Origin: Haloarchaeobius amylolyticus
Lineage (GTDB): Archaea; Halobacteriota; Halobacteria; Halobacteriales; Natrialbaceae
Direction: 5' to 3'
DNA: 64,000 nt
NCBI RefSeq assembly: GCF_026616195.1
Contig: NZ_JANHDH010000001.1
Location: 496,001 to 560,000 of the forward strand
Below are positions 1 through 64,000 of the stretch, one piece after another (the stretch's first letter is position 1; each line of letters begins with the position of its first letter). Below the pieces are notes generated by a model, which saw only the letters and a program-made list of their open reading frames with translations, did no database searches and was not told the DNA's origin. The translations under genes were made by a program, and so were the position numbers.

Positions 1-620
1 GCGACGCCCTCCTCCAGCATCCGGATGGCCTCCACGCCGAGGGAGACGCCGAGACGCGAGGACGCGAAGCCGGCGGAGTCCCGGACCGTCACGGGTTCGC
101 GGTCGATACCGGAGACGAACTCCTGGGCGAATTCGACGGTGTCCTCGCTGGCCTGTTCCGGCACGACGATCTCGACCAGTTGCATGATGTGGACCGGGTT
201 GAAGAAGTGCAGTCCGACGGCGCGCTGGTCGTGGTCGAGCGCGCTGGCGATCTCCGTGACCGAGAGCGAGGAGGTGTTCGAGGCGATGACGGTGTCGTCG
301 CCCGCGAGTGCCTCCACGTCCTCGAAGGTCTGCTTCTTCAGGTCCATCTTCTCCGGGACCGCCTCGACGACGATGTCCGCGCCCGGGACCGCCTCGTCGA
401 GGTCGACCGCGGTATCGATGCGGTCGAGCGTCTCCTCCATCTCGGCTTCGGTGACCTTGCCGCGGTCGACCCCGCCCTGGAGGTTCTTGCGGATGCCCTC
501 TATCCCGTTCTCGACGTACTCCTGTTCGATGTCGCGCATCGTGACGGAGTGGCCGGCCATGGCGCAGACCTGTGTGATTCCGTGCCCCATCGTGCCTGCT
601 CCGAGTACACAGACTTTCAT
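1..620 (-). CDS. 3-hydroxyacyl-CoA dehydrogenase, NAD-dependent (3' part cut by window edge)
   Basis: Oxidises 3-hydroxyacyl-CoA (probably 3-hydroxybutyryl-CoA) to 3-ketoacyl-CoA with NAD in cytosolic beta-oxidation. About 206 residues are visible from an ATG at 620. The Rossmann loop GAGTMGHG lies at residues 7-14, the SNTSS substrate motif at 114-118, and GLHFFNP with the catalytic His at about 138. The C-terminal dimerisation domain is outside the window. The family is usually about 285-310 residues in its single-domain form, or about 650 when fused to an enoyl-CoA hydratase, and the missing end would decide which. Thiolase, MaoC and enoyl-CoA hydratase genes elsewhere in the window fit the same chemistry but are not in one operon with it. 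Confidence 0.93.
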   Translation of the reverse strand, partial: MKVCVLGAGTMGHGITQVCAMAGHSVTMRDIEQEYVENGIEGIRKNLQGGVDRGKVTEAEMEETLDRIDTAVDLDEAVPGADIVVEAVPEKMDLKKQTFEDVEALAGDDTVIASNTSSLSVTEIASALDHDQRAVGLHFFNPVHIMQLVEIVVPEQASEDTVEFAQEFVSGIDREPVTVRDSAGFASSRLGVSLGVEAIRMLEEGV

Positions 621-722
621 GAACGATACCGCTCGGGCGAGGGCCGTAAACGTTGGCGCTTCGGCAGGCAAGCGTATGATTGTCAGTGCCTGACAGGGCC
701 GCGACGACGGCCAGATTCGGGG

Positions 723-2351
723 TCAGTGCTCGGGGTCGTACAGCCAGAGCTGGTTCGGTGCGTGCGGGCCGTCCTCTCCGACGAGGACGCGCCCGTCCGG
801 GAGCACCACGACGTTGTCCGGCCCCCAGAAGGTGGTCTGGGAGCCGGCGACCGCGGGCTCGATGCGGGCCACGTCGAAGTCGGTGTCGAGCCGTGCCCGG
901 TACAGCACCCCGTAGGGGTGACGGTCCAGCACGATGTCGTCCCGGGGGCGGGCGTCGAACCCGCTTGCGTCGGCCGAGCGCATCGTCCCCCGGACCGCGG
1001 AGACCACGATGTAGAGGAAGTCACCCGGTTCCGCGCCGGGGCGGACGTTGACGCCCTCCATCTTGTTCCACTCGGCGGTCGCTCCCCTCGCCAGGGCGGC
1101 CTGCCGGGATTCGAGGAACGCGACGCGGTCGTCGGCGGCCTCGCCGGCCGCCCACGCCTGTACGTCGTCGCGGGTGAGGTACCGGGCGGGCGAGTCGGTC
1201 TCGCCAGCGGTGCCCTGCGTGTCGCCGACTTCCTGCCCCTCGTACTCGGCGACCCAGCGAGCGATCTCGGCTTCTCGTCCGTGCGCCAGCCGAACCCAGT
1301 CCACGTCGAACCCGACGGTCGCCGGGTCCGTTCCCGGGTCCTGCGTGAGTTTCGCGGCGAAGAGCGTCCCCGCCGAGAGGTCGCCCGGCGCGTCGGCGAC
1401 GAACTTGAACAGCACGCCGCCGGCCGCGTCGTCGCTGAGATACACGGTACGCCGGTCCGGCATGACAACCGCGGCCTCGTGGGAGAACCGGCCGAGTGCG
1501 AACCGGCGCGTCGGTGCTGGTGTCCGCGCCAGCGGCTCGGTCACCTCCACGATCCAGCCGTACCGGTACGGGTTCCCCGGCCGGCCGAGGTAGCGTTCGA
1601 CCTGCAGGTGTGCGTCCTTCCAGGTCGTGCCCGCGTACCAGTTCGCCGCCGGCGGTTCGTACTCCTCCGAGAGCAGTGGTGTGCCCCACGGCGACACCGT
1701 CCCGAAGCAGGTGTTCCAGAGGCCGTCGAGCGCCCGGAGGTCGAGGTTCTCGGCACCCCGGACCTGCCAGCCCGCGCCCGTCCGCTGGAGGTGCAGCCTG
1801 CTCACCGCCGCCGGGATGTGTTCCCACGCCGTGTAGAGGTAGCCCTGCGACGGGTCGTCGGGGAAGGCGACGAACCCGTTGAAGTCCGGCTTGCTCGCGT
1901 CGGTGAGCTCGGTTCCGTCCGCCGCGTACGTCACGCCGATGCGCTCCCCGGTCGCCAGCCGGTCGCCGCCGTTGCAGAGCACGCGATGGGCCCCGATGCA
2001 CGACCGGAAGACGCGCTTGCCCTGCCGGGTCCAGGGGTAGGTGAGCGCGTCGACCGTCGCGGGGAGCGCCGTCAGGTCCACTCCCTCGAAGACGCCGATG
2101 CCGCCGCAGTCGTACGGTTTCTCGTTGCTCGCATCCGGGTGGGCCACGTTGCAGAAGAGCGTCCCGTCGTCCGTGAGGTACAGCCCGGTGAACTCGGCAC
2201 CGAGGACCGTCGTGGCCACTCGCGTGAGCGGCCCGGTCGCACAGTCCCAGCGGGTGAGGCGGTCGCCGACCAGGCCGCCGCCGACCCCGAGGGCGACCGC
2301 GCCGGCCCCGAAGAGGCCGAGGCTCTGCCGGCGCGTGAGTTCGCGGCCCAT
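723..2351 (-). CDS. PhoX-like (DUF839) protein with Tat signal
   Basis: A 542-residue exported protein of the PhoX/DUF839 beta-propeller type, whose characterised members are Ca/Fe-dependent alkaline phosphatases outside the cell membrane. The N-terminus holds a twin-arginine motif TRRQSLGLFG (residues 6-15) followed by an Ala/Gly/Val-rich hydrophobic stretch. Propeller-like segments include CIGAHRVL, TPLLSEEYEPP and YLSDDAAGGVLFKF, which resemble the conserved metal-site blades of PhoX. No phosphate-starvation operator was recognised upstream. Haloarchaeal members are often annotated only as DUF839, so phosphatase activity is inferred. It stands alone between the dehydrogenase and a small membrane protein. 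Confidence 0.82.
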   Translation of the reverse strand: MGRELTRRQSLGLFGAGAVALGVGGGLVGDRLTRWDCATGPLTRVATTVLGAEFTGLYLTDDGTLFCNVAHPDASNEKPYDCGGIGVFEGVDLTALPATVDALTYPWTRQGKRVFRSCIGAHRVLCNGGDRLATGERIGVTYAADGTELTDASKPDFNGFVAFPDDPSQGYLYTAWEHIPAAVSRLHLQRTGAGWQVRGAENLDLRALDGLWNTCFGTVSPWGTPLLSEEYEPPAANWYAGTTWKDAHLQVERYLGRPGNPYRYGWIVEVTEPLARTPAPTRRFALGRFSHEAAVVMPDRRTVYLSDDAAGGVLFKFVADAPGDLSAGTLFAAKLTQDPGTDPATVGFDVDWVRLAHGREAEIARWVAEYEGQEVGDTQGTAGETDSPARYLTRDDVQAWAAGEAADDRVAFLESRQAALARGATAEWNKMEGVNVRPGAEPGDFLYIVVSAVRGTMRSADASGFDARPRDDIVLDRHPYGVLYRARLDTDFDVARIEPAVAGSQTTFWGPDNVVVLPDGRVLVGEDGPHAPNQLWLYDPEH

Positions 2352-2552
2352 GTTCTCTGAGTGACGTAGGCACGCGAGGGTGATTACCTCGCGGCGACCC
2401 CGTCACCACCCCGGAACGTACCCACCACCCCGGAACACGCTGCCTACCCGGGAACGTGCTCCCCACGGAGAAACCTCGGGGAAGGTGGTTCCCCGGAAGT
2501 TAGCGCCAGCACTGACACGTCATCTTATGCCGTCAGAATACGTACATCCGCC

Positions 2553-3014
2553 ATGCAACTCGATACCGCACTCACCGCTGTCCGTCGAACCGTCGCCCCC
2601 TACGGCTACCCTGTCCGGGTCGTCCTCGCCATCGTCGCGTCGATGGTCGGCAACGCCGCGTTGCTCGCCATCGCGCTCGCCCTGTCGGTCGCGCCGGGGT
2701 TCATGGCGCTCGCGTACCCGCCGGTCCTGTTCCTGACCGTGGTCGGGGCCGCCGGCGCCGCACTCGTCTACTGGGTGCTCACCACCCGGGTCGAGAACCC
2801 GGACCGGACGTTCAAGCGCATCGTCGTCGCCGTACTCGCGCTGTCGTTCATCCCCGACTTCGGCCTGCTCGTCGCTGACGAGGCGGCGACGCTCGCCGGC
2901 GTCATCGTCCTCATGCTCATGCACGTGGTCGTCGCGGTCGCGTGCGTGGCGTTGCTGCCGGCCGGGCAGATCGTCCCGAGTCCGGAGCCCGAGGCCGAGT
3001 CTGAACCGCGGTAG
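2553..3014 (+). CDS. Small four-helix membrane protein, DUF6069-like
   Basis: A 153-residue integral membrane protein with four evident hydrophobic segments, at about residues 22-45, 50-74, 88-106 and 112-135. A short acidic cytosolic tail rich in Pro and Glu follows. The pattern matches the DUF6069 family of haloarchaea and actinobacteria, which has no known function. An AT-richer stretch ending near 2530 could hold its promoter. No neighbour suggests a role, and it is flanked by convergent or divergent unrelated genes. Confidence 0.75.
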   Translation: MQLDTALTAVRRTVAPYGYPVRVVLAIVASMVGNAALLAIALALSVAPGFMALAYPPVLFLTVVGAAGAALVYWVLTTRVENPDRTFKRIVVAVLALSFIPDFGLLVADEAATLAGVIVLMLMHVVVAVACVALLPAGQIVPSPEPEAESEPR

Positions 3015-3083
3015 CGACCGAACCGACCGGTCTCCCGATTTATCTCGTTCGCTCCCTGGAGAAGGGGCGCTGCGGGAGCGGAG

Positions 3084-4505
3084 TCAGTCCTGCGGTCTAA
3101 TCTTGAAACCGTACCTCGTCACACCCTCCTGCGTGTAGATGCGGCGGATGACCGTCTCCACCGGATCGCCGACGGAGAGCGCGTCGGGTGCCGCGTCCGT
3201 CACCTGCGCCGGGGCGCTCACCGACCCCGACGTCGGGCCGTCGAGTGCGACCACGGCGACCGCGAAGTCGCCGGCCTTCGCCTGCTGCTCGGCGAACTCG
3301 GGTGGGGCACCGCCCTGCGAGATGGTCGTCAGGGCCTCGACCGTACCTGTTCCTGCCAGCTCGACCGGCTCGTAGTCGCCCAGGGTGTTGCACTCGCTGC
3401 AGGCGCCCTCCGGCGGGAAGTTGAGCGCCTCGCACTCGGGACAGCGCCCGGCTTCGAGCCGGTAGCGCTGCGGGATGCTCCGCTTCCACGACGGCACCGA
3501 GACGTAGGCACCGCCGCCCGAGGGCGGTCCGGAGGTGACCTCGCCGCGCTGGCGGAGGTACTCGGCGTAGCTGAGGGGTTCGTCGCCGTCGAGGCGGAGC
3601 GAACACGGCAGGCCGGCCTCGCACTCGAGGACGAGGGCGTCCGACCCGGCACCGCTGCCGAAACTGACGCCGAGGATGGTCTGCTGGTCGTCGTCCGCGA
3701 GCGCCGTCGCGAGGCCGAGTGGGACGCTCGCGGCGCCGGTATCGCCCAGCTCGTGGACGGTCGCGCAGGCCGCGATGGTGTCGGTGTCGACGCCGAGGCC
3801 GCCGGCGACGCGGTACGGGAGCCGGCCGTCGGGCGACTGGATGGCCGCGGCGTCCGGGTCGAGCGCCTCGACCTGTGCGGCCGCGCCGGTGACGACCTCG
3901 CGGAAGGCCTGGCGGTCGTAGTTCGTCACGTCCAGCCCCTCGATGCGGTCGCTGCCGGTCTCACGGAACCGGGTGCCCGGGTAGGGCGTGGCGTACTCGG
4001 CACGGTCGGTCACCTGCGCGAGGCCCTCGTCGACCACGACGAAGGCGGCCGCGCCGGCCCCGGCGGCGTGGTCGACCGCGTCGTCGAGGTGCCCGCGGGG
4101 GCAGTCCGCGACGACGACGAGGCCGATACCGTCGCCGAGGTCGGCGTCGATGGCCGCGAGCAGGGCCTGCGTGCCGGCGCGGGTGCTGCCGGAGAAGGAG
4201 CGCCGGGCCGCGGTCTCGGGGACGCCGAGCATCGCGCCAAGGCGGGCCGTCAGGTCCTCCTCGGCCATCGGGGGCGTCGTGCTCGCGAAGGCGAGGTAGG
4301 AGACGTCGTCCCCGTCGGTCCCGTCCGCGTGCAGGACGTCCCGGGCGACCTCGGCGGCCATCGTGAGGGCGTCCTCGTCCGCGCCCGCGACCGCCTTCTC
4401 GTCGATGCCGCCCGCCTCGAAGCGTCCCCACGCCTCGGCGAACTCGTCCGACGTGATGCGGAACCGGGGCGCGTAGCCCGCGACCGCGCGGAACCCGTTC
4501 GTCAT
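3084..4505 (-). CDS. HMG-CoA-synthase-like protein fused to a DUF35 zinc-ribbon/OB domain
   Basis: The N-terminal ~330 residues resemble the archaeal HMG-CoA synthase/KAS III thiolase fold. The C-terminal ~130 residues form a DUF35 unit: a four-Cys ribbon (CPEC...CSEC) and an OB-fold ending GVTRYGFKIRP. In methanogens a separate DUF35 protein bridges acetoacetyl-CoA thiolase and HMG-CoA synthase into one channelling complex. Here the bridge is fused to the synthase-like half and lies directly downstream of a thiolase. The segment normally carrying the catalytic Cys (FACKAGT in archaeal synthases) reads GSTRAGT here, so HMG-CoA synthase activity is doubtful. The start shares a TGATG overlap with the upstream thiolase; a GTG one codon earlier is an alternative. 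Confidence 0.85.
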   Translation of the reverse strand: MTNGFRAVAGYAPRFRITSDEFAEAWGRFEAGGIDEKAVAGADEDALTMAAEVARDVLHADGTDGDDVSYLAFASTTPPMAEEDLTARLGAMLGVPETAARRSFSGSTRAGTQALLAAIDADLGDGIGLVVVADCPRGHLDDAVDHAAGAGAAAFVVVDEGLAQVTDRAEYATPYPGTRFRETGSDRIEGLDVTNYDRQAFREVVTGAAAQVEALDPDAAAIQSPDGRLPYRVAGGLGVDTDTIAACATVHELGDTGAASVPLGLATALADDDQQTILGVSFGSGAGSDALVLECEAGLPCSLRLDGDEPLSYAEYLRQRGEVTSGPPSGGGAYVSVPSWKRSIPQRYRLEAGRCPECEALNFPPEGACSECNTLGDYEPVELAGTGTVEALTTISQGGAPPEFAEQQAKAGDFAVAVVALDGPTSGSVSAPAQVTDAAPDALSVGDPVETVIRRIYTQEGVTRYGFKIRPQD

Positions 4506-5707
4506 CACGCGCTCACCTCCTCGTCCGCGGCGGCGCCGTCCGGCCCCTCGCGCTCGAACAGGTGGACGACCGCGGCCCCGCCGCTCCCGCCGACGTTGTG
4601 GGTCAGCCCGCGGGTCGCGCCCTCGACCTGTCGCTCGCCGGCCTGGTCGGTCAGCTGCTTGAACGCCTCGACCACCTGCCCGGCGCCGGTCGCGCCGATG
4701 GGGTGGCCCTTGGACTTGAGGCCGCCGGAGGTGTTCACGACCACGTCGCCGCCGTAATCGGTCGCGCCGGAGGCGACGAGTTCACCGGCCTCGCCCGGTT
4801 CGCAGAACCCGAGGTCCTCGTAGGCCATCAGCTCCGCGATGGCGAAGCAGTCGTGCACCTCCGCGAAGTCCATCTCCGTCGGGTCCATGCCGGCCATCTC
4901 GTAGGCCCGGTCCGCGGCCATCTTCGACGCCGGGACGTTCGTGTAGGTGTCGCGCTGGAACAGCCCGACGCGGTCAGAGGCCGCGCCGACGCCCGCGACC
5001 CGGACGCGCTCGTCGGTGAACTCCTCGACCACGTCCTCGCTGACGACGATGGCGCAGGCCGCCCCGTCGGTCGTCGGACAGCAGTGATACAGGGTGAGGG
5101 GGTCCGCGACCGTGGGCGCGTTCATCGCGTCCTCCAGCGAGCACTCGAAGCCGAGCTGGGCGTGGGGGTTCATTGCGCCGTGGCTGTGGTTCTTCACGGC
5201 GACGTGGGAGAGCTGTTCCGTCGTCGTCCCGTGCTCGGCCATGTGGGCGCTGGCCATCTGGGCGTACACGCCCGCGAAGGTGGTCCCGGAGAGGCGCTCC
5301 CACTCGGTCTCGCCGGAGACGCCCAGCCAGTACTTCGTGGCGTCGCTGGACATGTCGGTCATGATCTCGACCCCGCCCGCCAGCACCACGTCGGCCATCC
5401 CCGACTTGACGGCCTGGACCGCCTGCCGGACCGCGTACCCGGAGGCGCCACAGGCGTTCTCGACCCGCGTCGTCGGGACGCCGTGGAGGCCGACGTGCTC
5501 GGTCACGGCCGGCCCGGAGAGGCCCAGCTGGCGACCGCCGACACCCAGTGTGCCGACGACGGCCTCGTCGAAGTCGTCCGCGTCGATACCGCGGTCGACG
5601 CTCTCGACCGCCGCCGTGAAGGCGGTCTCGAACAGCGACCGGTAGCTCTCGTCGGGGAACGAGCCGAAGTCGGACTGGCCCGCCCCGACCACGTACGCAT
5701 CACGCAT
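4505..5707 (-). CDS. Thiolase family acetyl-CoA acetyltransferase (SCP2/archaeal type)
   Basis: A 400-residue thiolase that condenses or cleaves acyl-CoA. ENACGASG carries the nucleophilic Cys, HDCFAIAE a conserved active-site His, and GHPIGATGAGQ the second catalytic His. The C-terminus reads NVGGSGGAA, as in archaeal and SCP2-like thiolases that lack the classic C-terminal Cys. The ATG at 5707 was chosen because MRDAYVVGAG is the usual family N-terminus; an in-frame start at 5743 only adds an unlikely leader. It forms a two-gene operon with the HMG-CoA-synthase-like/DUF35 fusion (TGATG overlap), so the two products probably form a complex acting on acyl-CoA intermediates. Confidence 0.92.
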   Translation of the reverse strand: MRDAYVVGAGQSDFGSFPDESYRSLFETAFTAAVESVDRGIDADDFDEAVVGTLGVGGRQLGLSGPAVTEHVGLHGVPTTRVENACGASGYAVRQAVQAVKSGMADVVLAGGVEIMTDMSSDATKYWLGVSGETEWERLSGTTFAGVYAQMASAHMAEHGTTTEQLSHVAVKNHSHGAMNPHAQLGFECSLEDAMNAPTVADPLTLYHCCPTTDGAACAIVVSEDVVEEFTDERVRVAGVGAASDRVGLFQRDTYTNVPASKMAADRAYEMAGMDPTEMDFAEVHDCFAIAELMAYEDLGFCEPGEAGELVASGATDYGGDVVVNTSGGLKSKGHPIGATGAGQVVEAFKQLTDQAGERQVEGATRGLTHNVGGSGGAAVVHLFEREGPDGAAADEEVSA

Positions 5708-5799
5708 ACGGGGGGGTTCACCCGCCCCAGTGAAATAGCCCACCCCGTCTACACGCGGGCCGGTCCGCCCACCGTGCCAGCATGTGACCAGTACGTATC

Positions 5800-5806
5800 T
5801 TTATAT
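5800..5806 (+). promoter_or_regulatory. TATA-like promoter box
   Basis: The sequence tttatat is centred about 27 bases before the second in-frame ATG (5830) of the following DUF5518 gene. This is the spacing of a leaderless haloarchaeal transcript. Confidence 0.6.
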
Positions 5807-5829
5807 TTCGAGAGGGGGATATGAACGAT

Positions 5830-6291
5830 ATGGCACTCAATTTCGACGAGCGCAGTTCGGAGAACGGGTTCTGGATCAACGCCGCAATCGGGGGGGTCGC
5901 GGCCATCGTGCTGTCGTTCGTCCCCTTCTCGCCGGTCCTCGGCGGCCTCATCTCGGGCTACCTCGAGCGAGACACCCGCCGTAACGGGAGCCTGAAGATC
6001 GGCGCCGCGTCCGGCGCCATCTCGCTCATCCCGATGTTGTTCGTCGGGGTGTTCTTCGTCGGGTTCGGGTTCCTCGGGGCGCTGGGTGGCGCCGATGCAG
6101 CGATGGGGGTCGTGTTCATGCTGTTCCTCTTCGCCATCATCGCCGTCATCGGGGCCATCTACACCATCGGCCTCGGCGCGGCCGGCGGCTTCCTCGCACA
6201 CGTCCTCTGGGAGGACGACTGGGAGCGCTCCCGCAGCGGCGGCCGCCAGGCAGGCTACGACGAGCCGGCCTACGAGACGCAGCAGCACTGA
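5830..6291 (+). CDS. DUF5518-like four-helix membrane protein
   Basis: A 153-residue membrane protein with a short acidic N-terminus and Gly-rich hydrophobic segments at about residues 15-40, 50-77, 82-108 and 112-135. The cytosolic tail is rich in Ser, Arg and Gln. It fits the haloarchaeal DUF5518 group, whose function is unknown. The ATG at 5830 was preferred over the one at 5821 because the TATA-like box lies 27 bases from it, but the difference is only three residues. It is a single-gene unit between the thiolase operon, transcribed the other way, and the MaoC gene. Confidence 0.8.
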   Translation: MALNFDERSSENGFWINAAIGGVAAIVLSFVPFSPVLGGLISGYLERDTRRNGSLKIGAASGAISLIPMLFVGVFFVGFGFLGALGGADAAMGVVFMLFLFAIIAVIGAIYTIGLGAAGGFLAHVLWEDDWERSRSGGRQAGYDEPAYETQQH

Positions 6292-6374
6292 ACCTGCACC
6301 CGTCACGGCCCCGGGGTCGGGGCCGTGGGAACCGGACAGTAGACACACGTCGCCCGCGTGTAGACGGGGTACCA

Positions 6375-6380
6375 TTTATA
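6375..6380 (+). promoter_or_regulatory. TATA box of the MaoC gene
   Basis: The sequence tttata lies 26-31 bases before the ATG at 6406. This supports that start over the upstream in-frame ATG at 6391 and indicates a leaderless mRNA. Confidence 0.65.
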
Positions 6381-6405
6381 CGGGCACCGGGTGAACCAGT
6401 CGCTC

Positions 6406-6894
6406 ATGGTCTACAGTTACGAACCGCATTACTTCGAGGACATGGAGGAAGGGATGACGTTCGAGAGCGCCGGCCGGACCGTCACCGAGTCGGACTTCGT
6501 CTTCCACTCCATGTTCGCCGACGACTGGACCGAACTCCACACCAACGCCGAGTACTCCGAGGAGGGGCCCTTCGGCGAGCGCATCGGTCACGGCCCGATG
6601 ACGTTCATCCTCACGACAGGGATGGTCCAGCGCTGTGGCTTCGTCGAGCGCACCGTCATCGCCTTCCTCGGCATGAACTACATGGACGTCCCGAACCCGC
6701 TGACCATCGGCGACACCATCCAGTCCGAGTTCGAGGTCACGGAGACCAAGGAGTTCGAGTCCCGCGAGGATGCCGGCCTCGTCGTCATCGACTCCGAGAC
6801 GACCAACCAGGACGGCGAGATCCTCCTGCAGGGCGACATGAAGTTCATGTTCAAGCGTCGTGACTTCTACGGCGACAAGCCCGGCCACCCCTGA
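6406..6894 (+). CDS. MaoC-like hotdog dehydratase
   Basis: A 162-residue single-hotdog protein of the MaoC/(R)-specific enoyl-CoA hydratase family, which hydrates 2-enoyl-CoA or processes CoA thioesters. The hydratase-2 signature is recognisable in the region DDWTELHTN...GERIGHGPM, with catalytic Asp/His-like positions. A FKRRDFYGD stretch precedes the C-terminus. The start is set by the TATA spacing. Haloarchaea have many MaoC paralogues, including mesaconyl-CoA hydratase and PHA-type hydratases, so the substrate cannot be named. It is monocistronic and convergent with the HdeD-like genes. Confidence 0.88.
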   Translation: MVYSYEPHYFEDMEEGMTFESAGRTVTESDFVFHSMFADDWTELHTNAEYSEEGPFGERIGHGPMTFILTTGMVQRCGFVERTVIAFLGMNYMDVPNPLTIGDTIQSEFEVTETKEFESREDAGLVVIDSETTNQDGEILLQGDMKFMFKRRDFYGDKPGHP

Positions 6895-6910
6895 ACAGCC
6901 GCCTCTCTCC

Positions 6911-7525
6911 CTATCGTTCGCTCGCCCGCCCAGCCGCCGGTGTCGCATCCTCGGTGGGCTCGGCGGGTCGTGCGCCCACTGCCAGCATGACGAGCGCGAG
7001 CCCCGTCGTCGCGACGGCGATGCCGAAGACGAGCCCGATGCCCCACGGTTCGGGCGACGGGAGCCCCAGCCAGAGGGCGACTGCGGCGAGGATGGAGACG
7101 CTGCCGGCGACGAGTGGCCACTGCCAGTTCGGTTCGCCGCGGATGCCGACGCCCAGGACGAACTGGGCGACGCCGACCGTCAGGAACAGCGCGACGAGCA
7201 GGACCCAGAGCGAGAGGAGGCCGAGGGACGGGTTCGCCAGCACGAGGATACCGAGCGCGGTGAACAGGGCCGCGACGAGTCCCTGCCAGACGACGCCGCG
7301 CCAGTCACGGGCCGAGAACGCGTGTGCGACCTGGATGGTCCCGCCGACGACCAGTATCGTCCCGAGCACGACCGCGAGCGAGACGCTGCTCACGTGCGGG
7401 AAGACGATGGCGACCAGCCCGAGCAGGCCGAGGGCGACCCCCACCGAGAGCAACACGCGTCGGCTCTCGTAGAGCCCCGGCTGGAGGTCGCCGGGGGCGG
7501 GTTCGTGTCCGAGTTCGGTCGACAT
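6911..7525 (-). CDS. HdeD/DUF308 family membrane protein (copy 1)
   Basis: A 204-residue six-helix membrane protein built from a repeated two- to three-helix unit. The signature GLLGLVAIVFPH...GTILVVGGTIQVAHAFSARDW is typical of HdeD-like DUF308 proteins. Bacterial HdeD contributes to acid resistance, but nothing is established for haloarchaeal members. The ATG at 7525 gives the expected polar N-terminus. It lies 20 bases downstream of a second, closely related DUF308 gene in the same orientation, so the two are probably co-transcribed as a tandem duplication. A third copy lies at 9782-10372. Confidence 0.88.
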   Translation of the reverse strand: MSTELGHEPAPGDLQPGLYESRRVLLSVGVALGLLGLVAIVFPHVSSVSLAVVLGTILVVGGTIQVAHAFSARDWRGVVWQGLVAALFTALGILVLANPSLGLLSLWVLLVALFLTVGVAQFVLGVGIRGEPNWQWPLVAGSVSILAAVALWLGLPSPEPWGIGLVFGIAVATTGLALVMLAVGARPAEPTEDATPAAGRASER

Positions 7526-7545
7526 GGCTCCGGTACCGTCCGGGG

Positions 7546-8166
7546 TCAGACGCCGCCGGGTCTCGCGGTCGGCGGGGTCGGTTCCTCGGCCTCGACGGCC
7601 TTCTTCGTCCCCATCGCGACCATGATCATCGAGATGCCGGTTGCGAGCAGGTGCACGCCGAACAGCAGGCCGATCGCCCACGTCGCCGTCGAGGGGAGGC
7701 CGAGGAACAGCAAGACGGCGACGAGGAGGCTGATGCCCCCGCCCACGATGAGCCAGGCGGAGTTCGGCTGGCCGCTGGTCTGCAGGCCCAGCACGACCTG
7801 GACGATGCCACTCGAGACGAGGTACGCGACGAGCAGGACGGTCAGGGACGCCAGCCCGAGGACGGGGTTCGCGAGGACGAGTATCCCGGCGACGGCGTAG
7901 ACGACCGCGAGGATGGTCTGCCAGACGAAGCCGGTCCACCGCCGCGCGGAGAACGCGTGGGCGATGGTGAAGAACCCACCGACGACCAGCGCGGCCCCGA
8001 ACAGCAGGGCTATCGAGACGCCGGTGAGCAGCGGGAAGACCGCCGCGAGGATGCCCATGACGGCCAGCGCGATGCCCACCACGAGCAGGGCCCGCCACGA
8101 GTCCTCGATGCCGGTCTGTTCCGCGTCGGTGCCCGCGCCGGTCCCAGCGATGGTGTCTGCACTCAT
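7546..8166 (-). CDS. HdeD/DUF308 family membrane protein (copy 2)
   Basis: A 206-residue six-helix membrane protein. Its family signature GILAAVFPLLTG...GAALVVGGFFTIAHAFSARRW is nearly the same as in the downstream copy, so the two are paralogues. The ATG at 8166 begins a polar ~25-residue N-terminus before the first helix; upstream in-frame codons look non-coding. It is the first gene of the two-gene unit, and a perfect 12-base palindrome lies 33-44 bases upstream (8199-8210). Function is unknown in archaea. Confidence 0.88.
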   Translation of the reverse strand: MSADTIAGTGAGTDAEQTGIEDSWRALLVVGIALAVMGILAAVFPLLTGVSIALLFGAALVVGGFFTIAHAFSARRWTGFVWQTILAVVYAVAGILVLANPVLGLASLTVLLVAYLVSSGIVQVVLGLQTSGQPNSAWLIVGGGISLLVAVLLFLGLPSTATWAIGLLFGVHLLATGISMIMVAMGTKKAVEAEEPTPPTARPGGV

Positions 8167-8472
8167 GAGTTGGTCCCCGAAGGGTAGGGCGCAGAACGGA
8201 TTAGCTAATCTTCGGGTGCGCCCGAGAAGTCGCCCGCGCTTGCAGGTCTCGGGAGTCCTGTTCGTCTCGTGTCGCATCCCGCCGCGAGGTGCTGACACCA
8301 CCCGGACAGGCGGCGCAAGAAGCAGGAGACAGAGCGACGGTCACTCGTGTCGAGTGCCCCACTGGACCTCTCACCGTCCTGTGTCGAGCAGCCGTTAGTC
8401 CCCTCGCCGGCGGAGACAGTCACGGACCGGCACAGAGTTGGTAAGCCGCCAGGGCGCCTACCCCTTCCAGCC
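8167..8472. other. Divergent intergenic spacer with a perfect palindrome
   Basis: 306 bases separate the divergent HdeD-like and metallophosphoesterase genes. No credible gene was found here. The only clear structure is the 12-base palindrome at 8199-8210. The rest is GC-rich without obvious repeats. Confidence 0.6.
8199..8210. promoter_or_regulatory. 12-bp perfect palindrome, candidate operator/promoter element
   Basis: GATTAGCTAATC is its own reverse complement and is AT-rich in a GC-rich spacer. It lies 33-44 bases upstream of the start of HdeD copy 2, next to where the TATA/BRE region should be. A dimeric regulator site is the simplest reading. Confidence 0.45.
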
Positions 8473-9801
8473 ATGGCCGAGGTGTACTACGTCATCAGCG
8501 ACCTCCACATCGGGGGTGACGAGGAACTCCAGGAGTGCGCGTTCGAGTCGGAGCTCATCGAGTTCCTGCAGACCCTCGCGACCACCGACGAGGACGCCGA
8601 ACTCGTCATCAACGGCGACCTCTTCGGCCTGTGGGAGTTCACCGAACTGACGGGGCTGGCGAAGTTCGACGCGCTCGTCGAGCACCACCCCGACCTGTTC
8701 GAGCAGTTCCGCAGGACCGGCGAGACCGTCGACATCACGCTCATCCCGGGGAACCACGACGCCGAACTGGCGGGCTACCCCGAGTACGTCGACCGGCTCG
8801 CCGCCTACAACGTCGACCTCCAGCCCGAACTCCACCTCGTCCGGCCGGTCGGCTCGAAGCGCCTCTGGATCGAACACGGGATGCAGGAGGACCCGAACAA
8901 CCGGCTGCCGCAGTTCGGCAACCCCTTCGCGAACCCCCTCGGCTACTTCGTCAACCGGCACGTCACCGGGAAGGCTGGCCAGCTCTCGAAGCGGGGGCGG
9001 TACAACTGGCTGAAGGACATCCAGTCGGTGACGCCGCTGGCCGACATCCCGGCCTGGATGATCTCGAACTACTACTACCGCGAGATGAGCCCGTTCCTCC
9101 GGTACGCCTCGCTCCCGTTCCTGCTGCTGTTCAACCTCACGCTCCTCTGGGTCGTCGGGGCGACGCTGGAGCGCGTCGGCCTCCTGCGCACCAGCGTCTT
9201 CACCGACGCCGCCCTCCTCGGCCAGTTCGGCATCGTCGGCGACGTCTTCTCGCTCGTCCTCTTCATCAACTTCGTCGTGATGGGGCTGCTCGTCGCACTC
9301 GCCATCCCGGCGTTCGTCCTCGCCCGCGACGTGAGACAGACGCTCCGGCGCTTCGGCATCCTCAGCACCGAGACGGTCGTCGAGGAGGAGGACGCCCACT
9401 ACGTCGACGCGGCACTGGACGTGTTCGCCTCGACGCCCGACGTGGTGGCGTTCATCTACGGGCACACGCACCGACCCTCGCTCAGGCGCATCCAGAACCG
9501 GGCCATCGTCAACACGGGGACCTGGCTGAAGCGCTTCGACCGGGTGCCGGTCCGGTTCGGGCTGCTCCCGCCGGTCTACCGCCCCGCGTACTGCCTGAAC
9601 TACTTCCGCATCCACGAGTCGGCGGGCCGGGTCGTCATCGACTACGAGGTCATCGAGAAGACGGCACCCCCGGAACTCACGCTGCTCCAGCGCCTGCTCG
9701 TCAGCCGCCACACCCCGGCGACGCCGGTCCCGCCGCGGACGGTGCTGGAACCGGACGAGCCGCGGACCGTCTCGGCGCCGGTCACACCTGCTCCTCGATG
9801 A
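8473..9801 (+). CDS. Metallophosphoesterase with an internal membrane hairpin
   Basis: A 442-residue calcineurin-like phosphoesterase. The metal motifs are complete: SDLHIGGD (residues 9-16), NGDLFGLWE (48-55 region), GNHD (93-96) and GHTHRP (330-335), with a downstream NTGTW. Between the GNHD and GHTH blocks are two hydrophobic segments, at about 213-230 and 257-285, so the enzyme appears to be anchored with a split catalytic domain on one face. The ATG at 8473 was chosen because MAEVYYVISDLHIG is the natural domain start. UDP-diacylglucosamine hydrolase (LpxH) and nucleotide phosphatases share these motifs; the substrate here is unknown. Its 3' end overlaps the convergent DUF308 gene by 20 bases. 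Confidence 0.88.
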   Translation: MAEVYYVISDLHIGGDEELQECAFESELIEFLQTLATTDEDAELVINGDLFGLWEFTELTGLAKFDALVEHHPDLFEQFRRTGETVDITLIPGNHDAELAGYPEYVDRLAAYNVDLQPELHLVRPVGSKRLWIEHGMQEDPNNRLPQFGNPFANPLGYFVNRHVTGKAGQLSKRGRYNWLKDIQSVTPLADIPAWMISNYYYREMSPFLRYASLPFLLLFNLTLLWVVGATLERVGLLRTSVFTDAALLGQFGIVGDVFSLVLFINFVVMGLLVALAIPAFVLARDVRQTLRRFGILSTETVVEEEDAHYVDAALDVFASTPDVVAFIYGHTHRPSLRRIQNRAIVNTGTWLKRFDRVPVRFGLLPPVYRPAYCLNYFRIHESAGRVVIDYEVIEKTAPPELTLLQRLLVSRHTPATPVPPRTVLEPDEPRTVSAPVTPAPR

Positions 9802-10372
9802 CGGACTGCTCAGACTGGTCCGGTGCCGGCGACCCCCTGAGCGCGCCGACGGTCATCGAGAGCCCGACCACGACGAGACCGGCCCCGCACAGCAGGCCGA
9901 GCGCCCACACCGCCCGGCCCGGGAGGTCGGCGACGAGGAGCGTCGCGACGACCAGCAGCGCGGCCCCGCTGAGGACCGCCTCGCGCCGGGGCGGGACCGG
10001 CGTCGCGACCGCGGTCGCGAGCCGGAGCAACCCGGTCGCGCCGTAGAGGATGGCGAACAGGGTCGCGAGTCGCGTCTGCCCGAGTGGGACCAGCAGGAGT
10101 GCGAGCCCGACGAGCAGGTAGCCCATCGCCTCGGCGACCCCCGTCAACCCCGCCCTGAGCGAGTCCGCGACCTTCGCGTCGGCGACCATGGCGATGCCCG
10201 CCCCGACGAGCACGACGCCGAGCCAGAGCCGGACGATGCTGCCCGCCAGCGCCGGCATCGTCGCGACGAAGACGCCGAAGCCCACGACGATGATGCCGAA
10301 CGCGAGGCGGACGCGGCTGGCTGCTCGCAGGTCGGTCGTCGATGCCGGTGGTGCTGCAGTGTCGGTCCCCAT
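9782..10372 (-). CDS. DUF308/HdeD-like membrane protein (copy 3)
   Basis: A 196-residue membrane protein with about six hydrophobic segments and the DUF308-type rhythm (RLAFGIIVVGFGVFVATMPA...LVLVGAGIA-like). It is more diverged than the tandem pair at 6911-8166. It converges on the metallophosphoesterase with a 20-base 3' overlap. No function is assigned. The repeated presence of the family within 3.5 kb suggests local duplication. Confidence 0.75.
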   Translation of the reverse strand: MGTDTAAPPASTTDLRAASRVRLAFGIIVVGFGVFVATMPALAGSIVRLWLGVVLVGAGIAMVADAKVADSLRAGLTGVAEAMGYLLVGLALLLVPLGQTRLATLFAILYGATGLLRLATAVATPVPPRREAVLSGAALLVVATLLVADLPGRAVWALGLLCGAGLVVVGLSMTVGALRGSPAPDQSEQSVIEEQV

Positions 10373-10548
10373 GTCCCTCGTTCAGGATACGGCCCGGACG
10401 GGCATAGCGAGGCATTGCTGGTCTGGCGATACCTCAACCCTCGTGGGCTCGCCGGCGACCGGGGCGGCTCCGGCGACAGCCGTCCGCATATTCTCCCGGG
10501 ACTGGCCGATAGAATTTAGCCGGTCCCCGTCTGCTATCGAGTCGATAG

Positions 10549-11535
10549 ATGTCGATATTTCCACATTCACAGGTCCCGACCGTCGAGGTGTTCTCCGTCG
10601 ACGACGTCTCTCCAGCGGCCGTCGCGGCCGTCGAGTCGGTCTACGAGGAGACATTCGGAATCCCGGTGACACGTCGCGGCGCGCTCGGGGAACTCGACCG
10701 GGACCGCGACGACGACCCGCCACGGGCCAGTGCGTACCTGCGGACCCTGGCCGGCGCGTCCGACGCCGACTTCGCGTTCGCGGTGACCGACAGGCCCCTC
10801 CGGCTCTACGGCGGCGACGAGGTCAACGGGATGTTCCACGACGGGGAAGGGGTCGCGGTGGTCACCATCGACCAGCTGGTCGACGGCGACGAGTTCGATG
10901 CCGACGCGCGAGTGGCCTTCGAGCGCCTCGTGCGCCAGTTCGCGGGCGGCCTGTTCGGGTTCCAGTCCCACGAGGACTGCGTCATGGCCTCGACCGAGGC
11001 GGACCGGGGCCTCGCGGACATCCCGGACGACTTCTGTGACGACTGCGCCAAGCGCCTCCGCGGCGAGGACACCGCGCCCGAACCCGACGAGTGGCACGTC
11101 ACCACGAAGGAACTCGAGGAGTTCGAGACCGCGATGCGCTGGGCCGACGGCGACATCAGACTCACCGAGTACCCCCTCATCGCGCTCGGCATCGCCTACA
11201 ACACCGTCGAGGACATCGGCGCGAGACTGCCGAGTATCGGCAGCAGGGCGCTCCCCCGGTCGGTCCGTGCGAGCATCCACAAGACGTACCGGTCGGTCCG
11301 GTTCGTCGTCAACGCCGTGCTCTTCCTCGTCCTCGCCGGCGCGACGTTCGTCCTGTTGCTCGACGGCTACGGGGCCCTCACCGGGAGCGAGGCCTCGACG
11401 GCGGTGGCGTTCGGCGGGCTGGTCGTCGCGGTCGTCCTCGGCATCGTCGAACACGCCATCGTCACCGGCATCGTCGGTGGCCTGTTCCAGGGGTTCGCCG
11501 AGGGCGCCCGCGAGGGCCTAGGCGCCGAGGAATAG
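10549..11535 (+). CDS. Archaemetzincin-related membrane protein lacking the HExxH zinc site
   Basis: A 328-residue protein. Residues 10-170 can be followed along archaemetzincin (peptidase family M54): a VPTVEVFSVDDV N-terminus, FAFAVTDRPLRLYGGDEVN (76-94), GVAVVTIDQL (101-110), then the protease region and CVM (144-146) with FCDDC (162-166). Where AmzA has HExxHxxGxxH the sequence reads RQFAGGLFG (129-137), so both zinc His and the catalytic Glu are lost. Of the four structural Cys, three remain (144, 163, 166). A C-terminal membrane domain with helices at about 252-270 and 285-312 is added. It is probably non-proteolytic. The 3' end overlaps the convergent GIDE gene by 18 bases. The homology was read by eye. 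Confidence 0.65.
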   Translation: MSIFPHSQVPTVEVFSVDDVSPAAVAAVESVYEETFGIPVTRRGALGELDRDRDDDPPRASAYLRTLAGASDADFAFAVTDRPLRLYGGDEVNGMFHDGEGVAVVTIDQLVDGDEFDADARVAFERLVRQFAGGLFGFQSHEDCVMASTEADRGLADIPDDFCDDCAKRLRGEDTAPEPDEWHVTTKELEEFETAMRWADGDIRLTEYPLIALGIAYNTVEDIGARLPSIGSRALPRSVRASIHKTYRSVRFVVNAVLFLVLAGATFVLLLDGYGALTGSEASTAVAFGGLVVAVVLGIVEHAIVTGIVGGLFQGFAEGAREGLGAEE

Positions 11536-12279
11536 CTGGGCGATACCCGAGAGCCAGAGGAACGCCGCGAGGCCGACCGTCGAGAGCACGACGCCGATGG
11601 CGACGGACTTCACGAGCGAGAACCGGCGTTCGTCCTGTAACGTCTCGCGCACTTTGTTCGCCAGCAGCGCGTCGCCGACGTCGCCCTCGACGACGATGGG
11701 TTTCGCCACCTCGTCCTCGCGCGTCTCGTCGATGGTGGCCCGCCCGAAGACGTACACCTCGTCGCCGGGGGCGAGGTACTCGTACTCGAACTCGCGGTCC
11801 TTCGACATCCCGAGGTCGGGGAGGTCCCGGTCCTCGGCGAACGCGGCGACCCGTGCCGGTGGGTCGTCGTAGCTCTTCACCTCGAACGACGCCTGCCGGT
11901 CGTCGGTCAGGTCCAGCGTGAATGCGGCCGGGTCGACGCGGGCGCGCCCGTGACCGTCGTCGACGACGAAGGGGACGCTCTCGCGTTCGTCCACCTCGGT
12001 CGACCACGCCGTCGTCGTGTGGTCGCGGACCGTCAGGTCGTAGCAGACGCAGTCCTCGTCGCCCACCGGCACCTGCACCGTCTCGCCGAGGGGCTGGACC
12101 GTCCCGCTGACGGCGACCGTCCCGAGTGCCACCGCGTCCAGTCGCGAGATCGGTGTGTCGGTCACCGCGTGGTCCTCGCGGTAGCGCTGGAAGCCGTCGC
12201 TGACGTACTGGAGGCCGACGAACACCGAGAGGAACGACCCGACCAGCAACCCGACGTAGAGCAGGACGCCGAAGACCAT
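11518..12279 (-). CDS. GIDE-domain membrane protein
   Basis: A 253-residue protein with an N-terminal membrane helix (about 2-25), a ~180-residue soluble beta-rich region, and a C-terminal helix pair near 220-250. The middle (VSGTVQP...EDCVCYDLTV...PGDEVYVFGRATI) matches the GIDE domain, known from eukaryotic MULAN/MAPL ubiquitin ligases but found in prokaryotes without a RING finger. No RING cysteines are present here. Its ATG directly follows the TAG stop of the LemA gene with no spacing. GIDE and LemA genes are frequent neighbours in prokaryotes, which suggests a joint membrane role of unknown nature. Confidence 0.82.
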   Translation of the reverse strand: MVFGVLLYVGLLVGSFLSVFVGLQYVSDGFQRYREDHAVTDTPISRLDAVALGTVAVSGTVQPLGETVQVPVGDEDCVCYDLTVRDHTTTAWSTEVDERESVPFVVDDGHGRARVDPAAFTLDLTDDRQASFEVKSYDDPPARVAAFAEDRDLPDLGMSKDREFEYEYLAPGDEVYVFGRATIDETREDEVAKPIVVEGDVGDALLANKVRETLQDERRFSLVKSVAIGVVLSTVGLAAFLWLSGIAQLFLGA

Positions 12280-12870
12280 CTACTGGCTGGCGAGGTCGAG
12301 GCGGTCGTCCAGGTCCACGCCCTCGTGGGCCTCCGCGGAGGCCACGAAGGGTTCGCGCCGGCGGTAGTTCCGGTAGTCCGCGATGAACCGCTCCGGGACC
12401 TGGTTCAGCCGACTGTTGTACGCGGCGACGGCCTCGTTGTACTCCTCGCGACGGTTCTCGAGGCGCTGTTCGAGGCGTTCGATGCTGCGGGCGAGGTCGT
12501 CGAATCGGTCGCTGGAGTCGAGTTCGGGGTACTCGCTGGAGAGGTCGTAGAGCTCCTGGGCGGACTCACGGAGGACGACCAGCGCCTCCTGGGCCTCCTC
12601 GGGGGACTGGGCCTCGATGGCGCGTTCCCGGGCCTCGAGGACGTCTTCGAGGACGTCCTTCTCGTGGGAGACGTGCTGTTTCGTCAGGTCGGCGAGGTTC
12701 CCCAGCTCCTCGGCCCGTCGTTCGAGCAGGACCTCGACGTCGCTCCAGGTCTTCTGGCAGCGCTCTCTGGACTCCACGAGGTTGTTGTGCGCGCTTCCGA
12801 GGTACCTGAACAGGCTGTACCCGACGAGTGCGACGCCGAAGCCGGCGACCACGAGGACGAACGTGTTCAT
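12280..12870 (-). CDS. LemA family protein
   Basis: A 196-residue protein with one N-terminal membrane helix (about 2-20) and long heptad-rich helices forming the LemA helical bundle (YLGSAHNNLVESRERCQKTW, ERRAEELGNLADL, YNSRLNQVPERF). The LemA C-terminal AYNSRLNQVPE-type motif is clear. LemA proteins are membrane-anchored helical proteins of undefined role, first noted as a Listeria antigen. The ATG at 12870 places the hydrophobic segment directly after MNTF; an ATG five codons upstream (12885) is possible. It is the first gene of an operon with the GIDE protein. Confidence 0.88.
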   Translation of the reverse strand: MNTFVLVVAGFGVALVGYSLFRYLGSAHNNLVESRERCQKTWSDVEVLLERRAEELGNLADLTKQHVSHEKDVLEDVLEARERAIEAQSPEEAQEALVVLRESAQELYDLSSEYPELDSSDRFDDLARSIERLEQRLENRREEYNEAVAAYNSRLNQVPERFIADYRNYRRREPFVASAEAHEGVDLDDRLDLASQ

Positions 12871-12995
12871 CGATACACCCTGCATTCGGGTGGAGGGTAA
12901 TGAAACCGAACGGTCCGGCTGGACAACAGGTCCGGACATCGGCATGAGAATTCAGCCTCGCCCATTTTCCCCGTGCTGTCGTCTGTCCGGTAGGC

Positions 12996-15392
12996 ATGAG
13001 CGACGCTGCCGGGGGCGGCGGGGAGTCCATCGAGACCGAACTGTCGCGGGACATGAGCCTGTTCGACGTGACGTTCATCGGGGTCGGGGCGATGATCGGC
13101 GCGGGCGTCTTCGCACTGACGGGCTTCGCGGCCGGCATCGCCGGGCCGGCGCTCACCCTCGCGTTCTTCCTGAACGGGCTGGTCGCGATGTTCACCGCCG
13201 TCTCCTACGCCGAACTGGGCGCGGCGTTCCCCGAGGCCGGCGGGGGCTACCTCTGGGTGAAGGAGGCGCTGGTCGACCCGAACGGCTTCTTCGCAGGCTG
13301 GATGAGCTGGTTCGCCCACGCGGTCGCGTGCTCGCTCTACGCGGTCACCTTCGGCGTGTTCCTCACCGAGTTCGTCGTCCTCGGGACCGGGCTGGAGTCC
13401 GACTTCGTCCTCTTCGGCTTCCTGACCCGGCTGCTCGCGGAGAAGGTGCTCGCGGCGCTGATGGTCGCGCTGTTCGCGTACATCAACTACCGCGGGGCCG
13501 AGGAGACGGGGAAGGCCGGCGTCGTCGTCACCGCCATCAAGATCGTCATCCTCGCGCTGTTCGTCGGGTTCGGGATACTCGCGACCCTGCAGACGCCGAA
13601 CTGGCCGCAGAAGTTCGTCGCCAGTCCGCGCTTTGCCCCCGGCGGCCTGTTCGGCATCCTCGGGGCGATGGGGTTCACCTACATCGCGTTCGAGGGATAC
13701 GAGATCATCGTCCAGTCCGGCGAGGAGGTCGTCGACCCCGGGGAGAACATCCCGAAGGCGGTGTTCTACTCGATGGTCATCGTCGTCCCCATCTACGTCC
13801 TGGTCGCCTTCGCGGCCATCGGCGGCATCACCCCGACCGAGGAACTCGTCGCGCGGGCCGGGGGCGTCTCCGGCGACCCCGCGAGCGTCCCGACGTGGGA
13901 ACTCCTCGGCGGCCTCGGCGAACTGGGTATCATCGAGGCCGCCGCCCAGTTCGTGCCCTACGGCGCGCCACTGCTCCTCATCGCGGGGCTGGCGGCGACG
14001 ATGAGCGCCCTGAACGCGACCATCTACTCGTCCTCGCGGGTGTCGTTCGCGATGGGGCGGGACCGGTCGCTGCCGCCCCTGCTCGACACCATCCACCCGG
14101 AGAAGCGCACGCCCCACCTCGCCATCTTCCTCTCGGCGGTCCTCATCGTCCTGATGGCGGTCACGCTCCCCATCGAGAGCGTCGCCGCCTCGGCGGACAT
14201 CATGTTCATCCTGCTGTTCGTGCAGGTCAACTGGACCGTCGTGAAGATGCGCGCGACCCACCCGGACCTCCCCCGGACGTTCGAGATTCCCTACATGCCC
14301 TGGCCGCCGCTCATCGGCATCGCGCTCCAGCTCTTGCTGACGCCCGTGCTCATCTACGAACTCGGACTGGAAGCAATCGGCATCGGGACCCGGAACGAGG
14401 GGCTCATCGCGCTCGGGGCGACCACCGTCTGGATGCTGCTCGGGCTGGCGCTGTACTACGGCTACTCGCGCCAGAAGGAACTGGAGAAGTTCGAGGAGGA
14501 GACGCCGACGGTCGTCGCCGAGGAGACGCCGGCGTTCGACCACGAGGAGACCATCCTCGTGCCCATCGCGAACCCGGCGTCGGTCGACCAGCTCGTGCGG
14601 ACCGCCCTCGACGTGGCCCGCGAACGCGACGCCAGCGTCGTGGTGACGAACGTGGTCTCGGTCCCACAGCAGACCCCACTCTCGGAGGGCCGCGCCTTCG
14701 TCGACCAGCAGCGCGCGGTCCTGGACGCGGCCATCGACTTCGCCGAGGAGTACGACGCCGAGGTCCCCGTCAGCGGCGTCATCCGCATCGGTCACTCCGT
14801 GTCGACCGCCATCCTCAACACCGTCGAGCAGCGCGACGCCGACCTCGTGTTGCTCGGCTGGCGTGGCCGCGGTCGGCGGCGCGACTACATCCTCGGGAGC
14901 AACGTGGACGAGGTCGTGAAACGGGCGCGCTGTGACGTGCTGGTCCAGCGCATCGGCCAGCCGACGGCCGTCGACTCCATCCTGCTCCCGACGGCCGGCG
15001 GGCCCCACGCCGGGCTCTCCGTCGAGGTCGCGTCGGCCATCGCCCGCCGGACCGGCGCGAGCATCACGGCCCTCACCGTCGCGGTCGACGGGGAGGAGGG
15101 TACCGGGCGCCGGCGGGCCGAGGCGGTCCTCTCCGAGACGGCCGACCGGGTCGAGGACGTCCCCGTCGAGACCGAGTTGGTGACCGCCGACTCGGTCACC
15201 GACGCCATCGTGGAGGCGTCCGCCGACCACGACCTCGTCGTCATCGGGGCGACCCGGGAGGGCCTCTTCCAGCAACTCGTCTTCGGCGCCATCCCGGAGG
15301 AGGTGGGCCGCCGGGCTGACGCGACCGTCATCATGGCCAAGAGCGACCTCGGCCTGCGGTCCCGGGTCGAACGCCTCTTCGGCGCGGACTGA
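12996..15392 (+). CDS. APC-family amino acid permease fused to two universal-stress-protein domains
   Basis: A 798-residue fusion. Residues ~20-490 are a 12-helix APC transporter with the first-helix signature GVGAMIGAGVFALTG and an EGYEIIVQSGEEV segment in helix 6. Two UspA-like domains follow, at about 525-655 (ETILVPIANP...GWRGRGRRRDYILGSN) and 662-790 (DSILLPTAGGP...VVIGATREGLF). The first Usp keeps a G-x2-G-x9-G/S-like nucleotide loop; the second is looser. Usp domains on haloarchaeal transporters may sense ATP or AMP and gate transport, but the substrate is unknown. It is divergent from the lemA operon and monocistronic. Confidence 0.9.
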   Translation: MSDAAGGGGESIETELSRDMSLFDVTFIGVGAMIGAGVFALTGFAAGIAGPALTLAFFLNGLVAMFTAVSYAELGAAFPEAGGGYLWVKEALVDPNGFFAGWMSWFAHAVACSLYAVTFGVFLTEFVVLGTGLESDFVLFGFLTRLLAEKVLAALMVALFAYINYRGAEETGKAGVVVTAIKIVILALFVGFGILATLQTPNWPQKFVASPRFAPGGLFGILGAMGFTYIAFEGYEIIVQSGEEVVDPGENIPKAVFYSMVIVVPIYVLVAFAAIGGITPTEELVARAGGVSGDPASVPTWELLGGLGELGIIEAAAQFVPYGAPLLLIAGLAATMSALNATIYSSSRVSFAMGRDRSLPPLLDTIHPEKRTPHLAIFLSAVLIVLMAVTLPIESVAASADIMFILLFVQVNWTVVKMRATHPDLPRTFEIPYMPWPPLIGIALQLLLTPVLIYELGLEAIGIGTRNEGLIALGATTVWMLLGLALYYGYSRQKELEKFEEETPTVVAEETPAFDHEETILVPIANPASVDQLVRTALDVARERDASVVVTNVVSVPQQTPLSEGRAFVDQQRAVLDAAIDFAEEYDAEVPVSGVIRIGHSVSTAILNTVEQRDADLVLLGWRGRGRRRDYILGSNVDEVVKRARCDVLVQRIGQPTAVDSILLPTAGGPHAGLSVEVASAIARRTGASITALTVAVDGEEGTGRRRAEAVLSETADRVEDVPVETELVTADSVTDAIVEASADHDLVVIGATREGLFQQLVFGAIPEEVGRRADATVIMAKSDLGLRSRVERLFGAD

Positions 15393-15444
15393 CTCTCACG
15401 AACGAACAGGGACGTTTTTCACGCCGCCGGCCGCAGGGAGTGAC

Positions 15445-16323
15445 ATGAGCCTCCCGAGCGTCGTCGACCCCGACGACCCGCGAATCATCGACACGCACGC
15501 CCACCAGCCGACGGAGGAGTTCCTCTTCGACGCCGGCGGCGAGATGATGCAGGACGCCGCGAAGCGCTTCGGCAAGGAGATGGTGCCGAACTCCTACGAG
15601 GAGATGATCGAGGAGTACCGCGCCGTCGGCATCGATAAGGCGGTCCTGCTCGGCTGGGACGCCGAGACCAACACCGGCAACCCGCCGGTCCCGAACGAGT
15701 ACGTCGCCGAGGTCCGCGACGAGCACGACGACTTCTTCGTCGGGTTCGGGAGCGTCGACCCCCTCAAGGACGACTGCGTCGAGGAGGCCCGTCGCTGCGT
15801 GGAGGACCTGGACCTCGTCGGCTTCAAGTTCCAGCAGATCGCCCAGGGGTTCGACCCCTCCGACCCCGAGCACGACGAGCTGTGGGACACCATCGAGGAC
15901 CTCGGCGTCCCGTGTGTCTTCCACGGCGGGAACTCGACGCTCGGCGCCTGCGCACCCGGCGGGCGCGGCCTGAAGATCAAGTACGGCGACCCGATGCTGC
16001 TCGACGACGTGGCGGCCGAGCACCCCGACCTCCAGATACTCATCGCGCACCCGGCGTTCCCGTGGGAGAAGGAGCAACTCGCCATCTGCCAGCAGAAGGG
16101 CAACGTCTACATGGACCTCTCGGGCTGGATGCCGGCGTACATCGACGACCAGGTGCTGCACTACGCGAAGACCCTGCTGAAGGACAAGGTCATGTTCGGG
16201 ACCGACTACCCGATGCTCGACCCCGAGAAGTGGCTCCACCAGTTCGCCGAACTGGACTTCCCGGAGGAGGTCCAGCGCAAGATCCTCTGGGAGAACGCAG
16301 AGGAGTTCCTCGGCCTGAACTGA
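15445..16323 (+). CDS. Amidohydrolase-2 family metal-dependent hydrolase
   Basis: A 292-residue TIM-barrel hydrolase of the amidohydrolase-related (PF04909) group, which includes decarboxylases such as ACMSD and gamma-resorcylate decarboxylase. Visible ligands are IDTHAHQP near residue 17-24, FHGGNS, LIAHPAFPW and FGTDYPMLDP near the end, giving the HxH...H...D metal set. A T-rich element (gtttttcac) about 28 bases upstream is a plausible promoter. The substrate cannot be read from the sequence. It stands between the transporter fusion and a VOC protein with separate spacing. Confidence 0.87.
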   Translation: MSLPSVVDPDDPRIIDTHAHQPTEEFLFDAGGEMMQDAAKRFGKEMVPNSYEEMIEEYRAVGIDKAVLLGWDAETNTGNPPVPNEYVAEVRDEHDDFFVGFGSVDPLKDDCVEEARRCVEDLDLVGFKFQQIAQGFDPSDPEHDELWDTIEDLGVPCVFHGGNSTLGACAPGGRGLKIKYGDPMLLDDVAAEHPDLQILIAHPAFPWEKEQLAICQQKGNVYMDLSGWMPAYIDDQVLHYAKTLLKDKVMFGTDYPMLDPEKWLHQFAELDFPEEVQRKILWENAEEFLGLN

Positions 16324-16378
16324 GTCTCGACCCCCGACCGCACCAATCGCTTTTCTCGCTGGCCGTCTCGCCTAGGGC

Positions 16379-17209
16379 ATGGACCTGCACATCGACCACG
16401 TCGCCACCGCCTGGACCGACCGTGAGGCCGCCGAGGCCGCCTGCCGCGCCGTCGGCCTCCCGACCACCTACGGCGGCGAGCACGCCGACGGAACGACCGA
16501 GATGAGCATCGTCGGCTTCCCGGACGGGAGCTATCTCGAACTCATCACGGCAACCGGCGAGGCCACCCCGAGCCGATGGCCCGAGTTCATCCGGGGTGAC
16601 GCCGGCCCCTGTGCGTGGTGCATCCGGACCGAGGACCTCCGCGGGGCGTTGCGCCGGGCACTCGACACCGGCCTGCGCGTGGCGGGCCCGGACCGCGACG
16701 GCCGCGAGCGCCCCGACGGCCTGCACGTGGAGTGGGAGACGGCGATCCTCGGCGACTCCCTCGGCGCGACGCTCCCGTTCTGCATCGAGGACCGGACCCC
16801 GCGGCGCTACCGCGTGACCCCGCACGAGGACCTCGCGGACGGGCCACTCCGGGGTATCGCCGAGGTCGTCGTCCTGACGAAGGACGCCGCGCCGCTGGCA
16901 CAGGACTTCGACCGGGCGTTCCGCCTCCCGCAGCCCGAGACCGTCGACCCGACCGGGTTCGGCGCGACCCTGCACCGGTTCCCCGGCGCGGCGGTCGCGC
17001 TCGCGGAACCGACCGGCGACCGCCTCGGCGGGAGGCTCGACGACTTCGGGCCGGCGCCCTGCGCCGTCCTGCTGGAGGCGACCGACCTCGACCACGCCCG
17101 GGACGCCTTCTCGCTCGGAGAGCCGGTCTCGTGGGGCGAGGACCGCGTGGCGTGGTTCGACCACCCGCGGCTGCACCGGCAGATCGGGGTCGTCGAGTAC
17201 GCGCACTGA
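16379..17209 (+). CDS. VOC-superfamily (glyoxalase-like domain) protein
   Basis: A 276-residue protein starting MDLHIDHVATAWTD, the beta-alpha-beta entry of a vicinal-oxygen-chelate fold like the Glyoxalase_3 type. HIDHVATAW supplies the first potential metal His, and YLELITATG is a typical VOC strand. A second, weaker module runs from about residue 150 to the end (GIAEVVVLTKDAAP...RQIGVVEYAH). These proteins are two-module metal-dependent enzymes or binding proteins; no substrate is inferred. It lies about 55 bases after the amidohydrolase, and the two might be transcribed together. Confidence 0.8.
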   Translation: MDLHIDHVATAWTDREAAEAACRAVGLPTTYGGEHADGTTEMSIVGFPDGSYLELITATGEATPSRWPEFIRGDAGPCAWCIRTEDLRGALRRALDTGLRVAGPDRDGRERPDGLHVEWETAILGDSLGATLPFCIEDRTPRRYRVTPHEDLADGPLRGIAEVVVLTKDAAPLAQDFDRAFRLPQPETVDPTGFGATLHRFPGAAVALAEPTGDRLGGRLDDFGPAPCAVLLEATDLDHARDAFSLGEPVSWGEDRVAWFDHPRLHRQIGVVEYAH

Positions 17210-17270
17210 ATCGACGCGGGGGTTCCCCGGAGCCAGACCGTTTTTCGCGAGGCGGCACCAACCTACGCCC

Positions 17271-18080
17271 GTGTTTCCCTCCGTCGAGACCGGCACCCTC
17301 GCCGGTCACCCCTTCGTCAGGACCGGTGACGGTCCCCGGACGCTCGTCGTGATTCCGGGCCTGAACGACCCGCTGCACACGGTCGGCGACTCGTGGTGGT
17401 TCCCGCGCCTGATGGCGGTCTACCTCGGGCGATACGCCGACACCCACACCGCCTACATGGTCAGTCGCCCCCACGGCATCCAGCCCGGGACGACCGTCGC
17501 CGACATGGCCCGCGACTACGAGGCCGTCCTCGACGCGCTCGACGCCGAGGAGACGCCCGTCGACGTGATGGGGCTCTCGATGGGTGGGTTCCTTTTGCAG
17601 GCACTCGCCGCCAGTGACGACCGGGTCGACCGCGCGGTCCTCGGGCTGTCGGCGGCACGCCTCGGCGACGAGGGGCGCGCGGTCGTCGAACGCTGGCGCG
17701 ACTGGGGCGAGCGCGGCCGGTGGGGACCCATCTACCGCGAGGCATACGGCATCGTCGCCGACGGGGTCCTCGCCCGCGTCCTGCAGACCGGGTCGGTCGG
17801 CTACGACCTGCTGTACGACCCGGTCGACCCGCAGGACTTCCTCGTCTCGGCGGACGCCTGCCTCGCCTTCGACGGCCGCGACCTGCTCCCCGAGATGGAC
17901 TGCCCGACGCTGGTGGTCGGGGGCGACGCGGACGTGTTCTTCACGGCCGCGGACTACCGCGAGGCCGTCGGCGCGCTCCCGGCGGGGACGCTGGCGATGC
18001 TCCGCGGGGCGGGCCACGAGTCGGTCATCGAGCACCCGGACGCCTTCGACGGAAGCATCAGGCGGTTTCTCCGGGACTGA
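17271..18080 (+). CDS. Alpha/beta-hydrolase fold protein
   Basis: A 269-residue hydrolase with a GTG start at 17271, chosen because FPSVETGTLAGHPFV begins the fold and no closer ATG is in frame. The nucleophile elbow is GLSMGG with Ser near residue 104. The acid is probably in GGDADVFFTAADY and the catalytic His in GAGHESVIEH, completing a Ser-Asp-His triad. An oxyanion-side PGLND segment follows the first strand. Esterase, lipase or peptidase activity cannot be separated by sequence. The upstream T-run (gtttttcgcg) is a possible promoter about 30 bases away. Confidence 0.85.
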   Translation: MFPSVETGTLAGHPFVRTGDGPRTLVVIPGLNDPLHTVGDSWWFPRLMAVYLGRYADTHTAYMVSRPHGIQPGTTVADMARDYEAVLDALDAEETPVDVMGLSMGGFLLQALAASDDRVDRAVLGLSAARLGDEGRAVVERWRDWGERGRWGPIYREAYGIVADGVLARVLQTGSVGYDLLYDPVDPQDFLVSADACLAFDGRDLLPEMDCPTLVVGGDADVFFTAADYREAVGALPAGTLAMLRGAGHESVIEHPDAFDGSIRRFLRD

Positions 18081-18125
18081 GACCGACCAGCCGTCTTTAT
18101 CGTCTCACTTACTGTATCTCTATTC

Positions 18126-18608
18126 ATGACTGAAACTATCGAGAAGACCCTGCACCTCGCGAAGTGGGAGACCCGGTTCGGCGCCTGGCTCATCGACGTG
18201 GTCCTCGTGAGCGTCGTCCTCGGGGTGTTCGACGAGTTCCTCGTCGGGCTGCCCTCGCTCCTCTCCGTCGAGTTCGGCACCATCGGCGGGTTCAGCACGT
18301 TCGCGGGCACCAACGGCCTCGCGCTGTTCGTCTACTGGACGCTCTCGGAGGGCATCTGGGGGCAGTCCGCCGGGAAGATGGTGTTGAACCTCCGCGTGAC
18401 CGACCGGCGCGGGAACCACCCGGACTTCCTCGCCGCCGCGGTCCAGGCGTTCGGGAAGGCCTTCTTCCTGCCCATCGACTGCCTCGTCGGCTGGCTGGCG
18501 ATGGAGGGCAAGAAGCTCCGCCTGACCAACCGGCTCTCGAACACCATCGTCATCTCGGTCCCCGCCGAGGAGCCCGAGGGCGTCGAGTACGTGATTCCAG
18601 AGGAGTGA
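18126..18608 (+). CDS. RDD family membrane protein
   Basis: A 160-residue membrane protein. The N-terminal segment WETRFGAWLIDVVLVSVVLG carries the Arg...Asp arrangement that names the RDD family, and SEGIWGQSAGKMVLNLRVTD is the family's second conserved block after helix 2. Three to four hydrophobic segments are visible. Some RDD proteins transport Na+/Li+ or compatible solutes, but this one cannot be assigned. It precedes another small membrane protein by 32 bases in the same direction, so a two-gene unit is likely. Confidence 0.87.
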   Translation: MTETIEKTLHLAKWETRFGAWLIDVVLVSVVLGVFDEFLVGLPSLLSVEFGTIGGFSTFAGTNGLALFVYWTLSEGIWGQSAGKMVLNLRVTDRRGNHPDFLAAAVQAFGKAFFLPIDCLVGWLAMEGKKLRLTNRLSNTIVISVPAEEPEGVEYVIPEE

Positions 18609-18640
18609 TACTTTTGTCGGGGCGGTGAGAAGCCGCCCGT

Positions 18641-18997
18641 ATGGTCCTCGACCTCCTCCAGACTCGGGGTCTCTCACCGAGTCGACTCGGCCTCGCGCTC
18701 GTCCTGCTCGTCTTCGGCGTGGTGACGACCGCACTGGAGAACCCTGACTGGCCGACGCTGCTGTTGTTCGGCTCCGCGACCGTCTTCTTCCTCGCCGCCG
18801 CGTTCCGGCAGTTCAGGGAGCACGCGCTCTACGAACTCTGTTTCGCGGTCGTGATGACCGTCTGGGGCGTCGCCCTGTACGTCGGCGGCAACGAACCGCG
18901 GTTCCTCGTCCTCCTGTTCCTCGGTGGCGGCCTCGTGGGCACCGCGCTCGAACTGGTCAACTACTGGCAGGGGACGACCTACGGCCGACTGGCCTGA
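18641..18997 (+). CDS. Small four-helix membrane protein, function unknown
   Basis: A 118-residue protein that is almost all hydrophobic, with segments at about 14-31, 37-54, 62-80 and 86-108 and short charged loops. No family was recognised. It follows the RDD gene closely and converges on the enoyl-CoA hydratase gene with only 4 bases between stop codons. The composition matches its neighbours, so it is probably native. Confidence 0.65.
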   Translation: MVLDLLQTRGLSPSRLGLALVLLVFGVVTTALENPDWPTLLLFGSATVFFLAAAFRQFREHALYELCFAVVMTVWGVALYVGGNEPRFLVLLFLGGGLVGTALELVNYWQGTTYGRLA

Positions 18998-19001
18998 GCC
19001 G

Positions 19002-19766
19002 TCAGTCCCACTCGGGGTCCCGGCCCTCGAGGAAGGCGTCGACGCCCTCCTCGTGCTCGTCGGACATGTACGCCTGCACCTGCATCATGTTCTCGTAGTC
19101 GAGCGCCTTCCGCCAGTCGTTGTCGAGGTTCTCGTGGATGGCCTGCTTGGTCATCCCGATGGTGCGGGTCGGCCGGCGCGAGAGCTTGCCGACCATCTCG
19201 TCGACGACCTCGTCGAGTTCCTCGGCGGGGACCGCCTCGTTCACGAGGTCCATCTCGGCGGCGTCCTCGCCGTCGAAGAACTCGCCCGTGAAGGTGAGGC
19301 GCTTCGCGGTGCGCAGGCCCACGAGTCGCGGCAGGGTGAACGTCGCCGCGGTGTCGGGGATGAGGCCGACCCGGATGAACGCACAGGAGAACGTCGCGTC
19401 CGGGACCGTGTACGCGAAGTCCGCGGCGGCGACGAGGGCCAGCCCGGCGCCCACGCAGTCACCGTTTACCTTCGCGACGATGGGCACGTCGCAGTTCAGC
19501 ATCTCGGTGGCGGCGCGGTTGAACGTCTCCGCGACGCGCTCGTAGGCCTCGCGCGGGCCCTCCTCGCGCTCCTTCATCGCCTGGATGTCCCCGCCCGCGG
19601 AGAAGGCCGGGTCGTCGCCCGTGATGACGACCGCGTCGTGCTCGACGGGGTCGGCCGCCGCGACGGCCTCCGCGAGTTCCTGGGCGACCTCCAGGTTCAT
19701 CGCGTTCATGACGTTCGGTCGGTCGAAGGTGATGGTACGTACGCCGTCGTCGTCCTCGATGCGCAT
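19002..19766 (-). CDS. Enoyl-CoA hydratase/isomerase family protein
   Basis: A 254-residue crotonase-fold enzyme. The oxyanion-hole and CoA segments are DPAFSAGGDIQAMK and VNGDCVGAGLALVAAADF, and the active-site region follows at GLIPDTAATFTLPRLVG. At the second usual Glu position the sequence has Asp (IPDTAAT), a pattern seen in several crotonase subgroups, so hydratase or isomerase specificity is uncertain. Degradation of phenylacetyl-CoA needs two crotonases, and the paa genes lie 4 kb away, but there is no direct operon link. A minus-strand TTAAG box about 26 bases upstream supports the ATG at 19766. Confidence 0.9.
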   Translation of the reverse strand: MRIEDDDGVRTITFDRPNVMNAMNLEVAQELAEAVAAADPVEHDAVVITGDDPAFSAGGDIQAMKEREEGPREAYERVAETFNRAATEMLNCDVPIVAKVNGDCVGAGLALVAAADFAYTVPDATFSCAFIRVGLIPDTAATFTLPRLVGLRTAKRLTFTGEFFDGEDAAEMDLVNEAVPAEELDEVVDEMVGKLSRRPTRTIGMTKQAIHENLDNDWRKALDYENMMQVQAYMSDEHEEGVDAFLEGRDPEWD

Positions 19767-19831
19767 ACACGATGAACTTTCCAGGGGTGCTTAATTGTTG
19801 GTCATGGTTCCTGTTCCGGCCACGTCGGCGG

Positions 19832-21865
19832 TCACTCCTCGGCCGTGGGCGGCTCCTCGGCCGTCGTCATCTCCTCGCTCGGCGGCTTCCGCGTACACTC
19901 GCCGGTGACCACCTCGAAGCGCGCACCACCGTCCTCGCCCTCGGTCACGTCGATGGACCACCCGTGTGCCTCGGCGATGCTCTCGACGATGGAGAGCCCG
20001 AACCCCGTGCCCTCGTCGGCGGTCGAGTAGCCGTGCTCGAACACGTCCTCTCGTTCCTCTGGCGGGATGCCCGGGCCGTCGTCGGCGACGTAGAAGCCGT
20101 CGTCGTCGCCGTCGAGGGAGCCGACCTCGACCCGGACGCTGTCGCCGCCGTACGCCACGGCGTTCGAGAAGAGGTTCTCGAACAGCTGGCGCAGCCGCGG
20201 CTCGTCGGCCTCGACGACGTACTCGGCGCCCGGGACCGAGAGCGAGGCGTCGTCGGACTCGATGGTCTGCCAGGCGGCCTCGGCCACCCGGCAGAGGTCG
20301 ACCGGTTCGGTCTCCTCGACGCGCTGGCCCTCGCGGGCGAGCGTCAGCAGGTCGTCGATGAGCGTCTCGATGCGCTCGTGGGCTCGCTCCACCCGGTCGA
20401 AGTGCTCGGGGTCGGGGTCCTCGCGGGCGAGTTCGAGCGACGTGCGGGCGACCGTCAGCGGGTTGCGGAGGTCGTGGCTGACGACGCTCGTGAACTCGTC
20501 GAGGCGGTCGCGCTCGCGTTCGAGTTCGCGCTCGCGTTCGATGCGGTTGGTGATGTCCCGGCCCTCGGGCACCAGCAGGACCACGTCGCCGTCCTCGTCG
20601 GTGACGGGTTTGATGGAGAAGTCGACGCGGGCCAGCCGGTCGGCACCGATGACGTCCATCTCGGTCCGGACGAACTCCCCGTCGGCGGCGCGGTCGACGA
20701 GGTCCCTGACGTGCTCGACCTCGTCCTCCGGGAACCAGGGCGTGTTCCAGAGCAGGTCGCCGACCACGTCCTCGCGGTCGAACCCGCCGAACTCCAGGGC
20801 GGTGTCGTTGGCCTCGAGGATGGTGCCGTCGGGTTCGAGCAGGCCCATGAACTGGAACGTCTGGTTGAAGATGGCCTCGAACCGGAGTTCGCGCTCTTTG
20901 ATGTCGGTGACGTCGGTGATGACGCCCTCGATGGAGCGCAACTCGTCGCCCTCGAAGACCCCCCGACCCTGCTCGAACACCCACTTGCGGGTCCCCTCCT
21001 TCGGCAGGATTCGGTAGGTGAGCTCGAACGGTTCCCGCTCGCCGAGATGGTCCTGGACCGTCTCCCACACGTCCTCGCGGTCGTCGGGGTGGATGACGTC
21101 GCGGCCGAACGAGACCGTCCCGGACTCGATCTCCTCGGGGTCGTATCCGGTCAGCTCGCGACAGCCCTCGCTCACGAACTCCATCGTCCAGTCCCGGTCG
21201 TTCCGACAGCGGTAGACCATCCCCGGGACGTTGCTGATGAGCGTGGCCAGTTTGCGCTCGCTCTCCGCGAGGGCCTGCTTCGCCCGGTAGGCCTCGGCGG
21301 CGCGCTCGATGCGGTTCGCGAGGACGGCGAACTGTTCGCGGCCGGTCCCCTTCTGGAGGTACTCGGTCACCCCCTCGCTGATGGCCTCGCTCGCGATCTC
21401 CTCGCTCCCTTTCCCGGTGACCAGCAGGAACGGGAGGTCCTCGTGCGTCGACCGGACCCGGTCCAGTAGCTCGAGGCCGTCCAGCTCGGGCATGTCGTAG
21501 TCGCTGACCACGCAGTCGAAGGAGGTCCCTTCGAGTGCAGACAGGGCGGCCTCGGCGCTGGTCACCGCCGTCGTCTCAAGCCGGTCGTTCTCCTCCTCGA
21601 GGTAGTTCGACAGCAACTCCACGTAGTTCTCGTCGTCGTCGACACAGAGGACGCGGACGGTCTCGTCCCCGTCGGAGAGCGTTCGGGTCTCGAAGCGCCT
21701 GCTGTCCCGACCGCTCGTCGACGGGTCGGAATCGTCCTCTCTCCTGGTGAGGGCTTCGCCAGCGACCACTCCCTCGACCGCGTCGGCCTGCTCGCCGGGG
21801 TCGGGACCGCGACGCGGTATCGGTTGCTGCCAGAACCCCTGCCTGCCGTACTCCCTCCACTTCAT
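19832..21865 (-). CDS. Hybrid sensor histidine kinase: REC-PAS-PAS-HisKA-HATPase
   Basis: A 677-residue soluble kinase. A receiver domain spans about 68-185, with phospho-acceptor Asp122 in SDYDMPELDG and LVTGKGSEEIASEA. Two PAS domains follow at about 205-320 and 325-440. The HisKA motif SHDLRNPL has His464, and the ATPase has an N-box (ENLFSNAVAYGG), G1 (DDGPGIP) and a GTGFGLSIV lid. There are no membrane helices, so it senses an internal signal or is driven by another kinase through its N-terminal REC. A GTTAAC-like element sits about 30 bases upstream of the ATG. Its REC resembles the one at 49655-50812, suggesting paralogues. The partner output protein is not adjacent. Confidence 0.92.
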   Translation of the reverse strand: MKWREYGRQGFWQQPIPRRGPDPGEQADAVEGVVAGEALTRREDDSDPSTSGRDSRRFETRTLSDGDETVRVLCVDDDENYVELLSNYLEEENDRLETTAVTSAEAALSALEGTSFDCVVSDYDMPELDGLELLDRVRSTHEDLPFLLVTGKGSEEIASEAISEGVTEYLQKGTGREQFAVLANRIERAAEAYRAKQALAESERKLATLISNVPGMVYRCRNDRDWTMEFVSEGCRELTGYDPEEIESGTVSFGRDVIHPDDREDVWETVQDHLGEREPFELTYRILPKEGTRKWVFEQGRGVFEGDELRSIEGVITDVTDIKERELRFEAIFNQTFQFMGLLEPDGTILEANDTALEFGGFDREDVVGDLLWNTPWFPEDEVEHVRDLVDRAADGEFVRTEMDVIGADRLARVDFSIKPVTDEDGDVVLLVPEGRDITNRIERERELERERDRLDEFTSVVSHDLRNPLTVARTSLELAREDPDPEHFDRVERAHERIETLIDDLLTLAREGQRVEETEPVDLCRVAEAAWQTIESDDASLSVPGAEYVVEADEPRLRQLFENLFSNAVAYGGDSVRVEVGSLDGDDDGFYVADDGPGIPPEEREDVFEHGYSTADEGTGFGLSIVESIAEAHGWSIDVTEGEDGGARFEVVTGECTRKPPSEEMTTAEEPPTAEE

Positions 21866-22283
21866 CGTACGTTTGTATGCTAGTGACCCACAAAGTTAAC
21901 CGGCGGGCCTCGAAACTCGGATGGAGACAGCGTGTCTGACTGTCCCGCCGCGTGACGCTCGCGTGCCGCACTGGTGCAGGGGCTCACGAGGCGTGGTACT
22001 GGCCACGGATGGACCCGTCTCTGGGGAGTTGGGTTCGTCAGGAAGGGGGTTGGGGGGAGTATGGGGGTGGCGACAGCGGTTCGCTGTGAAATCGCCAACT
22101 AATGGTATGGTGGGGATGGGATTAACCGTTGATTCTATTCTGTAAGTGTCTCGGAAACCCCTACTCTAAACAGTTAGAGTAGAGCGTCTGACAGCACGCG
22201 CCCGGACCCTGAGCAGACAAGCACAGCGGCCCGTGTTGCATGGGTCATGAACCGTTAAGAGGTTCCCCGGAGCACACCCGGAC
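21866..22283. other. 418-base intergenic region without a credible gene
   Basis: This is the spacer between the divergent histidine kinase and thioesterase genes. It is less GC-rich than its surroundings, with a G-run segment at about 22020-22070, a small hairpin (ACAGCG...CGCTGT, 22073-22087) and a perfect 9-bp inverted repeat at 22161-22182. Short open frames here start badly and have no family likeness, so none was accepted. A promoter for the thioesterase is likely at about 22251-22260. Confidence 0.6.
22161..22182. promoter_or_regulatory. Perfect 9-bp inverted repeat with 4-base spacer, candidate operator
   Basis: CTACTCTAA, then ACAG, then TTAGAGTAG. The arms are exact reverse complements, AT-rich, and stand out in this genome. 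It lies about 100 bases upstream of the thioesterase start. A dimeric regulator site or a short RNA hairpin are both possible; no T-tract follows, so a terminator is less likely. Confidence 0.5.
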
Positions 22284-22670
22284 ATGGACATCGAGGAGTT
22301 CTTCGAGACGATGCCGTTCGCCGACCTGCTCGGCGTGGACGTGACCGAGGCCGAGGACGGCCACGCGGAGGGTCGCCTGGAGATGCGCGAGGACCTGTCG
22401 TGGAACGCCGACCAGCTGATGGCCCACGGGGGCGTGACGTTCACGCTCGCGGACACCGTCGGCGGCGCGGCGCTGGTCTCGCTGGTCGACCAGCCGGTAC
22501 CGACCATCGACATGCGCATCGACTACCTCGCTGCTGGCACGGGCGACCTCTACGCCGAGGCCGACGTGGTCCGCTGCGGGAAGAACGTGGGGACGGTCGA
22601 CGTGGACGTGTACGCCGCGGACGACGACACGCTCATCGCGGACGCACGCGGTGTGTACAAGACGGGCTAG
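22284..22670 (+). CDS. PaaI-type hotdog acyl-CoA thioesterase
   Basis: A 128-residue hotdog thioesterase. The PaaI-like active-site stretch is NADQLMAHGGVTFTLADTVGG (His-Gly-Gly followed by the helix-capping Asp), and TIDMRIDYLAA is the usual central strand. In phenylacetate catabolism PaaI hydrolyses ring-hydroxylated CoA intermediates that stall the pathway. The paaABCD genes begin 750 bases downstream with a regulator between them, which makes that role attractive here, although the family is also common elsewhere. The start codon is preceded by a TTAAGA element about 25-30 bases upstream. Confidence 0.87.
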   Translation: MDIEEFFETMPFADLLGVDVTEAEDGHAEGRLEMREDLSWNADQLMAHGGVTFTLADTVGGAALVSLVDQPVPTIDMRIDYLAAGTGDLYAEADVVRCGKNVGTVDVDVYAADDDTLIADARGVYKTG

Positions 22671-22692
22671 CTTCCGGCGTACCCTTCTCCAG

Positions 22693-23331
22693 TCACTCGA
22701 ACACCTGCGCGAACAGTGCCGACTGGCCCCGTCGCAGGCGTTCGAGGAACGCCGACTTGCTGATGCCGAGCGCGTCGGCCACCTCGCCCGCCGTCACCTG
22801 CCGGGGGACCTCGAAGTACCCCAGCTCGTTGGCGGCCCGGAGCGCCTCCTCCTGTGCGGGCGTGAACCCCCACCGGCGGGCGACGACCTCGTCGTCCTCG
22901 CTCCCGAGCGGGTAGATCCGTTCGAGCGTCACGCCGACGGTCTCGCCCGCGGCTTCGAGGACCCCCTCCAGCACGTCGTACCCCACGACCGCGCCGGTGT
23001 AGGTCTCGATGCCGTCGCGGTACCGCAGCGACTCGGCCATGAACCCCGCGTCCGAGAGCGTGTGGACGACGCAGGGGTGCTTCGAGAGACACCGGAAGTT
23101 CACCCGGTCGTCGGTGTGCGAGGCGTGGAGGTACCGGATGCGGTCGTCGGCGTCGAGCACCTCCGCCAGTTCGGGGCCGGCACCCGCACTGAACCGCAGG
23201 AGTGCGTTCTGGTCGCTCCGACGCTGTGGCGGGCGAGCGTCGACGCTACTCCCGGTCTTGCGCGTCGCATCGGCCAGCGGACAGTCGTCACCGGTCACCC
23301 GGAATTCGACCACGAGGCACTCGTCTATCAC
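22693..23331 (-). CDS. HTH_10 (bacterio-opsin-activator-like) transcriptional regulator
   Basis: A 212-residue haloarchaeal regulator. The N-terminal ~140 residues resemble the HTH-10-associated sensor region (MIDECLVVEFRVTGDDCPLA, ...VNFRCLSKHP). The C-terminal HTH_10 runs over TPAQEEALRAANELGYFEVP and GEVADALGISKSAFLERLRR (about 150-200). The GTG at 23331 is chosen because VIDECLVVEF is the usual family start and a TATA box lies 23-30 bases away; upstream in-frame ATGs have no support. It is divergent from paaA with a 91-base shared spacer, so it is the best candidate for controlling phenylacetate degradation. No inducer site can be read. Confidence 0.85.
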   Translation of the reverse strand: MIDECLVVEFRVTGDDCPLADATRKTGSSVDARPPQRRSDQNALLRFSAGAGPELAEVLDADDRIRYLHASHTDDRVNFRCLSKHPCVVHTLSDAGFMAESLRYRDGIETYTGAVVGYDVLEGVLEAAGETVGVTLERIYPLGSEDDEVVARRWGFTPAQEEALRAANELGYFEVPRQVTAGEVADALGISKSAFLERLRRGQSALFAQVFE

Positions 23332-23353
23332 GAACGTCTGTTGGAGATAACTG

Positions 23354-23361
23354 TATATAAA
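23354..23361 (-). promoter_or_regulatory. TATA box of the HTH_10 regulator
   Basis: Read on the minus strand this is TTTATATA, 23-30 bases before the GTG start at 23331. It lies inside the 91-base spacer shared with the divergent paaA gene, so a protein bound here could affect both directions. Confidence 0.65.
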
Positions 23362-23422
23362 CCCAGTGTATGGGCGGGTGAATCGGTTTGTTGCTGGGGC
23401 GGATAATTGTGGATGAACGACC

Positions 23423-24367
23423 ATGGACATCGAGGAGGTCAAAGCACGGGCCGGACCCCGGGAGTTCAGCCCCAAGGACGACATGCCAGAGGAGTATCGC
23501 AAGGCCGCAACACGGATGATCCAGTTCCACGCGAACTCGGAGATCATGGGCGCGTACCTGGAGAAGCCCTTCATCCGCCAGGCGCCGAGCCTCGACCGCA
23601 AACTCGCGTTCAGCGCGAAGGTGCAGGACGAGATCGGCCACGGGCAGTTGCTCTACCGCGCCGCAGAGTCGCTGGGCATCAAGACCCGCGACGAGATGCT
23701 CGACGAACTCGCGGAGGGGAAGGGGAAGTTCCTGAACTGCTTCCACTACCCGATGGACTCGTGGGTCGAGACGCCCATGATCGCGTTCTTCGTCGACGGC
23801 GCCGCGATGCGCCGCCAGGCCACCCTGAAGTCCACCTCGTGGGAGCCCTACGCCCACGCGATGGACAAGGTCTGTTTCGAGGAGGGCTTCCACGTCAAGC
23901 ACGGTGAGGCCATCCTCTACGAGCTGATGACCGGCTCGAAGAAGGAACAGGAGATGACCCAGGAGGCCTTCGAGCTGTGGTGGCCGCGCATCATCCAGTT
24001 CTTCGGCCCCACCAACGAGAAGTCGACCCACCACGGCTTCGCCAGCGAGGTCGGCCTGAAGCAGATGTCCAACGACGAGCTCCGGACCGCGTTCCTCAAC
24101 GCGTACATCCCGAAGGCCGAGAAGTACGGCCTCGAGATCCCGGACGAGCCGCGTATCCACAAGAACGACGACGGCACCTACGAGGTCGTCGAGGAGGACC
24201 TCGACTGGGACGAGTTCTTCACCATCGCGAAGAACGACTACGACGGCAGCCACGAGCAGATCAACGGCCGCCAGCAGGCCCAGGAGGCCGTCGAGTGGGT
24301 CCGCGAATCGATGGACCGCCACGAGAGCCGCGTCTACGGCGGGAGCCAACCGCAGGCAGCCGACTGA
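23423..24367 (+). CDS. paaA: 1,2-phenylacetyl-CoA epoxidase, catalytic subunit PaaA
   Basis: The catalytic diiron subunit of the multicomponent oxygenase that converts phenylacetyl-CoA to the ring 1,2-epoxide in aerobic phenylacetate breakdown. It has 314 residues of ferritin-like fold with the two carboxylate/His metal motifs DEIGH (E70-x-x-H73) and EEGFH (E154-x-x-H157). IRQAPSLDRKLAFSAKVQ precedes the first. It is the first gene of a tight paaABCD-zinc-ribbon operon, and PaaC is its structural partner. The ATG at 23423 gives the standard N-terminus; an out-of-frame ATG at 23412 is not used. Confidence 0.96.
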   Translation: MDIEEVKARAGPREFSPKDDMPEEYRKAATRMIQFHANSEIMGAYLEKPFIRQAPSLDRKLAFSAKVQDEIGHGQLLYRAAESLGIKTRDEMLDELAEGKGKFLNCFHYPMDSWVETPMIAFFVDGAAMRRQATLKSTSWEPYAHAMDKVCFEEGFHVKHGEAILYELMTGSKKEQEMTQEAFELWWPRIIQFFGPTNEKSTHHGFASEVGLKQMSNDELRTAFLNAYIPKAEKYGLEIPDEPRIHKNDDGTYEVVEEDLDWDEFFTIAKNDYDGSHEQINGRQQAQEAVEWVRESMDRHESRVYGGSQPQAAD

Positions 24368-24372
24368 GAACC

Positions 24373-24708
24373 ATGATCTGGGAAGTATTCCGACAGGAGA
24401 AAGCCGGTGGGTACCACACCCACTGTGGCAACGTGCACGCGCCGGACCGCGAGATGGCGCTCATGTTCGCCGAGGTACAGCACGCCCGACGCAAGCCGAC
24501 GAACAGCCTCTGGGTCGTCCCCCAGAAGGAGATCGGCGAGGTCGACACCGAGGACGCGAAGTTCGGCGGCACGACCGACAAGGCCTACCGCTGGGCCATG
24601 ACGTACAACTTCGAGGCCGCCGCCTCGGAGGTCGAGGAGTCCGAGAGCGAACAGGCGACCGCAGAGCGCGAACGCCGCGCACAGGTCGAGAAGGCAGGTG
24701 GTAACTGA
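24373..24708 (+). CDS. paaB: 1,2-phenylacetyl-CoA epoxidase subunit PaaB
   Basis: A 111-residue small accessory subunit of phenylacetyl-CoA epoxidase, needed for assembly of the PaaABCE oxygenase although it binds no metal. WEVFRQEKAGGYHTHCGNVH and MALMFAEVQHARRKPTNSLWV are diagnostic of PaaB (the family often has EVFVR and Y.RR...LWVV). The last ~25 residues form a charged helix. The start at 24373 is 5 bases after the paaA stop; a longer open frame upstream overlaps paaA and is not coding. The stop overlaps the paaC start (TGATG). Confidence 0.95.
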   Translation: MIWEVFRQEKAGGYHTHCGNVHAPDREMALMFAEVQHARRKPTNSLWVVPQKEIGEVDTEDAKFGGTTDKAYRWAMTYNFEAAASEVEESESEQATAERERRAQVEKAGGN

Positions 24709-25580
24709 TGGCAGCAGCCGAGACACTCCCCGAACCGCAAGAACTGTCCGAGGACGAGCGCGAGGCCATCGAGCACCAGCTCTACCGGCTGGCCGACGAC
24801 GAGTTCGTCATCGCCGAGCGCTACACCGAGTGGCAGGTCAGGGCACCGACGCTCGAGTCCGACCTCGCCCTGGCGAACATCGCCCAGGACGAGTACGGCC
24901 ACGCCCGCCTCTGGTACGACCTGCTCCAGGACTGGGGCGCGACCGAGTCCGACCTCATCTGGGAGCGCCCGGCCGACGAGTGGCGCCACGCCACCCTCTG
25001 TGAACTCGAGTTCGAAGAGGGCGACTGGGCCGACGCCATCCTCCGGTCGTACCTCTACGACGTCGCCGAGGACATCCGACTCCGCGCGCTGGCGGAGTCG
25101 TCGTACCCGCGCATCCGCGACCGCGTCGGGAAGATCCTCGACGAGGAGGGCTACCACCGCGAGCACGCCGAGAACTGGCTCGACCGGCTCTGCGAGGAGG
25201 ACGACGGCCGCGAGCGCGTGCAGGAGGCTCTCGACCGCCTGTTCCCGTACGCGCTGACGCTGTTCTCCCCGACCGACGAGGCGGTCGAGGACCGCATCGT
25301 CGAGCTGGGTATCCGCAGCGAACCCCTCGTCACGATGCGCGAGGAGTGGCTCGACGAGGTCGTGCCCTTCCTCGAGTCCCTCGGCCTCAGCGTCGACGAC
25401 GCCGAACTGCCCGAGCAGTACGACATGCACCACTCGGCGTTCCAGACGCCCGACGAGGTGGGCCGCGACCAGTCCCACACCGACGCCTGGTTCGACCTGT
25501 ACGACGACTTCACGCACACCTACGAGGAGCTGGGTCGCGAGAGTGCGAGCCGCATCATGAAGGACCCCGACGATGAGTGA
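24708..25580 (+). CDS. paaC: 1,2-phenylacetyl-CoA epoxidase subunit PaaC
   Basis: A 290-residue structural, ferritin-like beta subunit that dimerises with PaaA in the oxygenase core. FVIAERYTEWQVRAPTLESD and ANIAQDEYGHARLWYDLL are typical of PaaC. A DEYGH (E62-x-x-H65) motif is retained, but PaaC proteins are generally regarded as non-catalytic. A later EEGYHREHAENW block forms the second half of the bundle. The gene overlaps paaB (TGATG) and paaD (8 bases), consistent with translational coupling and fixed stoichiometry. Confidence 0.95.
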   Translation: MAAAETLPEPQELSEDEREAIEHQLYRLADDEFVIAERYTEWQVRAPTLESDLALANIAQDEYGHARLWYDLLQDWGATESDLIWERPADEWRHATLCELEFEEGDWADAILRSYLYDVAEDIRLRALAESSYPRIRDRVGKILDEEGYHREHAENWLDRLCEEDDGRERVQEALDRLFPYALTLFSPTDEAVEDRIVELGIRSEPLVTMREEWLDEVVPFLESLGLSVDDAELPEQYDMHHSAFQTPDEVGRDQSHTDAWFDLYDDFTHTYEELGRESASRIMKDPDDE

Positions 25581-26043
25581 CGTGTACGACCCGGACGACG
25601 TGCCGGACTCGGTCGACCCGCAGGACGACGACTGCGTCGACCCCGCCGGCACGAGCGCCTGCGCGTACACCGAGTACGTCGAGGGCGAAGCGAGCGACGA
25701 GGTCCCCGCGACCGGCGAGGACAGCGAGGGCCTCGAACGCGACGTCTGGGACGTACTCTACGAGATCGAGGACCCGGAGATGCCAATCTCCATCGTGGAC
25801 CTCGGACTCATCTACGGCGTGACCGCGGACGAAGGGACCGGCGAGGTCACCGTCGACATGACGCTGACCTACTCCGGGTGTCCGGCCCGGACGATGCTCC
25901 AGGACCAGATGCGCGAGGCCGTCGCGGGCGTGGAGGGCGTCTCCGACGTGGACCTGCGGCTCGTCTGGTCGCCGGAGTGGAACCTGGAGATGGTGACCGA
26001 ACAGGGCAAGGAAGACCTGCGCGAGTTCGGACTGAGCATATGA
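25573..26043 (+). CDS. paaD: Phenylacetate oxygenase assembly protein PaaD, DUF59/MIP18 part
   Basis: A 156-residue protein. After a ~50-residue acidic N-terminus, residues ~55-150 form the DUF59/MIP18 fold: DVLYEIEDPEMPISIVDLGL, then YSGCPARTML with the conserved Cys103. It is thought to help mature the metal site of the PaaABCE oxygenase, as related SufT/MIP18 proteins do in Fe-S assembly. Bacterial PaaD continues into a zinc ribbon, which here is the separate gene immediately downstream. It overlaps paaC by 8 bases and the zinc-ribbon gene by ATGA. Confidence 0.93.
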   Translation: MSDVYDPDDVPDSVDPQDDDCVDPAGTSACAYTEYVEGEASDEVPATGEDSEGLERDVWDVLYEIEDPEMPISIVDLGLIYGVTADEGTGEVTVDMTLTYSGCPARTMLQDQMREAVAGVEGVSDVDLRLVWSPEWNLEMVTEQGKEDLREFGLSI

Positions 26044-26207
26044 GACGACCCGACCCATCCGTCACGACCAGCGGCGACAGCACGGGCGCGGAGTGCCCCT
26101 ACTGTGGCTCGGAGAACACCGTCCGGGACCACCCGAAGGGCCCGTCGCTCTGCCGGTCGATGCACTACTGCAACGACTGCGACCAGCCGTTCGAGAAGAT
26201 GGAGTAA
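26040..26207 (+). CDS. Separate zinc-ribbon half of PaaD (55 aa)
   Basis: A 55-residue protein with four Cys in CPYC (19, 22) and CNDC (44, 47) and a fifth at 38 (GPSLCRSMHYC). The order CPYCGS...GPSLCR..YC..C..PFE is the same as in the C-terminal zinc ribbon of bacterial PaaD, so this looks like that domain encoded on its own. Its ATG overlaps the paaD stop (ATGA), which implies coupled synthesis. It is the last gene of the paa operon. No PaaE reductase, PaaK ligase or later-pathway gene (paaG, paaZ) is adjacent, so those must be elsewhere. Confidence 0.85.
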   Translation: MRRPDPSVTTSGDSTGAECPYCGSENTVRDHPKGPSLCRSMHYCNDCDQPFEKME

Positions 26208-26252
26208 TCCCCGCCAACTCTTTTTGTACCGGGGGCGCATCCACGAGGGTAT

Positions 26253-27080
26253 ATGGACGAGCGGACGCTGGCACGACTCCACGGCCCACATGCCGTCTTC
26301 CGCCGGATGGTGTCGATGGCGGGGGTCAAGCCGGACCGGAGCGCGGACCCATACTACGACGAGATGTACGTGCGCGTCCACGAGGACCGTATCGAGACCC
26401 CGGCGGGCAGCGTCGACTCGTCGCTGGCGACGTACGGGACCGTCTCGACCGACGTGCTCCCGGGTAGCGAGGTGGCACACGACGGCCCGGTGACGGCCAT
26501 CTTCGACATCCGGGAGACGCTCCAGTGGCTCGGGTGGGTCGCCACCGACCCGACCGACGACCTCACCGTCGAGTTCGTGGGCGACCCCGAGACCGGGAAC
26601 GCCTCGGACCTGCAGGTAACGAACGGCCGGGTCACCGCCCACATCGACTGCTATCGCGACCCGGAGCTGTTCGAGCAGATAACCATGGAGCTGCCTAGAC
26701 GGTTCACCGCGGACGAACGGTTCCGGCTGGAGGACGGCTCGCTGGCGCCGACCGTGGTCGAGACGACCGCCGAGTCGATGCAGCGCATCGCGGCCGGCGT
26801 CGAACTCGACTCGCACCTCTCGTCGTACCCGTTCGTCGTCGAGGACGGCGAGTTGCGCCTCGTCCTCGAGAACCGCCAGTACACCCGGGCGGCCGGGACA
26901 CTGGAGGCGACCGTCGAGGGACCGGACGTCGCCAACGAGTACGACGAGGCGTTCGCGGCGCTGTTCGACGCGGTCTCCGGGGACCTGACGGTCCAGACCG
27001 GCCCGGGCGAGCCGCTGGTCGTGGTGCAGGAACGGCCGGCGTTCACGCTGCGCTACGCGGTGATGCCGAAGGTCTGGTAG
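26253..27080 (+). CDS. Haloarchaeal protein of unknown function with sliding-clamp-like features
   Basis: A 275-residue soluble acidic protein with no enzyme motif. Its strand and helix order recalls PCNA. YVRVHEDRIETPAGSVDS corresponds to the first clamp strands, VTAIFDIRETLQWLGWVA to the helix before the linker, LQVTNGRVTAHIDCY to the next strands, and the end (YDEAFAALFDAVSGDLTVQT...FTLRYAVMPKVW) to the PCNA C-terminus that closes with TYMLAPRIQ. The similarity is by eye and weak. It may instead be a lineage-specific family. A T-rich promoter-like sequence (ctttttgtacc) lies about 28 bases upstream, so it is probably separate from the paa operon. Confidence 0.6.
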   Translation: MDERTLARLHGPHAVFRRMVSMAGVKPDRSADPYYDEMYVRVHEDRIETPAGSVDSSLATYGTVSTDVLPGSEVAHDGPVTAIFDIRETLQWLGWVATDPTDDLTVEFVGDPETGNASDLQVTNGRVTAHIDCYRDPELFEQITMELPRRFTADERFRLEDGSLAPTVVETTAESMQRIAAGVELDSHLSSYPFVVEDGELRLVLENRQYTRAAGTLEATVEGPDVANEYDEAFAALFDAVSGDLTVQTGPGEPLVVVQERPAFTLRYAVMPKVW

Positions 27081-27093
27081 AAGGCGGCCCGCC

Positions 27094-27255
27094 TCAGCTG
27101 GGTCGCGCGAGGTCGAGTGTGTAGTCGGAGCGGATCCACGCGTCCCCGTTCTTGGAGTCGTAGATTTCTACGTGTCCCTCGTCGGTGTCACGTGCTCTGT
27201 AGCGGTTGTTGATGTCTGGCGGGCCGGTCTGGGTCTCGTCGTTCGTACTGTTCAT
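27094..27255 (-). CDS. 53-residue acidic protein, DUF7331-like
   Basis: A short frame on the minus strand with ATG at 27255 and TGA at 27096-27094. The N-terminal half is polar (Asn, Thr, Asp, Gln) and the second half reads EGHVEIYDSKNGDAWIRSDY before a short end LDLARPS. The HVEIYD...AWI.SD core resembles small haloarchaeal proteins classed as DUF7331, from memory. Haloarchaeal composition and a sensible start support a real gene. A possible TATA (ctatgctaat read in reverse) is 25-35 bases upstream. Function unknown. Confidence 0.65.
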   Translation of the reverse strand: MNSTNDETQTGPPDINNRYRARDTDEGHVEIYDSKNGDAWIRSDYTLDLARPS

Positions 27256-27428
27256 GGGTTGTTGCGCGGTCGCCCGCGTCTATGCTAATTGATACCGATG
27301 ACCGCGTAGGTATAAGCCTTCCGGGGTGACTGGTTCCGCGGATATCGAGAATATAATGGTCACTAAGGTCGGCCGGTCGTGCCCCGGCGAGAGGCTACCG
27401 AAGCACCTCGCGCACCGGGAGACGGCCC

Positions 27429-29900
27429 CTACTCGTACTCCTCCCGGAGCCGCTGTGCCGCGCCCTGCCGGGACTTGAAGTACCGGCGCTTCCCGTCCCG
27501 GGTCCGGACGGCCCAGTCGTAGTCGTTGCTCTGTGGGACGTACCAGTGTTCGTCGTGGGTCTGGAAGACGGGCGGGAGCGCCTCGCCACCGTCGTTCCCG
27601 ACGGTCGCTTCGGCCTCCGCCGTGTCGGCCTCCGCCGGTTCGTTGTCGGCAGGTTCGGCGTCGGCAGGTTCGCTGTCGGCGCGCTCGGCCTCGTCGTCGA
27701 CCGGTTCGACGAGCAGGTCGAGGTCGTGGTCGTGGCCGTCGCCGTCCATGGCGATTCCGAGGTCCGAATCGCGCGAGACCGCCCGCAGGGTCGCCGCCAT
27801 CAGCCGGTCCTGGGTGTCCCGGACCGGTTCGCCGTCGGCCGGCGTCACCTGTTCGTAGGTCCCGTCGCTCTGCATGAGCCAGCGACGACGGTTGTCGGTG
27901 AGTTGCGTCTCCAGGATGAACCGCAGCTGCCTGCGGATGTCCCGGCTCTCGACGGGGGTCACCGCCTCGACGCGGTGGTCGAGGTTCCGGGTCATCCAGT
28001 CGGCCGACCCGATGTACCACTCGGGGTCGCCGCCGTTGCGGAAGTAGAAGATGCGCGAGTGCTCGAGGAACCGGCCGACGATGGAGTGGACGGTGACGTT
28101 CTCGCTGATGCCCTCCAGCCCGGGCCGGAGCCGGCAGATGTCCCGGACGATGAGGTCGATGTCGACGCCGGACATGGAGGCCCGGTACAGCTCCTCGACG
28201 ATATCGGGGTCCTCGAGCCCGTTGATCTTCACGACGATGCGGGCCTCCTCGCCCCGGCGGGCGCGCCGTGCCTCCCGCCGGATGCACTCGGTGAAGCGCT
28301 CGCGGAGGTTCACCGGCGCGATGAGGAGCTTGCGGAACTGCTCGTCGAGGGTCGGGCCGGTGAAGAAGTTGAAGACCTTCGTGAGGTCCTGCCCGGTGTC
28401 GCGGTCGGTCGTGAGGATGCCGAGGTCGACGTAGCCCTTCGCGGTCTCGGAGTGGTAGTTCCCCGTGCCGACGTGGGAGTAGATCTTCACGCCGTCGGCC
28501 TCGCGCCGGACCACCAGCGCGGTCTTGGTGTGGGTCTTCAGCCCGACGGTCCCGTAGGCGACGTGGATACCCTCCTCTTCGAGCTTGCGCACCCACTCGA
28601 GGTTGTTCTGCTCGTCGAAGCGCGCCTTCAGCTCGACCATCACCGCGACCTGCTTGCCGTTCTCGGCCGCGTCGATGAGGCTCTGGATGATCTTCGAGTC
28701 GCTGGCGGTCCGGTAGATGGCCGCCTTCACGGCGAGGACGTTCGGGTCCTCCGCGGCCGCCTCGAGGAAGCGCTGGACGGTGCCCTCGAAGGAGTGGTAC
28801 GGGTGGTGCGCGAGGATGTCCCCCTCCTGTATCTCCTCGAAGATGTTCACCTCCTCGTCCTCCTGTCGGCCGAATGGGTCGCGTTCGGCCTGCAGCCGGG
28901 GGTGTGGCTGCGGGGTCCACTCGTCCAGTTTCAGGTCCGGGCGGTCGAGGTCGGCGATGTCGAAGAAGTCCCGGAAGTCGATGGGGCCGCGTCGGCGGTA
29001 CACCTCGCGGTCGGACAGGTTCAGTTGCTCCTTGAGTATCTCCAGCGAGTACTCTGGCATGTCCTCGGCGACCTCGAGCCGGACGACGGTCGCGAACCGG
29101 CGCTGCTCGATGACCTCCTCGATCATGTCGATGAGGTCCTCGGCGACCTCCTCGTTCCGCCGGACCTCGGCGTTCCGGGTCACGCGGAACTTCGAGACGT
29201 CCCGGATGTCGATGTTCGGGAGGAGCAGGTCGATGTTGGCCTCGATGAGGTCCTCCAGCAGGACGTAGCTCTGCTCCTCGCCGGGCACGTCGACGAGGCG
29301 GGGCTGGTTCTGTGGCACCTTGATGCGCGTGAAGGTCACGCCCTCGTCCGCCTGTGACTCCGAGAGCACCGCCAGCGAGAGCGAGAGGTTCGAGATGAAC
29401 GGGAAGGGGTGTGCCGGGTCGAACGCGAGCGGGGTGAGCGTCGGCTGAATGGACTCCTGGAAGTACTCGCGTAGTTCCTCCTGCTGGCCCGGCGAGAGCG
29501 CGTCGTGGTCGTAGAAGTCGATGCCCGCCGCCGAGAGCGCCGGTTTCAGCTCGGTCTGCCAGGACTCGGCCTGGCGCTCGAACATCGGGCGCGCCGCGTC
29601 CACCACCTCCTCCCACTGCTCTTGCGGGGTGCGGCCGTCGGGCGAGCGTTCCGTGACGCCGGCGTCGATCTGCTGTTTCAGCCCGCCGACGCGCTTCATG
29701 AAGAACTCGTCCGTGTTCTTCGTGAAGTACGCCAGGAACCGGAGGCGTTCCAGCGGCGGGTTCCGGTCGTCGAGCCCCTCGTGGAGCACCCGTCCCTGGA
29801 AGGCCAGCTCCGACAGCTCGCGGTTGAGGTAGTACTCGCTGTCGGTCAGGTCGACGCCCGCCGGCGACCACGTGGTCGCCGCCTCGTCGTCCTCAGGCAT
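27429..29900 (-). CDS. ppk1: Polyphosphate kinase 1 with an extra C-terminal domain
   Basis: Reversibly transfers the ATP gamma-phosphate to polyphosphate. The N-terminal domain begins YYLNRELSELAFQGRVL and FTKNTDEFFMKRVGGLKQQI. The catalytic PLD-like halves contain LKTHTKTALV and GRFLEHSRIFYF, whose His residues correspond to E. coli His435 and His592, plus HVGTGNYHSETAKGY, LEGISENV and SSADWMTRNLDHR-like segments. After about residue 700 comes an acidic Asp/Glu/Ala/Pro linker and a ~45-residue unit with HWYVPQSNDYDWAVRTRDGK that resembles DUF2188. The ATG at 29900 is preferred; a GTG at 29942 and a 22-codon upstream frame complicate the 5' end. Confidence 0.93.
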   Translation of the reverse strand: MPEDDEAATTWSPAGVDLTDSEYYLNRELSELAFQGRVLHEGLDDRNPPLERLRFLAYFTKNTDEFFMKRVGGLKQQIDAGVTERSPDGRTPQEQWEEVVDAARPMFERQAESWQTELKPALSAAGIDFYDHDALSPGQQEELREYFQESIQPTLTPLAFDPAHPFPFISNLSLSLAVLSESQADEGVTFTRIKVPQNQPRLVDVPGEEQSYVLLEDLIEANIDLLLPNIDIRDVSKFRVTRNAEVRRNEEVAEDLIDMIEEVIEQRRFATVVRLEVAEDMPEYSLEILKEQLNLSDREVYRRRGPIDFRDFFDIADLDRPDLKLDEWTPQPHPRLQAERDPFGRQEDEEVNIFEEIQEGDILAHHPYHSFEGTVQRFLEAAAEDPNVLAVKAAIYRTASDSKIIQSLIDAAENGKQVAVMVELKARFDEQNNLEWVRKLEEEGIHVAYGTVGLKTHTKTALVVRREADGVKIYSHVGTGNYHSETAKGYVDLGILTTDRDTGQDLTKVFNFFTGPTLDEQFRKLLIAPVNLRERFTECIRREARRARRGEEARIVVKINGLEDPDIVEELYRASMSGVDIDLIVRDICRLRPGLEGISENVTVHSIVGRFLEHSRIFYFRNGGDPEWYIGSADWMTRNLDHRVEAVTPVESRDIRRQLRFILETQLTDNRRRWLMQSDGTYEQVTPADGEPVRDTQDRLMAATLRAVSRDSDLGIAMDGDGHDHDLDLLVEPVDDEAERADSEPADAEPADNEPAEADTAEAEATVGNDGGEALPPVFQTHDEHWYVPQSNDYDWAVRTRDGKRRYFKSRQGAAQRLREEYE

Positions 29901-30141
29901 GCGTCCGGCCACCTCGCGGCCGGGGCTCGGAGCCGCCGGCACTCGTGGTATCGGTCGTCATTGTCGTAGTAGACGGCGATTACACGGATGAAACCTTTGG
30001 GAAGCGTATACTTTCGGGAAAATAACCATACATGAGGCTATTTACCGATATATCGTCCTCGGGAGTGGCTAGACCCGCCCACCGGCCCAACCACTCGCGG
30101 TATCGGGACGCCTTTACAGACCGGGCGTATACGACCGCCAC

Positions 30142-31020
30142 ATGAGCGAGGACGCACCGGGGTCGGGCTGGTTCGCCGGCCTGGACCGCGACGAGACGGA
30201 CGCCGCCGCCGACGCCATCCGGTCCGGCGCCGCGGCGGCACCCGCGGACTGGCCGGCACAGGCCGTCGAGTCCGGCTTCGCGGCGGACGAGGACGACTAC
30301 TACGCGGCGCTCCACGAGGCGACGGTCACCGCCACGCGGGCCGCCGCGACCGAGCGCGAGCGCGCCGGCGACCAGCAACTGGTCCACGCGGTGCGGGCGA
30401 TGGACGACTGCCTGCGCACCGCGAACGAGCTGGCCGAGCGCACCAGCGAGTGGGCGAACGCGCTGTTCGACGACGACCGGGCCGGCATCCAGTACGCCCG
30501 GGACCTCGCCGGTCGCAACCCGGCCGGCCCGGACGAGACGCAGGTCGTCTCGCTGGCCGAGCGCGTCGTCGCTCTGGCCAACGAGGCGGACGACCTGGAG
30601 TCCTACGTCGAGACGCGGGCACCCGAGGTCGCGCCGAACCTCGCGGCGCTGGCGGGGCCGGTGCTCGCGGCGCGGCTCATCTCGCTGGCGGGCGGGCTGG
30701 AGTCGCTGGCGAAGAAGCCGAGCGGGACGGTGCAGGTCCTCGGCGCGGAGGACGCCCTGTTCGCCCATCTGCGGGGACACGCCTCCTCGCCGAAGCACGG
30801 CGTCATCTTCACCCACGAGTACGTCCGCGGGACGCGCCCGGAGGACCGCGGGTCGGCCGCCCGCGCACTCGCCGGGAAGTTGAGCATCGCGGCCCGCGTG
30901 GACCACTACTCCGGCGAGCGCAAGCCCGAACTCGACGCGGAACTCGACGAGCGCATCGCGACGATACAGGCACGTGCCGAGGACGGTGCCGCCGGCGCCG
31001 ACGGGGGTGACGGCGAATGA
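30142..31020 (+). CDS. Nop5/Nop56-58 family box C/D RNP core protein
   Basis: A 292-residue archaeal Nop5, the scaffold that links L7Ae-bound box C/D guide RNA to fibrillarin for 2'-O-methylation of rRNA and tRNA. The NOP domain is clear: EVAPNLAALAGPVLAARLIS, LAGGLESLAKKPSGTVQVLG, and SPKHGVIFTHEYVRG. The N-terminal ~110 residues bind fibrillarin and a central coiled coil runs at about 80-160. The conserved NOP block matches well; the N-terminus is shorter and more acidic than in thermophiles. A TATA (tttaca, 30111-30116) lies 29 bases upstream. The stop overlaps the flpA start (ATGA), as expected for a protein pair. Confidence 0.94.
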   Translation: MSEDAPGSGWFAGLDRDETDAAADAIRSGAAAAPADWPAQAVESGFAADEDDYYAALHEATVTATRAAATERERAGDQQLVHAVRAMDDCLRTANELAERTSEWANALFDDDRAGIQYARDLAGRNPAGPDETQVVSLAERVVALANEADDLESYVETRAPEVAPNLAALAGPVLAARLISLAGGLESLAKKPSGTVQVLGAEDALFAHLRGHASSPKHGVIFTHEYVRGTRPEDRGSAARALAGKLSIAARVDHYSGERKPELDAELDERIATIQARAEDGAAGADGGDGE

Positions 31021-31697
31021 CGCTCCCTGAAGGCGTCCCCGCGAGCGAAGCGAGCGGGGGCTCGTCGGGCCGTCTGCCCGACGGCGTCGAGCGACGCACC
31101 ATCTCGGGCGACGAGCGGCTCGCGACGAAGGGGACGCCGGTCTACGGCGAGCCGACCGACGGCGAGTGGCGCGCGTGGGACCCGGGTCGCTCGAAGCTCG
31201 GGGCGCTGTTCGCCCGCGAGGTCGACACCGGCCTCGCCGGCGGGGACACGGTGCTCTACCTCGGGGCGGCCAGCGGGACGACCGTCAGCCACGTCGCCGA
31301 CTTCGCCGGCCCCACCTACGCGGTCGAGTTCGCGGCGCGCCCGACCCGGCAGCTCGTCGGCGTCGCCGAGGACCGCCCGAACCTGTTCCCGCTCCTCAAG
31401 GACGCCCGCAAGCCCGACACCTACGCCCACGTCGTCGAGAGCGAGGTCGACGCCATCGTGCAGGACGTGGCGACGCGCGGGCAGGGCGAGGTCGCCTGCC
31501 GGAACCGGCAGTTCCTCGCGGACGACGGCCGGCTGGTCGCGGCCATCAAGGCCCGCAGCGAGGACGTGACCGGCGACCCGAGCGACGTGTTCGACGCCGT
31601 CCTCTCGGACATGAAAGAGGAGTACGAGATACTCGCGACCGAGCGACTCGACCCGCTCCACGACGACCATCTCGGCGTCGTGGCGCGTCCGCGGTAG
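31017..31697 (+). CDS. flpA: Fibrillarin-like rRNA/tRNA 2'-O-methyltransferase
   Basis: The 226-residue SAM-dependent methyltransferase of the box C/D RNP. The fold carries motif I YLGAASGTTVSHVADF (about residues 80-95), YAVEFAARP next, an Asp-rich acceptor strand near VDAIVQDVATRGQ, and LVAAIKARSEDVT. WDPGRSKLGALF is the usual pre-motif-I sequence. The N-terminus (residues ~5-20) is Ser/Gly/Ala-rich because of an inverted-repeat sequence at 31037-31059. It is translationally coupled to Nop5. Confidence 0.95.
   Translation: MTLPEGVPASEASGGSSGRLPDGVERRTISGDERLATKGTPVYGEPTDGEWRAWDPGRSKLGALFAREVDTGLAGGDTVLYLGAASGTTVSHVADFAGPTYAVEFAARPTRQLVGVAEDRPNLFPLLKDARKPDTYAHVVESEVDAIVQDVATRGQGEVACRNRQFLADDGRLVAAIKARSEDVTGDPSDVFDAVLSDMKEEYEILATERLDPLHDDHLGVVARPR
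31037..31059. repeat. Inverted repeat inside the flpA 5' coding region
   Basis: CCCCGC (31037-31042) pairs with GCGGGG (31054-31059) around gagcgaagcga. The element encodes a low-complexity PASEASGG stretch. Similar gcgagcgaagcgagc sequences occur beside the tRNA islet (34571-34596, 36196-36220), so a dispersed palindromic repeat may have entered the gene. Confidence 0.45.
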
Positions 31698-31748
31698 GAA
31701 CGCCCGACTCCAAACGGCTTTTTAGTTGTCGCCGCGAACCACGGTCCG

Positions 31749-32831
31749 ATGGAGCGAGGGTCGCCTGACGTGTTCGCCGAGGAGGGAACGCTCGGTATCG
31801 AGGAAGAGTTCTTCGTCGTCGACGAGCGTGGCCGCCCCGTCTCGGGGAGCGACGCACTGGTCTACGAGGGCGACCCGCCGGAACTCCTCGAGGACCGCAT
31901 CGACCACGAGCTGTTCAAGACGGTCATCGAGACGCAGACGCCGAAGTGCGAGTCGCTCGCGGAGGCCTCGGACCAGTTGCACGCGGTCCGCGAGGCGCTG
32001 ACGGGGTACGCGGCCGAGCACGGCTACCGGGTCGCGGCCGCGGGGCTGCACCCGGCCGCGAAGTGGCGCGAACTCGAGCACGCCCAGAAGCCGCGCTACC
32101 GGGCGCAACTCGACCGCATCCAGTACCCACAGCACCGGAATACGACGGCAGGGTTGCACGTCCACGTGGGCGTCGACGACGCCGACAAGGCGGTCTGGGT
32201 GTCGAACGAGCTGCGCTGGTACCTGCCCGTGATGCTGGCGCTCTCGGCGAACTCGCCGTACTGGAACGGCTTCGACACCGGGCTCGCCTCGGCGCGGGCG
32301 AAGATATTCGAGAACCTCCCCAACACGGGGATGCCGACCCGATTCGCGGACTTCGAGGAGTACCAGCGCTTCGAGAACCTCCTCATCGACACCGACTCGA
32401 TCAACGACCGCGGCGAGCTGTGGTACGACGTGCGCCCGCACTCGGCCCACGGGACCGTCGAGGTCCGCGCCCCCGACGCGAACGCCGACCCCGACGTGGT
32501 CATGGCGTTCGTCGAGTACACGAAGGCGCTGGTCGAGGACCTCTCGGCGCGCTTCGAGGACGGCGAGACCGGGACCGGCGAGGAGGGGCTGCGCCGGGAA
32601 GTCCTCGACGAGAACAAGTGGCGGGCCATCCGCCACGGCCACGACGCCGCCTTCGTCGCGCCCGACGCCTCCGGCACCGTCTCGCTCGGCGAGGTCGTCG
32701 ACACCGAGTGCGAGCGCCTCGGCGTGACCGGCATCCGCGAGATATACGACGACGAGAGCGGAGCGAGCCGACAGCGTCGCCTCCACGAGCAGGAGGGGCT
32801 CGACGCGGTGTGCGAGTCGCTCGTGCTCTGA
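31749..32831 (+). CDS. gshA: Glutamate--cysteine ligase (gamma-glutamylcysteine synthetase)
   Basis: A 360-residue ATP-dependent ligase of the haloarchaeal GshA type (GCS2/YbdK-like fold), which joins glutamate and cysteine. [19 protein letters not shown] is the N-terminal glutamate/Mg segment. [33 protein letters not shown] and FEVRAPD-like ([13 protein letters not shown]) segments follow. Haloarchaea accumulate gamma-glutamylcysteine in place of glutathione, and no gshB is nearby, consistent with that chemistry. A T-run (tttttag) about 28 bases upstream looks like its promoter. It follows flpA by 51 bases but is probably independent. Confidence 0.92.
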
Positions 32832-32900
32832 GCAGGCCGGGCGTGCCACCCGAGCAATGGGTTTTTACTGCCAGGTTCCTTTTGTCCTTCTTGAGAGGAC

Positions 32901-33491
32901 ATGTCTGCGGACGATACCACTGATTCCGAGGACCACGGGACAGAGAGCGACGCCGGCGAGGAGCGAACCCCCCGCGAGCGCATCGAAGAGGGGCGCGACC
33001 GCGCCGTCGAGGGCTTCGACCAGGGGCTGGTCGACCTGCTCTCCTGGGTGCTCGACACCGAGACGCGCGCGAAGATCTACGTCTTCCTGCAGAAGCGGCC
33101 GGGGAGCACGAGCGAGGAGATCGCCCAGGGCACCGGCCTCTACCCGAGTACGGTCCGTGAGGCGCTCGCGGCCCTCCACGAGGAGGAGGTCGTCCACCGC
33201 GAGAAGCGCCAGAGCAAGGGCGCGGGCAACAACCCCTACGAGTACACCGCCATCCCGCCGAGCGAACTCGTCAGTGGCATCGTCGGGCAGGTCCAGGAGG
33301 AGCTCAACACCGTCTTCAACCTCGACAAGATGCTCGACCGCGAGGGCCACGAGGCGGACGACGAGCGCACCAGCGAACCCGTGACCATCACCGTCGAGGA
33401 GGTCGACGACGGGGACGACGAGGCCGACGAGTCCGACGCCGAATCCGACGACGCAGGCGCCAGCGACGACGGCTCCACGTCCGCCGAGTAA
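32901..33491 (+). CDS. Winged-helix transcriptional regulator
   Basis: A 196-residue protein with an acidic N-terminus, an amphipathic helix (about 40-55), a winged helix-turn-helix (STSEEIAQGTGLYPSTVREA, LAALHEEEVVHREKRQSKG) and a highly acidic Ser/Asp/Glu tail from residue ~155. It resembles TrmB/MarR-like haloarchaeal regulators with a helix (SGIVGQVQEELNTVFNLDKML) that may mediate dimerisation. The promoter element gtttttactg lies about 30 bases upstream. The target is unknown. It sits between gshA and coaD with its own spacing. Confidence 0.83.
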   Translation: MSADDTTDSEDHGTESDAGEERTPRERIEEGRDRAVEGFDQGLVDLLSWVLDTETRAKIYVFLQKRPGSTSEEIAQGTGLYPSTVREALAALHEEEVVHREKRQSKGAGNNPYEYTAIPPSELVSGIVGQVQEELNTVFNLDKMLDREGHEADDERTSEPVTITVEEVDDGDDEADESDAESDDAGASDDGSTSAE

Positions 33492-33539
33492 CCTGCTGTT
33501 TCCGACTCTTTTATTGCGAGGGCAGGCATTGCACCGTCC

Positions 33540-34028
33540 ATGAAGGTTGCGCTGGGCGGGACGTTCGACCCCGTGCACGACGGCCATCGTGCCCTCTTCG
33601 AGCGAGCGTTCGAACTCGGAGACGTCACCGTCGGACTGACGAGCGACACGCTCGCCCCGAAGACACGGAACGTCGACCGGTACGTCCGGTCATACGACGA
33701 GCGAAAGCGCGACCTGGAGGCCGAACTCGCCGCCATGTCCCGGGGCATGGAGCGCGAGTTCGAGGTCCGCGAACTCACCGAACCCACGGGCATCGCGACC
33801 GAACCCCAGTTCGACTACCTCGTCGTCTCACCCGAGACGGTCGACGGCGCCAGAAAGATCAACGAGATCCGCGAGGACCGCGGGCACGACCCCCTCGAGA
33901 TAGCGGTCGTCGACCACGTGCTCGCCGAGGACGGCGACATCATCTCCAGTACCCGCATCGTCAACGGCGAGATCGACGAACACGGGAACCTCACGCCCGA
34001 GCGCAAGGGCCGCGAAGCCACCCGCTGA
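33540..34028 (+). CDS. coaD: Phosphopantetheine adenylyltransferase (archaeal CoaD)
   Basis: Transfers AMP from ATP to 4'-phosphopantetheine, giving dephospho-CoA, the penultimate step of CoA synthesis. It has 162 residues with the nucleotidyltransferase GGTFDPVHDGH motif (residues 6-16, the H-x-G-H equivalent) and ISSTRIVNGEID at the end, the second ATP-binding motif. It is shorter than the bacterial form and has the archaeal insert PTGIATEPQFDYLVVSPET. A promoter-like T-rich element (actcttttattgc) is about 30 bases upstream. It converges on the TFB-like gene. Confidence 0.94.
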   Translation: MKVALGGTFDPVHDGHRALFERAFELGDVTVGLTSDTLAPKTRNVDRYVRSYDERKRDLEAELAAMSRGMEREFEVRELTEPTGIATEPQFDYLVVSPETVDGARKINEIREDRGHDPLEIAVVDHVLAEDGDIISSTRIVNGEIDEHGNLTPERKGREATR

Positions 34029-34037
34029 GTTCGCTCC

Positions 34038-34346
34038 TCACCACGACGGCGGTTCGAGCCCTGCCGATTCGAGCACGTCCTTCCACCGTTGCTGGATGGA
34101 CAACCGCGAGACGCCGGCAGCCTCGGCCACCTCCGTCTGTGAGCGCCCGTCGCTCGCGATGAGCGCCCCCGCGTAGAGACTCGCCGCCATCGCCGGTTTC
34201 TTCGACCGCTCGGACTCCGGCACCGACGAGAGAAAGAGGTCCACCGCGTACGACCGCGCGTCAGCGTCGAGTTCGAGCCGGTCGGCAGCGGTCTGGAGCT
34301 CGGCCAGCCACTCCTCGTTGTCCACCCGGTCTCGTGCGCTGTACAT
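34038..34346 (-). CDS. One-repeat TFB-like (cyclin-fold) protein
   Basis: A 102-residue protein resembling one cyclin repeat of archaeal transcription factor B. AADRLELDADARSYAVDLF is helix-rich; the second half KKPAMAASLYAGALIAS...SQTEVAEAAGVSRLSIQQRWKD matches the TFB signature (AASLYxA...TxxxVAxxxGVSxxxIxxRxxD). The N-terminal zinc ribbon, B-finger and first repeat are absent, so it cannot serve as an ordinary initiation factor. The ATG at 34346 is set by a TTTAAG box 25-30 bases upstream. It might act as a DNA-binding modifier of the general machinery. It starts about 85 bases before tRNA-Leu, on the opposite strand. Confidence 0.8.
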   Translation of the reverse strand: MYSARDRVDNEEWLAELQTAADRLELDADARSYAVDLFLSSVPESERSKKPAMAASLYAGALIASDGRSQTEVAEAAGVSRLSIQQRWKDVLESAGLEPPSW

Positions 34347-34370
34347 ACCCCGCCGTACTGCCTTCGGGGA

Positions 34371-34376
34371 CTTAAA
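34371..34376 (-). promoter_or_regulatory. TATA box of the TFB-like gene
   Basis: TTTAAG on the minus strand, 25-30 bases before the ATG at 34346, supports that start and a leaderless transcript. It discounts the longer open frame that would run through the tRNA gene. Confidence 0.6.
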
Positions 34377-34430
34377 CCACCGGACCGAACCCGACAGGTT
34401 CTTACTTTCCAGCGGAAAAGTCGGAGTCGC

Positions 34431-34514
34431 GCGTGGGTAGCCAAGCCAGGAAACGGCGCAGCGCTTAGGACGCTGTCTCGTAGGAGTCCGCCGGTTCAAA
34501 TCCGGTCCCACGCA
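34431..34514 (+). tRNA. tRNA-Leu, anticodon UAG
   Basis: An 84-base type II tRNA. The acceptor GCGTGGG (34431-34437) pairs with CCCACGC (34507-34513), with discriminator A at 34514. The anticodon stem is CAGCG/CGCTG with loop CTTAGGA, giving anticodon TAG, which reads CUA-type Leu codons. A long variable arm (TCTCGTAGGAG) follows, as expected for tRNA-Leu, then the T arm GCCGG-TTCAAAT-CCGGT. CCA is not encoded. The 3' end 34493-34511 is repeated exactly at 34597-34615, so this gene is a recombination target. Confidence 0.96.
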
Positions 34515-34548
34515 TTGCTGCCGCGAACAACTCGTGAGCGGCAGCAAT
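34514..34548 (+). terminator. 11-bp perfect hairpin directly after tRNA-Leu
   Basis: ATTGCTGCCGC (34514-34524) and GCGGCAGCAAT (34538-34548) are exact reverse complements around a 13-base loop. The stem begins at the tRNA discriminator base. It could end transcription or guide 3' processing; no T-tract follows, so its class is uncertain. Confidence 0.5.
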
Positions 34549-34586
34549 CGGACGGACCGGATTCTGAACCAGCGAGCGAACGAAGT

Positions 34587-34615
34587 GAGCGAGTGAGGTT
34601 CAAATCCGGTCCCAC
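34587..34615 (+). repeat. Left direct repeat carrying a tRNA-Leu 3'-end copy (att-like)
   Basis: The 29-base element gagcgagtgaggttc plus aatccggtcccac-type end. Positions 34597-34615 match the tRNA 3' end (34493-34511) without a mismatch, and the whole element recurs at 36214-36242 with two differences. This is the arrangement left when an element recombines into a tRNA gene. Confidence 0.7.
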
Positions 34616-34773
34616 CTGTTCGGCCCTGTCGAACCTCTCAATAGGTGATAGATTTCAGTAGCTCTGCTGGATAGAGGGCGCGAATCGGTCACGGATGGAT
34701 TGCCTCTGGCAGGTAATCCAGAAATGGCTGACATACCCCAAAGGATTCATCGTAGTACGCTGTTCGTGCGGCT

Positions 34774-35256
34774 ATGAAACGTCGGACAGTATTGGCCTCG
34801 TTCGGGACAAGTGTGGTCGCAATATCTGGATGTACTGTCCTTGGTTCGGAGGGTTCAGGTCCAGAGTACCTCGATCAGGAGCCGATAGTTTACTACCGAG
34901 ACGATTTGAGACTTTCACTCACCGATCGCCCTGTCCATCTGGGGGACACCATCGAGTTCGAAGTCACGAATACCAGCGATTCGTCCGTCTCCCTGGGATG
35001 TAAGAACCCATGGGCACTCCAATACCAGACCAGCAAGGGGTGGAAGCACGTGACATGGACGGGAGAGCGGTTCTATCAACTCTGCCTGACTCAACTCGGA
35101 GCTGGGAAGTCACGCACTGAGCAAATTACCCTCTCAGAGCAGGCACTAGAAGTCAACGCATCCAACCTCCAGCAGCCATTGACCGAGGGGGCATACCGGT
35201 TCGTCCTGATAGGGTCTGCTCCATATTTAGCTATTCAATTTAATGTCGTTGGCTGA
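34774..35256 (+). CDS. Predicted lipoprotein with Ig-like domain
   Basis: A 160-residue protein. The N-terminus KRRTVLASFGTSVVAISGC has a twin Arg and a lipobox-like ISGC with Cys20, so it is probably exported by Tat and lipid-anchored. Residues ~40-160 look like a small beta sandwich: IEFEVTNTSDSSVSLGC, WALQYQTSKGWKHVTWTG and LTEGAYRFVLIG, similar to Ig-like domains that end haloarchaeal surface proteins. Third-position G/C is weaker than in the flanking genes, consistent with transfer. It lies inside the att-like islet. No function is assigned. Confidence 0.78.
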   Translation: MKRRTVLASFGTSVVAISGCTVLGSEGSGPEYLDQEPIVYYRDDLRLSLTDRPVHLGDTIEFEVTNTSDSSVSLGCKNPWALQYQTSKGWKHVTWTGERFYQLCLTQLGAGKSRTEQITLSEQALEVNASNLQQPLTEGAYRFVLIGSAPYLAIQFNVVG

Positions 35257-35508
35257 AATCGAAGCAGGTCGAACCAATCTGCGCCCTGCTGACTGCATCC
35301 TCTGTATCTTGCGCGCCGTTACTGACAGCTCGCCGGTCCTCGGTCAAGGTCGTGATGAATACAGGGCGCGAGTCGGCCGAGAGTGAATCGCTACGAGTGG
35401 CACGCTGAACCAGTCCTGCGGGGTTGTTCTGGTTGACTACCAGCGAGAGACCACGGCGATCGTCATCAGCACTGGACCGATTCTAACGCCGAAAACCAGG
35501 AACCTACA
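35257..35508. other. Non-coding or decayed gene region of the islet
   Basis: 252 bases between two convergent islet genes. On the minus strand about 70 codons stay open (roughly 35263-35475) with plausible residues such as GLSLVVNQNNPAGLVQ and FITTLTEDRRAVSNGAQ, but there is a stop before them and no start codon. It may be the tail of a broken gene; no family was recognised. Confidence 0.35.
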
Positions 35509-36021
35509 CTAGGCCGAGGTCGATGGCGGTGACGACATCTCATCACCATCCTCTCGGTGGGTAGACCCTCGTATCCCGGCGATTCCGGCGCCGAAAAGGA
35601 GAGATCCACCGGCGATGAGCATGAAGGGCTCTGCGCCGAGAATGAACATGACGGGCTCCCCAGACCTTCGGTAGGTCGTTTCCGTGAAAAGCGGATAGGG
35701 GAGCGCATTCCAGGCGATAATAATCGTCCGGAACACCTCGAATAGGACGATTCCTCCTCCCACAACTGGCACGACGGAGAGACGCTTCCTCCGGATGGAC
35801 AAAGCCGCCCCAACAACCCCAACGGCTCCTACTCCTGCGAGCAACCACTCTCGCCGACCGAGTGCTTCCCCACCGGCGTTAATCGTCCCCTGGTACCCCG
35901 GTGCAACGTGGAAAATCCCCTGCTGTACCCCGACAATCACCGTCACGAAGCCAGCTACCGAGAGGATTATTGCATTGACACCGTGGGTATTGAGGAGTCG
36001 ACTCGTTCTTCCAAATCTCAT
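35509..36021 (-). CDS. Four-helix membrane protein of the islet, function unknown
   Basis: A 170-residue protein with hydrophobic segments at about 16-36, 55-75, 82-104 and 128-150, an Arg-rich cytosolic loop (SIRRKRLSV) and a polar C-terminus with Ser/Thr. Composition is lower in G+C than the core genes. The ATG at 36021 is supported by a TTTATAC box 25-31 bases upstream. No family was recognised. It converges on the lipoprotein gene. Confidence 0.72.
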   Translation of the reverse strand: MRFGRTSRLLNTHGVNAIILSVAGFVTVIVGVQQGIFHVAPGYQGTINAGGEALGRREWLLAGVGAVGVVGAALSIRRKRLSVVPVVGGGIVLFEVFRTIIIAWNALPYPLFTETTYRRSGEPVMFILGAEPFMLIAGGSLLFGAGIAGIRGSTHREDGDEMSSPPSTSA

Positions 36022-36045
36022 ATATCGAATATATACGGAAGAATA

Positions 36046-36052
36046 GTATAAA
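36046..36052 (-). promoter_or_regulatory. TATA box of the islet membrane-protein gene
   Basis: TTTATAC on the minus strand is 25-31 bases before the ATG at 36021. It shows that the islet gene keeps a haloarchaeal promoter and is probably transcribed. Confidence 0.6.
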
Positions 36053-36213
36053 CACCAGGGTCAGTATGCGGGTCCACCGTCGATGATGGAGTCACCCTCT
36101 GCGTGTGTCACCTGAATTCTGGTAGGCTCTAGAGACTTCAACAGAGCTACCTGTTCTGGAACCCCAGTCACCGACTGCGCAGCCCAGGTCTGTTTCGCTG
36201 CGAAGCGCAAGCG

Positions 36214-36242
36214 GAGCGAGTGAGGTTCGAATCCGGTCGCAC
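36214..36242 (+). repeat. Right direct repeat, degenerate tRNA 3'-end copy
   Basis: The 29-base copy of 34587-34615 differs at two positions, both in the tRNA-derived part (ggttcGaatccggtcGcac). It ends the low-GC segment. It may come from a different tRNA gene, such as one with a gttcgaatcc T loop, rather than from tRNA-Leu itself. Confidence 0.6.
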
Positions 36243-36363
36243 CGGTCCTCTCGACACACCCGACACTCCTGCCACAGAGACTCTTCTTGCACACGTCACG
36301 TCCGGATAGGAATCCTTCAGCAGGCCTGACACACTATCTCACGGCTGAATCGGCCACCAGAAA

Positions 36364-36370
36364 CATATAT
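36364..36370 (+). promoter_or_regulatory. TATA box of the pilin gene
   Basis: catatat lies about 22-28 bases upstream of the ATG at 36392. This favours that start over the longer frame from 36287 and fits a leaderless transcript. Confidence 0.6.
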
Positions 36371-36391
36371 CGAAACGACGAGTCTTCGGGC

Positions 36392-36907
36392 ATGCAATCG
36401 AGGCGGGGTGTCTCGTCGGTCGTGAGTACGGTGCTCATGGTCGGCATCGTACTGATAATGGCCGTCACGGCGAGCGTGTACGCGCTGGACTTCGCGGACG
36501 AGAAGCGCCAGCCGTCGCCGCAGATGCACGCGAACCTGGAGCCGGTCTCGGCGAGCGACGGGACGGTGGCGGTGACGGTCAACGGGGGAGAGAAACTGGA
36601 GATGCAGAACCTGGAGGTGGTCATCCGGAACCACGGCAACGACAGTCAGGTCCGGCTGGTCGCGTTGCGGGCGTCCGGGAGCGCTCTCACGTCGGCCAAC
36701 CTCGAAGGGGTCGAGGGGATGGTGAACAAATCGAGCGCGGAGGGCGAGCTCGTCACGACCGCGTCGACGGACGGCGTCCTGGCCGCGGGCGAGCGGCTCG
36801 CGGTCGATCTGCCGAACGTGACCCAGGGCGACCGGGTGACGATACTGGTGGTGCACGTGCCGACGAACAGCGTCATCTGGCAGGAAAGTACGAACACGAC
36901 CGCCTGA
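36392..36907 (+). CDS. Type IV pilin-like protein
   Basis: A 171-residue archaeal type IV pilin (DUF1628-like N-terminus). The short basic leader MQSRRGVSSVVSTV contains a RRGVS prepilin peptidase (PibD) site, followed by a single hydrophobic helix SVVSTVLMVGIVLIMAVTAS. The mature ~140-residue domain is beta-rich with LEPVSASDGTVAVTV and a C-terminus of VHVPTNSVIWQ. Members form adhesion or archaellum-like filaments. No pil or flagellin assembly genes are adjacent. The start is chosen from the leader motif and TATA spacing, which removes 35 upstream codons. Confidence 0.87.
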   Translation: MQSRRGVSSVVSTVLMVGIVLIMAVTASVYALDFADEKRQPSPQMHANLEPVSASDGTVAVTVNGGEKLEMQNLEVVIRNHGNDSQVRLVALRASGSALTSANLEGVEGMVNKSSAEGELVTTASTDGVLAAGERLAVDLPNVTQGDRVTILVVHVPTNSVIWQESTNTTA

Positions 36908-36972
36908 AAGAGACGGGGCCCTTCGTACCAAGCCCACAAACCTTTTTCACCCCGGGTTAGTTCTTACGCCCA

Positions 36973-37785
36973 ATGGCGAACCTGGGCGAGCTGTTCGGCG
37001 AGATACTCGCAGACGTCGACGCGATAGTGCTCTTCTCACCGAGTGGCTCGTATTTCGAGCGCTTCTCGGAGCTGGAGGAGCCGGAGGTTGTCGTCGTCGG
37101 GACGGAGAACACGGTCGACGCCGATTCGTTCGTCGAGTTGCCACTCGAGTTCGAGAACGTCGCCGAGCGGGTGCGCTTCGGACTCGAGGGGGCGCTCGAC
37201 GCGGGGCTCCTCGACGACGGGGACGTGTTGCTCTGTGCGACGAGCGTCTTCGACAGTGGTATCGACACCATCTCGCGGGTCAGGGCCGACGCCTCGAAGC
37301 AGTCCGGCGTGTACGACCTGTTCTCGAACTCCCGGGCCGAGCCGAACGTCATCAAGAACGTGCTCGAGCTCGCGGTCGAACTCGGGAAGAAGGGCCAGAA
37401 GGGCAAGCCCGTCGGCGCGCTGTTCGTGGTCGGCGACGCGGGGAAGGTCATGAACAAGTCTCGCCCGCTCTCGTACAACCCCTTCGAGAAGAGCCACGTG
37501 CACGTGGGCGACCCCATCGTGAACGTGATGCTGAAGGAGTTCTCCCGACTGGACGGCGCGTTCGTCATCTCGGACTCGGGGAAGATCGTCAGCGCCTACC
37601 GCTACCTCGAACCGTCGGCGGAGGGCGTCGACATCCCGAAGGGCCTCGGTGCCAGGCACATGGCCGCGGGCGCGGTGACGCGTGACACGAACGCGACGGC
37701 CATCGTGCTCTCCGAGAGCGACGGACTGGTTCGGGCGTTCAAGAGCGGCGAGTTGCTGCTCGAGATCGACCCGGAGGACTACTGA
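36973..37785 (+). CDS. dacZ: Diadenylate cyclase DacZ
   Basis: A 270-residue archaeal DAC protein that makes cyclic di-AMP from two ATP. The N-terminal ~125 residues form the DacZ-specific domain. The C-terminal DAC domain has DGAFVIS (194-200) and GARHMAAGA (226-234), the DGA and RHR-like catalytic motifs. Haloferax volcanii DacZ is essential and sets osmotic tolerance, which fits the mscS gene two bases downstream. A promoter-like ctttttcac box is about 30 bases before the ATG. The pair is probably one operon. Confidence 0.93.
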   Translation: MANLGELFGEILADVDAIVLFSPSGSYFERFSELEEPEVVVVGTENTVDADSFVELPLEFENVAERVRFGLEGALDAGLLDDGDVLLCATSVFDSGIDTISRVRADASKQSGVYDLFSNSRAEPNVIKNVLELAVELGKKGQKGKPVGALFVVGDAGKVMNKSRPLSYNPFEKSHVHVGDPIVNVMLKEFSRLDGAFVISDSGKIVSAYRYLEPSAEGVDIPKGLGARHMAAGAVTRDTNATAIVLSESDGLVRAFKSGELLLEIDPEDY

Positions 37786-37787
37786 CG

Positions 37788-38669
37788 ATGCTCGGGTGGC
37801 TGTCGACCGCGGGCCGAGCGGACACGCTCTCCGGTGGCGTCCCGTTGCTACAGGACGGGACCACGACCACCGGAACCGGGACGTCGACCGGGAACGGCAC
37901 CGGGCTGGACCTGAGCGCACTGTTGCAGGAACCGCTCGTACTCGCCCTCGGCGTCATCGTCGCGGGGGTCGTCGTCGGCATCCTCGTCGGGAAACTGAAC
38001 AAGCGCCTGCTCCGGGCGGCGGGCGTCCCGGACATGGTCGAGGGGACGCCGTTCGAGTCGAGTGCGCGCAGTCTGGGCACCTCGACGGTCGACATCGTCG
38101 CGCGGCTGAGTTCGTGGTTCATCTACGGTATCGCGGTGCTCGCGGCGGTCCACGTCGCGAACATCATCCGGACCGACCAGTTCTGGCTGAGCATCGTCTG
38201 GTTCGTCCCCGACGTCTTCATCGCCATCTTCGTCCTCATCGTCGGCTTCGTCGCGGCCGACAAGGCCGAGTTGTTGACCAGCGAGCGCCTGCGCGGCGTG
38301 AAACTCCCCGAGGTGAATCTCCTGCCGCGGCTCGTGAAGTACAGCGTCATCTACATCGCGTTCCTCGTCGCGCTGAGCCAGATCGGCGTGAACATGCTCG
38401 CGCTCATCGTCCTGCTCGCGGCGTACCTGTTCGCGCTCATCTTCCTCGGCGGGCTGGCGTTCCGGGACTTCCTGCGGGCCAGCGCGGCCGGGATGTACCT
38501 GCTCCTGCGCCAGCCGTACGGCATCGGCGACGAGGTGGAGATCGGCGACAAGCAGGGCGTCGTCCAGGAGGTCGACCTGTTCGTGACCCAGATAGAGTCC
38601 GGTGGCACGGAGTACATCGTGCCGAACAACCGCGTCTTCGAGAACGGCGTGGTCAGGATCCGGGAGTAG
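37788..38669 (+). CDS. Small-conductance mechanosensitive channel (MscS) family protein
   Basis: A 293-residue membrane protein that is likely to open under hypo-osmotic stress. Five hydrophobic segments are evident (about 48-70, 105-125, 133-160, 180-200 and 205-235), followed by the MscS pore-exit beta domain: GLAFRDFLRASAAGMYLLLR, QPYGIGDEVEIGDKQGVVQE and TEYIVPNNRVFENGVV. The C-terminal cage domain is short. Its ATG is 2 bases after the dacZ stop, so c-di-AMP and channel synthesis are coupled in transcription. In bacteria c-di-AMP limits ion and osmolyte import, a plausible partner activity. Confidence 0.9.
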   Translation: MLGWLSTAGRADTLSGGVPLLQDGTTTTGTGTSTGNGTGLDLSALLQEPLVLALGVIVAGVVVGILVGKLNKRLLRAAGVPDMVEGTPFESSARSLGTSTVDIVARLSSWFIYGIAVLAAVHVANIIRTDQFWLSIVWFVPDVFIAIFVLIVGFVAADKAELLTSERLRGVKLPEVNLLPRLVKYSVIYIAFLVALSQIGVNMLALIVLLAAYLFALIFLGGLAFRDFLRASAAGMYLLLRQPYGIGDEVEIGDKQGVVQEVDLFVTQIESGGTEYIVPNNRVFENGVVRIRE

Positions 38670-38693
38670 TCGCCGCCAGTCGCTGCTTCTGCC

Positions 38694-39251
38694 TCAGTCG
38701 TCGCCGTCGGCGTCGCGCATCGCCCAGTCGCTCATCGGGCGGGCCGGCACCCCGGCCACGGTCTCTCCTGCCGGCACGTCCTCGGTGACCAGTGAGTTCG
38801 CCGCGACCTGTGCGCCCTCGCCGATCTCGACGCCGGGGAGGACGATGGCGCCGGCGCCGATCATCGCCCGGTCGCCGACGACCACGTCACCGACGCGATA
38901 CTCGTCCTGCAGGAACTCGTGACAGAGCACGGTGGCGTCGTACCCGACGATGACGTGGTCGCCCAATGTGATGTGCTCGGGCCAGAACACGTCGGGCGTG
39001 GCCTCAAGCCCCCACGAGACGCCCTCGCCGACGGTGACGCCGAGCAGGCCGAGCAGCCAGTTCTTCAGCCGGAGGGAGGGCGAGATACGGACGAGCCAGA
39101 CGACGGCGTAGTTGAACGCCACCCGGAGCGGTGACTTCGCGTCCGGCCAGTGCTGCAGGGAGTTCAGCGGGCCAGGCGTCGGGTGCGCGGTCACGCGTTC
39201 GTGACGGGACTCGTCGTCGCTCACGGGGTCGGCTTCGGCGCCGGGGGCCAT
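38694..39251 (-). CDS. Left-handed beta-helix acyltransferase
   Basis: A 185-residue hexapeptide-repeat acyltransferase. The C-terminal half carries the [LIV]-G-x4 turns (VIVGYDATVLCHEF, VVVGDRAMIGAGAIVLPGVEIGEGAQVAANSLV) and ends GVPARPM. CHEFLQ suggests an acceptor-site His like those of CAT/WbbJ-type transferases. The N-terminus is rich in polar residues and may include a membrane-associated helix (AFNYAVVWLVRISP). The donor or acceptor cannot be named, but cell-surface sugar acetylation is common. The ATG at 39251 is chosen over a GTG two codons upstream. Confidence 0.85.
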   Translation of the reverse strand: MAPGAEADPVSDDESRHERVTAHPTPGPLNSLQHWPDAKSPLRVAFNYAVVWLVRISPSLRLKNWLLGLLGVTVGEGVSWGLEATPDVFWPEHITLGDHVIVGYDATVLCHEFLQDEYRVGDVVVGDRAMIGAGAIVLPGVEIGEGAQVAANSLVTEDVPAGETVAGVPARPMSDWAMRDADGDD

Positions 39252-39337
39252 GAACACCCCGGTCGCGCGGCCGGACGGGCCGCCGGGTCGGCGCCCGCCG
39301 GCGACGTGTTGATTCCCGCAGCAGCCCTAGAGGTGCC

Positions 39338-39790
39338 ATGGCAGACTCGTCCGGACTCATCGGGGACGTCGTGGAATCGCTCGTTGAGACGGTGACGGAC
39401 TGGCCGCACGTCAGGCAGGAGGCACACCGCTACGGCGGAACCGCCTTCCTCGTTGACTCGCGGGAGATCGGCCACGTCCACGACTCGGGGATGCTCGACA
39501 TCTCCTACCTGAAGGCGCTCCGGGACCGGCTGGTCGAGGCGGGCGAGACCGGCGTCCACCACCTGCTCACCGATTCGGGGTGGACCACCTACTACATCGA
39601 GTCCTCCGACGACTTCGAGCACGCCCTGTGGCTGGTACGCCTGTCGTACCTGTACCACGTCCGGGTGCTCCAGCAGCGCGACGGGGGCAGGTTCGACGAC
39701 GTGGACGTGGCCGCCGAGCTGGACGCGCTGGACGTGAGCGAGGCGGTTCAGGCGGCGTTCGAGCGCCGGGAAGAAGGGACGGCGGCGTAG
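39338..39790 (+). CDS. Luciferase-domain-like (DUF5519) protein
   Basis: A 150-residue protein with the DUF5519 pattern: YGGTAFLVDSREIGHVHDSG, ISYLKALRDRLVEAG and HHLLTDSGWTTYYIESSDD, then HALWLVRLSYLYH. The family was named from a domain of dinoflagellate luciferase, and its role in prokaryotes is unknown. The C-terminal ~30 residues are acidic and helical. It converges with purD at a 9-base gap. Its start is supported by sense and size; no strong TATA was seen. Confidence 0.75.
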   Translation: MADSSGLIGDVVESLVETVTDWPHVRQEAHRYGGTAFLVDSREIGHVHDSGMLDISYLKALRDRLVEAGETGVHHLLTDSGWTTYYIESSDDFEHALWLVRLSYLYHVRVLQQRDGGRFDDVDVAAELDALDVSEAVQAAFERREEGTAA

Positions 39791-39798
39791 GGGTCGGC

Positions 39799-41103
39799 TT
39801 ACTCGCCGCGCAGTTCGGCGACGTGGTCGATGCGGCGCTGGACGAGGTCGGCCTTGCCGATGTCGTGGCGGATGTGCAGGCCGTCCTCGCCGGCGACGGC
39901 CAGCGCGTCCTCGGCCTGTTCCTCCGCCGCGGCGATGGTGTCGGCGACGCCGACGACCGCGAAGGCGCGCGAGGTGGTCGTGTAGATGCCGTCGTCGCGC
40001 TCGTCGACGGAGGCGTAGTACAGTAGCGCGTCGCCCGCGCTGTCTTCATCGACGGTGATCTTCGTGCCGGCCTCCGGGTTCGTCGGGTAGCCGGCGGGGG
40101 TCGCGTACTTGCAGACCGTCGCCTTCTCCTGGAAGTCGAGCTCCGGCAGGGGCTCGCCGTCGCGGGCCTTCGTCAGAATCTCGTAGAAGTCCGTGTTCAG
40201 GACCGGGAGGGTGTTCATCGCCTCGGGGTCGCCGAACCGGGCGTTGAACTCGACGACCTTCACGCCCTCCGCGGTCAGCATGAACTGGCCGTAGAGGATG
40301 CCGCGGTAGTCGTCGAGGGCCTCGACGGTCGACCGGAGGACGTTCAGGGCCTCGACGCTGTCGGCCTCGGTCATGAACGGGAGCTGGAAGCTCGCGTCGG
40401 TGTAGCTGCCCATGCCGCCCGTGTTGGGGCCCTCGTCGCCCTCGTAGGCGCGCTTGTGGTCCTGCACGGCGGGCGTGATGAGCACGTCGTCGTTGGCGAC
40501 GATGGCCTGGATGGTGAACTCCTCGCCCACGAGGCGCTCCTCGAGGACGACCGTCTCGTAGTCGGAGTCACGGAGGTACGCCTTGGCCTCCTCCTTGGTG
40601 ATCTGGTCGCCGGTGACGCGGACGCCCTTGCCGCCGGTCAGGCCGGCGGGCTTGACGGCGAGGTCGCCGTCGTACTCGTCGATGTACTCGCAGGCGGCCT
40701 CCATGTCGTCGAAGACGGCGTAGTCCGGGCAGCCGGGGATGTCGTGCTCGGCCATGAACTCGCGCTGGAACGACTTGTCCACCTCGATGCGGGCGTCGGC
40801 CTGCTTCGGCCCGAAGGCGTAGACGCCGGCGGCTTCGAGCGCGTCGACGACGCCCTCGGCGAGGGGTTTCTCCGGCCCGATGACGGCCAGCGTCGCGCCG
40901 ACCTCCTCGGCGTAGGCGACGACCGCGTCGGGGTCGCTCGTGTCCAGTGTCTCGAAGCCCGCGGCGATACGGGCGATGCCGGGGTTGCGGTTGCCGGCGC
41001 AGGCGTACAGGTCGAACTCGTCTCGGTCGGGAGACTCGTCGAGCGCCCGGGCGATGGCGTGCTCGCGCCCGCCGCCGCCGACGAGCAAGAGGGTATCGGA
41101 CAT
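39799..41103 (-). CDS. purD: Phosphoribosylamine--glycine ligase (PurD)
   Basis: A 434-residue ATP-grasp enzyme that joins phosphoribosylamine and glycine in the second step of IMP synthesis. Its start MSDTLLLVGGGGREHAIAR is the family N-terminus. GPEKPLAEGVVDALEAAGV, AVKPAGLTGGKGVRVTG (ATP loop), GGMGSYTDASFQLPF and VVEFNARFGDPE follow. The much longer open frame continuing upstream overlaps the divergent DUF255 gene and is not coding. No other pur genes are adjacent. The ATG at 41103 is 160 bases from the divergent start at 41263. Confidence 0.96.
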   Translation of the reverse strand: MSDTLLLVGGGGREHAIARALDESPDRDEFDLYACAGNRNPGIARIAAGFETLDTSDPDAVVAYAEEVGATLAVIGPEKPLAEGVVDALEAAGVYAFGPKQADARIEVDKSFQREFMAEHDIPGCPDYAVFDDMEAACEYIDEYDGDLAVKPAGLTGGKGVRVTGDQITKEEAKAYLRDSDYETVVLEERLVGEEFTIQAIVANDDVLITPAVQDHKRAYEGDEGPNTGGMGSYTDASFQLPFMTEADSVEALNVLRSTVEALDDYRGILYGQFMLTAEGVKVVEFNARFGDPEAMNTLPVLNTDFYEILTKARDGEPLPELDFQEKATVCKYATPAGYPTNPEAGTKITVDEDSAGDALLYYASVDERDDGIYTTTSRAFAVVGVADTIAAAEEQAEDALAVAGEDGLHIRHDIGKADLVQRRIDHVAELRGE

Positions 41104-41262
41104 ACGCGATACCGGTACGCATGAGAGTGTAAAGGTTGCCCTTCCCGCGAGCAGAACTATACACGTTCGTGTCGGTTCCCCGGCGCTGGGTCGTGTGGGC
41201 GACGGGAACCGTCGGCCTCCCGAGTCGCACGCTTTTACCGGCTGACGAGCCAAGGGGGAGGC

Positions 41263-43386
41263 ATGAGTGACCCAACCGCGCGGAACCGGCTCGACGAGGA
41301 GGCATCGCCGTACCTCCGACAGCACGCGGACAACCCCGTCAACTGGCAGCCGTGGGACGAGGCCGCCCTCTCGAAAGCCCGCGAGGAGGACAGACCCATC
41401 TTCCTCTCGGTGGGCTACTCGGCGTGTCACTGGTGTCACGTCATGGAGGACGAGAGCTTCGAGGACGAGGCCGTCGCCGAGGTCCTGAACGAACACTTCG
41501 TCCCCATCAAGGTCGACCGCGAGGAGCGCCCCGACCTCGACTCCATCTACCAGACGGTCTGTCAGGCCGTCACGGGCCGCGGTGGCTGGCCCCTCTCGGT
41601 GTGGCTCACACCCGAGGGCAAGCCCTTCTACGTCGGGACGTACTTCCCGCGGGAGGCCAGGCGCAACATGCCCGGCTTCCTCTCCCTGCTGGAGAACGTC
41701 GCGGAGTCCTGGAACGACCCGGAGCAGCGCGAGGAGATGGCGAACCGGGCCGAGCAGTGGACCCGGGTGGCGAAGGACCAGCTGGAGGACGTCGAATCGC
41801 CGGGCGAGGACGCCCCCGGCGAGGACATCCTCTCCGACGCCGCCGGCTCGCTGATGCGCAGCGTCGACGCCGAGTACGGCGGCTTCGGCAACTCCGGGCC
41901 GAAGTTCCCGCAGGAGGCTCGCCTGCACGTCCTCCTGCGCGCCTTCGACCGCTCCGGGCGCGAGGGCTTCCGCGAGGCCGTCACGGCGAACCTCGACGCG
42001 ATGGGCGACGGCGGCCTCTACGACCACGTCGGCGGTGGCTTCCACCGCTACTGCACCGACCGCGACTGGACGGTGCCCCACTTCGAGAAGATGCTGTACG
42101 ACAACGCCGAACTCTCCCGGATCTTCCTCGCGGGCTACCAGGTCACGGGTGAAGAGCGCTACCGCGACCGCGTCGAGGAGACCCTGGAGTTCGTCACCCG
42201 CGAGCTCCAGCACGACGACGGCGGCTTCTTCGCGACGCTCGACGCCCAGTCCGCGAACGCCGAGGGCGAGCAGGAGGAGGGCGCGTTCTACGTCTGGACG
42301 CCGGAACAGGTGCAGGACGTGCTCGACGACGAGACGGACGCCGAGCTGTTCTGCGACCGCTACGGCGTCACGAGCAAGGGCAACTTCGAGAACGGCCAGA
42401 CCGTGCTGACGCTCTCGGCGAGCATCGAGCAGCTGGCCGAGGACCACGACCTGCCCGAGGCCGAGGTGGAGGCACGCCTCGCCGACGCGAAGCAGACCAT
42501 CTTCGAGGCCCGCGAAGAGCGCCCGCGACCCCGCCGCGACGACAAGGTCCTCGCCGGATGGAACGGCCTGATGCTCTCTGCGTTCGCCGAGGCCGCCATC
42601 GTCCTCGATAAGGGCTACGCAGAGCCCGCCGAGCAGGCCCTCGCGTTCGTCCGCGAGCACCTGTGGGACGAGGAGTCGAACCGGCTGACCCGCCGCTTCG
42701 CCGACGGCGACGTGAAGGGCGAGGGCTACCTCGAGGACTACGCGTTCCTCGCCCGCGGCGCCTTCGACCTCTACCAGGCGACCGGGGACCACGCCCACCT
42801 CGACTTCGCACTCGACCTCGCCCGGACCATCGAGCGCGAGTTCTGGGATAGTGAGCAGGAGACCGTCTTCTTCACGCCGGCCGGCGGCGAGGACCTCGTC
42901 GCCCGCCCGCAGGAACTGCGCGACCAGTCGACGCCCTCCTCGCTGGGCGTCACCCTCGACGTGTTGCTCTCGCTCTCGCACTTCGCGCCCGAGGACGACT
43001 TCGAGACGGTCGTCGAGTCGGTGCTCACCACGCACGGCGGCCGCATCGAGTCCAGCCCGCTGGAGTACGCCTCGCTGGTGCTGGCGGCGGACCGCTGGAA
43101 CACGGGCGACCTCGAGTTGACCCTCGTCGCCGACGAGCGCCCCGAGGAGTGGCGCGAGACGCTCGCCGAGACGTACCTGCCCCTGCGTCTGCTGGCGCCC
43201 CGGCCGGCCGACGAGGAGACGTTCGAGGGCTGGCTGGCCGACCTCGACTGCGACGAGGCGCCGCCGGTCTGGGCCGACCGCGAGGCCCGTGACGGGCCGA
43301 CCGTCTACGCCTGCAAGCAGTTCACCTGCTCGCCGCCGACCGACAGCGTCCGCGAGGCTATCGACTGGGCGCAGGAGAACCTCTGA
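41263..43386 (+). CDS. Thioredoxin-domain/DUF255 protein (YyaL/Spata20-like)
   Basis: A 707-residue protein. The N-terminal ~160 residues are the DUF255 thioredoxin fold with GYSACHWCHVMEDESF (Cys55-x-x-Cys58), VKVDREERPDLD and a cis-Pro region GGWPLSVWLTPEG. The rest is a helical (alpha/alpha)6 barrel similar to N-acylglucosamine epimerase/cellobiose-type folds, with YDHVGGGFHRYCTD and PHFEKMLYDNA (about 255-285). The redox or sugar role is unknown. Similar proteins occur across archaea and bacteria. The shared intergenic region with purD is 159 bases. Confidence 0.92.
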   Translation: MSDPTARNRLDEEASPYLRQHADNPVNWQPWDEAALSKAREEDRPIFLSVGYSACHWCHVMEDESFEDEAVAEVLNEHFVPIKVDREERPDLDSIYQTVCQAVTGRGGWPLSVWLTPEGKPFYVGTYFPREARRNMPGFLSLLENVAESWNDPEQREEMANRAEQWTRVAKDQLEDVESPGEDAPGEDILSDAAGSLMRSVDAEYGGFGNSGPKFPQEARLHVLLRAFDRSGREGFREAVTANLDAMGDGGLYDHVGGGFHRYCTDRDWTVPHFEKMLYDNAELSRIFLAGYQVTGEERYRDRVEETLEFVTRELQHDDGGFFATLDAQSANAEGEQEEGAFYVWTPEQVQDVLDDETDAELFCDRYGVTSKGNFENGQTVLTLSASIEQLAEDHDLPEAEVEARLADAKQTIFEAREERPRPRRDDKVLAGWNGLMLSAFAEAAIVLDKGYAEPAEQALAFVREHLWDEESNRLTRRFADGDVKGEGYLEDYAFLARGAFDLYQATGDHAHLDFALDLARTIEREFWDSEQETVFFTPAGGEDLVARPQELRDQSTPSSLGVTLDVLLSLSHFAPEDDFETVVESVLTTHGGRIESSPLEYASLVLAADRWNTGDLELTLVADERPEEWRETLAETYLPLRLLAPRPADEETFEGWLADLDCDEAPPVWADREARDGPTVYACKQFTCSPPTDSVREAIDWAQENL

Positions 43387-43419
43387 GACGAGCGGTTCGG
43401 CAGAACGGGAGACGGCGTC

Positions 43420-43800
43420 TCAGACGTACTGTTCGAGTTCCTCGGCCAGCCACACCGCGATGGGCCGGTCCTCCTCCTCGACGAACCGGGCGAGTTCCTC
43501 GCCGGAGTCGGCGTCCTCGACGACGATCGTCGGGATGTACTCGATGCCGTACTCCTCGACGCCGGGGCCGACCTTCGAGCCGTCGTCCGCCTTCTCGACC
43601 GGGTAGTGTTCGACGTCGTCGACCTCGGCCTCGGCCAGCGCCGCACCGAAGTCCGGGAGCTGGCTGCGGCAGTCCTTGCACCAGTCGCCGCCCCACACCT
43701 TCACCACGATGTCGTCGGCGAGGGCGCGCCACACGTCGAGGCTGTCCTCGTAGCCTGCGCCGTCCCACGTCGGGGTCGGGCGCATCGTCTCGAGTTCCAT
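43420..43800 (-). CDS. Thioredoxin-fold protein
   Basis: A 126-residue thioredoxin-like protein with the redox motif WGGDWCKDCRSQLP (Cys41, Cys44) and the downstream cis-Pro loop YIPTIVV near residue 88. Thioredoxin's CGPC is replaced by CKDC, seen in several thiol reductases of haloarchaea. The start ATG at 43800 begins a short polar lead; the longer open frame upstream lies over the phosphoesterase gene. It converges on the DUF255 protein with a 33-base gap. Confidence 0.85.
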   Translation of the reverse strand: MELETMRPTPTWDGAGYEDSLDVWRALADDIVVKVWGGDWCKDCRSQLPDFGAALAEAEVDDVEHYPVEKADDGSKVGPGVEEYGIEYIPTIVVEDADSGEELARFVEEEDRPIAVWLAEELEQYV

Positions 43801-43837
43801 GCGCACCGATTCGCCACCGAGCAGTAAAAAATAGACG

Positions 43838-44950
43838 TTAGTCACATTCGCCGGTCGCGGCGGGCGACCCCGGCTCGTCCGCGGGCGCGAGTTCGTCCAC
43901 GAGGGGGTACGCGCCGGTCTGCCGGCGGACGATGCCGGCGACCATCCGGCTGCGCTCGCTGTAGGCGTGGGCGAGGTCGAGCGCCTCGGTGGCGTCGGCC
44001 CGGGTCGCCACGGGGACGTGCCAGACGCTCGTGCCGGCGGGGCCGACCTCGAGGACGAGGTACGCCTGCGGGAACGAGCAGACGGCGGGGGAGACGAGTT
44101 CGCGGACGCCCGCGGTGGCCGCGACGGCCGGGACGTGGAGGTGCCCGGAGAGGTACAGGGGGGCGCCACCGCCGGCGAGCACGTCCGCGAAGGGGCCCGG
44201 GTCGCGCATCGGGAAGGAGCCGCGCCAGGAGTGCCCGCCGGTCGCGTCGAGCAGTCCCGGCAGGTTGTGGTGGCCGACCACGAGGGGCGCGTCGTGGCGG
44301 GGCAACTCGTCGGCCAGCCACGCGCGCTGGTCGGGCGAGACGGTCCCCTCGTGGGTGTCGTCCAGCGAGCCGTCGGGGGCGTGCGCCGTGTTCAGCCCGA
44401 GGATGGAGACACCGCCGGCCTCCACGGTGAAGGGGAACCCACCCGGGGTGTACTCGCGTTCGAAGCGCGAGAGGGGCGGCACGGCGTGCTCGTCGAAGGT
44501 CTTCGGCACGTCGTGGTTGCCGGGGACCGCGACGAACTCGTGGTCCAACTCGCCGAGCACGTCGCTCACGAGTTCGAAGTCCGCGGTCGCGCCGTTCTCG
44601 GTGAGGTCGCCGGTGAACACCACGAGGTCGACGTCGTGGTCGTTCAGGTCGGCGACGGCCCGCCGGAGCAACGTCTCGGTCCGGTGGAACACCTTCCACG
44701 AGCCGGTCTCGCGCGTCGAGAGGTGCACGTCGGAGACGACCGCGATGCTCGCGGGCTCTGTCGTCGCTGGCTCTGCGAAGCGTGCGAGCAGCGCCGGGCC
44801 GTCCCGCCGCAGGGGAACGTCGGCGAACGAGTCGCCGGCGGCGAACCCGCTCGGTCCCGACCCGTCACCGGCGAGCCAGTCGGTCGTTGCCGCGGCCGCG
44901 AACCCGGGGTTCCGGCCGCCCACCGTCGACGTCCCATCGTCGGCGTCCAT
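43838..44950 (-). CDS. Calcineurin-like metallophosphoesterase
   Basis: A 370-residue soluble phosphoesterase. All five family motifs appear: SDVHLSTRE (73-81), VFTGDLTENG, VPGNHDVPKTF, VVGHHNLPG and LSGHLHVPAV. The first ~65 residues are a Gly/Ala/Asp-rich extension without clear structure. Similarity is closest to Icc-type 3',5'-cyclic-nucleotide phosphodiesterases, but the substrate is not fixed. It is divergent from the RimK-like gene and followed by the thioredoxin-fold gene (37 bases), with which it may be transcribed. Confidence 0.88.
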   Translation of the reverse strand: MDADDGTSTVGGRNPGFAAAATTDWLAGDGSGPSGFAAGDSFADVPLRRDGPALLARFAEPATTEPASIAVVSDVHLSTRETGSWKVFHRTETLLRRAVADLNDHDVDLVVFTGDLTENGATADFELVSDVLGELDHEFVAVPGNHDVPKTFDEHAVPPLSRFEREYTPGGFPFTVEAGGVSILGLNTAHAPDGSLDDTHEGTVSPDQRAWLADELPRHDAPLVVGHHNLPGLLDATGGHSWRGSFPMRDPGPFADVLAGGGAPLYLSGHLHVPAVAATAGVRELVSPAVCSFPQAYLVLEVGPAGTSVWHVPVATRADATEALDLAHAYSERSRMVAGIVRRQTGAYPLVDELAPADEPGSPAATGECD

Positions 44951-44999
44951 CAGTCGACTGTGGCTAGGTGCGACGAGACATAACGCTGTCGCGCCACCG

Positions 45000-45004
45000 T
45001 TTAT
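45000..45004 (+). promoter_or_regulatory. TATA-like box before the RimK-like gene
   Basis: tttat at 45000-45004 is 29-33 bases from the TTG at 45033. This supports an uncommon TTG start in a position without a nearby in-frame ATG. Confidence 0.5.
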
Positions 45005-45032
45005 CACGGGTCGTCTCCTTTCTTCACCAGTT

Positions 45033-45866
45033 TTGCAGTCGTCTCGCCCTCGCATCGGTCTCTCGTACTGGCGCGACCGCGGCAACCCGCGCAAGCGCCG
45101 GGCGTTCGAATCGCTCGCCGACCACGCTGCGGTGGTCTGGCTGGACCCGGAGCGCGAGCACCACGACCTCGCGACCCTCGGGCTGGACCTGTTCCACGCG
45201 GCCAAGCGACGGCCCGCGTCGCTGGCCGACCTCGACCGGGCGGCCGCCGCCGGCATCGAGACGGTGAACCCGGCGGCCGCGGTCGGGCAGACCAGCGACC
45301 GGCTCGCCCGGCACGAGGCGCTCGTCCACGCCGGGGTGCCGGTCCCCCGGGCCGAGTTCGGGTCCGCGGCGACCGTCTCGCTCACACCACCGGTTCTCGT
45401 GAAGACCCGCGAGGAGGGGCGCGAGCACAGCCACGACCACGAGTTCGTCACGGCGGGGCCGGTCCGGTACGACGGCGAGCGACTGGTCGAGGCGTACGTC
45501 CCGCACACCGCCAGCGTGAAGGTCCACGTGGTCGGCGAGGCGGTCCGGGCGGTTCGCGAGTCGCCGGCGGGGCTGGCGTCGGTGCCACTCGACCCCGGCC
45601 TCGAGTCCATCGTCCGGCGGGTCAGGCACCTGTTCGGCCTCCGCGTGTTCGAACTCGACGCGGTCCGGCTCGGCGCAGGCAGTCAGGTGCCAGCCGGGAC
45701 GCTCGTCACCTCCACCGCCGAGGCGACCGCCGACTGGGTCGTGGTCGACGTGAACCCGGTCGTGAGCCTCGCGGGCGTCCCCGACGCGGTCGCGGTGTAC
45801 CGGGACTTCCTGGGCGGCCTCGTCGGCGTCGAAGTCCCGGCCCGCGTCTCGCGGGACCGGCCCTGA
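45033..45866 (+). CDS. RimK-like ATP-grasp protein
   Basis: A 277-residue ATP-grasp enzyme that probably adds an amino acid or similar carboxylate to a substrate. RPRIGLSYWRDRGNPRKR opens the family; KTSDRLARHEA-like (GQTSDRLARHEALVHAGVPVP) and LVKTREEG mark the pre-ATP and ATP regions. LVEAYVPHTASVKVHVVGE, then FELDAVR and VVVDVNPVVSLAGV (the Mg/Asn end) complete it. Start is TTG at 45033, chosen from TATA spacing and family N-terminus; the much longer open frame upstream lies over the phosphoesterase. Substrate unknown. Confidence 0.78.
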   Translation: MQSSRPRIGLSYWRDRGNPRKRRAFESLADHAAVVWLDPEREHHDLATLGLDLFHAAKRRPASLADLDRAAAAGIETVNPAAAVGQTSDRLARHEALVHAGVPVPRAEFGSAATVSLTPPVLVKTREEGREHSHDHEFVTAGPVRYDGERLVEAYVPHTASVKVHVVGEAVRAVRESPAGLASVPLDPGLESIVRRVRHLFGLRVFELDAVRLGAGSQVPAGTLVTSTAEATADWVVVDVNPVVSLAGVPDAVAVYRDFLGGLVGVEVPARVSRDRP

Positions 45867-45900
45867 CGGCCGGGGCACGTCCTGCCGGAGTCCACGGGTG

Positions 45901-45906
45901 GTTTAT
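45901..45906 (+). promoter_or_regulatory. TATA box of the cysteine-synthase gene
   Basis: gtttat lies 24-29 bases upstream of the ATG at 45930 and supports that start over the in-frame ATG at 45909. Confidence 0.6.
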
Positions 45907-45929
45907 CCGTGGCCGCACAATCCCGTGGT

Positions 45930-46910
45930 ATGTACCAGAGCATTCTGGACGCCATCGGGTCGCCACTCGTCCAGGTCTCCTCGCCCCCCGGCGTCACGGT
46001 CGCCGCGAAGGTCGAGTCGTTCAATCCGGGCGGGTCGGCGAAGGACCGGCCGGCCCGCGAGATGGTCCGGGCGGCCGAGCAGGCCGGCGAGCTCTCCCCG
46101 GGCGACCGCCTCGTCGAGCCGACGAGCGGGAACACCGGTATCGGGCTCTGCATGGTCGCGGCCGCGAAGGGCTACGACATCACCATCGTCATGCCCGACG
46201 ACATGTCCCAGGAGCGCCGCGAGATCATGGAGGCGTACGGGGCCGACATCGAACTCGTCACCGGCGACATGACCACGGCCCGGGCGCGTGCCGACGAGAT
46301 AGAGGAAGAAGAGGGCGCGGTCCAGCTCCGCCAGTTCGAGAACCCGGCGAACCCGCGGGCACACTACCGGACGACCGCCGAAGAGATACTCGAACAGGTC
46401 GGCGACCGCGAGATAGACTACTTCGTCGCCGGCGTCGGCACCGGCGGCACCTTCTCCGGCAACGTGAAGCGGCTGAAAGAGGAGTTCCCGGACATGACCG
46501 CCGTCGCCGTCGAACCCGCCTCGAACGCGGTCCTCTCGACCGGCGAGGCCGGGAGCGACGACTTCCAGGGCATGGGCCCCGGCTTCGTCAGCGACAACCT
46601 CGACACCGACCTCATCGACGAGATAGAGACGGTCGAACTCGACGAGGCGGAGGCCGCGTGTCGCCGGCTCGCCCGCGAGGAGGGCATCCTCGTCGGCCAG
46701 TCCTCCGGCGCGATGCACGTCGTCGCGAACCGGGTGGCAGAACGCATCGCGGACCCCGAGGCCGAGTGCCCGCCGGGGCCGGCGGAACTCCGCGAGGAGG
46801 GCGAGGAGGCGCTCGAGGCCGACGGCGGCGACTACGACGACTGCCCGCTCGTCGTCACCGTCTTCTGGGACTCCGGCGAGCGATACATGTCGCTCGGGCT
46901 GTTCGACTGA
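45930..46910 (+). CDS. Cysteine synthase (PLP-dependent beta-family)
   Basis: A 326-residue PLP enzyme. SFNPGGSAKDRP holds the Schiff-base Lys38, PTSGNTGIGL (65-74) binds PLP/substrate, and GVGTGGTFSGNVKRLKE binds the phosphate. It most likely makes cysteine from O-acetylserine/O-phosphoserine and sulfide, but cystathionine beta-synthase-type members look alike. The C-terminal ~40 residues are acidic (ECPPGPAELREEGEE) with DDCPLVVTVFWDSGERYMS. The gshA gene elsewhere would use its product. The start at 45930 is set by the TATA. Confidence 0.92.
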   Translation: MYQSILDAIGSPLVQVSSPPGVTVAAKVESFNPGGSAKDRPAREMVRAAEQAGELSPGDRLVEPTSGNTGIGLCMVAAAKGYDITIVMPDDMSQERREIMEAYGADIELVTGDMTTARARADEIEEEEGAVQLRQFENPANPRAHYRTTAEEILEQVGDREIDYFVAGVGTGGTFSGNVKRLKEEFPDMTAVAVEPASNAVLSTGEAGSDDFQGMGPGFVSDNLDTDLIDEIETVELDEAEAACRRLAREEGILVGQSSGAMHVVANRVAERIADPEAECPPGPAELREEGEEALEADGGDYDDCPLVVTVFWDSGERYMSLGLFD

Positions 46911-46938
46911 CGGCCGGGGAAGTGTCTCGGGGGAGCGG

Positions 46939-47832
46939 TCAGCTCTCGACCGTCGCGGTCCCCGCCACCGCGTCCCCGCCCGTGCCGCGGCGCAGGAACT
47001 CGACCAGGGCCGTGTTGAACAGGAGTGGTTTCTCGCGGGGCGTCCAGTGCCCGCAGTCCTCGAACACGACCAGTTCCGAGTCCGCGATGCGGTCGTGGGC
47101 GCGGCGCGACCACCCCACCGGGAACAGGGGGTCGCCCTCGCCGTGGACGAGCAGGACCGGCAGGTCGAGTTCGTCGAGGCGGTCCGCGTAGTTCGTCTTC
47201 ACGCGGCCGCCGGGCCCGATCTCGTTGCGCTGGAACCTCGTGAACGCCCGGCCCGCGCCGGTCTCGCTGGCGCGCTGGCGGACGTCCGAGACGAACGCCC
47301 CGGGCACCGCGTTCGGGTCGTGGACCACGCTCCCGAGCCCGAGCGCGGCGGCCTCGTTCGAGACGCCCATCATCGACCAGCCGGCCGCGTTCGCCCCTGG
47401 CAGGTGGGCGAGGGTGTACCAGACCGAGCCGGCCGGGACGGTCGACCCCAGCCCGTAGCTGTCCACGAGCGAGAGCTTCTCGACGCGCTCGGGGTGCGCG
47501 AGCGTGTAGCCGAGGGCGGCCGCCCCGCCCATCGAGATGCCGACCAGCGAGACGCTGTCGAACGCGAGCGCCTCACAGAATCCCTCCAGCACCTCGACGT
47601 AGCTCGCGATGGACGGCTCGGCGTGCGGGTCGCTGTCGCCGTAGCCCGGCCAGTCCGGGGCGTACACCCGGTAGCCCGCGTCGGCCAGTTCCTCGATGGT
47701 CAGTTTCCAGGACAGTCCCGCGTCGTCGACGCCGCCGCCGTGCAGGAGCACGACGACCGGGCCGGAGACGCCGGCCCGCCGGTAGTGGATGCGTCGACCG
47801 TCGACCTGGGCGACCCCGTGGCCCCCGGTCAT
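46939..47832 (-). CDS. Alpha/beta hydrolase
   Basis: A 297-residue hydrolase. VVLLHGGGVDD is the oxyanion region, VGISMGGAAAL contains the nucleophilic Ser near residue 108, LVHGEGDPLFPV the acid, and FEDCGHWTPREKP the catalytic His. It resembles meta-cleavage hydrolases and esterases, but no ring-cleavage cluster is adjacent. Its start overlaps the DUF5804 stop (ATGA), so the two form an operon. The longer open frame upstream of 47832 is unsupported. Confidence 0.88.
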   Translation of the reverse strand: MTGGHGVAQVDGRRIHYRRAGVSGPVVVLLHGGGVDDAGLSWKLTIEELADAGYRVYAPDWPGYGDSDPHAEPSIASYVEVLEGFCEALAFDSVSLVGISMGGAAALGYTLAHPERVEKLSLVDSYGLGSTVPAGSVWYTLAHLPGANAAGWSMMGVSNEAAALGLGSVVHDPNAVPGAFVSDVRQRASETGAGRAFTRFQRNEIGPGGRVKTNYADRLDELDLPVLLVHGEGDPLFPVGWSRRAHDRIADSELVVFEDCGHWTPREKPLLFNTALVEFLRRGTGGDAVAGTATVES

Positions 47833-48299
47833 GCGCCGAACTCCTCCGCGCTCACCCGGACGACGACCGTCTCGTCCACGTCCGGGTGGAGGTCGTACTC
47901 GGGCAGGCCGTCGTCGGTCCGTTGCACGAACAGCGGTTCGACCAGCGACGGCGGCCCCTCCTCGTTCGCCAGGACTCCGTACATCTTGCAGTACTGCCCG
48001 GTCTCGTCGGGCTTGACTGCATCGTTTCTGACCTGTGTCGCGAGGTCCCGGGAGAGCCACTCGTCCTCGACGATGGAGGGTTCGCGGACGAACACGTCGT
48101 CGACGAACCGCACGAGGTACCAGTTCAGGTCGTTACAGAGCGAGACGGCTGCCCCGACGCTCACCGTCCGGCAGGCGATGGCGTTCTCGAACGGTTCCCA
48201 GAGGTCGTACGTCGAGAGGGCCTCGCGGGCGGTCTCGCGCGAGAGCAACTCGTACCGGAGGACGGAATCGTCCGAGCCGATGAGACAGACGTCGGTCAC
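47829..48299 (-). CDS. DUF5804 family protein
   Basis: A 156-residue haloarchaeal protein with the DUF5804 pattern: TDVCLIGSDDSVLRYELLS, ETAREALSTYDLWEPFENAI, VSLCNDLNWYLVRFVDDVFV and LVEPLFVQRTDDGLP, ending VVVRVSAEEFGA. Function is unknown; it looks soluble and mixed alpha/beta. The GTG at 48299 is the best start because TDVCLIGSDD is the family N-terminus; the enclosing longer frame continues over thiI. It is translationally coupled (ATGA) to the downstream hydrolase and lies 38 bases after thiI in the same direction. Confidence 0.82.
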   Translation of the reverse strand: MTDVCLIGSDDSVLRYELLSRETAREALSTYDLWEPFENAIACRTVSVGAAVSLCNDLNWYLVRFVDDVFVREPSIVEDEWLSRDLATQVRNDAVKPDETGQYCKMYGVLANEEGPPSLVEPLFVQRTDDGLPEYDLHPDVDETVVVRVSAEEFGA

Positions 48300-48337
48300 T
48301 GGCGGCCATTGGAGGGCGGGGGGTTTGTGGATTTCGC

Positions 48338-49516
48338 TCAGAAGGAGACGCGCTCGGCGCGTTCGACCGCCTCGCGGGCACGCTCTCGCAGGTCGTCGGG
48401 TTCGGCGGCCGCGACCGCGGCGACCGACCCGTGGGTCTCGGGCTGGGCCGGCACCATCCGGTTGCAGCCCGCGGGGATGGTCGAGTCGTGGAACGTCCCG
48501 ATGTCGCGGGCCGCCTCGACGATGTCGGCCTTGTCCCACGTGAGCAGCGGGCGGTGGACCGGCAGGTCGATGGCCTGCGAGGTGACCGCGAAGTTCTGGC
48601 CGGTCTGGCTGGACTTCTGGCCCAGCGCCTCGCCGGTGACGACGCCCGCGGCCGCGGTCTCGCCGGCGATGAGCTCGCCGACCACGTAGAGGAACCGCCG
48701 GAAGACGAGCATGCGTCCGGTCTCGACCGCGTCCACGAGGGCGGCGACCACGTCCCCTGCTGGAACCTTCCACAGTGTGAGGTCGAAGTTGGGCGCGTAC
48801 TCGGCCAGGGTGCGCACCGTCTCGACCGCCCGGGCCTCGTGGTCCGGACCGCCGTAGTCTCCCAAATCGACGTACACCGGCACGACGGGACTCCCGCGGC
48901 GCATGAGTTCGAAGGCGGCCACCGGCGAGTCGATGCCGCCGCTGACCAGCGCGACCATGGGTGCCTGCGTCCCGAGCGGGAGGCCGCCGGGGCCGTCGAC
49001 GTGTTCGAGGAAGACGAACGTCTCGTCGCCGCGGATCTCGACGTGGAAGGTCAGGTCCGGGTCGTCGAGGTCGACCGCGGGCTCGAAGTCGTCCTCGACC
49101 GCCTCCCAGATGGCCTGCCCGCCCCAGCGCTGGGCGTCCTCGCTGTCGAATGGCAGGGACTTCTCGGACCGGCGGGCGTTCACCGCGAACGTCCCGCCGT
49201 CGTAGTGCGCCCGGGCGGTCGCGACCAGTGCCTCGGTGATGGCCTCGCGCTCGGACGGGACCGACAGGGCCGGGCTGGCGGAGACGACGCCGAAGGCCTT
49301 CGCGGCGGCCTCGGTCGCGGCCTCGACCTGTGCCTCGTCCGTCCTGACGAGGATGCGCGACCAGGGCTGCTCGACGGTCGCGTCGACGCCCGCGGCCGCG
49401 AGCAACGCCTCGACGTTCTCGACGAGGCGGCGCTCCATGCGTCGCTGGACGCCCGTGCTCTTCACGTTGAGGTCGCCGTGGCGCACGACGACCGTCCCGG
49501 CCCCCGGGGGATGCAT
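48338..49516 (-). CDS. thiI: tRNA 4-thiouridine synthetase / thiamine thiazole sulfurtransferase ThiI
   Basis: A 392-residue enzyme that adenylates U8 of tRNA for 4-thiouridine and, in some organisms, supplies sulfur for thiamine thiazole. The N-terminal ferredoxin-like/THUMP region runs from residue 1 to ~170. The PP-loop is VSGGIDSPVA (191-200). TGEALGQKSSQTGQN follows, and PAGCNRMVPAQPETH holds the Cys that acts like E. coli Cys344. There is no C-terminal rhodanese domain, as in other archaeal ThiI. The ATG at 49516 is 23-28 bases from a palindromic TTTAAA box. The next genes downstream are DUF5804 and a hydrolase. Confidence 0.93.
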   Translation of the reverse strand: MHPPGAGTVVVRHGDLNVKSTGVQRRMERRLVENVEALLAAAGVDATVEQPWSRILVRTDEAQVEAATEAAAKAFGVVSASPALSVPSEREAITEALVATARAHYDGGTFAVNARRSEKSLPFDSEDAQRWGGQAIWEAVEDDFEPAVDLDDPDLTFHVEIRGDETFVFLEHVDGPGGLPLGTQAPMVALVSGGIDSPVAAFELMRRGSPVVPVYVDLGDYGGPDHEARAVETVRTLAEYAPNFDLTLWKVPAGDVVAALVDAVETGRMLVFRRFLYVVGELIAGETAAAGVVTGEALGQKSSQTGQNFAVTSQAIDLPVHRPLLTWDKADIVEAARDIGTFHDSTIPAGCNRMVPAQPETHGSVAAVAAAEPDDLRERAREAVERAERVSF

Positions 49517-49537
49517 GGCCGGGAGTACCGCATCGAA

Positions 49538-49545
49538 GTTTAAAC
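49538..49545 (-). promoter_or_regulatory. TATA box of thiI
   Basis: The palindrome gtttaaac, with TTTAAA 23-28 bases before the ATG at 49516, fits a leaderless promoter in a GC-rich neighbourhood. Confidence 0.6.
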
Positions 49546-49654
49546 GACCGTCGGATACCCCGGACACCGCGAGGGAGGCAGCGTTCTCCTCTAGCAGGCC
49601 TGATAGGTCCTCGAAAAGGGTCATACTGACCGGGGGCCAAGGGTGTACTGACCG

Positions 49655-50812
49655 ATGCCCGCGCAGGACCCCGTCCCGCAGCCCTCCGGAGACGGCGACC
49701 TCGTCAGCGGCCGCGCCGAGACCAGCGTCGGCACCCTCGGTCCCGTCGGTGACGACGGCCGAACACCCACCATCCTCGTCGTCGACGACCAGCCGGAGAT
49801 GGCCGAGGCCACGGCCGCGTACCTCGAGCGGGAGTACGAGGACGCCGAGGTCGTCACGGCCACGAGCGGCGACGAGGGACGCACCATCATCGACGACCGC
49901 GAGATAGACTGCGTCGTGAGCGACTACGACATGCCCGGTATGGACGGTCTCGCCTTCCTGTCGGTCGTCCGCGAGCGCGACGCCGGGCTCCCGTTCGTGC
50001 TCTTCACCGGCAAGGGCTCCGAGGAGATCGCCAGCGAGGCCATCTCCGCCGGTGTCAGCGACTACCTCCAGAAGGGCGGCATCGACCAGCTGGCGCTGCT
50101 CGCGAACCGCGTCAAGAACCTCATCGACAAGCGCCGGGCCGAGGAGGCGCTCCGCCTCCGCGTGCAGGCCATCGAGGCGGCCCGCGAGGGCATCGCCATC
50201 CTCGACGACGAGGGGCGGTACGTCTACATGAACGAGGCGTACGCCGCCATGCACGGGTACGAGGTGGCGGAGTTGCTCGGGGAGACGTGGGAGGTGCTCT
50301 CGACCGACGAGGAGGTCGCGGTGTTCAGCGAAGAGATCATGCCTGAGCTCTCGTCGGTCGGGACCTGGCGCGGGAGCGTGACCGGGGTCCGCAGCGACGG
50401 CTCTCGCTTCCCGAAGGACCTCTCGATGGCCCACATGGACGGTGGGGGACACGTCTGCGTCATCAGCGACATGACCGACTACGTGGCAGTGAGCGAGGAG
50501 ACCGTCGCCGAGCGCGTGTTACATGCCCACGAGACGGGCGCGATGCTCGTCGAGGGCGAGTCCATCGTCGGGGCGAACAACGAGTTCCTGACGCTGGTTC
50601 GACACTCGCGCGACACCTTGCTCGCGCTCACCGTTCCCGCGCTCGGTGCCGGACTGACCCGGCTGGTCGAACGAACGCGCGAGACGGGCCGAACACAGGA
50701 GGGAACCGTGACGCTCAGTGCGGAGTCGGGGACGACCACCACTGTCCGGTGCCGGGTCGCGGTCGTCGACCCGCAGAGGGAGTCGGTTGCGGTGCTCGCG
50801 TGGCGCGCCTGA
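49655..50812 (+). CDS. Response regulator with REC and PAS domains
   Basis: A 385-residue regulator. The receiver domain is at about 38-155 with phospho-acceptor Asp90 in SDYDMPGMDG and VLFTGKGSEEIASEA. A PAS domain follows at about 165-285 (EAAREGIAILDDEGRYVYMNEAY), and a second, weaker PAS-like or sensor region from 290 to the end. No histidine kinase, HTH or GGDEF-like output is present, so it may pass a signal by protein contact. Its REC resembles that of the kinase at 19832-21865. The ATG at 49655 follows a divergent spacer with thiI. Confidence 0.85.
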   Translation: MPAQDPVPQPSGDGDLVSGRAETSVGTLGPVGDDGRTPTILVVDDQPEMAEATAAYLEREYEDAEVVTATSGDEGRTIIDDREIDCVVSDYDMPGMDGLAFLSVVRERDAGLPFVLFTGKGSEEIASEAISAGVSDYLQKGGIDQLALLANRVKNLIDKRRAEEALRLRVQAIEAAREGIAILDDEGRYVYMNEAYAAMHGYEVAELLGETWEVLSTDEEVAVFSEEIMPELSSVGTWRGSVTGVRSDGSRFPKDLSMAHMDGGGHVCVISDMTDYVAVSEETVAERVLHAHETGAMLVEGESIVGANNEFLTLVRHSRDTLLALTVPALGAGLTRLVERTRETGRTQEGTVTLSAESGTTTTVRCRVAVVDPQRESVAVLAWRA

Positions 50813-50842
50813 CCGGGGAGCGCCGCGCCTCCCCGTCGAGCC

Positions 50843-52063
50843 TCAGAAGGTGGTCAGTTCGCCGTCGATGACGCGACGGGTGATGTCGGTCACGTCGGCG
50901 AGCTGGCGGTCGATGATGGCCGTCACGTCCGCCTCGATGTCCGCGAGGTCGACGCCCTCCTCGGTGACGACGTGGGCGTCTGCGACGTGGGGCTGGTCGA
51001 TGGGGCGGCCGATCTGGGAGAGCAGGCGGATGCGCAGGTCGCGGATGCCGTCGACCTCGGCGACGACGCTCTCGGCGATGTCGGTGCTGAGGAGGTTGTA
51101 GATCTTCCCGATGTGGTTGACCGGGTTCTTGCCGGAGGTCGCCTCCATCGACATGGAGCGGTTCGGCGTGATGAGGCCGTTGGCGCGGTTCCCGCGGCCG
51201 ACGGAGCCGTCGTCACCCTGCTCGGCGGAGGTCCCGGTCGTCGTGAGGTAGATGGCGCCCTCCTCGTAGTCGTCGGCGGTGTTGACGTGGACCTCGACCT
51301 CGCGGTCGGTGTGCTCGTGGGCGACCTCGGTGACGTAGTCGCGGATGGACTCCACCTCGTCGATGTAGTCGTCCATGCCCTCGACGTACCGGTCGACGAT
51401 GGCGGCGGCGACCGTGATGTCGATGTGGTCGCCCTCGCGTTTGCCCATGATCTTCACGTCCTGACCGATGGCCGGGTTCTCGTCGTGGTACTCGCCGTTG
51501 AGGCGACGCTCGGCCTCGAGGACGATCTGCTCGGTCTCGCTCTTGGGCGCGTGGCCGACGCCGAAGGAGGTGTCGTTGGCCATCGGGACGGCGGCGCCGT
51601 CCTCGCCGAAGACGGTCTGGAGGTCGCCCGAGCCCTCGCCGAGCTTCACGTCGACGACGATGTCGGTGCCGAACTCCAGTTCCGGGAAGTGCTCACCGAG
51701 GTACTCGCGGGCGGCCTTCAGGGCGACCGTCTCCGCGGGGATGTGGTACTCCTCGCCCGACTCGTCGACGTAGTGCTTGGTGGCACGACCGACGATGAGC
51801 AGGTAGATTGGTTCGATGACCTCGCCGCCGCCGAAGGCCGGTGCGGCGCTGCCGGCGACCAGCTGGGTCTCGTCGGTGTTGTAGTGGAGGACCTGTCCGA
51901 CGCGGTCGAGGTAGGTTCGTGCGAGTGCCTGCGAGACCGCCTCGGCGATACCGTCACAGATAGAGTCGGGGTGGCCGATGCCCTTTCGCTCGACGATCTC
52001 GACCTCCTGGTCTTCGACCGCGAGCCTGTCGATGGGCTCGACGCGAATATTGCGCTCTGTCAT
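50843..52063 (-). CDS. mat: Archaeal S-adenosylmethionine synthetase (methionine adenosyltransferase)
   Basis: A 406-residue enzyme that makes S-adenosylmethionine from methionine and ATP. It is the archaeal MAT class, not the bacterial one. [20 protein letters not shown] is the N-terminal ATP/substrate segment. [59 protein letters not shown] and [14 protein letters not shown] are diagnostic. The TATA at 52089-52094 supports the ATG at 52063. Its product supplies the many methyltransferases, including FlpA. It is probably monocistronic. Confidence 0.96.
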
Positions 52064-52088
52064 TACCCGGAGTTGACCACCCCAGTTT

Positions 52089-52094
52089 CTATAA
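52089..52094 (-). promoter_or_regulatory. TATA box of mat
   Basis: TTATAG on the minus strand is 26-31 bases before the mat ATG at 52063, typical leaderless spacing. Confidence 0.6.
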
Positions 52095-52144
52095 CTTGCG
52101 GAAAAGGCCCCGCGACAGAATATTCTCGACGGTAATAGAGCGCG

Positions 52145-52861
52145 TCAGGTGTCCGACACGCGCCCGACCAGTCCGACCAGCGCGTCGCGCCGGAGATACG
52201 CCACCAGCGAGCCGACCCCGAGCACCGCCACGATGGCGGCGAACTCCCACGGGTCGCCGGTGGCGAGGCTGTCGCCCGCGTAGGCGACCGCGAGGAACGA
52301 CGGGAGGCGGCCGACGACCACCAGCAGGAGGAACCGTCGGCCGGAGACCGGCGAGAGGCCGGCGATGAAACAGAGCGCGTCGTCGGGGAACGCGGGGAAG
52401 AGGAACGCGAGGAAGAGCCCGAGTTCGCCGTGGTCGTCGACGAAGTCGTCGAAGCCGTCGAGCACGTCGGCGGTGACCCAGTCCTCGACCGCGGGGCGGC
52501 CGTACGCCCGCGCGAACAGAAACACGACGTGGCTCCCGATGGCCACCCCGAGGATGGAGTAGGCGGTGCCGGCGACCCAGCCGAAGAGGAACCCGCCGAC
52601 GCCGCCGAGGGTCTGCCCGGGGATGGGCGCGAGTATCACCTGGACGGTCTGGATGGCGACGAAGACGACCGGGGCCAGCCGGTCGAACCGCGCGAACTGG
52701 GCCGCGAGCCACGACTGGTCGGTCACCCGGGGCTCCACCTGCACCACCAGCCACGCCGCGAGCACCGTGCCCCCGACGAGCACCACCGCCGACAGCAGTG
52801 CCTTGCGGCGGTTCGCCCGCGAGGTGAACACCGGCCCGTCGGGCAGCCAGTCGCCGAGCAT
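52145..52861 (-). CDS. TVP38/TMEM64 (DedA-like) membrane protein
   Basis: A 238-residue membrane protein with about six hydrophobic segments. The family core is IQTVQVILAPIPGQTLGGVGGFLFGWVAG in the middle, then GLFLAFLFPAFPDDALCFIAG, matching the re-entrant SNARE-assoc/VTT pattern of DedA and TMEM64 proteins, some of which are lipid scramblases or transporters. It is the last gene of an operon with a CDP-alcohol transferase and a PHP protein. The start may be ATG at 52861, or GTG at 52867 overlapping the PHP stop. Confidence 0.88.
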   Translation of the reverse strand: MLGDWLPDGPVFTSRANRRKALLSAVVLVGGTVLAAWLVVQVEPRVTDQSWLAAQFARFDRLAPVVFVAIQTVQVILAPIPGQTLGGVGGFLFGWVAGTAYSILGVAIGSHVVFLFARAYGRPAVEDWVTADVLDGFDDFVDDHGELGLFLAFLFPAFPDDALCFIAGLSPVSGRRFLLLVVVGRLPSFLAVAYAGDSLATGDPWEFAAIVAVLGVGSLVAYLRRDALVGLVGRVSDT

Positions 52862-52863
52862 CC

Positions 52864-53547
52864 TCACCGCCTCGCGGCCGCCAGCCAGGCGTTGACCGCG
52901 TACTTGTTCAGGTAGCGCAGCAGGGAGGCGCGCTGGCCGTGGGCCGTGGTCCGGCCGGCGCGGATGGCGTCGAGGATGGCCACCGGGTCCACGTCGGTCC
53001 GGTGGCCCGAGTCCGCCACCTCGACCGTGGTGAAGCCGTCACCGACCGCACTCGGCGTGTGGGCGTCGCTGCTGCCGACGCCGGGGAGGCCGTTCCGGTC
53101 GGCGTAGGCCGCGGCCTGCCGGTTCCGGTACGAGAGCAGGGTACAGGCGTTGAAGATCTCGACCGCGTCCGGGTCGGCAAGGTGGCTCCGGCGGACCCCG
53201 TGACTGGTCAGGCGGAACGGGTGCGGGACGACCGCGACCCCGCCGGCGTCGCGGATGGCGTCCATCGTCTCCCCGAGCGGGCGGTGGGGTTCCGGGCGCT
53301 CGGTGACCCCGAGCGCGAGCAGGTGGCCGTGGGCGGTCGACACCTCGACGCCGGGCAGGGCGACCAGCCCGAAGTCAGGGGCCAGCTCGACCGCACGTCG
53401 GCTCCCCACGATGGCGTCGTGGTCGGTCACGACCAGCCCGTCGAGGCCGGCCGCGGCGGCGTGTTCGAGCACCGCCTCGACCGACGCCGAAGCATCGTAG
53501 GAGAACCGGGTGTGGACGTGGGGGTCGATCCGCAGCGTCCGTGTCAT
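52864..53547 (-). CDS. PHP-domain phosphoesterase
   Basis: A 227-residue PHP-domain protein with the metal pattern RIDPHVHTRFSYDAS (residues 6-20), GLVVTDHDAIVG, GVEVSTAHGHLLALGV, VVPHPFR and GSSDAHTPSAVG. The domain is used by histidinol phosphatase, DNA polymerase proofreading modules and nucleoside/phospholipid-head phosphatases. Here the adjacent lipid gene makes a lipid-phosphate role attractive but unproven. It overlaps the upstream CDP-alcohol transferase by ATGA, and the downstream TVP38 start is at its stop. Confidence 0.9.
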   Translation of the reverse strand: MTRTLRIDPHVHTRFSYDASASVEAVLEHAAAAGLDGLVVTDHDAIVGSRRAVELAPDFGLVALPGVEVSTAHGHLLALGVTERPEPHRPLGETMDAIRDAGGVAVVPHPFRLTSHGVRRSHLADPDAVEIFNACTLLSYRNRQAAAYADRNGLPGVGSSDAHTPSAVGDGFTTVEVADSGHRTDVDPVAILDAIRAGRTTAHGQRASLLRYLNKYAVNAWLAAARR

Positions 53548-54305
53548 AGCCCGAGCGCCGCGAGACTGAGCCCGAACTCGACCCACAGCACCGCCGCCGA
53601 CACCACCACGCAGGCCGCACCGACCACCCAGTGGACGAACTCGGTCTTCGGACTGCGGTAGTCCGAGACCATCAGGGGACAGACGACCATCGTCGTCGCC
53701 GCCGCGGCCCAGCCGTTCCAGAGGCCCAGCGGGGCGACGGACAGCACGAGGAGGTAGTTGAGGACGACGACCGCGTTGACGTGGACGACGGTGATGCCGT
53801 GGTAGTGGCTCGTCCCCGTGTCGTCCTCGATGAAGCCCTCGTTGTTGTGCCGGATGAGCCGGAGGCCGCCGAACGCGAGGACGCAGAAGCCGACGACCGC
53901 GCTGGTCGCGATGCGGAGTATCTCGCCCTCCGCGCCGAGTACGAGGCGAGGGGCCAGTTCGTAGTAGAAGAGCAGGGCCGCGGTGACGAGGTAGACGAAG
54001 ATGTCGATGAAGGAGTCGACCTGTCTGCCGAGCGAGGAGGTCACGTCGAGTCGGCGCGCGAGGTAGCCGTCCAGCTTGTCGAACAGGAACGCGACGAACA
54101 TCACGACGACCGCGTAGTTGGACTCCCCGGAGAGGAACAACAGCGACGCCGTCCACGCGAAGAACAGTGCCACGAGGCTCACGTAGTCGGCGACCGTCAG
54201 CCGGTACAGGATGTTGCCGGGTTCGTACCGGAACCCGGTCCGTCTCGCGCTCCGGCCGAGTGTGCGTTGCAGGTGGCTGCCGGCCCGCTCGCTTTCGTCT
54301 GACAT
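53544..54305 (-). CDS. CDP-alcohol phosphatidyltransferase family protein
   Basis: A 253-residue membrane enzyme that joins a CDP-lipid to an alcohol such as serine, inositol or glycerol phosphate. The complete CAPT motif is DKLDGYLARRLDVTSSLGRQ followed by VDSFID, with D-x2-D-G-x2-A-R-x8-G-x3-D-x3-D spacing, at about residues 76-101. Six to seven hydrophobic segments surround it. The substrate could be CDP-archaeol plus serine, glycerol-phosphate or inositol-phosphate; the sequence alone cannot choose. It is the first gene of an operon with PHP and TVP38 proteins. The spacer upstream is AT-rich and may carry the promoter. Confidence 0.9.
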   Translation of the reverse strand: MSDESERAGSHLQRTLGRSARRTGFRYEPGNILYRLTVADYVSLVALFFAWTASLLFLSGESNYAVVVMFVAFLFDKLDGYLARRLDVTSSLGRQVDSFIDIFVYLVTAALLFYYELAPRLVLGAEGEILRIATSAVVGFCVLAFGGLRLIRHNNEGFIEDDTGTSHYHGITVVHVNAVVVLNYLLVLSVAPLGLWNGWAAAATTMVVCPLMVSDYRSPKTEFVHWVVGAACVVVSAAVLWVEFGLSLAALGL

Positions 54306-54381
54306 TCTGTGGCTAGACGTCGTGAAACCTCCCGCTAAAGTCTTCTGGAAATATAAATAAATAGACTATATACTATATAGG

Positions 54382-54981
54382 TTACGTGCGCCGCAGGAGT
54401 TCGCTCCGGTGCTCCCACCCGAACAGCCCGACGTAGCGGGCCGGCGTGGCCTCCGTGAAGCCCCTCGACTCGAACACCCACCTCGACGGCTGGTTGTCGA
54501 CCGCGATGAAGGCTGTCGCGGTGGCACAGCCGAGTTCCTCGCGGGCGAAACGGGTGCCCTCGGCGACCAGCGCGGAGGCGATGCCGCGCTCGCGGTACTC
54601 GGGTTCGACCCACAGCCGCCAGACGTAGACGCCGTCGAAGCGCACCGTCGTCTCCAGTGGCTCGACGTGCTTGGCGCGGTCCGTCGTGAGGAACACCCAG
54701 CCGACGACCTTGCCGTCGTCCACGTCCGTCTTGCCCAGCCGGGCCAGGACGACGTGGTCCTCCGCCGCCAGTGACTCGAACTGCTCGTCGGGCCACTCGG
54801 GAACGGTCGCCGCCTCGTGGACCGAGAGAGAGACGCCCGCTGGCGGCTCGCCCGGCGGTTCTGCACCGAGGTCCTTCCGGTACAGGTGCATCAACGAGAG
54901 CTTCAGGCCGCGCGACTCGAGGAACTCGTAGAACCGGCGGCCGTAGGTCGTCCGCGTCAGGTTCCAGATGGGAACGTCCAT
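54382..54981 (-). CDS. GNAT-family N-acetyltransferase
   Basis: A 199-residue GNAT protein. The acetyl-CoA site is VEPEYRERGIASALVAEG (motif A, R/Q-x-x-G-x-G/A), flanked by VVGWVFLTTDRA, DGVYVWRLWVEP and SRWVFESRGFTEA. The N-terminal ~50 residues (IWNLTRTTYGRRFYEFLESRG) have no clear role. The acceptor is unknown. An AT-rich stretch in the 30 bases 5' to the ATG supports a promoter. It lies divergent from no gene and next to the CYTH protein. Confidence 0.87.
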   Translation of the reverse strand: MDVPIWNLTRTTYGRRFYEFLESRGLKLSLMHLYRKDLGAEPPGEPPAGVSLSVHEAATVPEWPDEQFESLAAEDHVVLARLGKTDVDDGKVVGWVFLTTDRAKHVEPLETTVRFDGVYVWRLWVEPEYRERGIASALVAEGTRFAREELGCATATAFIAVDNQPSRWVFESRGFTEATPARYVGLFGWEHRSELLRRT

Positions 54982-55012
54982 CGACTATGTAGATGGTGTC
55001 GAAAGAACGTAT

Positions 55013-55621
55013 TTACTGTTCCGATGCCGCCTCTGCCAGCAACAGCCCGAGGTACGACGTGCGAATCTGCTCGTCGGGGTCGAGCCCGAGCGAGCGCAGT
55101 ACCTCGAACGCGCCCTCGCGGGCGTCCTCGACCGCCCCCTCGTCGGTCTCGACCTCGCACTCGACGTACTCGCCGAGGCCCTCGACCGCGTCCAGCGTGA
55201 CGGTGTAGCCGTCGAGGGCGAAGCGTTCGCGGCGCTTGCGGACCGTCGCGGCCGGGTCGAAGCCCAGTCGCGCGAGTATCTCGTCCATCGTCTCCCCGTC
55301 TTCGACCAGCGTCTCGAACTCCTCGCGGGTCTTCGACTCCGCCTCGACCAGCGGCCCCTTGTACGTCACGTTGGCCTCGAACGCGGCCGGGTCGACGCGC
55401 TCGAACGCCGCGGCGGGCGGGGCGTCCTGGTCCAGGCCGCCCTCGATGGTCGCCTCGCGCCGGATGCGCAGCGCCTCGTCGGTCTCCGCGAAGTCGCGGT
55501 GGGGCGCGTCGTAGTACACGTCCTCCTGGACGACGGCGTCGACCGGGACCGCCTCCTGTGCGGCCAGTCGCTCCCGGACCGGGCCGTGGGCCGCCGCCAC
55601 CTTCACTTCCACCTCGTACAT
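55013..55621 (-). CDS. CYTH-domain (class IV adenylate cyclase-like) protein
   Basis: A 202-residue triphosphate-tunnel metalloenzyme of the CyaB/thiamine-triphosphatase group. MYEVEVKVAA begins the E-x-E-x-K motif at the first strand. Further charged strands are ALRIRREAT, VTYKGPLVEAESKTREEFET, VRKRRERFALDGYTVTLD and GEYVECEVET. The tunnel residues favour a triphosphate such as ATP, thiamine triphosphate or polyphosphate; haloarchaeal members are mostly uncharacterised. The ATG at 55621 is the family start; the very long frame upstream of it is not coding. Confidence 0.9.
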   Translation of the reverse strand: MYEVEVKVAAAHGPVRERLAAQEAVPVDAVVQEDVYYDAPHRDFAETDEALRIRREATIEGGLDQDAPPAAAFERVDPAAFEANVTYKGPLVEAESKTREEFETLVEDGETMDEILARLGFDPAATVRKRRERFALDGYTVTLDAVEGLGEYVECEVETDEGAVEDAREGAFEVLRSLGLDPDEQIRTSYLGLLLAEAASEQ

Positions 55622-55708
55622 GCCAGTACCGTGAGCGAGGGGCATCAAAAGCGTAGCCGTTGGGCCAGAAACGTGGTTCTTAAATGCTGACCGTGAGACG
55701 GATAACGT

Positions 55709-56698
55709 ATGACCGATGACCAAGAGGCCGAACTGGCCGACGCTGAGGACGAAGTGAGTGAGGACGCAGCAGCCGAGGAAGAGGCTGCAGAGGAGGCAGA
55801 GACGACAGGACTGCAGGACGGCGACTTCATCAAGCTCGAGTACACCGCGCGAACGAAGGAGAGCGACCAGCTGGTCGACACGACCGACCCGGAGGTCGCC
55901 GAGGAGGAGGGCGTCGACGACGAGGGTCGTCCCTTCGAGCCCCGCGTCATCGTGCTGGGCGAGGGTCACATGTTCGCCGCTGTCGAGGACGAGCTCCGCG
56001 GCAAGGAGGTCGGTGACTCCGGTCACGTCACCATCCCCGCCGCCGAGGCCTTCGGCGAGTACGACGACTCCCAGGTCCGCACCGTCAGCGCGGAGAAGAT
56101 CCCCGAGGACTCCCGCCGCCCCGGCGCACAGGTCCAGATCGACGGCGAGCAGGGCTTCATCAACACCATCATCGGTGGCCGCGCCCGCGTCGACTTCAAC
56201 CACCCGCTCGCGGGTGAGGACCTCGAGTACGACTACGAGATCGCCGAGGTCGTCGAGGACAGCGTCGAGAAGGCCCAGGGCCTGATGCACATGTTCTTCG
56301 ACGTCGACCTCGACATGTGGTTCGAGACCGACGAGGTCGAGGAGGAGGTCCGCGTCGAGTCCGACGAGGACGACGAGGACGCAGAGCCCGAGTTCGAGAC
56401 CCAGACGGTCGAGAAGGAGACGCTCTACATCGAGTCCGACCCGCAGCTGCAGATGAACCAGCAGTGGATGTTCGGCAAGCAGCAGGTCGCACAGCAGCTC
56501 ATGCAGCACCTCGACATCGACCGTGTCATCGTCCAGGAGACCATCGACGGTGGCATGGGCGGCATGATGGGTGGCATGGGTGGCATGATGGGCGGCGCCG
56601 GCGGCGCCGGCGGTGCCGACGCGGCCGACATCGAGGAGGCCCTCGCGGAGGCCGACATCGACGCCGAGGACATCGAAGCCGACCTCGACGAGGAGTAA
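55709..56698 (+). CDS. FKBP-type peptidyl-prolyl isomerase with acidic and Gly-Met tail
   Basis: A 329-residue protein. The N-terminal ~40 residues are acidic. A SlyD-like FKBP domain spans about 35-185: IKLEYTARTKESDQLVDTTD, VIVLGEGHMFAAVEDELRGK, HVTIPAAEAFGEYDDSQVRT and VDFNHPLAGEDLEYD with its insert-in-flap. The remaining 130 residues include a beta unit, and a Gly-Met-rich tail (GGMGGMMGG) before an acidic end. It assists folding at proline bonds, and the Gly-Met tail resembles that of GroEL/thermosome. It is convergent with the reductase-like gene. Confidence 0.92.
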   Translation: MTDDQEAELADAEDEVSEDAAAEEEAAEEAETTGLQDGDFIKLEYTARTKESDQLVDTTDPEVAEEEGVDDEGRPFEPRVIVLGEGHMFAAVEDELRGKEVGDSGHVTIPAAEAFGEYDDSQVRTVSAEKIPEDSRRPGAQVQIDGEQGFINTIIGGRARVDFNHPLAGEDLEYDYEIAEVVEDSVEKAQGLMHMFFDVDLDMWFETDEVEEEVRVESDEDDEDAEPEFETQTVEKETLYIESDPQLQMNQQWMFGKQQVAQQLMQHLDIDRVIVQETIDGGMGGMMGGMGGMMGGAGGAGGADAADIEEALAEADIDAEDIEADLDEE

Positions 56699-56818
56699 GT
56701 CGCCGACCTTCTCTCCGTTTTCACCGTCACATAGCGACAGCACTCGCGCCGCGAGCGACACCGACCGGGCGCTGTCGCTCGTGAGGAAGTCGAGAGAGAG
56801 AGAACGAAGTCGTCGGAA

Positions 56819-58051
56819 CTAGTTCCTGTACCAGTCCTTCGCGGTCCGCGCGAGCGTCGTGAGGTCCTCCAGTTTCATCATGCGGAGCATCCCGAGGAGG
56901 TCGCCCTTGTTGGCGGACTCCAGTTTGTCGGCTGGCATGCTGTGGAGGTCCCGCATCAGCTCGTCGTAGCGCTCGTTGGAGACGCGGTACAGCATCTCGG
57001 TCATGAACAGCCGGGTCTTGACCTTCGGCGCGACGCGCTCGTGCCAGAGCTGGTCGTAGATGGCGAGTTCCGAGGCGGAGGTGTCGCGCTCGCTGTGGGT
57101 GAGCACCCGGTCGGCGGTCGCGGCGGCGACCCGGCCCGAGCGCATGCACTTGTCGATGCCCTCGCCCCAGAGCGGGTCGACCGTCGGGACGGTGTCGCCG
57201 ATGGCCATGAAGTTGTCCGTGCTCATCCGGTCCGGGAGCTGGATGTGCGCGGAGCCGCGGTGCTGGATGCCCTCCTTGCGGATGGCGTCGTCGAAGCGCG
57301 GGTCGGTGTCGACCCAGTACTGGAGGTAGTCGTCGATGGTGTAGCCCGACTTCGAGTTCTGGCGGTGGCTCTCGTTCTGGAGGTAGCAGACACCGACCTT
57401 CGCGGTGTCTTCGCCCGTGTGGAAGATCCACGAGTAGCCGCCGGGGGCGATGTCGTGGTCGAGCCGGAGCATCATCGCGTCGGTGAGGTCGGCGTAGCCC
57501 TCGGCGTCGACGTCGATGCCCTCGTACTCGAACTCGATGCCGATGGCCTGCTTCTCGCGCTTGAGGTTGCAGACGTCGAGCTTCTTCGCGAGAGGGGCGG
57601 CCGGGCCGGTGGCGTCGATGACGATGTCGGCGTAGACCTCCTCGTCGCCGTTGTACTGCACGCCCACGATGTCCCCGCCCTCGGTGATGGGCCTGGAGAC
57701 GCGGGCGTCGAACCAGTACTCGGCGCCGTCGGCCACGGCCTCGTCGACCAGCCAGTTCTTGAAGTCGGCGAACTCGAGGACGGCGCCGGGCTGGTGGCGC
57801 CGGTAGTGGTGGTTGGGGGACTCGAGCACCACGTCGTCAGTGAAGTTCATCACGACCTCGTCGGGGATGCCGAACGCGGCCATGGTGGAGGGGAACGTCC
57901 CCGCGGTCGACTTGTTGCTCCTGCTCGGGAACTCGTCCTCGGCCTCGGTCTCGAGTACGACCACGTCGTACCCTCGCGAGGCGAGGTCTCGTGCCGCCTG
58001 CCCGCCCGCGGGGCCCGCACCGGCGATAACCACATCGTATGTTTCAGTCAT
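56819..58051 (-). CDS. Geranylgeranyl-reductase-family FAD oxidoreductase
   Basis: A 410-residue flavoprotein of the digeranylgeranylglycerophospholipid reductase/GGR family, which saturates the isoprenoid chains of archaeal lipids or quinones. The FAD-binding motif is DVVIAGAGPAGGQAARDLAS (residues 5-24). DADVVIDATGPAAPLA-like (VIDATG) and GDTVPTVDPLWGEGIDKCM (about 280-300) complete the group-specific FAD and substrate segments. Which lipid step it performs is not evident; haloarchaea carry several paralogues. The 187-base upstream spacer has no gene. Confidence 0.88.
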   Translation of the reverse strand: MTETYDVVIAGAGPAGGQAARDLASRGYDVVVLETEAEDEFPSRSNKSTAGTFPSTMAAFGIPDEVVMNFTDDVVLESPNHHYRRHQPGAVLEFADFKNWLVDEAVADGAEYWFDARVSRPITEGGDIVGVQYNGDEEVYADIVIDATGPAAPLAKKLDVCNLKREKQAIGIEFEYEGIDVDAEGYADLTDAMMLRLDHDIAPGGYSWIFHTGEDTAKVGVCYLQNESHRQNSKSGYTIDDYLQYWVDTDPRFDDAIRKEGIQHRGSAHIQLPDRMSTDNFMAIGDTVPTVDPLWGEGIDKCMRSGRVAAATADRVLTHSERDTSASELAIYDQLWHERVAPKVKTRLFMTEMLYRVSNERYDELMRDLHSMPADKLESANKGDLLGMLRMMKLEDLTTLARTAKDWYRN

Positions 58052-58238
58052 GGTAGAGTAGGCGTCGTCGCGACGTCCGATTGCGCGTTACCCACCTGTT
58101 CAGTACCCTCCATGTAATTTGTTCTGATTTGGACTACTGGTGTTTCCCGGCGGCCCCCATGCATGAATGTCTCTCGCGGTAGTATCGGTCGAACCCGCAA
58201 AAGCGCACTGCCTGAGGCAGGGTCGGTCGCCGGACTCG

Positions 58239-58865
58239 CTATGCGATGTCGCGCGAGGTGTCGATGGCGACCTGGTCCGCGAGTTCGAGCTTGACCGTCT
58301 CGGTGAGCGCCTGGCCGCCGCGGAACTTCGGCACCGAGAGACGGTTCTCCAGTTCGGTCCCGCGGACCTGCGTGGTGAGGTCGAACACCACGTCTGCCAT
58401 ATGCTTCGTGGTGTCCCGGTTCGTCGGGATGTGGTGGCCGTTCAGGCAGTGCAGGAAGGCGATGGAGCCCGTGTTGACCATGTGGGTCTGGAGCTCGGTC
58501 ATGAAGCTCCGGTAGCGGTTGCGGTCGCCGCGTTCGAGCACGTCGGCGGTGTCGATGATGAGGTTGGCACCCTCCGGCAGCGCCCGGATGAGGCGGTTGG
58601 CCTGGTCGAGCGGTTCCGACCCCGAGATGTCCCGGACCGTCGGGCTCCCGACGGGCGCGTTGGTGTTCTCGATGGCGTCCCGGACCGCCTGGTCGGAACG
58701 CTCGGTCGTCAGGTAGAGGGTGCCGCGGGCGGCGGTCAGCTCGTACAGCAGAAGCTCGGATTGACTCGCAGGGTCCACGGTGAACGCCACGATCGCCCCC
58801 GGTGGGAGACCACCGTTGAGCTTCCGGTCGAGCACGTCGATACCAGTCTCAAGCCGCCCAGCCAT
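58239..58865 (-). CDS. RAD55/KaiC-like protein without a P-loop
   Basis: A 208-residue RecA-fold protein. TGIDVLDRKLNGGLPPGAIV is the usual KaiC/RAD55 start, but the Walker A site reads DPASQSEL (31-38) in place of a GxxGxGKT/S pattern. A Walker-B-like ANLIIDTADVLE remains near 98-108. It probably cannot bind ATP normally and may serve as a regulatory or structural protein. It is 25 bases downstream of a MinD-like gene in the same direction, a conserved-looking pairing with the ATPase. Confidence 0.82.
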   Translation of the reverse strand: MAGRLETGIDVLDRKLNGGLPPGAIVAFTVDPASQSELLLYELTAARGTLYLTTERSDQAVRDAIENTNAPVGSPTVRDISGSEPLDQANRLIRALPEGANLIIDTADVLERGDRNRYRSFMTELQTHMVNTGSIAFLHCLNGHHIPTNRDTTKHMADVVFDLTTQVRGTELENRLSVPKFRGGQALTETVKLELADQVAIDTSRDIA

Positions 58866-58890
58866 CTACGTCTCGGTTAGCAGCCGCCAC

Positions 58891-59529
58891 CTAAATAATT
58901 GTTTGCGTACCCAACTCCCGGGCCGCGGTCTCGTAGGCCCGCCAGACCCCGGCACACTCCAGCGGTTGGCTCGCCGGCGGGACGGTCGCGAGCACCGGTG
59001 CGCCGAGGAGGTCGGGCACGCCCTCGGGTGCGTCGCGGGTGCGAGTGAGGACGACACCGGCGACCGTCGCGTCGAGCTGGCGCGCCATCGCGGCGGTCTT
59101 CGCGGCGTCCAGCAGCGACTGGGGCGTGCTGTCGCTCACGAGGACAACGGCGTCGACGGCCCGGAGTGGCTCGACCGCCGGCGGGCCGGCGCCACCGGGC
59201 GTGTCGACCAGTGTGGGCAGGCGGTCGCCGTCGGCGAGGGCCCGCAGGGCGGCGACGACGTCGGTACTGGTCCCTGCGCCGGGAGTCGGCGCTCCGACCA
59301 GGCGGACCCCGGGGTAGGCGGGAACCGGGCTGTCGGCCGGGGCGGCAGGGTCCCCGACCGTGGCCAGGGTCGGCTTCCGGTCGCACCCCGCCAGCGTGTG
59401 CAGGTCGGGCATGTCGCAGTCGGCGTCGACGACCCGGACGGGGCGACGGCTGTCTCCGAGCGTGGCGGCCAGCGCGAGCGTCGTGGTGGTCTTCCCGACG
59501 CCGCCCTTGCCGCCGGCGATGGCGAGCAT
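58891..59529 (-). CDS. MinD/ParA-family P-loop ATPase
   Basis: A 212-residue deviant-Walker ATPase: KGGVGKTTTTLALA (residues 8-21), a VVDADCDMPDLHTL switch, TLVDTPGG, and VVLVSDSTPQSLLDA. Family members position chromosomes, plasmids or protein assemblies, or mature metalloenzymes. No par site or ParB gene is adjacent, so it is not a plasmid partition unit by context. It is followed by the P-loop-less RAD55-like gene and divergent from an HTH protein across a small palindrome. Confidence 0.85.
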   Translation of the reverse strand: MLAIAGGKGGVGKTTTTLALAATLGDSRRPVRVVDADCDMPDLHTLAGCDRKPTLATVGDPAAPADSPVPAYPGVRLVGAPTPGAGTSTDVVAALRALADGDRLPTLVDTPGGAGPPAVEPLRAVDAVVLVSDSTPQSLLDAAKTAAMARQLDATVAGVVLTRTRDAPEGVPDLLGAPVLATVPPASQPLECAGVWRAYETAARELGTQTII

Positions 59530-59575
59530 GGGGACTCTGGCCGCGCCATGGTACTTGAACGGTCGCCGAGCGATG

Positions 59576-59594
59576 GTTTACAATATACGTAAAC
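59576..59594. promoter_or_regulatory. 6-bp inverted repeat, candidate operator in a divergent promoter
   Basis: GTTTAC, seven bases (AATATAC), then GTAAAC. The arms are perfect and the whole element is AT-rich in a GC-rich spacer between the MinD-like and HTH genes. The aatata core could also be a TATA element for either gene. Confidence 0.5.
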
Positions 59595-59624
59595 TACTTG
59601 CTCGCCGGGGTCGTCTCAGCAGCT

Positions 59625-60251
59625 ATGACAGCCAGGTCTGGCCCAGTACCGGCGACGCTGGTCGACGAGGTCGCGGACCGACACGACGTTGCCAGCGATG
59701 CACTCGGCACCGCCCTCGACCGGATCCACGACGACCTCCACGAGGGGGCAGACGCCATCCACGTCTACTACACCGGCTCGAACCCCGACGTTCCTGCGTA
59801 CGGAGCCGACCTCGACGCACAGACGGTTCCCGAACCGGTCACGGGGGCCGCCGGGCTGGTGACCGTCGTCTGGGTCGACGATGCGACCTGGGACGGGCTG
59901 ACCGACCGATTCGACCTGTCCGACGAGCTTGCGGCCGCCGTCCGGGCAGTGCACGCGACCCACGCCGGGGACGTTGCCCCGGAGACCGTCTCGGACGACA
60001 CGGCCACCTCGCTCGCACCCCTGGTACTCCCGTCCCTGCGGGTCGCCACCCTCGTCCGCGCCGGTCTCTCCCACCAGCAGGGGGCGGTCCAGACCCTCCG
60101 TGAGCAGGGATTCACGCAGGCCGACATCGCCGGGCGGCTCGGCATCGACGTGGGGACGGTCAAGTCCCACTGCTACCGCATCGACGAGAAGGTCCGCGAC
60201 GCCCGGCGGCTGCTGGAGGTCCTCGGAGACGCGACCGACCGCGAACAGTGA
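59625..60251 (+). CDS. HTH protein with LuxR-like C-terminus
   Basis: A 208-residue protein. The N-terminal ~140 residues are acidic and unclassified, with a VVWVDDATWDGLTDRF stretch. The C-terminal TLREQGFTQADIAGRLGIDVGTVKSHCYRI resembles a LuxR/sigma-70 region 4 helix-turn-helix. The ATG at 59625 was chosen; a TTG at 59598 is possible. It is divergent from the MinD-like gene at the palindrome 59576-59594, so it may regulate itself and that gene. It is followed 33 bases later by pyrB, with which it may be transcribed. Confidence 0.78.
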   Translation: MTARSGPVPATLVDEVADRHDVASDALGTALDRIHDDLHEGADAIHVYYTGSNPDVPAYGADLDAQTVPEPVTGAAGLVTVVWVDDATWDGLTDRFDLSDELAAAVRAVHATHAGDVAPETVSDDTATSLAPLVLPSLRVATLVRAGLSHQQGAVQTLREQGFTQADIAGRLGIDVGTVKSHCYRIDEKVRDARRLLEVLGDATDREQ

Positions 60252-60284
60252 GGTTGAAGGTGTGTGGCCGAGGTCATCAACCTG

Positions 60285-61199
60285 ATGCGTCACGACCACC
60301 TGCTCACCGCGAAACAGCTCTCGCGGGCGGACATCGAGACGGTGCTCGACCACGCCGCCGAGGTCGACGAGAACCCGGCGGCGTTCGGCGAGCGCCACGC
60401 CGGGAAGCTCCTCGGGCTGTGCTTCTTCGAGCCGAGCACCCGGACGAAGATGAGCTTCGAGGCGGCGATGAAACGACTCGGCGGCGACGTGGTCGACATG
60501 GGCCCCGTCGAGTCCTCGTCGGTCAAGAAGGGCGAATCGCTGGCCGACACGATGCGCGTCGTCGAGGGCTACGCCGACGCGCTCGTGCTCCGGCACCCGC
60601 TGATGGGGGCGGCGAAGATGGCGAGCGAGTTCGTCGAGGTGCCGCTGGTCAACGCCGGCGACGGCGCGGGCCACCACCCGACACAGACACTGCTCGACCT
60701 CTACACCATCCGCGAGAACGCCGGGCTGGACGACCTGACCATCGGCATCATGGGCGACCTGAAGTACGGGCGCACCGTCCACTCGCTGGCGAACGCGCTG
60801 ACGAACTTCGACGCGAACCAGCACTTCATCGCGCCCGAGTCGCTCAAGCTACCGCGGTCGGTCCGCTTCGACCTGCACGAGGCGGGCGCGAACGTCCGCG
60901 AGCACACGGAACTCGACGCCATCCTGCCCGAACTCGACGTGCTGTACGTCACGCGCATCCAGCGCGAGCGCTTCCCCGACGAGAACGAGTACCAGCAGGT
61001 GGCCGGCGAGTACCAGATCGACGCCGAGACGCTGGAGGAGGCCTCGGACGACCTGTCGGTGATGCACCCGCTGCCCAGGGTCGACGAGATCGCGGCCGAC
61101 ATCGACGACACCGCGTACGCGAACTACTTCGAACAGGCCCACAACGGGGTGCCCGTCCGCATGGCACTGCTCGACCTGCTGCTGGAGGGAGACCGATGA
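60285..61199 (+). CDS. pyrB: Aspartate carbamoyltransferase catalytic chain PyrB
   Basis: A 304-residue enzyme that forms N-carbamoylaspartate in the second step of pyrimidine synthesis. The carbamoyl-phosphate motif is [13 protein letters not shown], with [30 protein letters not shown] and [10 protein letters not shown] at the aspartate side. The ATG at 60285 is preferred because [13 protein letters not shown] is the family start; a GTG at 60264 would add seven residues. It overlaps pyrI by ATGA, and the pair makes the allosteric holoenzyme. Confidence 0.97.
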
Positions 61200-61663
61200 G
61201 CGACACCGACAAGGAACTCCGCGTCTCGAAGATCCGCAACGGTACCGTCATCGACCACGTCCGCGGCGGCCAGGCGCTGAACGTGCTGGCCATCCTCGGT
61301 ATCGATGGGACGAGTGGTGAGCAGGTCTCCATCGGGATGAACGTGCCGTCGGGGACGCTCGCGACCAAGGACGTCGTCAAGGTCGAGGGCCGCGAGCTGA
61401 GCCAGGACGAGGTCGACGTGCTCTCGCTCATCGCGCCCGACGCGACCATCAACATCGTCCGCGACTACGAGGTCGTCGAGAAGCACCGCGTCTCGCGTCC
61501 GGACTCCGTCTCGGGCGTACTCGCGTGTCCGAACCACAACTGCATCACGAACGCCCAGGAGCCGGTCGACACCGAGTTCCAGGTGCTCCGTGACGGCGTG
61601 CGCTGTAGCTACTGCGAGACCATCGTCCGCGAGGACATCGCCTCACACATCACCACCAACTGA
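61196..61663 (+). CDS. pyrI: Aspartate carbamoyltransferase regulatory chain PyrI
   Basis: A 155-residue regulatory subunit. The N-terminal allosteric domain includes [20 protein letters not shown] and the CTP/ATP-binding strands. The C-terminal zinc domain has the four Cys in CPNHNC and CSYC (near residues 109-114 and 139-142), which link it to PyrB. It is coupled to pyrB by ATGA. Feedback control by nucleotides is the known role in the bacterial form; archaeal forms are generally similar. Confidence 0.95.
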
Positions 61664-61745
61664 CACGTTCCGCCGAGCAGGGTGGGTTCGTTCACGGTTT
61701 CGTTACAGTACACCACCCCAGGGAAGGAACCTGCTCCAGAAAGGA

Positions 61746-61753
61746 CTAAATAG
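61746..61753 (+). promoter_or_regulatory. TATA-like box before the 37-aa gene
   Basis: ctaaatag ends 22 bases before the ATG at 61775, a spacing that supports an independent leaderless mRNA for the small protein. Confidence 0.5.
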
Positions 61754-61774
61754 TCACCGGACGAACCAATTACC

Positions 61775-61888
61775 ATGTCGAAGAAGTTCAAACTCGTACT
61801 TGCCCTGGTCGCAGCCGTCCTCGTGTACAAGATGGTCGCCGGTGGATCCGGCACCGCCGTCGAGGTCGACTACGACGTCGAAGAGTAG
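61775..61888 (+). CDS. 37-residue predicted membrane microprotein
   Basis: A short frame with ATG at 61775 and TAG at 61886-61888. It begins with a basic MSKKFK, then a hydrophobic segment LVLALVAAVLVYKMVAGG, then an acidic end (VEVDYDVEE). This layout suits a single-span membrane peptide with its acidic tail outside. A TATA-like box at 61746-61753 supports expression. No family was recognised. It lies between pyrI and the GH-like gene with separate promoters. Confidence 0.65.
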   Translation: MSKKFKLVLALVAAVLVYKMVAGGSGTAVEVDYDVEE

Positions 61889-61955
61889 ACCCGCCACGCG
61901 ACTGGTTCCCGCATTTTTCGAAACACGTACCCCTACAGGTTCCCCAGCCACGGGT

Positions 61956-62786
61956 ATGTACGGCGTCGTCACGCGCAACGAACCGGAACTCGACTGGTCG
62001 GAGTTCGACCGGGCGTTCTACGAGGTCAAGGACGTGACCGGGCGGGCGGTCGAACCCGTCGCCGAGGCGGTGAACATGGTGTCCTGCTTCGGCGACACGG
62101 CCGCCGGTGAGGCGAAACCGGAACTCATCCCCGTCACCGAGGACGGTGAGCAGGCCACGCGGGAGCGCCCGTACTTCGACTGGGGCTACATCTGTCCCTC
62201 CCGCGAGCGCTACCGTGAGGGACTGCTGGAGATGATCGAGGACTGCGCGGCCGAGAACGAGGACGTGCGCCTCGACGACGTCGGGTTCCCACGCGAGGAG
62301 TACTGCTACTGCGAGCACTGCAACGAGGCCTTCGCCGAGAGCGAGTACGACGACCGCTTCGCGTGGCGCGCCAGCGTCATCACCGAGTTCGTCGCCGAGG
62401 CCACCGAGCGCATCCCCGGGAAGACCTACCTCACGCTGTATCCCGACCCGTACCCGGGCCACCTCTACGAGCGCGCGGGGCTCGACCTCGACGCCCTCTC
62501 GGAGTACGTGGACGAGTTCGTCGTTCCCCTCTACGACATGGCGTACTCGACGACGTACTGGCTGGAGGTCATCGCGTCTGGGTTCCAGGACGCGCTGTCG
62601 AAGCCCTTCTCTATCGAACTGTACGCGGTCGACGTCGACATCGACAGTCTCATCCACGCGACCGAGGTCGCCGACGCCTACGCCGAGGACGTCTACTTCG
62701 GCTACGACGCGAGCCAGGCGAGTGCGGCCATCCGCCGGATGAAGGCGGACTCGCAGGACGGGGAGACGTTCGGGGACTTCGAGTAG
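61956..62786 (+). CDS. Putative TIM-barrel, glycoside-hydrolase-like protein (GHL10-like)
   Basis: A 276-residue protein. The sequence DWGYICPSRERYREGLLEMI, then DVRLDDVGFPREEYCYCEHCNEAF, recalls GHL10/alpha-amylase-type barrels, where a conserved hIDyhryP strand is followed by a cysteine-rich CfCerC segment. YLTLYPDPYPGHLYERA and FVVPLYDMAYST continue the barrel. Catalytic acids cannot be assigned with certainty. The ATG at 61956 is chosen because upstream frame is not conserved and MYGVVTRNEPELDW looks natural. It may be a glycosidase or a non-enzymatic member. Confidence 0.65.
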   Translation: MYGVVTRNEPELDWSEFDRAFYEVKDVTGRAVEPVAEAVNMVSCFGDTAAGEAKPELIPVTEDGEQATRERPYFDWGYICPSRERYREGLLEMIEDCAAENEDVRLDDVGFPREEYCYCEHCNEAFAESEYDDRFAWRASVITEFVAEATERIPGKTYLTLYPDPYPGHLYERAGLDLDALSEYVDEFVVPLYDMAYSTTYWLEVIASGFQDALSKPFSIELYAVDVDIDSLIHATEVADAYAEDVYFGYDASQASAAIRRMKADSQDGETFGDFE

Positions 62787-62807
62787 GCTGCCCAGTCCTG
62801 ACGCGGT

Positions 62808-63275
62808 TCAGAGCTGCATCCGCATCGAGTGGTACTGCTGGGTCATCCCGTAGTCCTCGAAGAACGCCTTCCCGCCGTCGTTGTCGACGTGGACCGAGAG
62901 CGAGAAGAACCCGCAGTCGCGCTCGCGACCCCACGCCACGAGCCGGTCGAGAAGGTCGGTCGCGACCCCCGCGCGGCGGTACTCGGGCTTCACGTAGAGG
63001 CCGTCGCAGTAGACCGCGGGTGGCCGGTCGTAGATGGGCGGCGTGGGCGAGACCGCACCGGAGACGTTCCCGGCGAGGTCACCGCTGTCGGTCTCGGCGA
63101 CGAACAGGACGCGGTCGTCCTCCTCGAGCCAGTAGCTGATGTCGGGGTCGGTGCGGGCCTGGTCGGTGAGGTTGCTGTATTCGGGTTCGCGTTCCTCGGC
63201 CGCCTCGTAGGCGGGCACGAGGAGGTCGCGGGCGATTCGTGGCTGGTCGTCGGCTGTGGCCTGTCGGTATCGCAT
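62808..63275 (-). CDS. GNAT-family acetyltransferase
   Basis: A 155-residue N-acetyltransferase. The acetyl-CoA site is YVKPEYRRAGVATDLLDRLV (R-x-x-G-x-A pattern), and NDGGKAFFEDYGM is a typical C-terminal GNAT block (N..a..fYe..GF). The N-terminus begins YRQATADDQPRIARDLLVP. The acceptor is unknown. It is a single gene with a 176-base upstream spacer; no operon partner is visible. Confidence 0.88.
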   Translation of the reverse strand: MRYRQATADDQPRIARDLLVPAYEAAEEREPEYSNLTDQARTDPDISYWLEEDDRVLFVAETDSGDLAGNVSGAVSPTPPIYDRPPAVYCDGLYVKPEYRRAGVATDLLDRLVAWGRERDCGFFSLSVHVDNDGGKAFFEDYGMTQQYHSMRMQL

Positions 63276-63451
63276 GGGTGGTGAGTCGGCTCTGTGAGCC
63301 GTGTGTGGGCCGTCGAAGCGAACGACGGCGTCGCGGCTGGCGGGCGGTGCGGACCGGTGAGGTGGCCGGGAGCGGCCCGACCACCGACTCAGAAGAGGGT
63401 CATCCTACCGTCGACTTCGTGGACGGCCGACAAAAACGTACTCCCGGTGTG

Positions 63452-64000
63452 TCACCCGGTCAGCTCCGGCAGGTTGCGCTCGCGCCACGCGAGGAGGTCC
63501 TCACGGTCGCGGGTGTCCTCGGGCAGGCGGTGGAACCACCGCGCCGCCGAGATCTCGTCGTCGGGGTCCGTGATGTCGGGGTCGGTCGTCTTCGCCCGGG
63601 CGGCGTACACCGGGAGGACGCCGCACATCGACTGCTCGCCGCTGACGATGCGGAGCCGGGTGAGGATGGCCAGCCCGTCGTAGCTCACCTCGACGCCGGC
63701 CTCCTCCCGGAGTTCGCGGGCCGCGGCCTCGCGGTAGCTCTCGTCCCCGTCGATGCCGCCGCCGGGCAGCACCCAGAGGTCGACGCCCTCGTGGCGGACG
63801 AGCAGGACCGCCCCGTCGGTCCGGTAGACGATGGTGTGGGCGCCGTAGGGGGCGCCGGTCCGGTTCGTCCGCTCCGCCAGGGTGCGAAAGCGCCGGCGTG
63901 AGACGTACCGGGTCCGGGTGACCTCCATCGGGTCGTCGTGACGGTCGCGCAGGTCGTGGTACCGCTGCTGGGCGAACTGGTCGGCCTGGTCCGCGAGGTA
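63452..64000 (-). CDS. Nudix hydrolase (5' end cut by window edge)
   Basis: At least 182 residues. The Nudix box is GGGIDGDESYREAAARELREEAGVEVS (G-x5-E-x7-R-E-U-x-E-E-x-G-U) around residues ~80-105 of the shorter product. The common start at 63928 is not the true one: upstream codons continue in frame with real haloarchaeal sequence YLADQADQFAQQRYHDLR and run off the window. These enzymes hydrolyse nucleoside diphosphates linked to another moiety. The substrate is unknown. Confidence 0.85.
   Translation of the reverse strand, partial: YLADQADQFAQQRYHDLRDRHDDPMEVTRTRYVSRRRFRTLAERTNRTGAPYGAHTIVYRTDGAVLLVRHEGVDLWVLPGGGIDGDESYREAAARELREEAGVEVSYDGLAILTRLRIVSGEQSMCGVLPVYAARAKTTDPDITDPDDEISAARWFHRLPEDTRDREDLLAWRERNLPELTG

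Follow-up and report, generated by a model that had tools for sequence, protein, structure and literature searches.

A two-gene islet behind tRNA-Leu(UAG) of Haloarchaeobius amylolyticus, probably lying between the tails of two tRNA-trailing hairpin units

Elements that integrate at archaeal tRNA genes (PMC8371274), including those of the HSTV-2 type, duplicate a 3' segment of the tRNA up to its exact end, and the latter type uses tRNA-Leu(UAG) as its site. The hairpin units described here share both of these properties; such elements, however, carry an integrase next to the tRNA and a core that, where seen, usually extends into the anticodon arm, whereas the units have no gene, a tail of 22 nt and an inverted T-loop arm. 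The units are also similar to MITE, REP and PATE repeats in being short, gene-less, palindromic, present in many copies and apparently mobile, the PATEs being short palindromic repeats described in Haloquadratum (PMC3119063). They differ from these repeats in sitting behind tRNAs, each with nt 52–73 of its own tRNA, and no link to a transposase was found. Like integron attC sites, the units are imperfect palindromic hairpins able to form tandem series; the attC core consensus is GTTRRRY, to which the unit arm GGTTCRAATCC does not fit, and an attC reading was hence rejected. Most centres of the second hairpin of the unit, finally, resemble d(GCGNAGC)-type DNA mini-hairpins, with GNA triloops closed by Watson–Crick pairs, which are known from chemistry and aptamers and not as a genomic repeat family. 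In the open-access papers searched, we found no description of tRNA-trailing hairpin units.

The locus studied lies in a window of 64,000 nucleotides (C1:496001-560000 of the genome, here G000), in which the initial annotation had described a tRNA-Leu-linked islet with att-like repeats. The following features were found.

34431–34514, plus strand: tRNA-Leu(UAG) (ARAGORN; Rfam RF00005), with nt 52–73 at 34493–34514
34514–34548, plus strand: hairpin A, directly after the tRNA, with an 11-bp perfect stem (ATTGCTGCCGC / GCGGCAGCAAT) and a loop flanked by GA...GA
34554–34570, plus strand: 5' arm of hairpin B, an inverted T-arm copy (GGACCGGATTCTGAACC), the same arm being found in congeners
34571–34596, plus strand: central part of hairpin B (AGCGAGCGAACGAAGTGAGCGAGTGA), containing a GNA-type triloop (C-GAA-G)
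34597–34618, plus strand: 3' arm of hairpin B (copy 1), a copy of tRNA nt 52–73, the first 19 nt identical
34619–36189, no strand: low-GC insert, the islet proper (islet about 34619–36223), GC 0.554, between two unit tails and with no counterpart in G001–G005
34774–35256, plus strand: predicted lipoprotein, 160 aa, with a Big_14 (Ig-like) domain, PF20251
35509–36021, minus strand: predicted membrane protein, 170 aa, of no family
36190–36245, plus strand: putative 3' half of a second hairpin B with a second tail copy (36224–36245)

The 3' 19 bases of the tRNA (GGTTCAAATCCGGTCCCAC, 34493–34511) recurred exactly at 34597–34615, as had been noted before, and a third copy with two mismatches was located at 36224–36242. 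Three such matches lie far above chance, with an expectation of 0.02 for them in the window and three of them reached in 0 of 100 shuffles. It was likewise correct that a 29-base version with two mismatches lies at 36214–36242, its partner being 34587–34615 and the pair being extendable to 33 nt at 91%; this match starts in GAGCGAGTGAG, a non-tRNA sequence upstream of the T-loop that is common to both downstream copies. The inverted T-arm and copy 1 fold into hairpin B. At the right-hand side of the islet, 36200–36234 (35 nt) was 97% identical to the unit found behind tRNA-Gly(GCC), and this repeat had no recognisable 5' arm, so that its label as a half-unit rests on the 35-nt match to another unit. 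The locus is thus best read, from its sequence, as one complete unit followed by the 3' half of a second, and since the right repeat corresponds to the 3' half of a hairpin B matching the tRNA-Gly(GCC) unit, the islet would sit where hairpin A and the 5' arm of the second unit are expected. Within 34514–34570, two pairings are open to the inverted arm, one with the tail of the tRNA itself, whereby hairpin A is enclosed, and one with the downstream copy, much as in an attenuator. A search of the unit against Rfam 15 gave the tRNA alone above the gathering score; a match to mir-5880 was weak (37 bits versus a cut-off of 97) and is explained by the long hairpin that the tRNA tail and inverted arm make, and that identity was thus discarded.

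With regards to composition, GC was 0.554 over 34616–36213 compared to 0.68 and 0.66 on its two sides. The two islet genes had a GC3 of 0.57 and 0.63 compared to 0.84–0.95 in most neighbours, with the pilin gene at 0.65. This agreed with the lower GC that had been noted for the segment. The notion that the segment ends at the last repeat did not stand, as the sequence past that repeat (36243–36390) also had a GC of 0.554 and the right edge is hence not sharp by composition. The cargo was indeed one lipoprotein and one membrane protein, both as predictions, and neither PADLOC nor PHROGs gave anything for either of them. Relatives were sporadic and in other genera, in 13 of 391 genomes for the lipoprotein and in 35 of 391 for the membrane protein, which was 82% identical to a protein on a Haloprofundus plasmid; these relatives elsewhere were mostly not beside tRNAs, two loci excepted.

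Comparison with the same locus in five congeners (G001–G005) showed that the insert is lacking there. The distance from the tRNA to the pilin gene was 1878 nt in G000 as compared to 232–363 nt in G001–G004 (read in G004 from the far end of an element that it carries), and these four had tRNA-Leu(UAG), then a unit or its remains, then the pilin gene, with hairpin B reduced to its 5' part in G001. In G005 we found a unit plus a different low-GC insert of 761 nt at the same place; this insert, lying behind the unit (L023, about 200–800), holds two small hydrophobic ORFs. All five congeners kept at least part of a unit after tRNA-Leu(UAG), with a different hairpin A sequence in G005, and the second unit of G002 had a hairpin A nearly identical to that at tRNA-Leu(UAA) in G000. 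Both cargo genes were absent from all five, so the same two genes do not occur in all relatives and the islet is a lineage-specific insert. Of the flanking repeats, copy 1 exists free of the islet in congeners and copy 2 resembles the unit of another tRNA.

The architecture was found behind many other tRNAs. A 21-nt motif (GAGCGAGTGAG joined to the T-loop) recurs in the genome, with most close matches about 100–300 nt behind tRNAs, these being tRNAs for Gly, Arg, Lys, Val, Ser, Met and Thr. Copies of a tRNA's own tail were present within 400 nt downstream of 23 of the 50 tRNAs in G000 (upstream, 1; tails of other tRNAs, 5–7) and downstream of 25 of 51 in G005 (upstream, 1; tails of other tRNAs, 0–7), and between the two genomes a unit was found in both for 12 tRNAs, in one only for 16 and in neither for 15. 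Close pairs of tRNA genes, most with their own unit, were seen in G000 for tRNA-Gly(GCC), Asp and Met (C1:1094050/1095528, C2:108932/110087, C2:881341/881988), and close pairs occur in G005 too.

A unit comprises about 100 nt, with hairpin A followed by hairpin B. In hairpin B, the universal T-loop sequence in inverted form (GGATTYGAACC) makes up the 5' arm, and a copy of nt 52–73 of the unit's own tRNA the 3' arm. When 127 hairpins were selected by the hairpin alone, regardless of the tail, agreement of tail and own tRNA was 0.83–1.00 over nt 52–73, of which the first 11 nt are fixed by the pattern so that the real test lies in the tRNA-specific nt 63–73 and in the edges, and it was 0.35 and 0.50 at the neighbouring bases. 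All 22 nt were identical in 78 of the 127 tails, and agreement with other tRNAs, used as a control, was mostly about 0.4. Nucleotides 52–73 of the own tRNA are accordingly duplicated with sharp edges. The inverted arm, on the other hand, stops after 11–12 bp and thus represents the universal T-loop and not a tRNA-specific sequence. Tails were found with a peak at about 100 nt behind the tRNA and with a second group at about 190–270 nt, a spacing that two tandem units would give.

The units are confined to Halobacteria in the genomes sampled. A strict hairpin pattern, GGATTYGAACCN{18,48}GGTTCRAATCC, was found in 202 of 391 Halobacteria genomes and in 60 of 86 genera, with 0 for a reversed-pattern control, and in a sample of the phylum it was seen in 33 of 53 Halobacteria and in none of 242 genomes from outside the class; among named genomes, a scan gave at least 119 stretches with the strict hairpin, at least 109 of them haloarchaeal by title. 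Among the loci fetched, 131 of 143 strict haloarchaeal hairpins were at most 400 nt downstream of a tRNA and 0 were upstream only, with 31 isoacceptor types represented; the 12 without a tRNA included some that lie in arrays, follow tRNAs with introns or stand at the end of a contig. Two Haloferax species had strict copies. A T-arm palindrome 36 nt downstream of tRNA-Ser in a Woesearchaeota genome bin (L184) was a single case that may be due to chance or be independent. In IMG/VR the strict-hairpin search gave eight stretches, none recognised as haloviral, most of which were near-perfect T-arm palindromes unlike the haloarchaeal unit, with one or two overlapping tRNA genes. Several viral contigs (L388–L392 and L394) carried near-perfect inverted T-arm-like palindromes (GGATTTGAACCATGTTCCTCTGG...CCAGAGGAACATGGTTCAAATCC) on related, possibly bifidobacterial contigs, and a similar palindrome at L395 lay under an ARAGORN call of tRNA-Gln. 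The IMG/VR palindromes may be symmetric sites of attachment or inversion, and they differ from the units of haloarchaea.

Taken together, we find it probable that the repeats around the islet are the tails of tRNA-trailing hairpin units and that the islet is cargo inserted between two such units. The units themselves resemble non-autonomous hairpin repeats that target tRNAs and undergo gain, duplication and loss. The initial reading of the locus as a site-specific element reduced to cargo, or as a satellite, is then retained as to an insert without an integrase. It is not supported as to the repeats being the att pair of the islet, because copy 1 occurs in congeners that lack the islet, many other tRNAs are followed by this architecture as well and neither repeat of the window reaches the anticodon arm, unlike those of most tRNA-Leu(UAG) elements.

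The rival that survives best, which we regard as possible though clearly less probable, is that the islet is a decayed halovirus-type element of tRNA-Leu(UAG) that has lost its integrase, with the T-arm repeats as attL and attR and copy 1 as a secondary attB. True elements do use this site. A family of tyrosine recombinases (phrog_1), traced from Haloarcula argentinensis, had matches in 187 of 391 genomes, and in 28 of the best 30 loci the integrase lay directly behind a tRNA-Leu, with UAG in all but two; tRNA-Leu(UAG) is a real integration hotspot. The congener G004 is among the genomes in which the family targets this tRNA, its tRNA-Leu(UAG) being followed by a tRNA-Leu-type integrase (L123, G004:C2:19458-22521); elsewhere in that genome, at G004:C11:2459-3348, a 64-nt 3' part of the tRNA precedes a hairpin unit and has the appearance of this element's distal end. 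Relatives of the integrase in haloviruses include that of HSTV-2, in which the 3' sequence of tRNA-Leu(UAG) stands directly before the integrase gene; the viral contigs searched gave no relative of the query, whereas GenBank haloviruses do have it. Only in Haloarcula argentinensis (L268) did a unit separate the tRNA from the integrase; the element there terminates in a further hairpin with its tail, so that the layout (unit tail, element, hairpin plus tail) equals that of the islet locus. In G111 the right end was a tail without an anticodon arm. These two layouts show that recombination exactly at the tail can take place, irrespective of which came first. Another integrase (phrog_1) was seen near a hairpin unit in a Natrialbaceae genome bin (L275, 3461–4735), the unit lying about 4 kb behind a tRNA-like gene called Pyl by ARAGORN.

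Several lines of evidence speak against this rival. In most elements with a right end found, among 18 loci that were extended, the att core starts at the 3' end of the tRNA and extends into its anticodon arm, as it does in HSTV-2, whereas the repeats of the window measure 19–22 nt, span nt 52–73 only and have no anticodon-arm core. In several of the 18 loci, and in G004 alike, hairpin units were found beyond the far end of the element, which indicates that the units belong to the chromosome and were pushed to the far side. That the islet has no integrase was upheld, as tblastn with three integrases gave no significant remnant (best E 0.05), and the sequences retrieved behind tRNA-Leu(UAG)-type integrases contained neither of the cargo genes; the islet as a copy of a known element was rejected, with integrase remnants, cargo relatives and DNA matches all giving nothing. 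An integrase with the same target elsewhere in the genome, as the initial annotation had envisaged, was not encountered: the family gave 0 matches in G000, being present in G004 and more distantly in G001, and the G000 integrases found by PF00589 lie elsewhere than the islet.

Somewhat less likely still is that the units are functional RNA or DNA structures under selection, such as terminators, insulators or processing signals, with a function that requires the tail copy. Hairpin A stands immediately behind the tRNA and often has a T-rich 5' arm, and hairpin B folds with compensatory inner stems, the sequence of which varies while pairing is kept (362 of 475 cells Watson–Crick versus 219 in shuffled data, with a maximum of 247). 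The retention of at least part of a unit in the five congeners is also consistent with function, again with the different hairpin A of G005. On the tRNA strand, a GNA central triloop was found in 82 of 124 hairpins, compared to a shuffled mean of 2.3%, and TNC once; GNA mini-hairpin loops are very stable in DNA (PMC4686876, PMC10527192). G–T pairs were not favoured over A–C on that strand (3 versus 8), giving no signature at the level of RNA, and RNA-level selection through wobble pairs was thus rejected. The stable triloops together with the lack of a G–T excess point weakly to DNA rather than RNA. Further arguments against a functional structure are that the tail copy is missing from about half of the tRNAs, that its presence differs between close species and that copies range from perfect to barely recognisable.

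We consider it improbable that the tails are relics of ordinary tRNA-targeted proviruses or plasmids shrunk by deletion. In archaea, the 3' ends of tRNAs are common targets of integrases (PMC8371274), and in haloarchaea the ends of elements are marked by partial copies of tRNAs (PMC3119063), but the spacing peak at about 100 nt, the stereotyped hairpins in 60 genera and behind many isoacceptors and the inverted arm are all features that random deletion does not predict, and the strict-pattern matches in viral contigs held no stretch recognised as haloviral, most being the different, near-perfect palindrome.

Returning to hairpin units with cargo between them, the sharp copy edges, the tandem spacing, the turnover among congeners and the hairpin A common to two tRNA loci favour repeated site-specific insertion. 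The recurrence of the units behind many tRNAs, their restriction to Halobacteria, the paired inner stems and GNA triloops of hairpin B and the position of units past the far end of tRNA-Leu(UAG) elements also speak for this reading. On the other side, inverted duplication rather than selection could have produced the compensatory inner stems, gene conversion could keep the copies identical, and homologous recombination could have brought in the islet without a role for the repeats. The units would recombine at the tRNA T-loop, with insertion presumably duplicating nt 52–73 in the manner of an att site or a target-site duplication, whereby the tRNA would stay intact and units could stack. At tRNA-Leu(UAG), the 1.6-kb two-gene insert would occupy the position in which the second unit should have its hairpin A and 5' arm, having probably arrived by recombination at the T-arm copies, either through an integrase acting in trans or homologously. 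A more far-reaching proposal, which we put forward only tentatively, is that of a class-wide, previously undescribed family of gene-less hairpin repeats of Halobacteria. With its DNA single-stranded (GNA triloop), it would target the universal T-loop by pairing of the inverted arm, insert behind any tRNA with exact duplication of nt 52–73, form tandem stacks and offer cargo a landing zone.

When the end of a tRNA is found copied beside its gene, the usual interpretation is that a virus or plasmid has integrated there; many such copies in haloarchaea seem instead to belong to a hairpin repeat of stereotyped form. Programs that call islands from tRNA-tail repeats would misplace the boundaries at such loci. 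Mobile units would represent a new kind of tRNA-targeted repeat, whereas units retained for a function would add a new part to the tRNA genes of haloarchaea.
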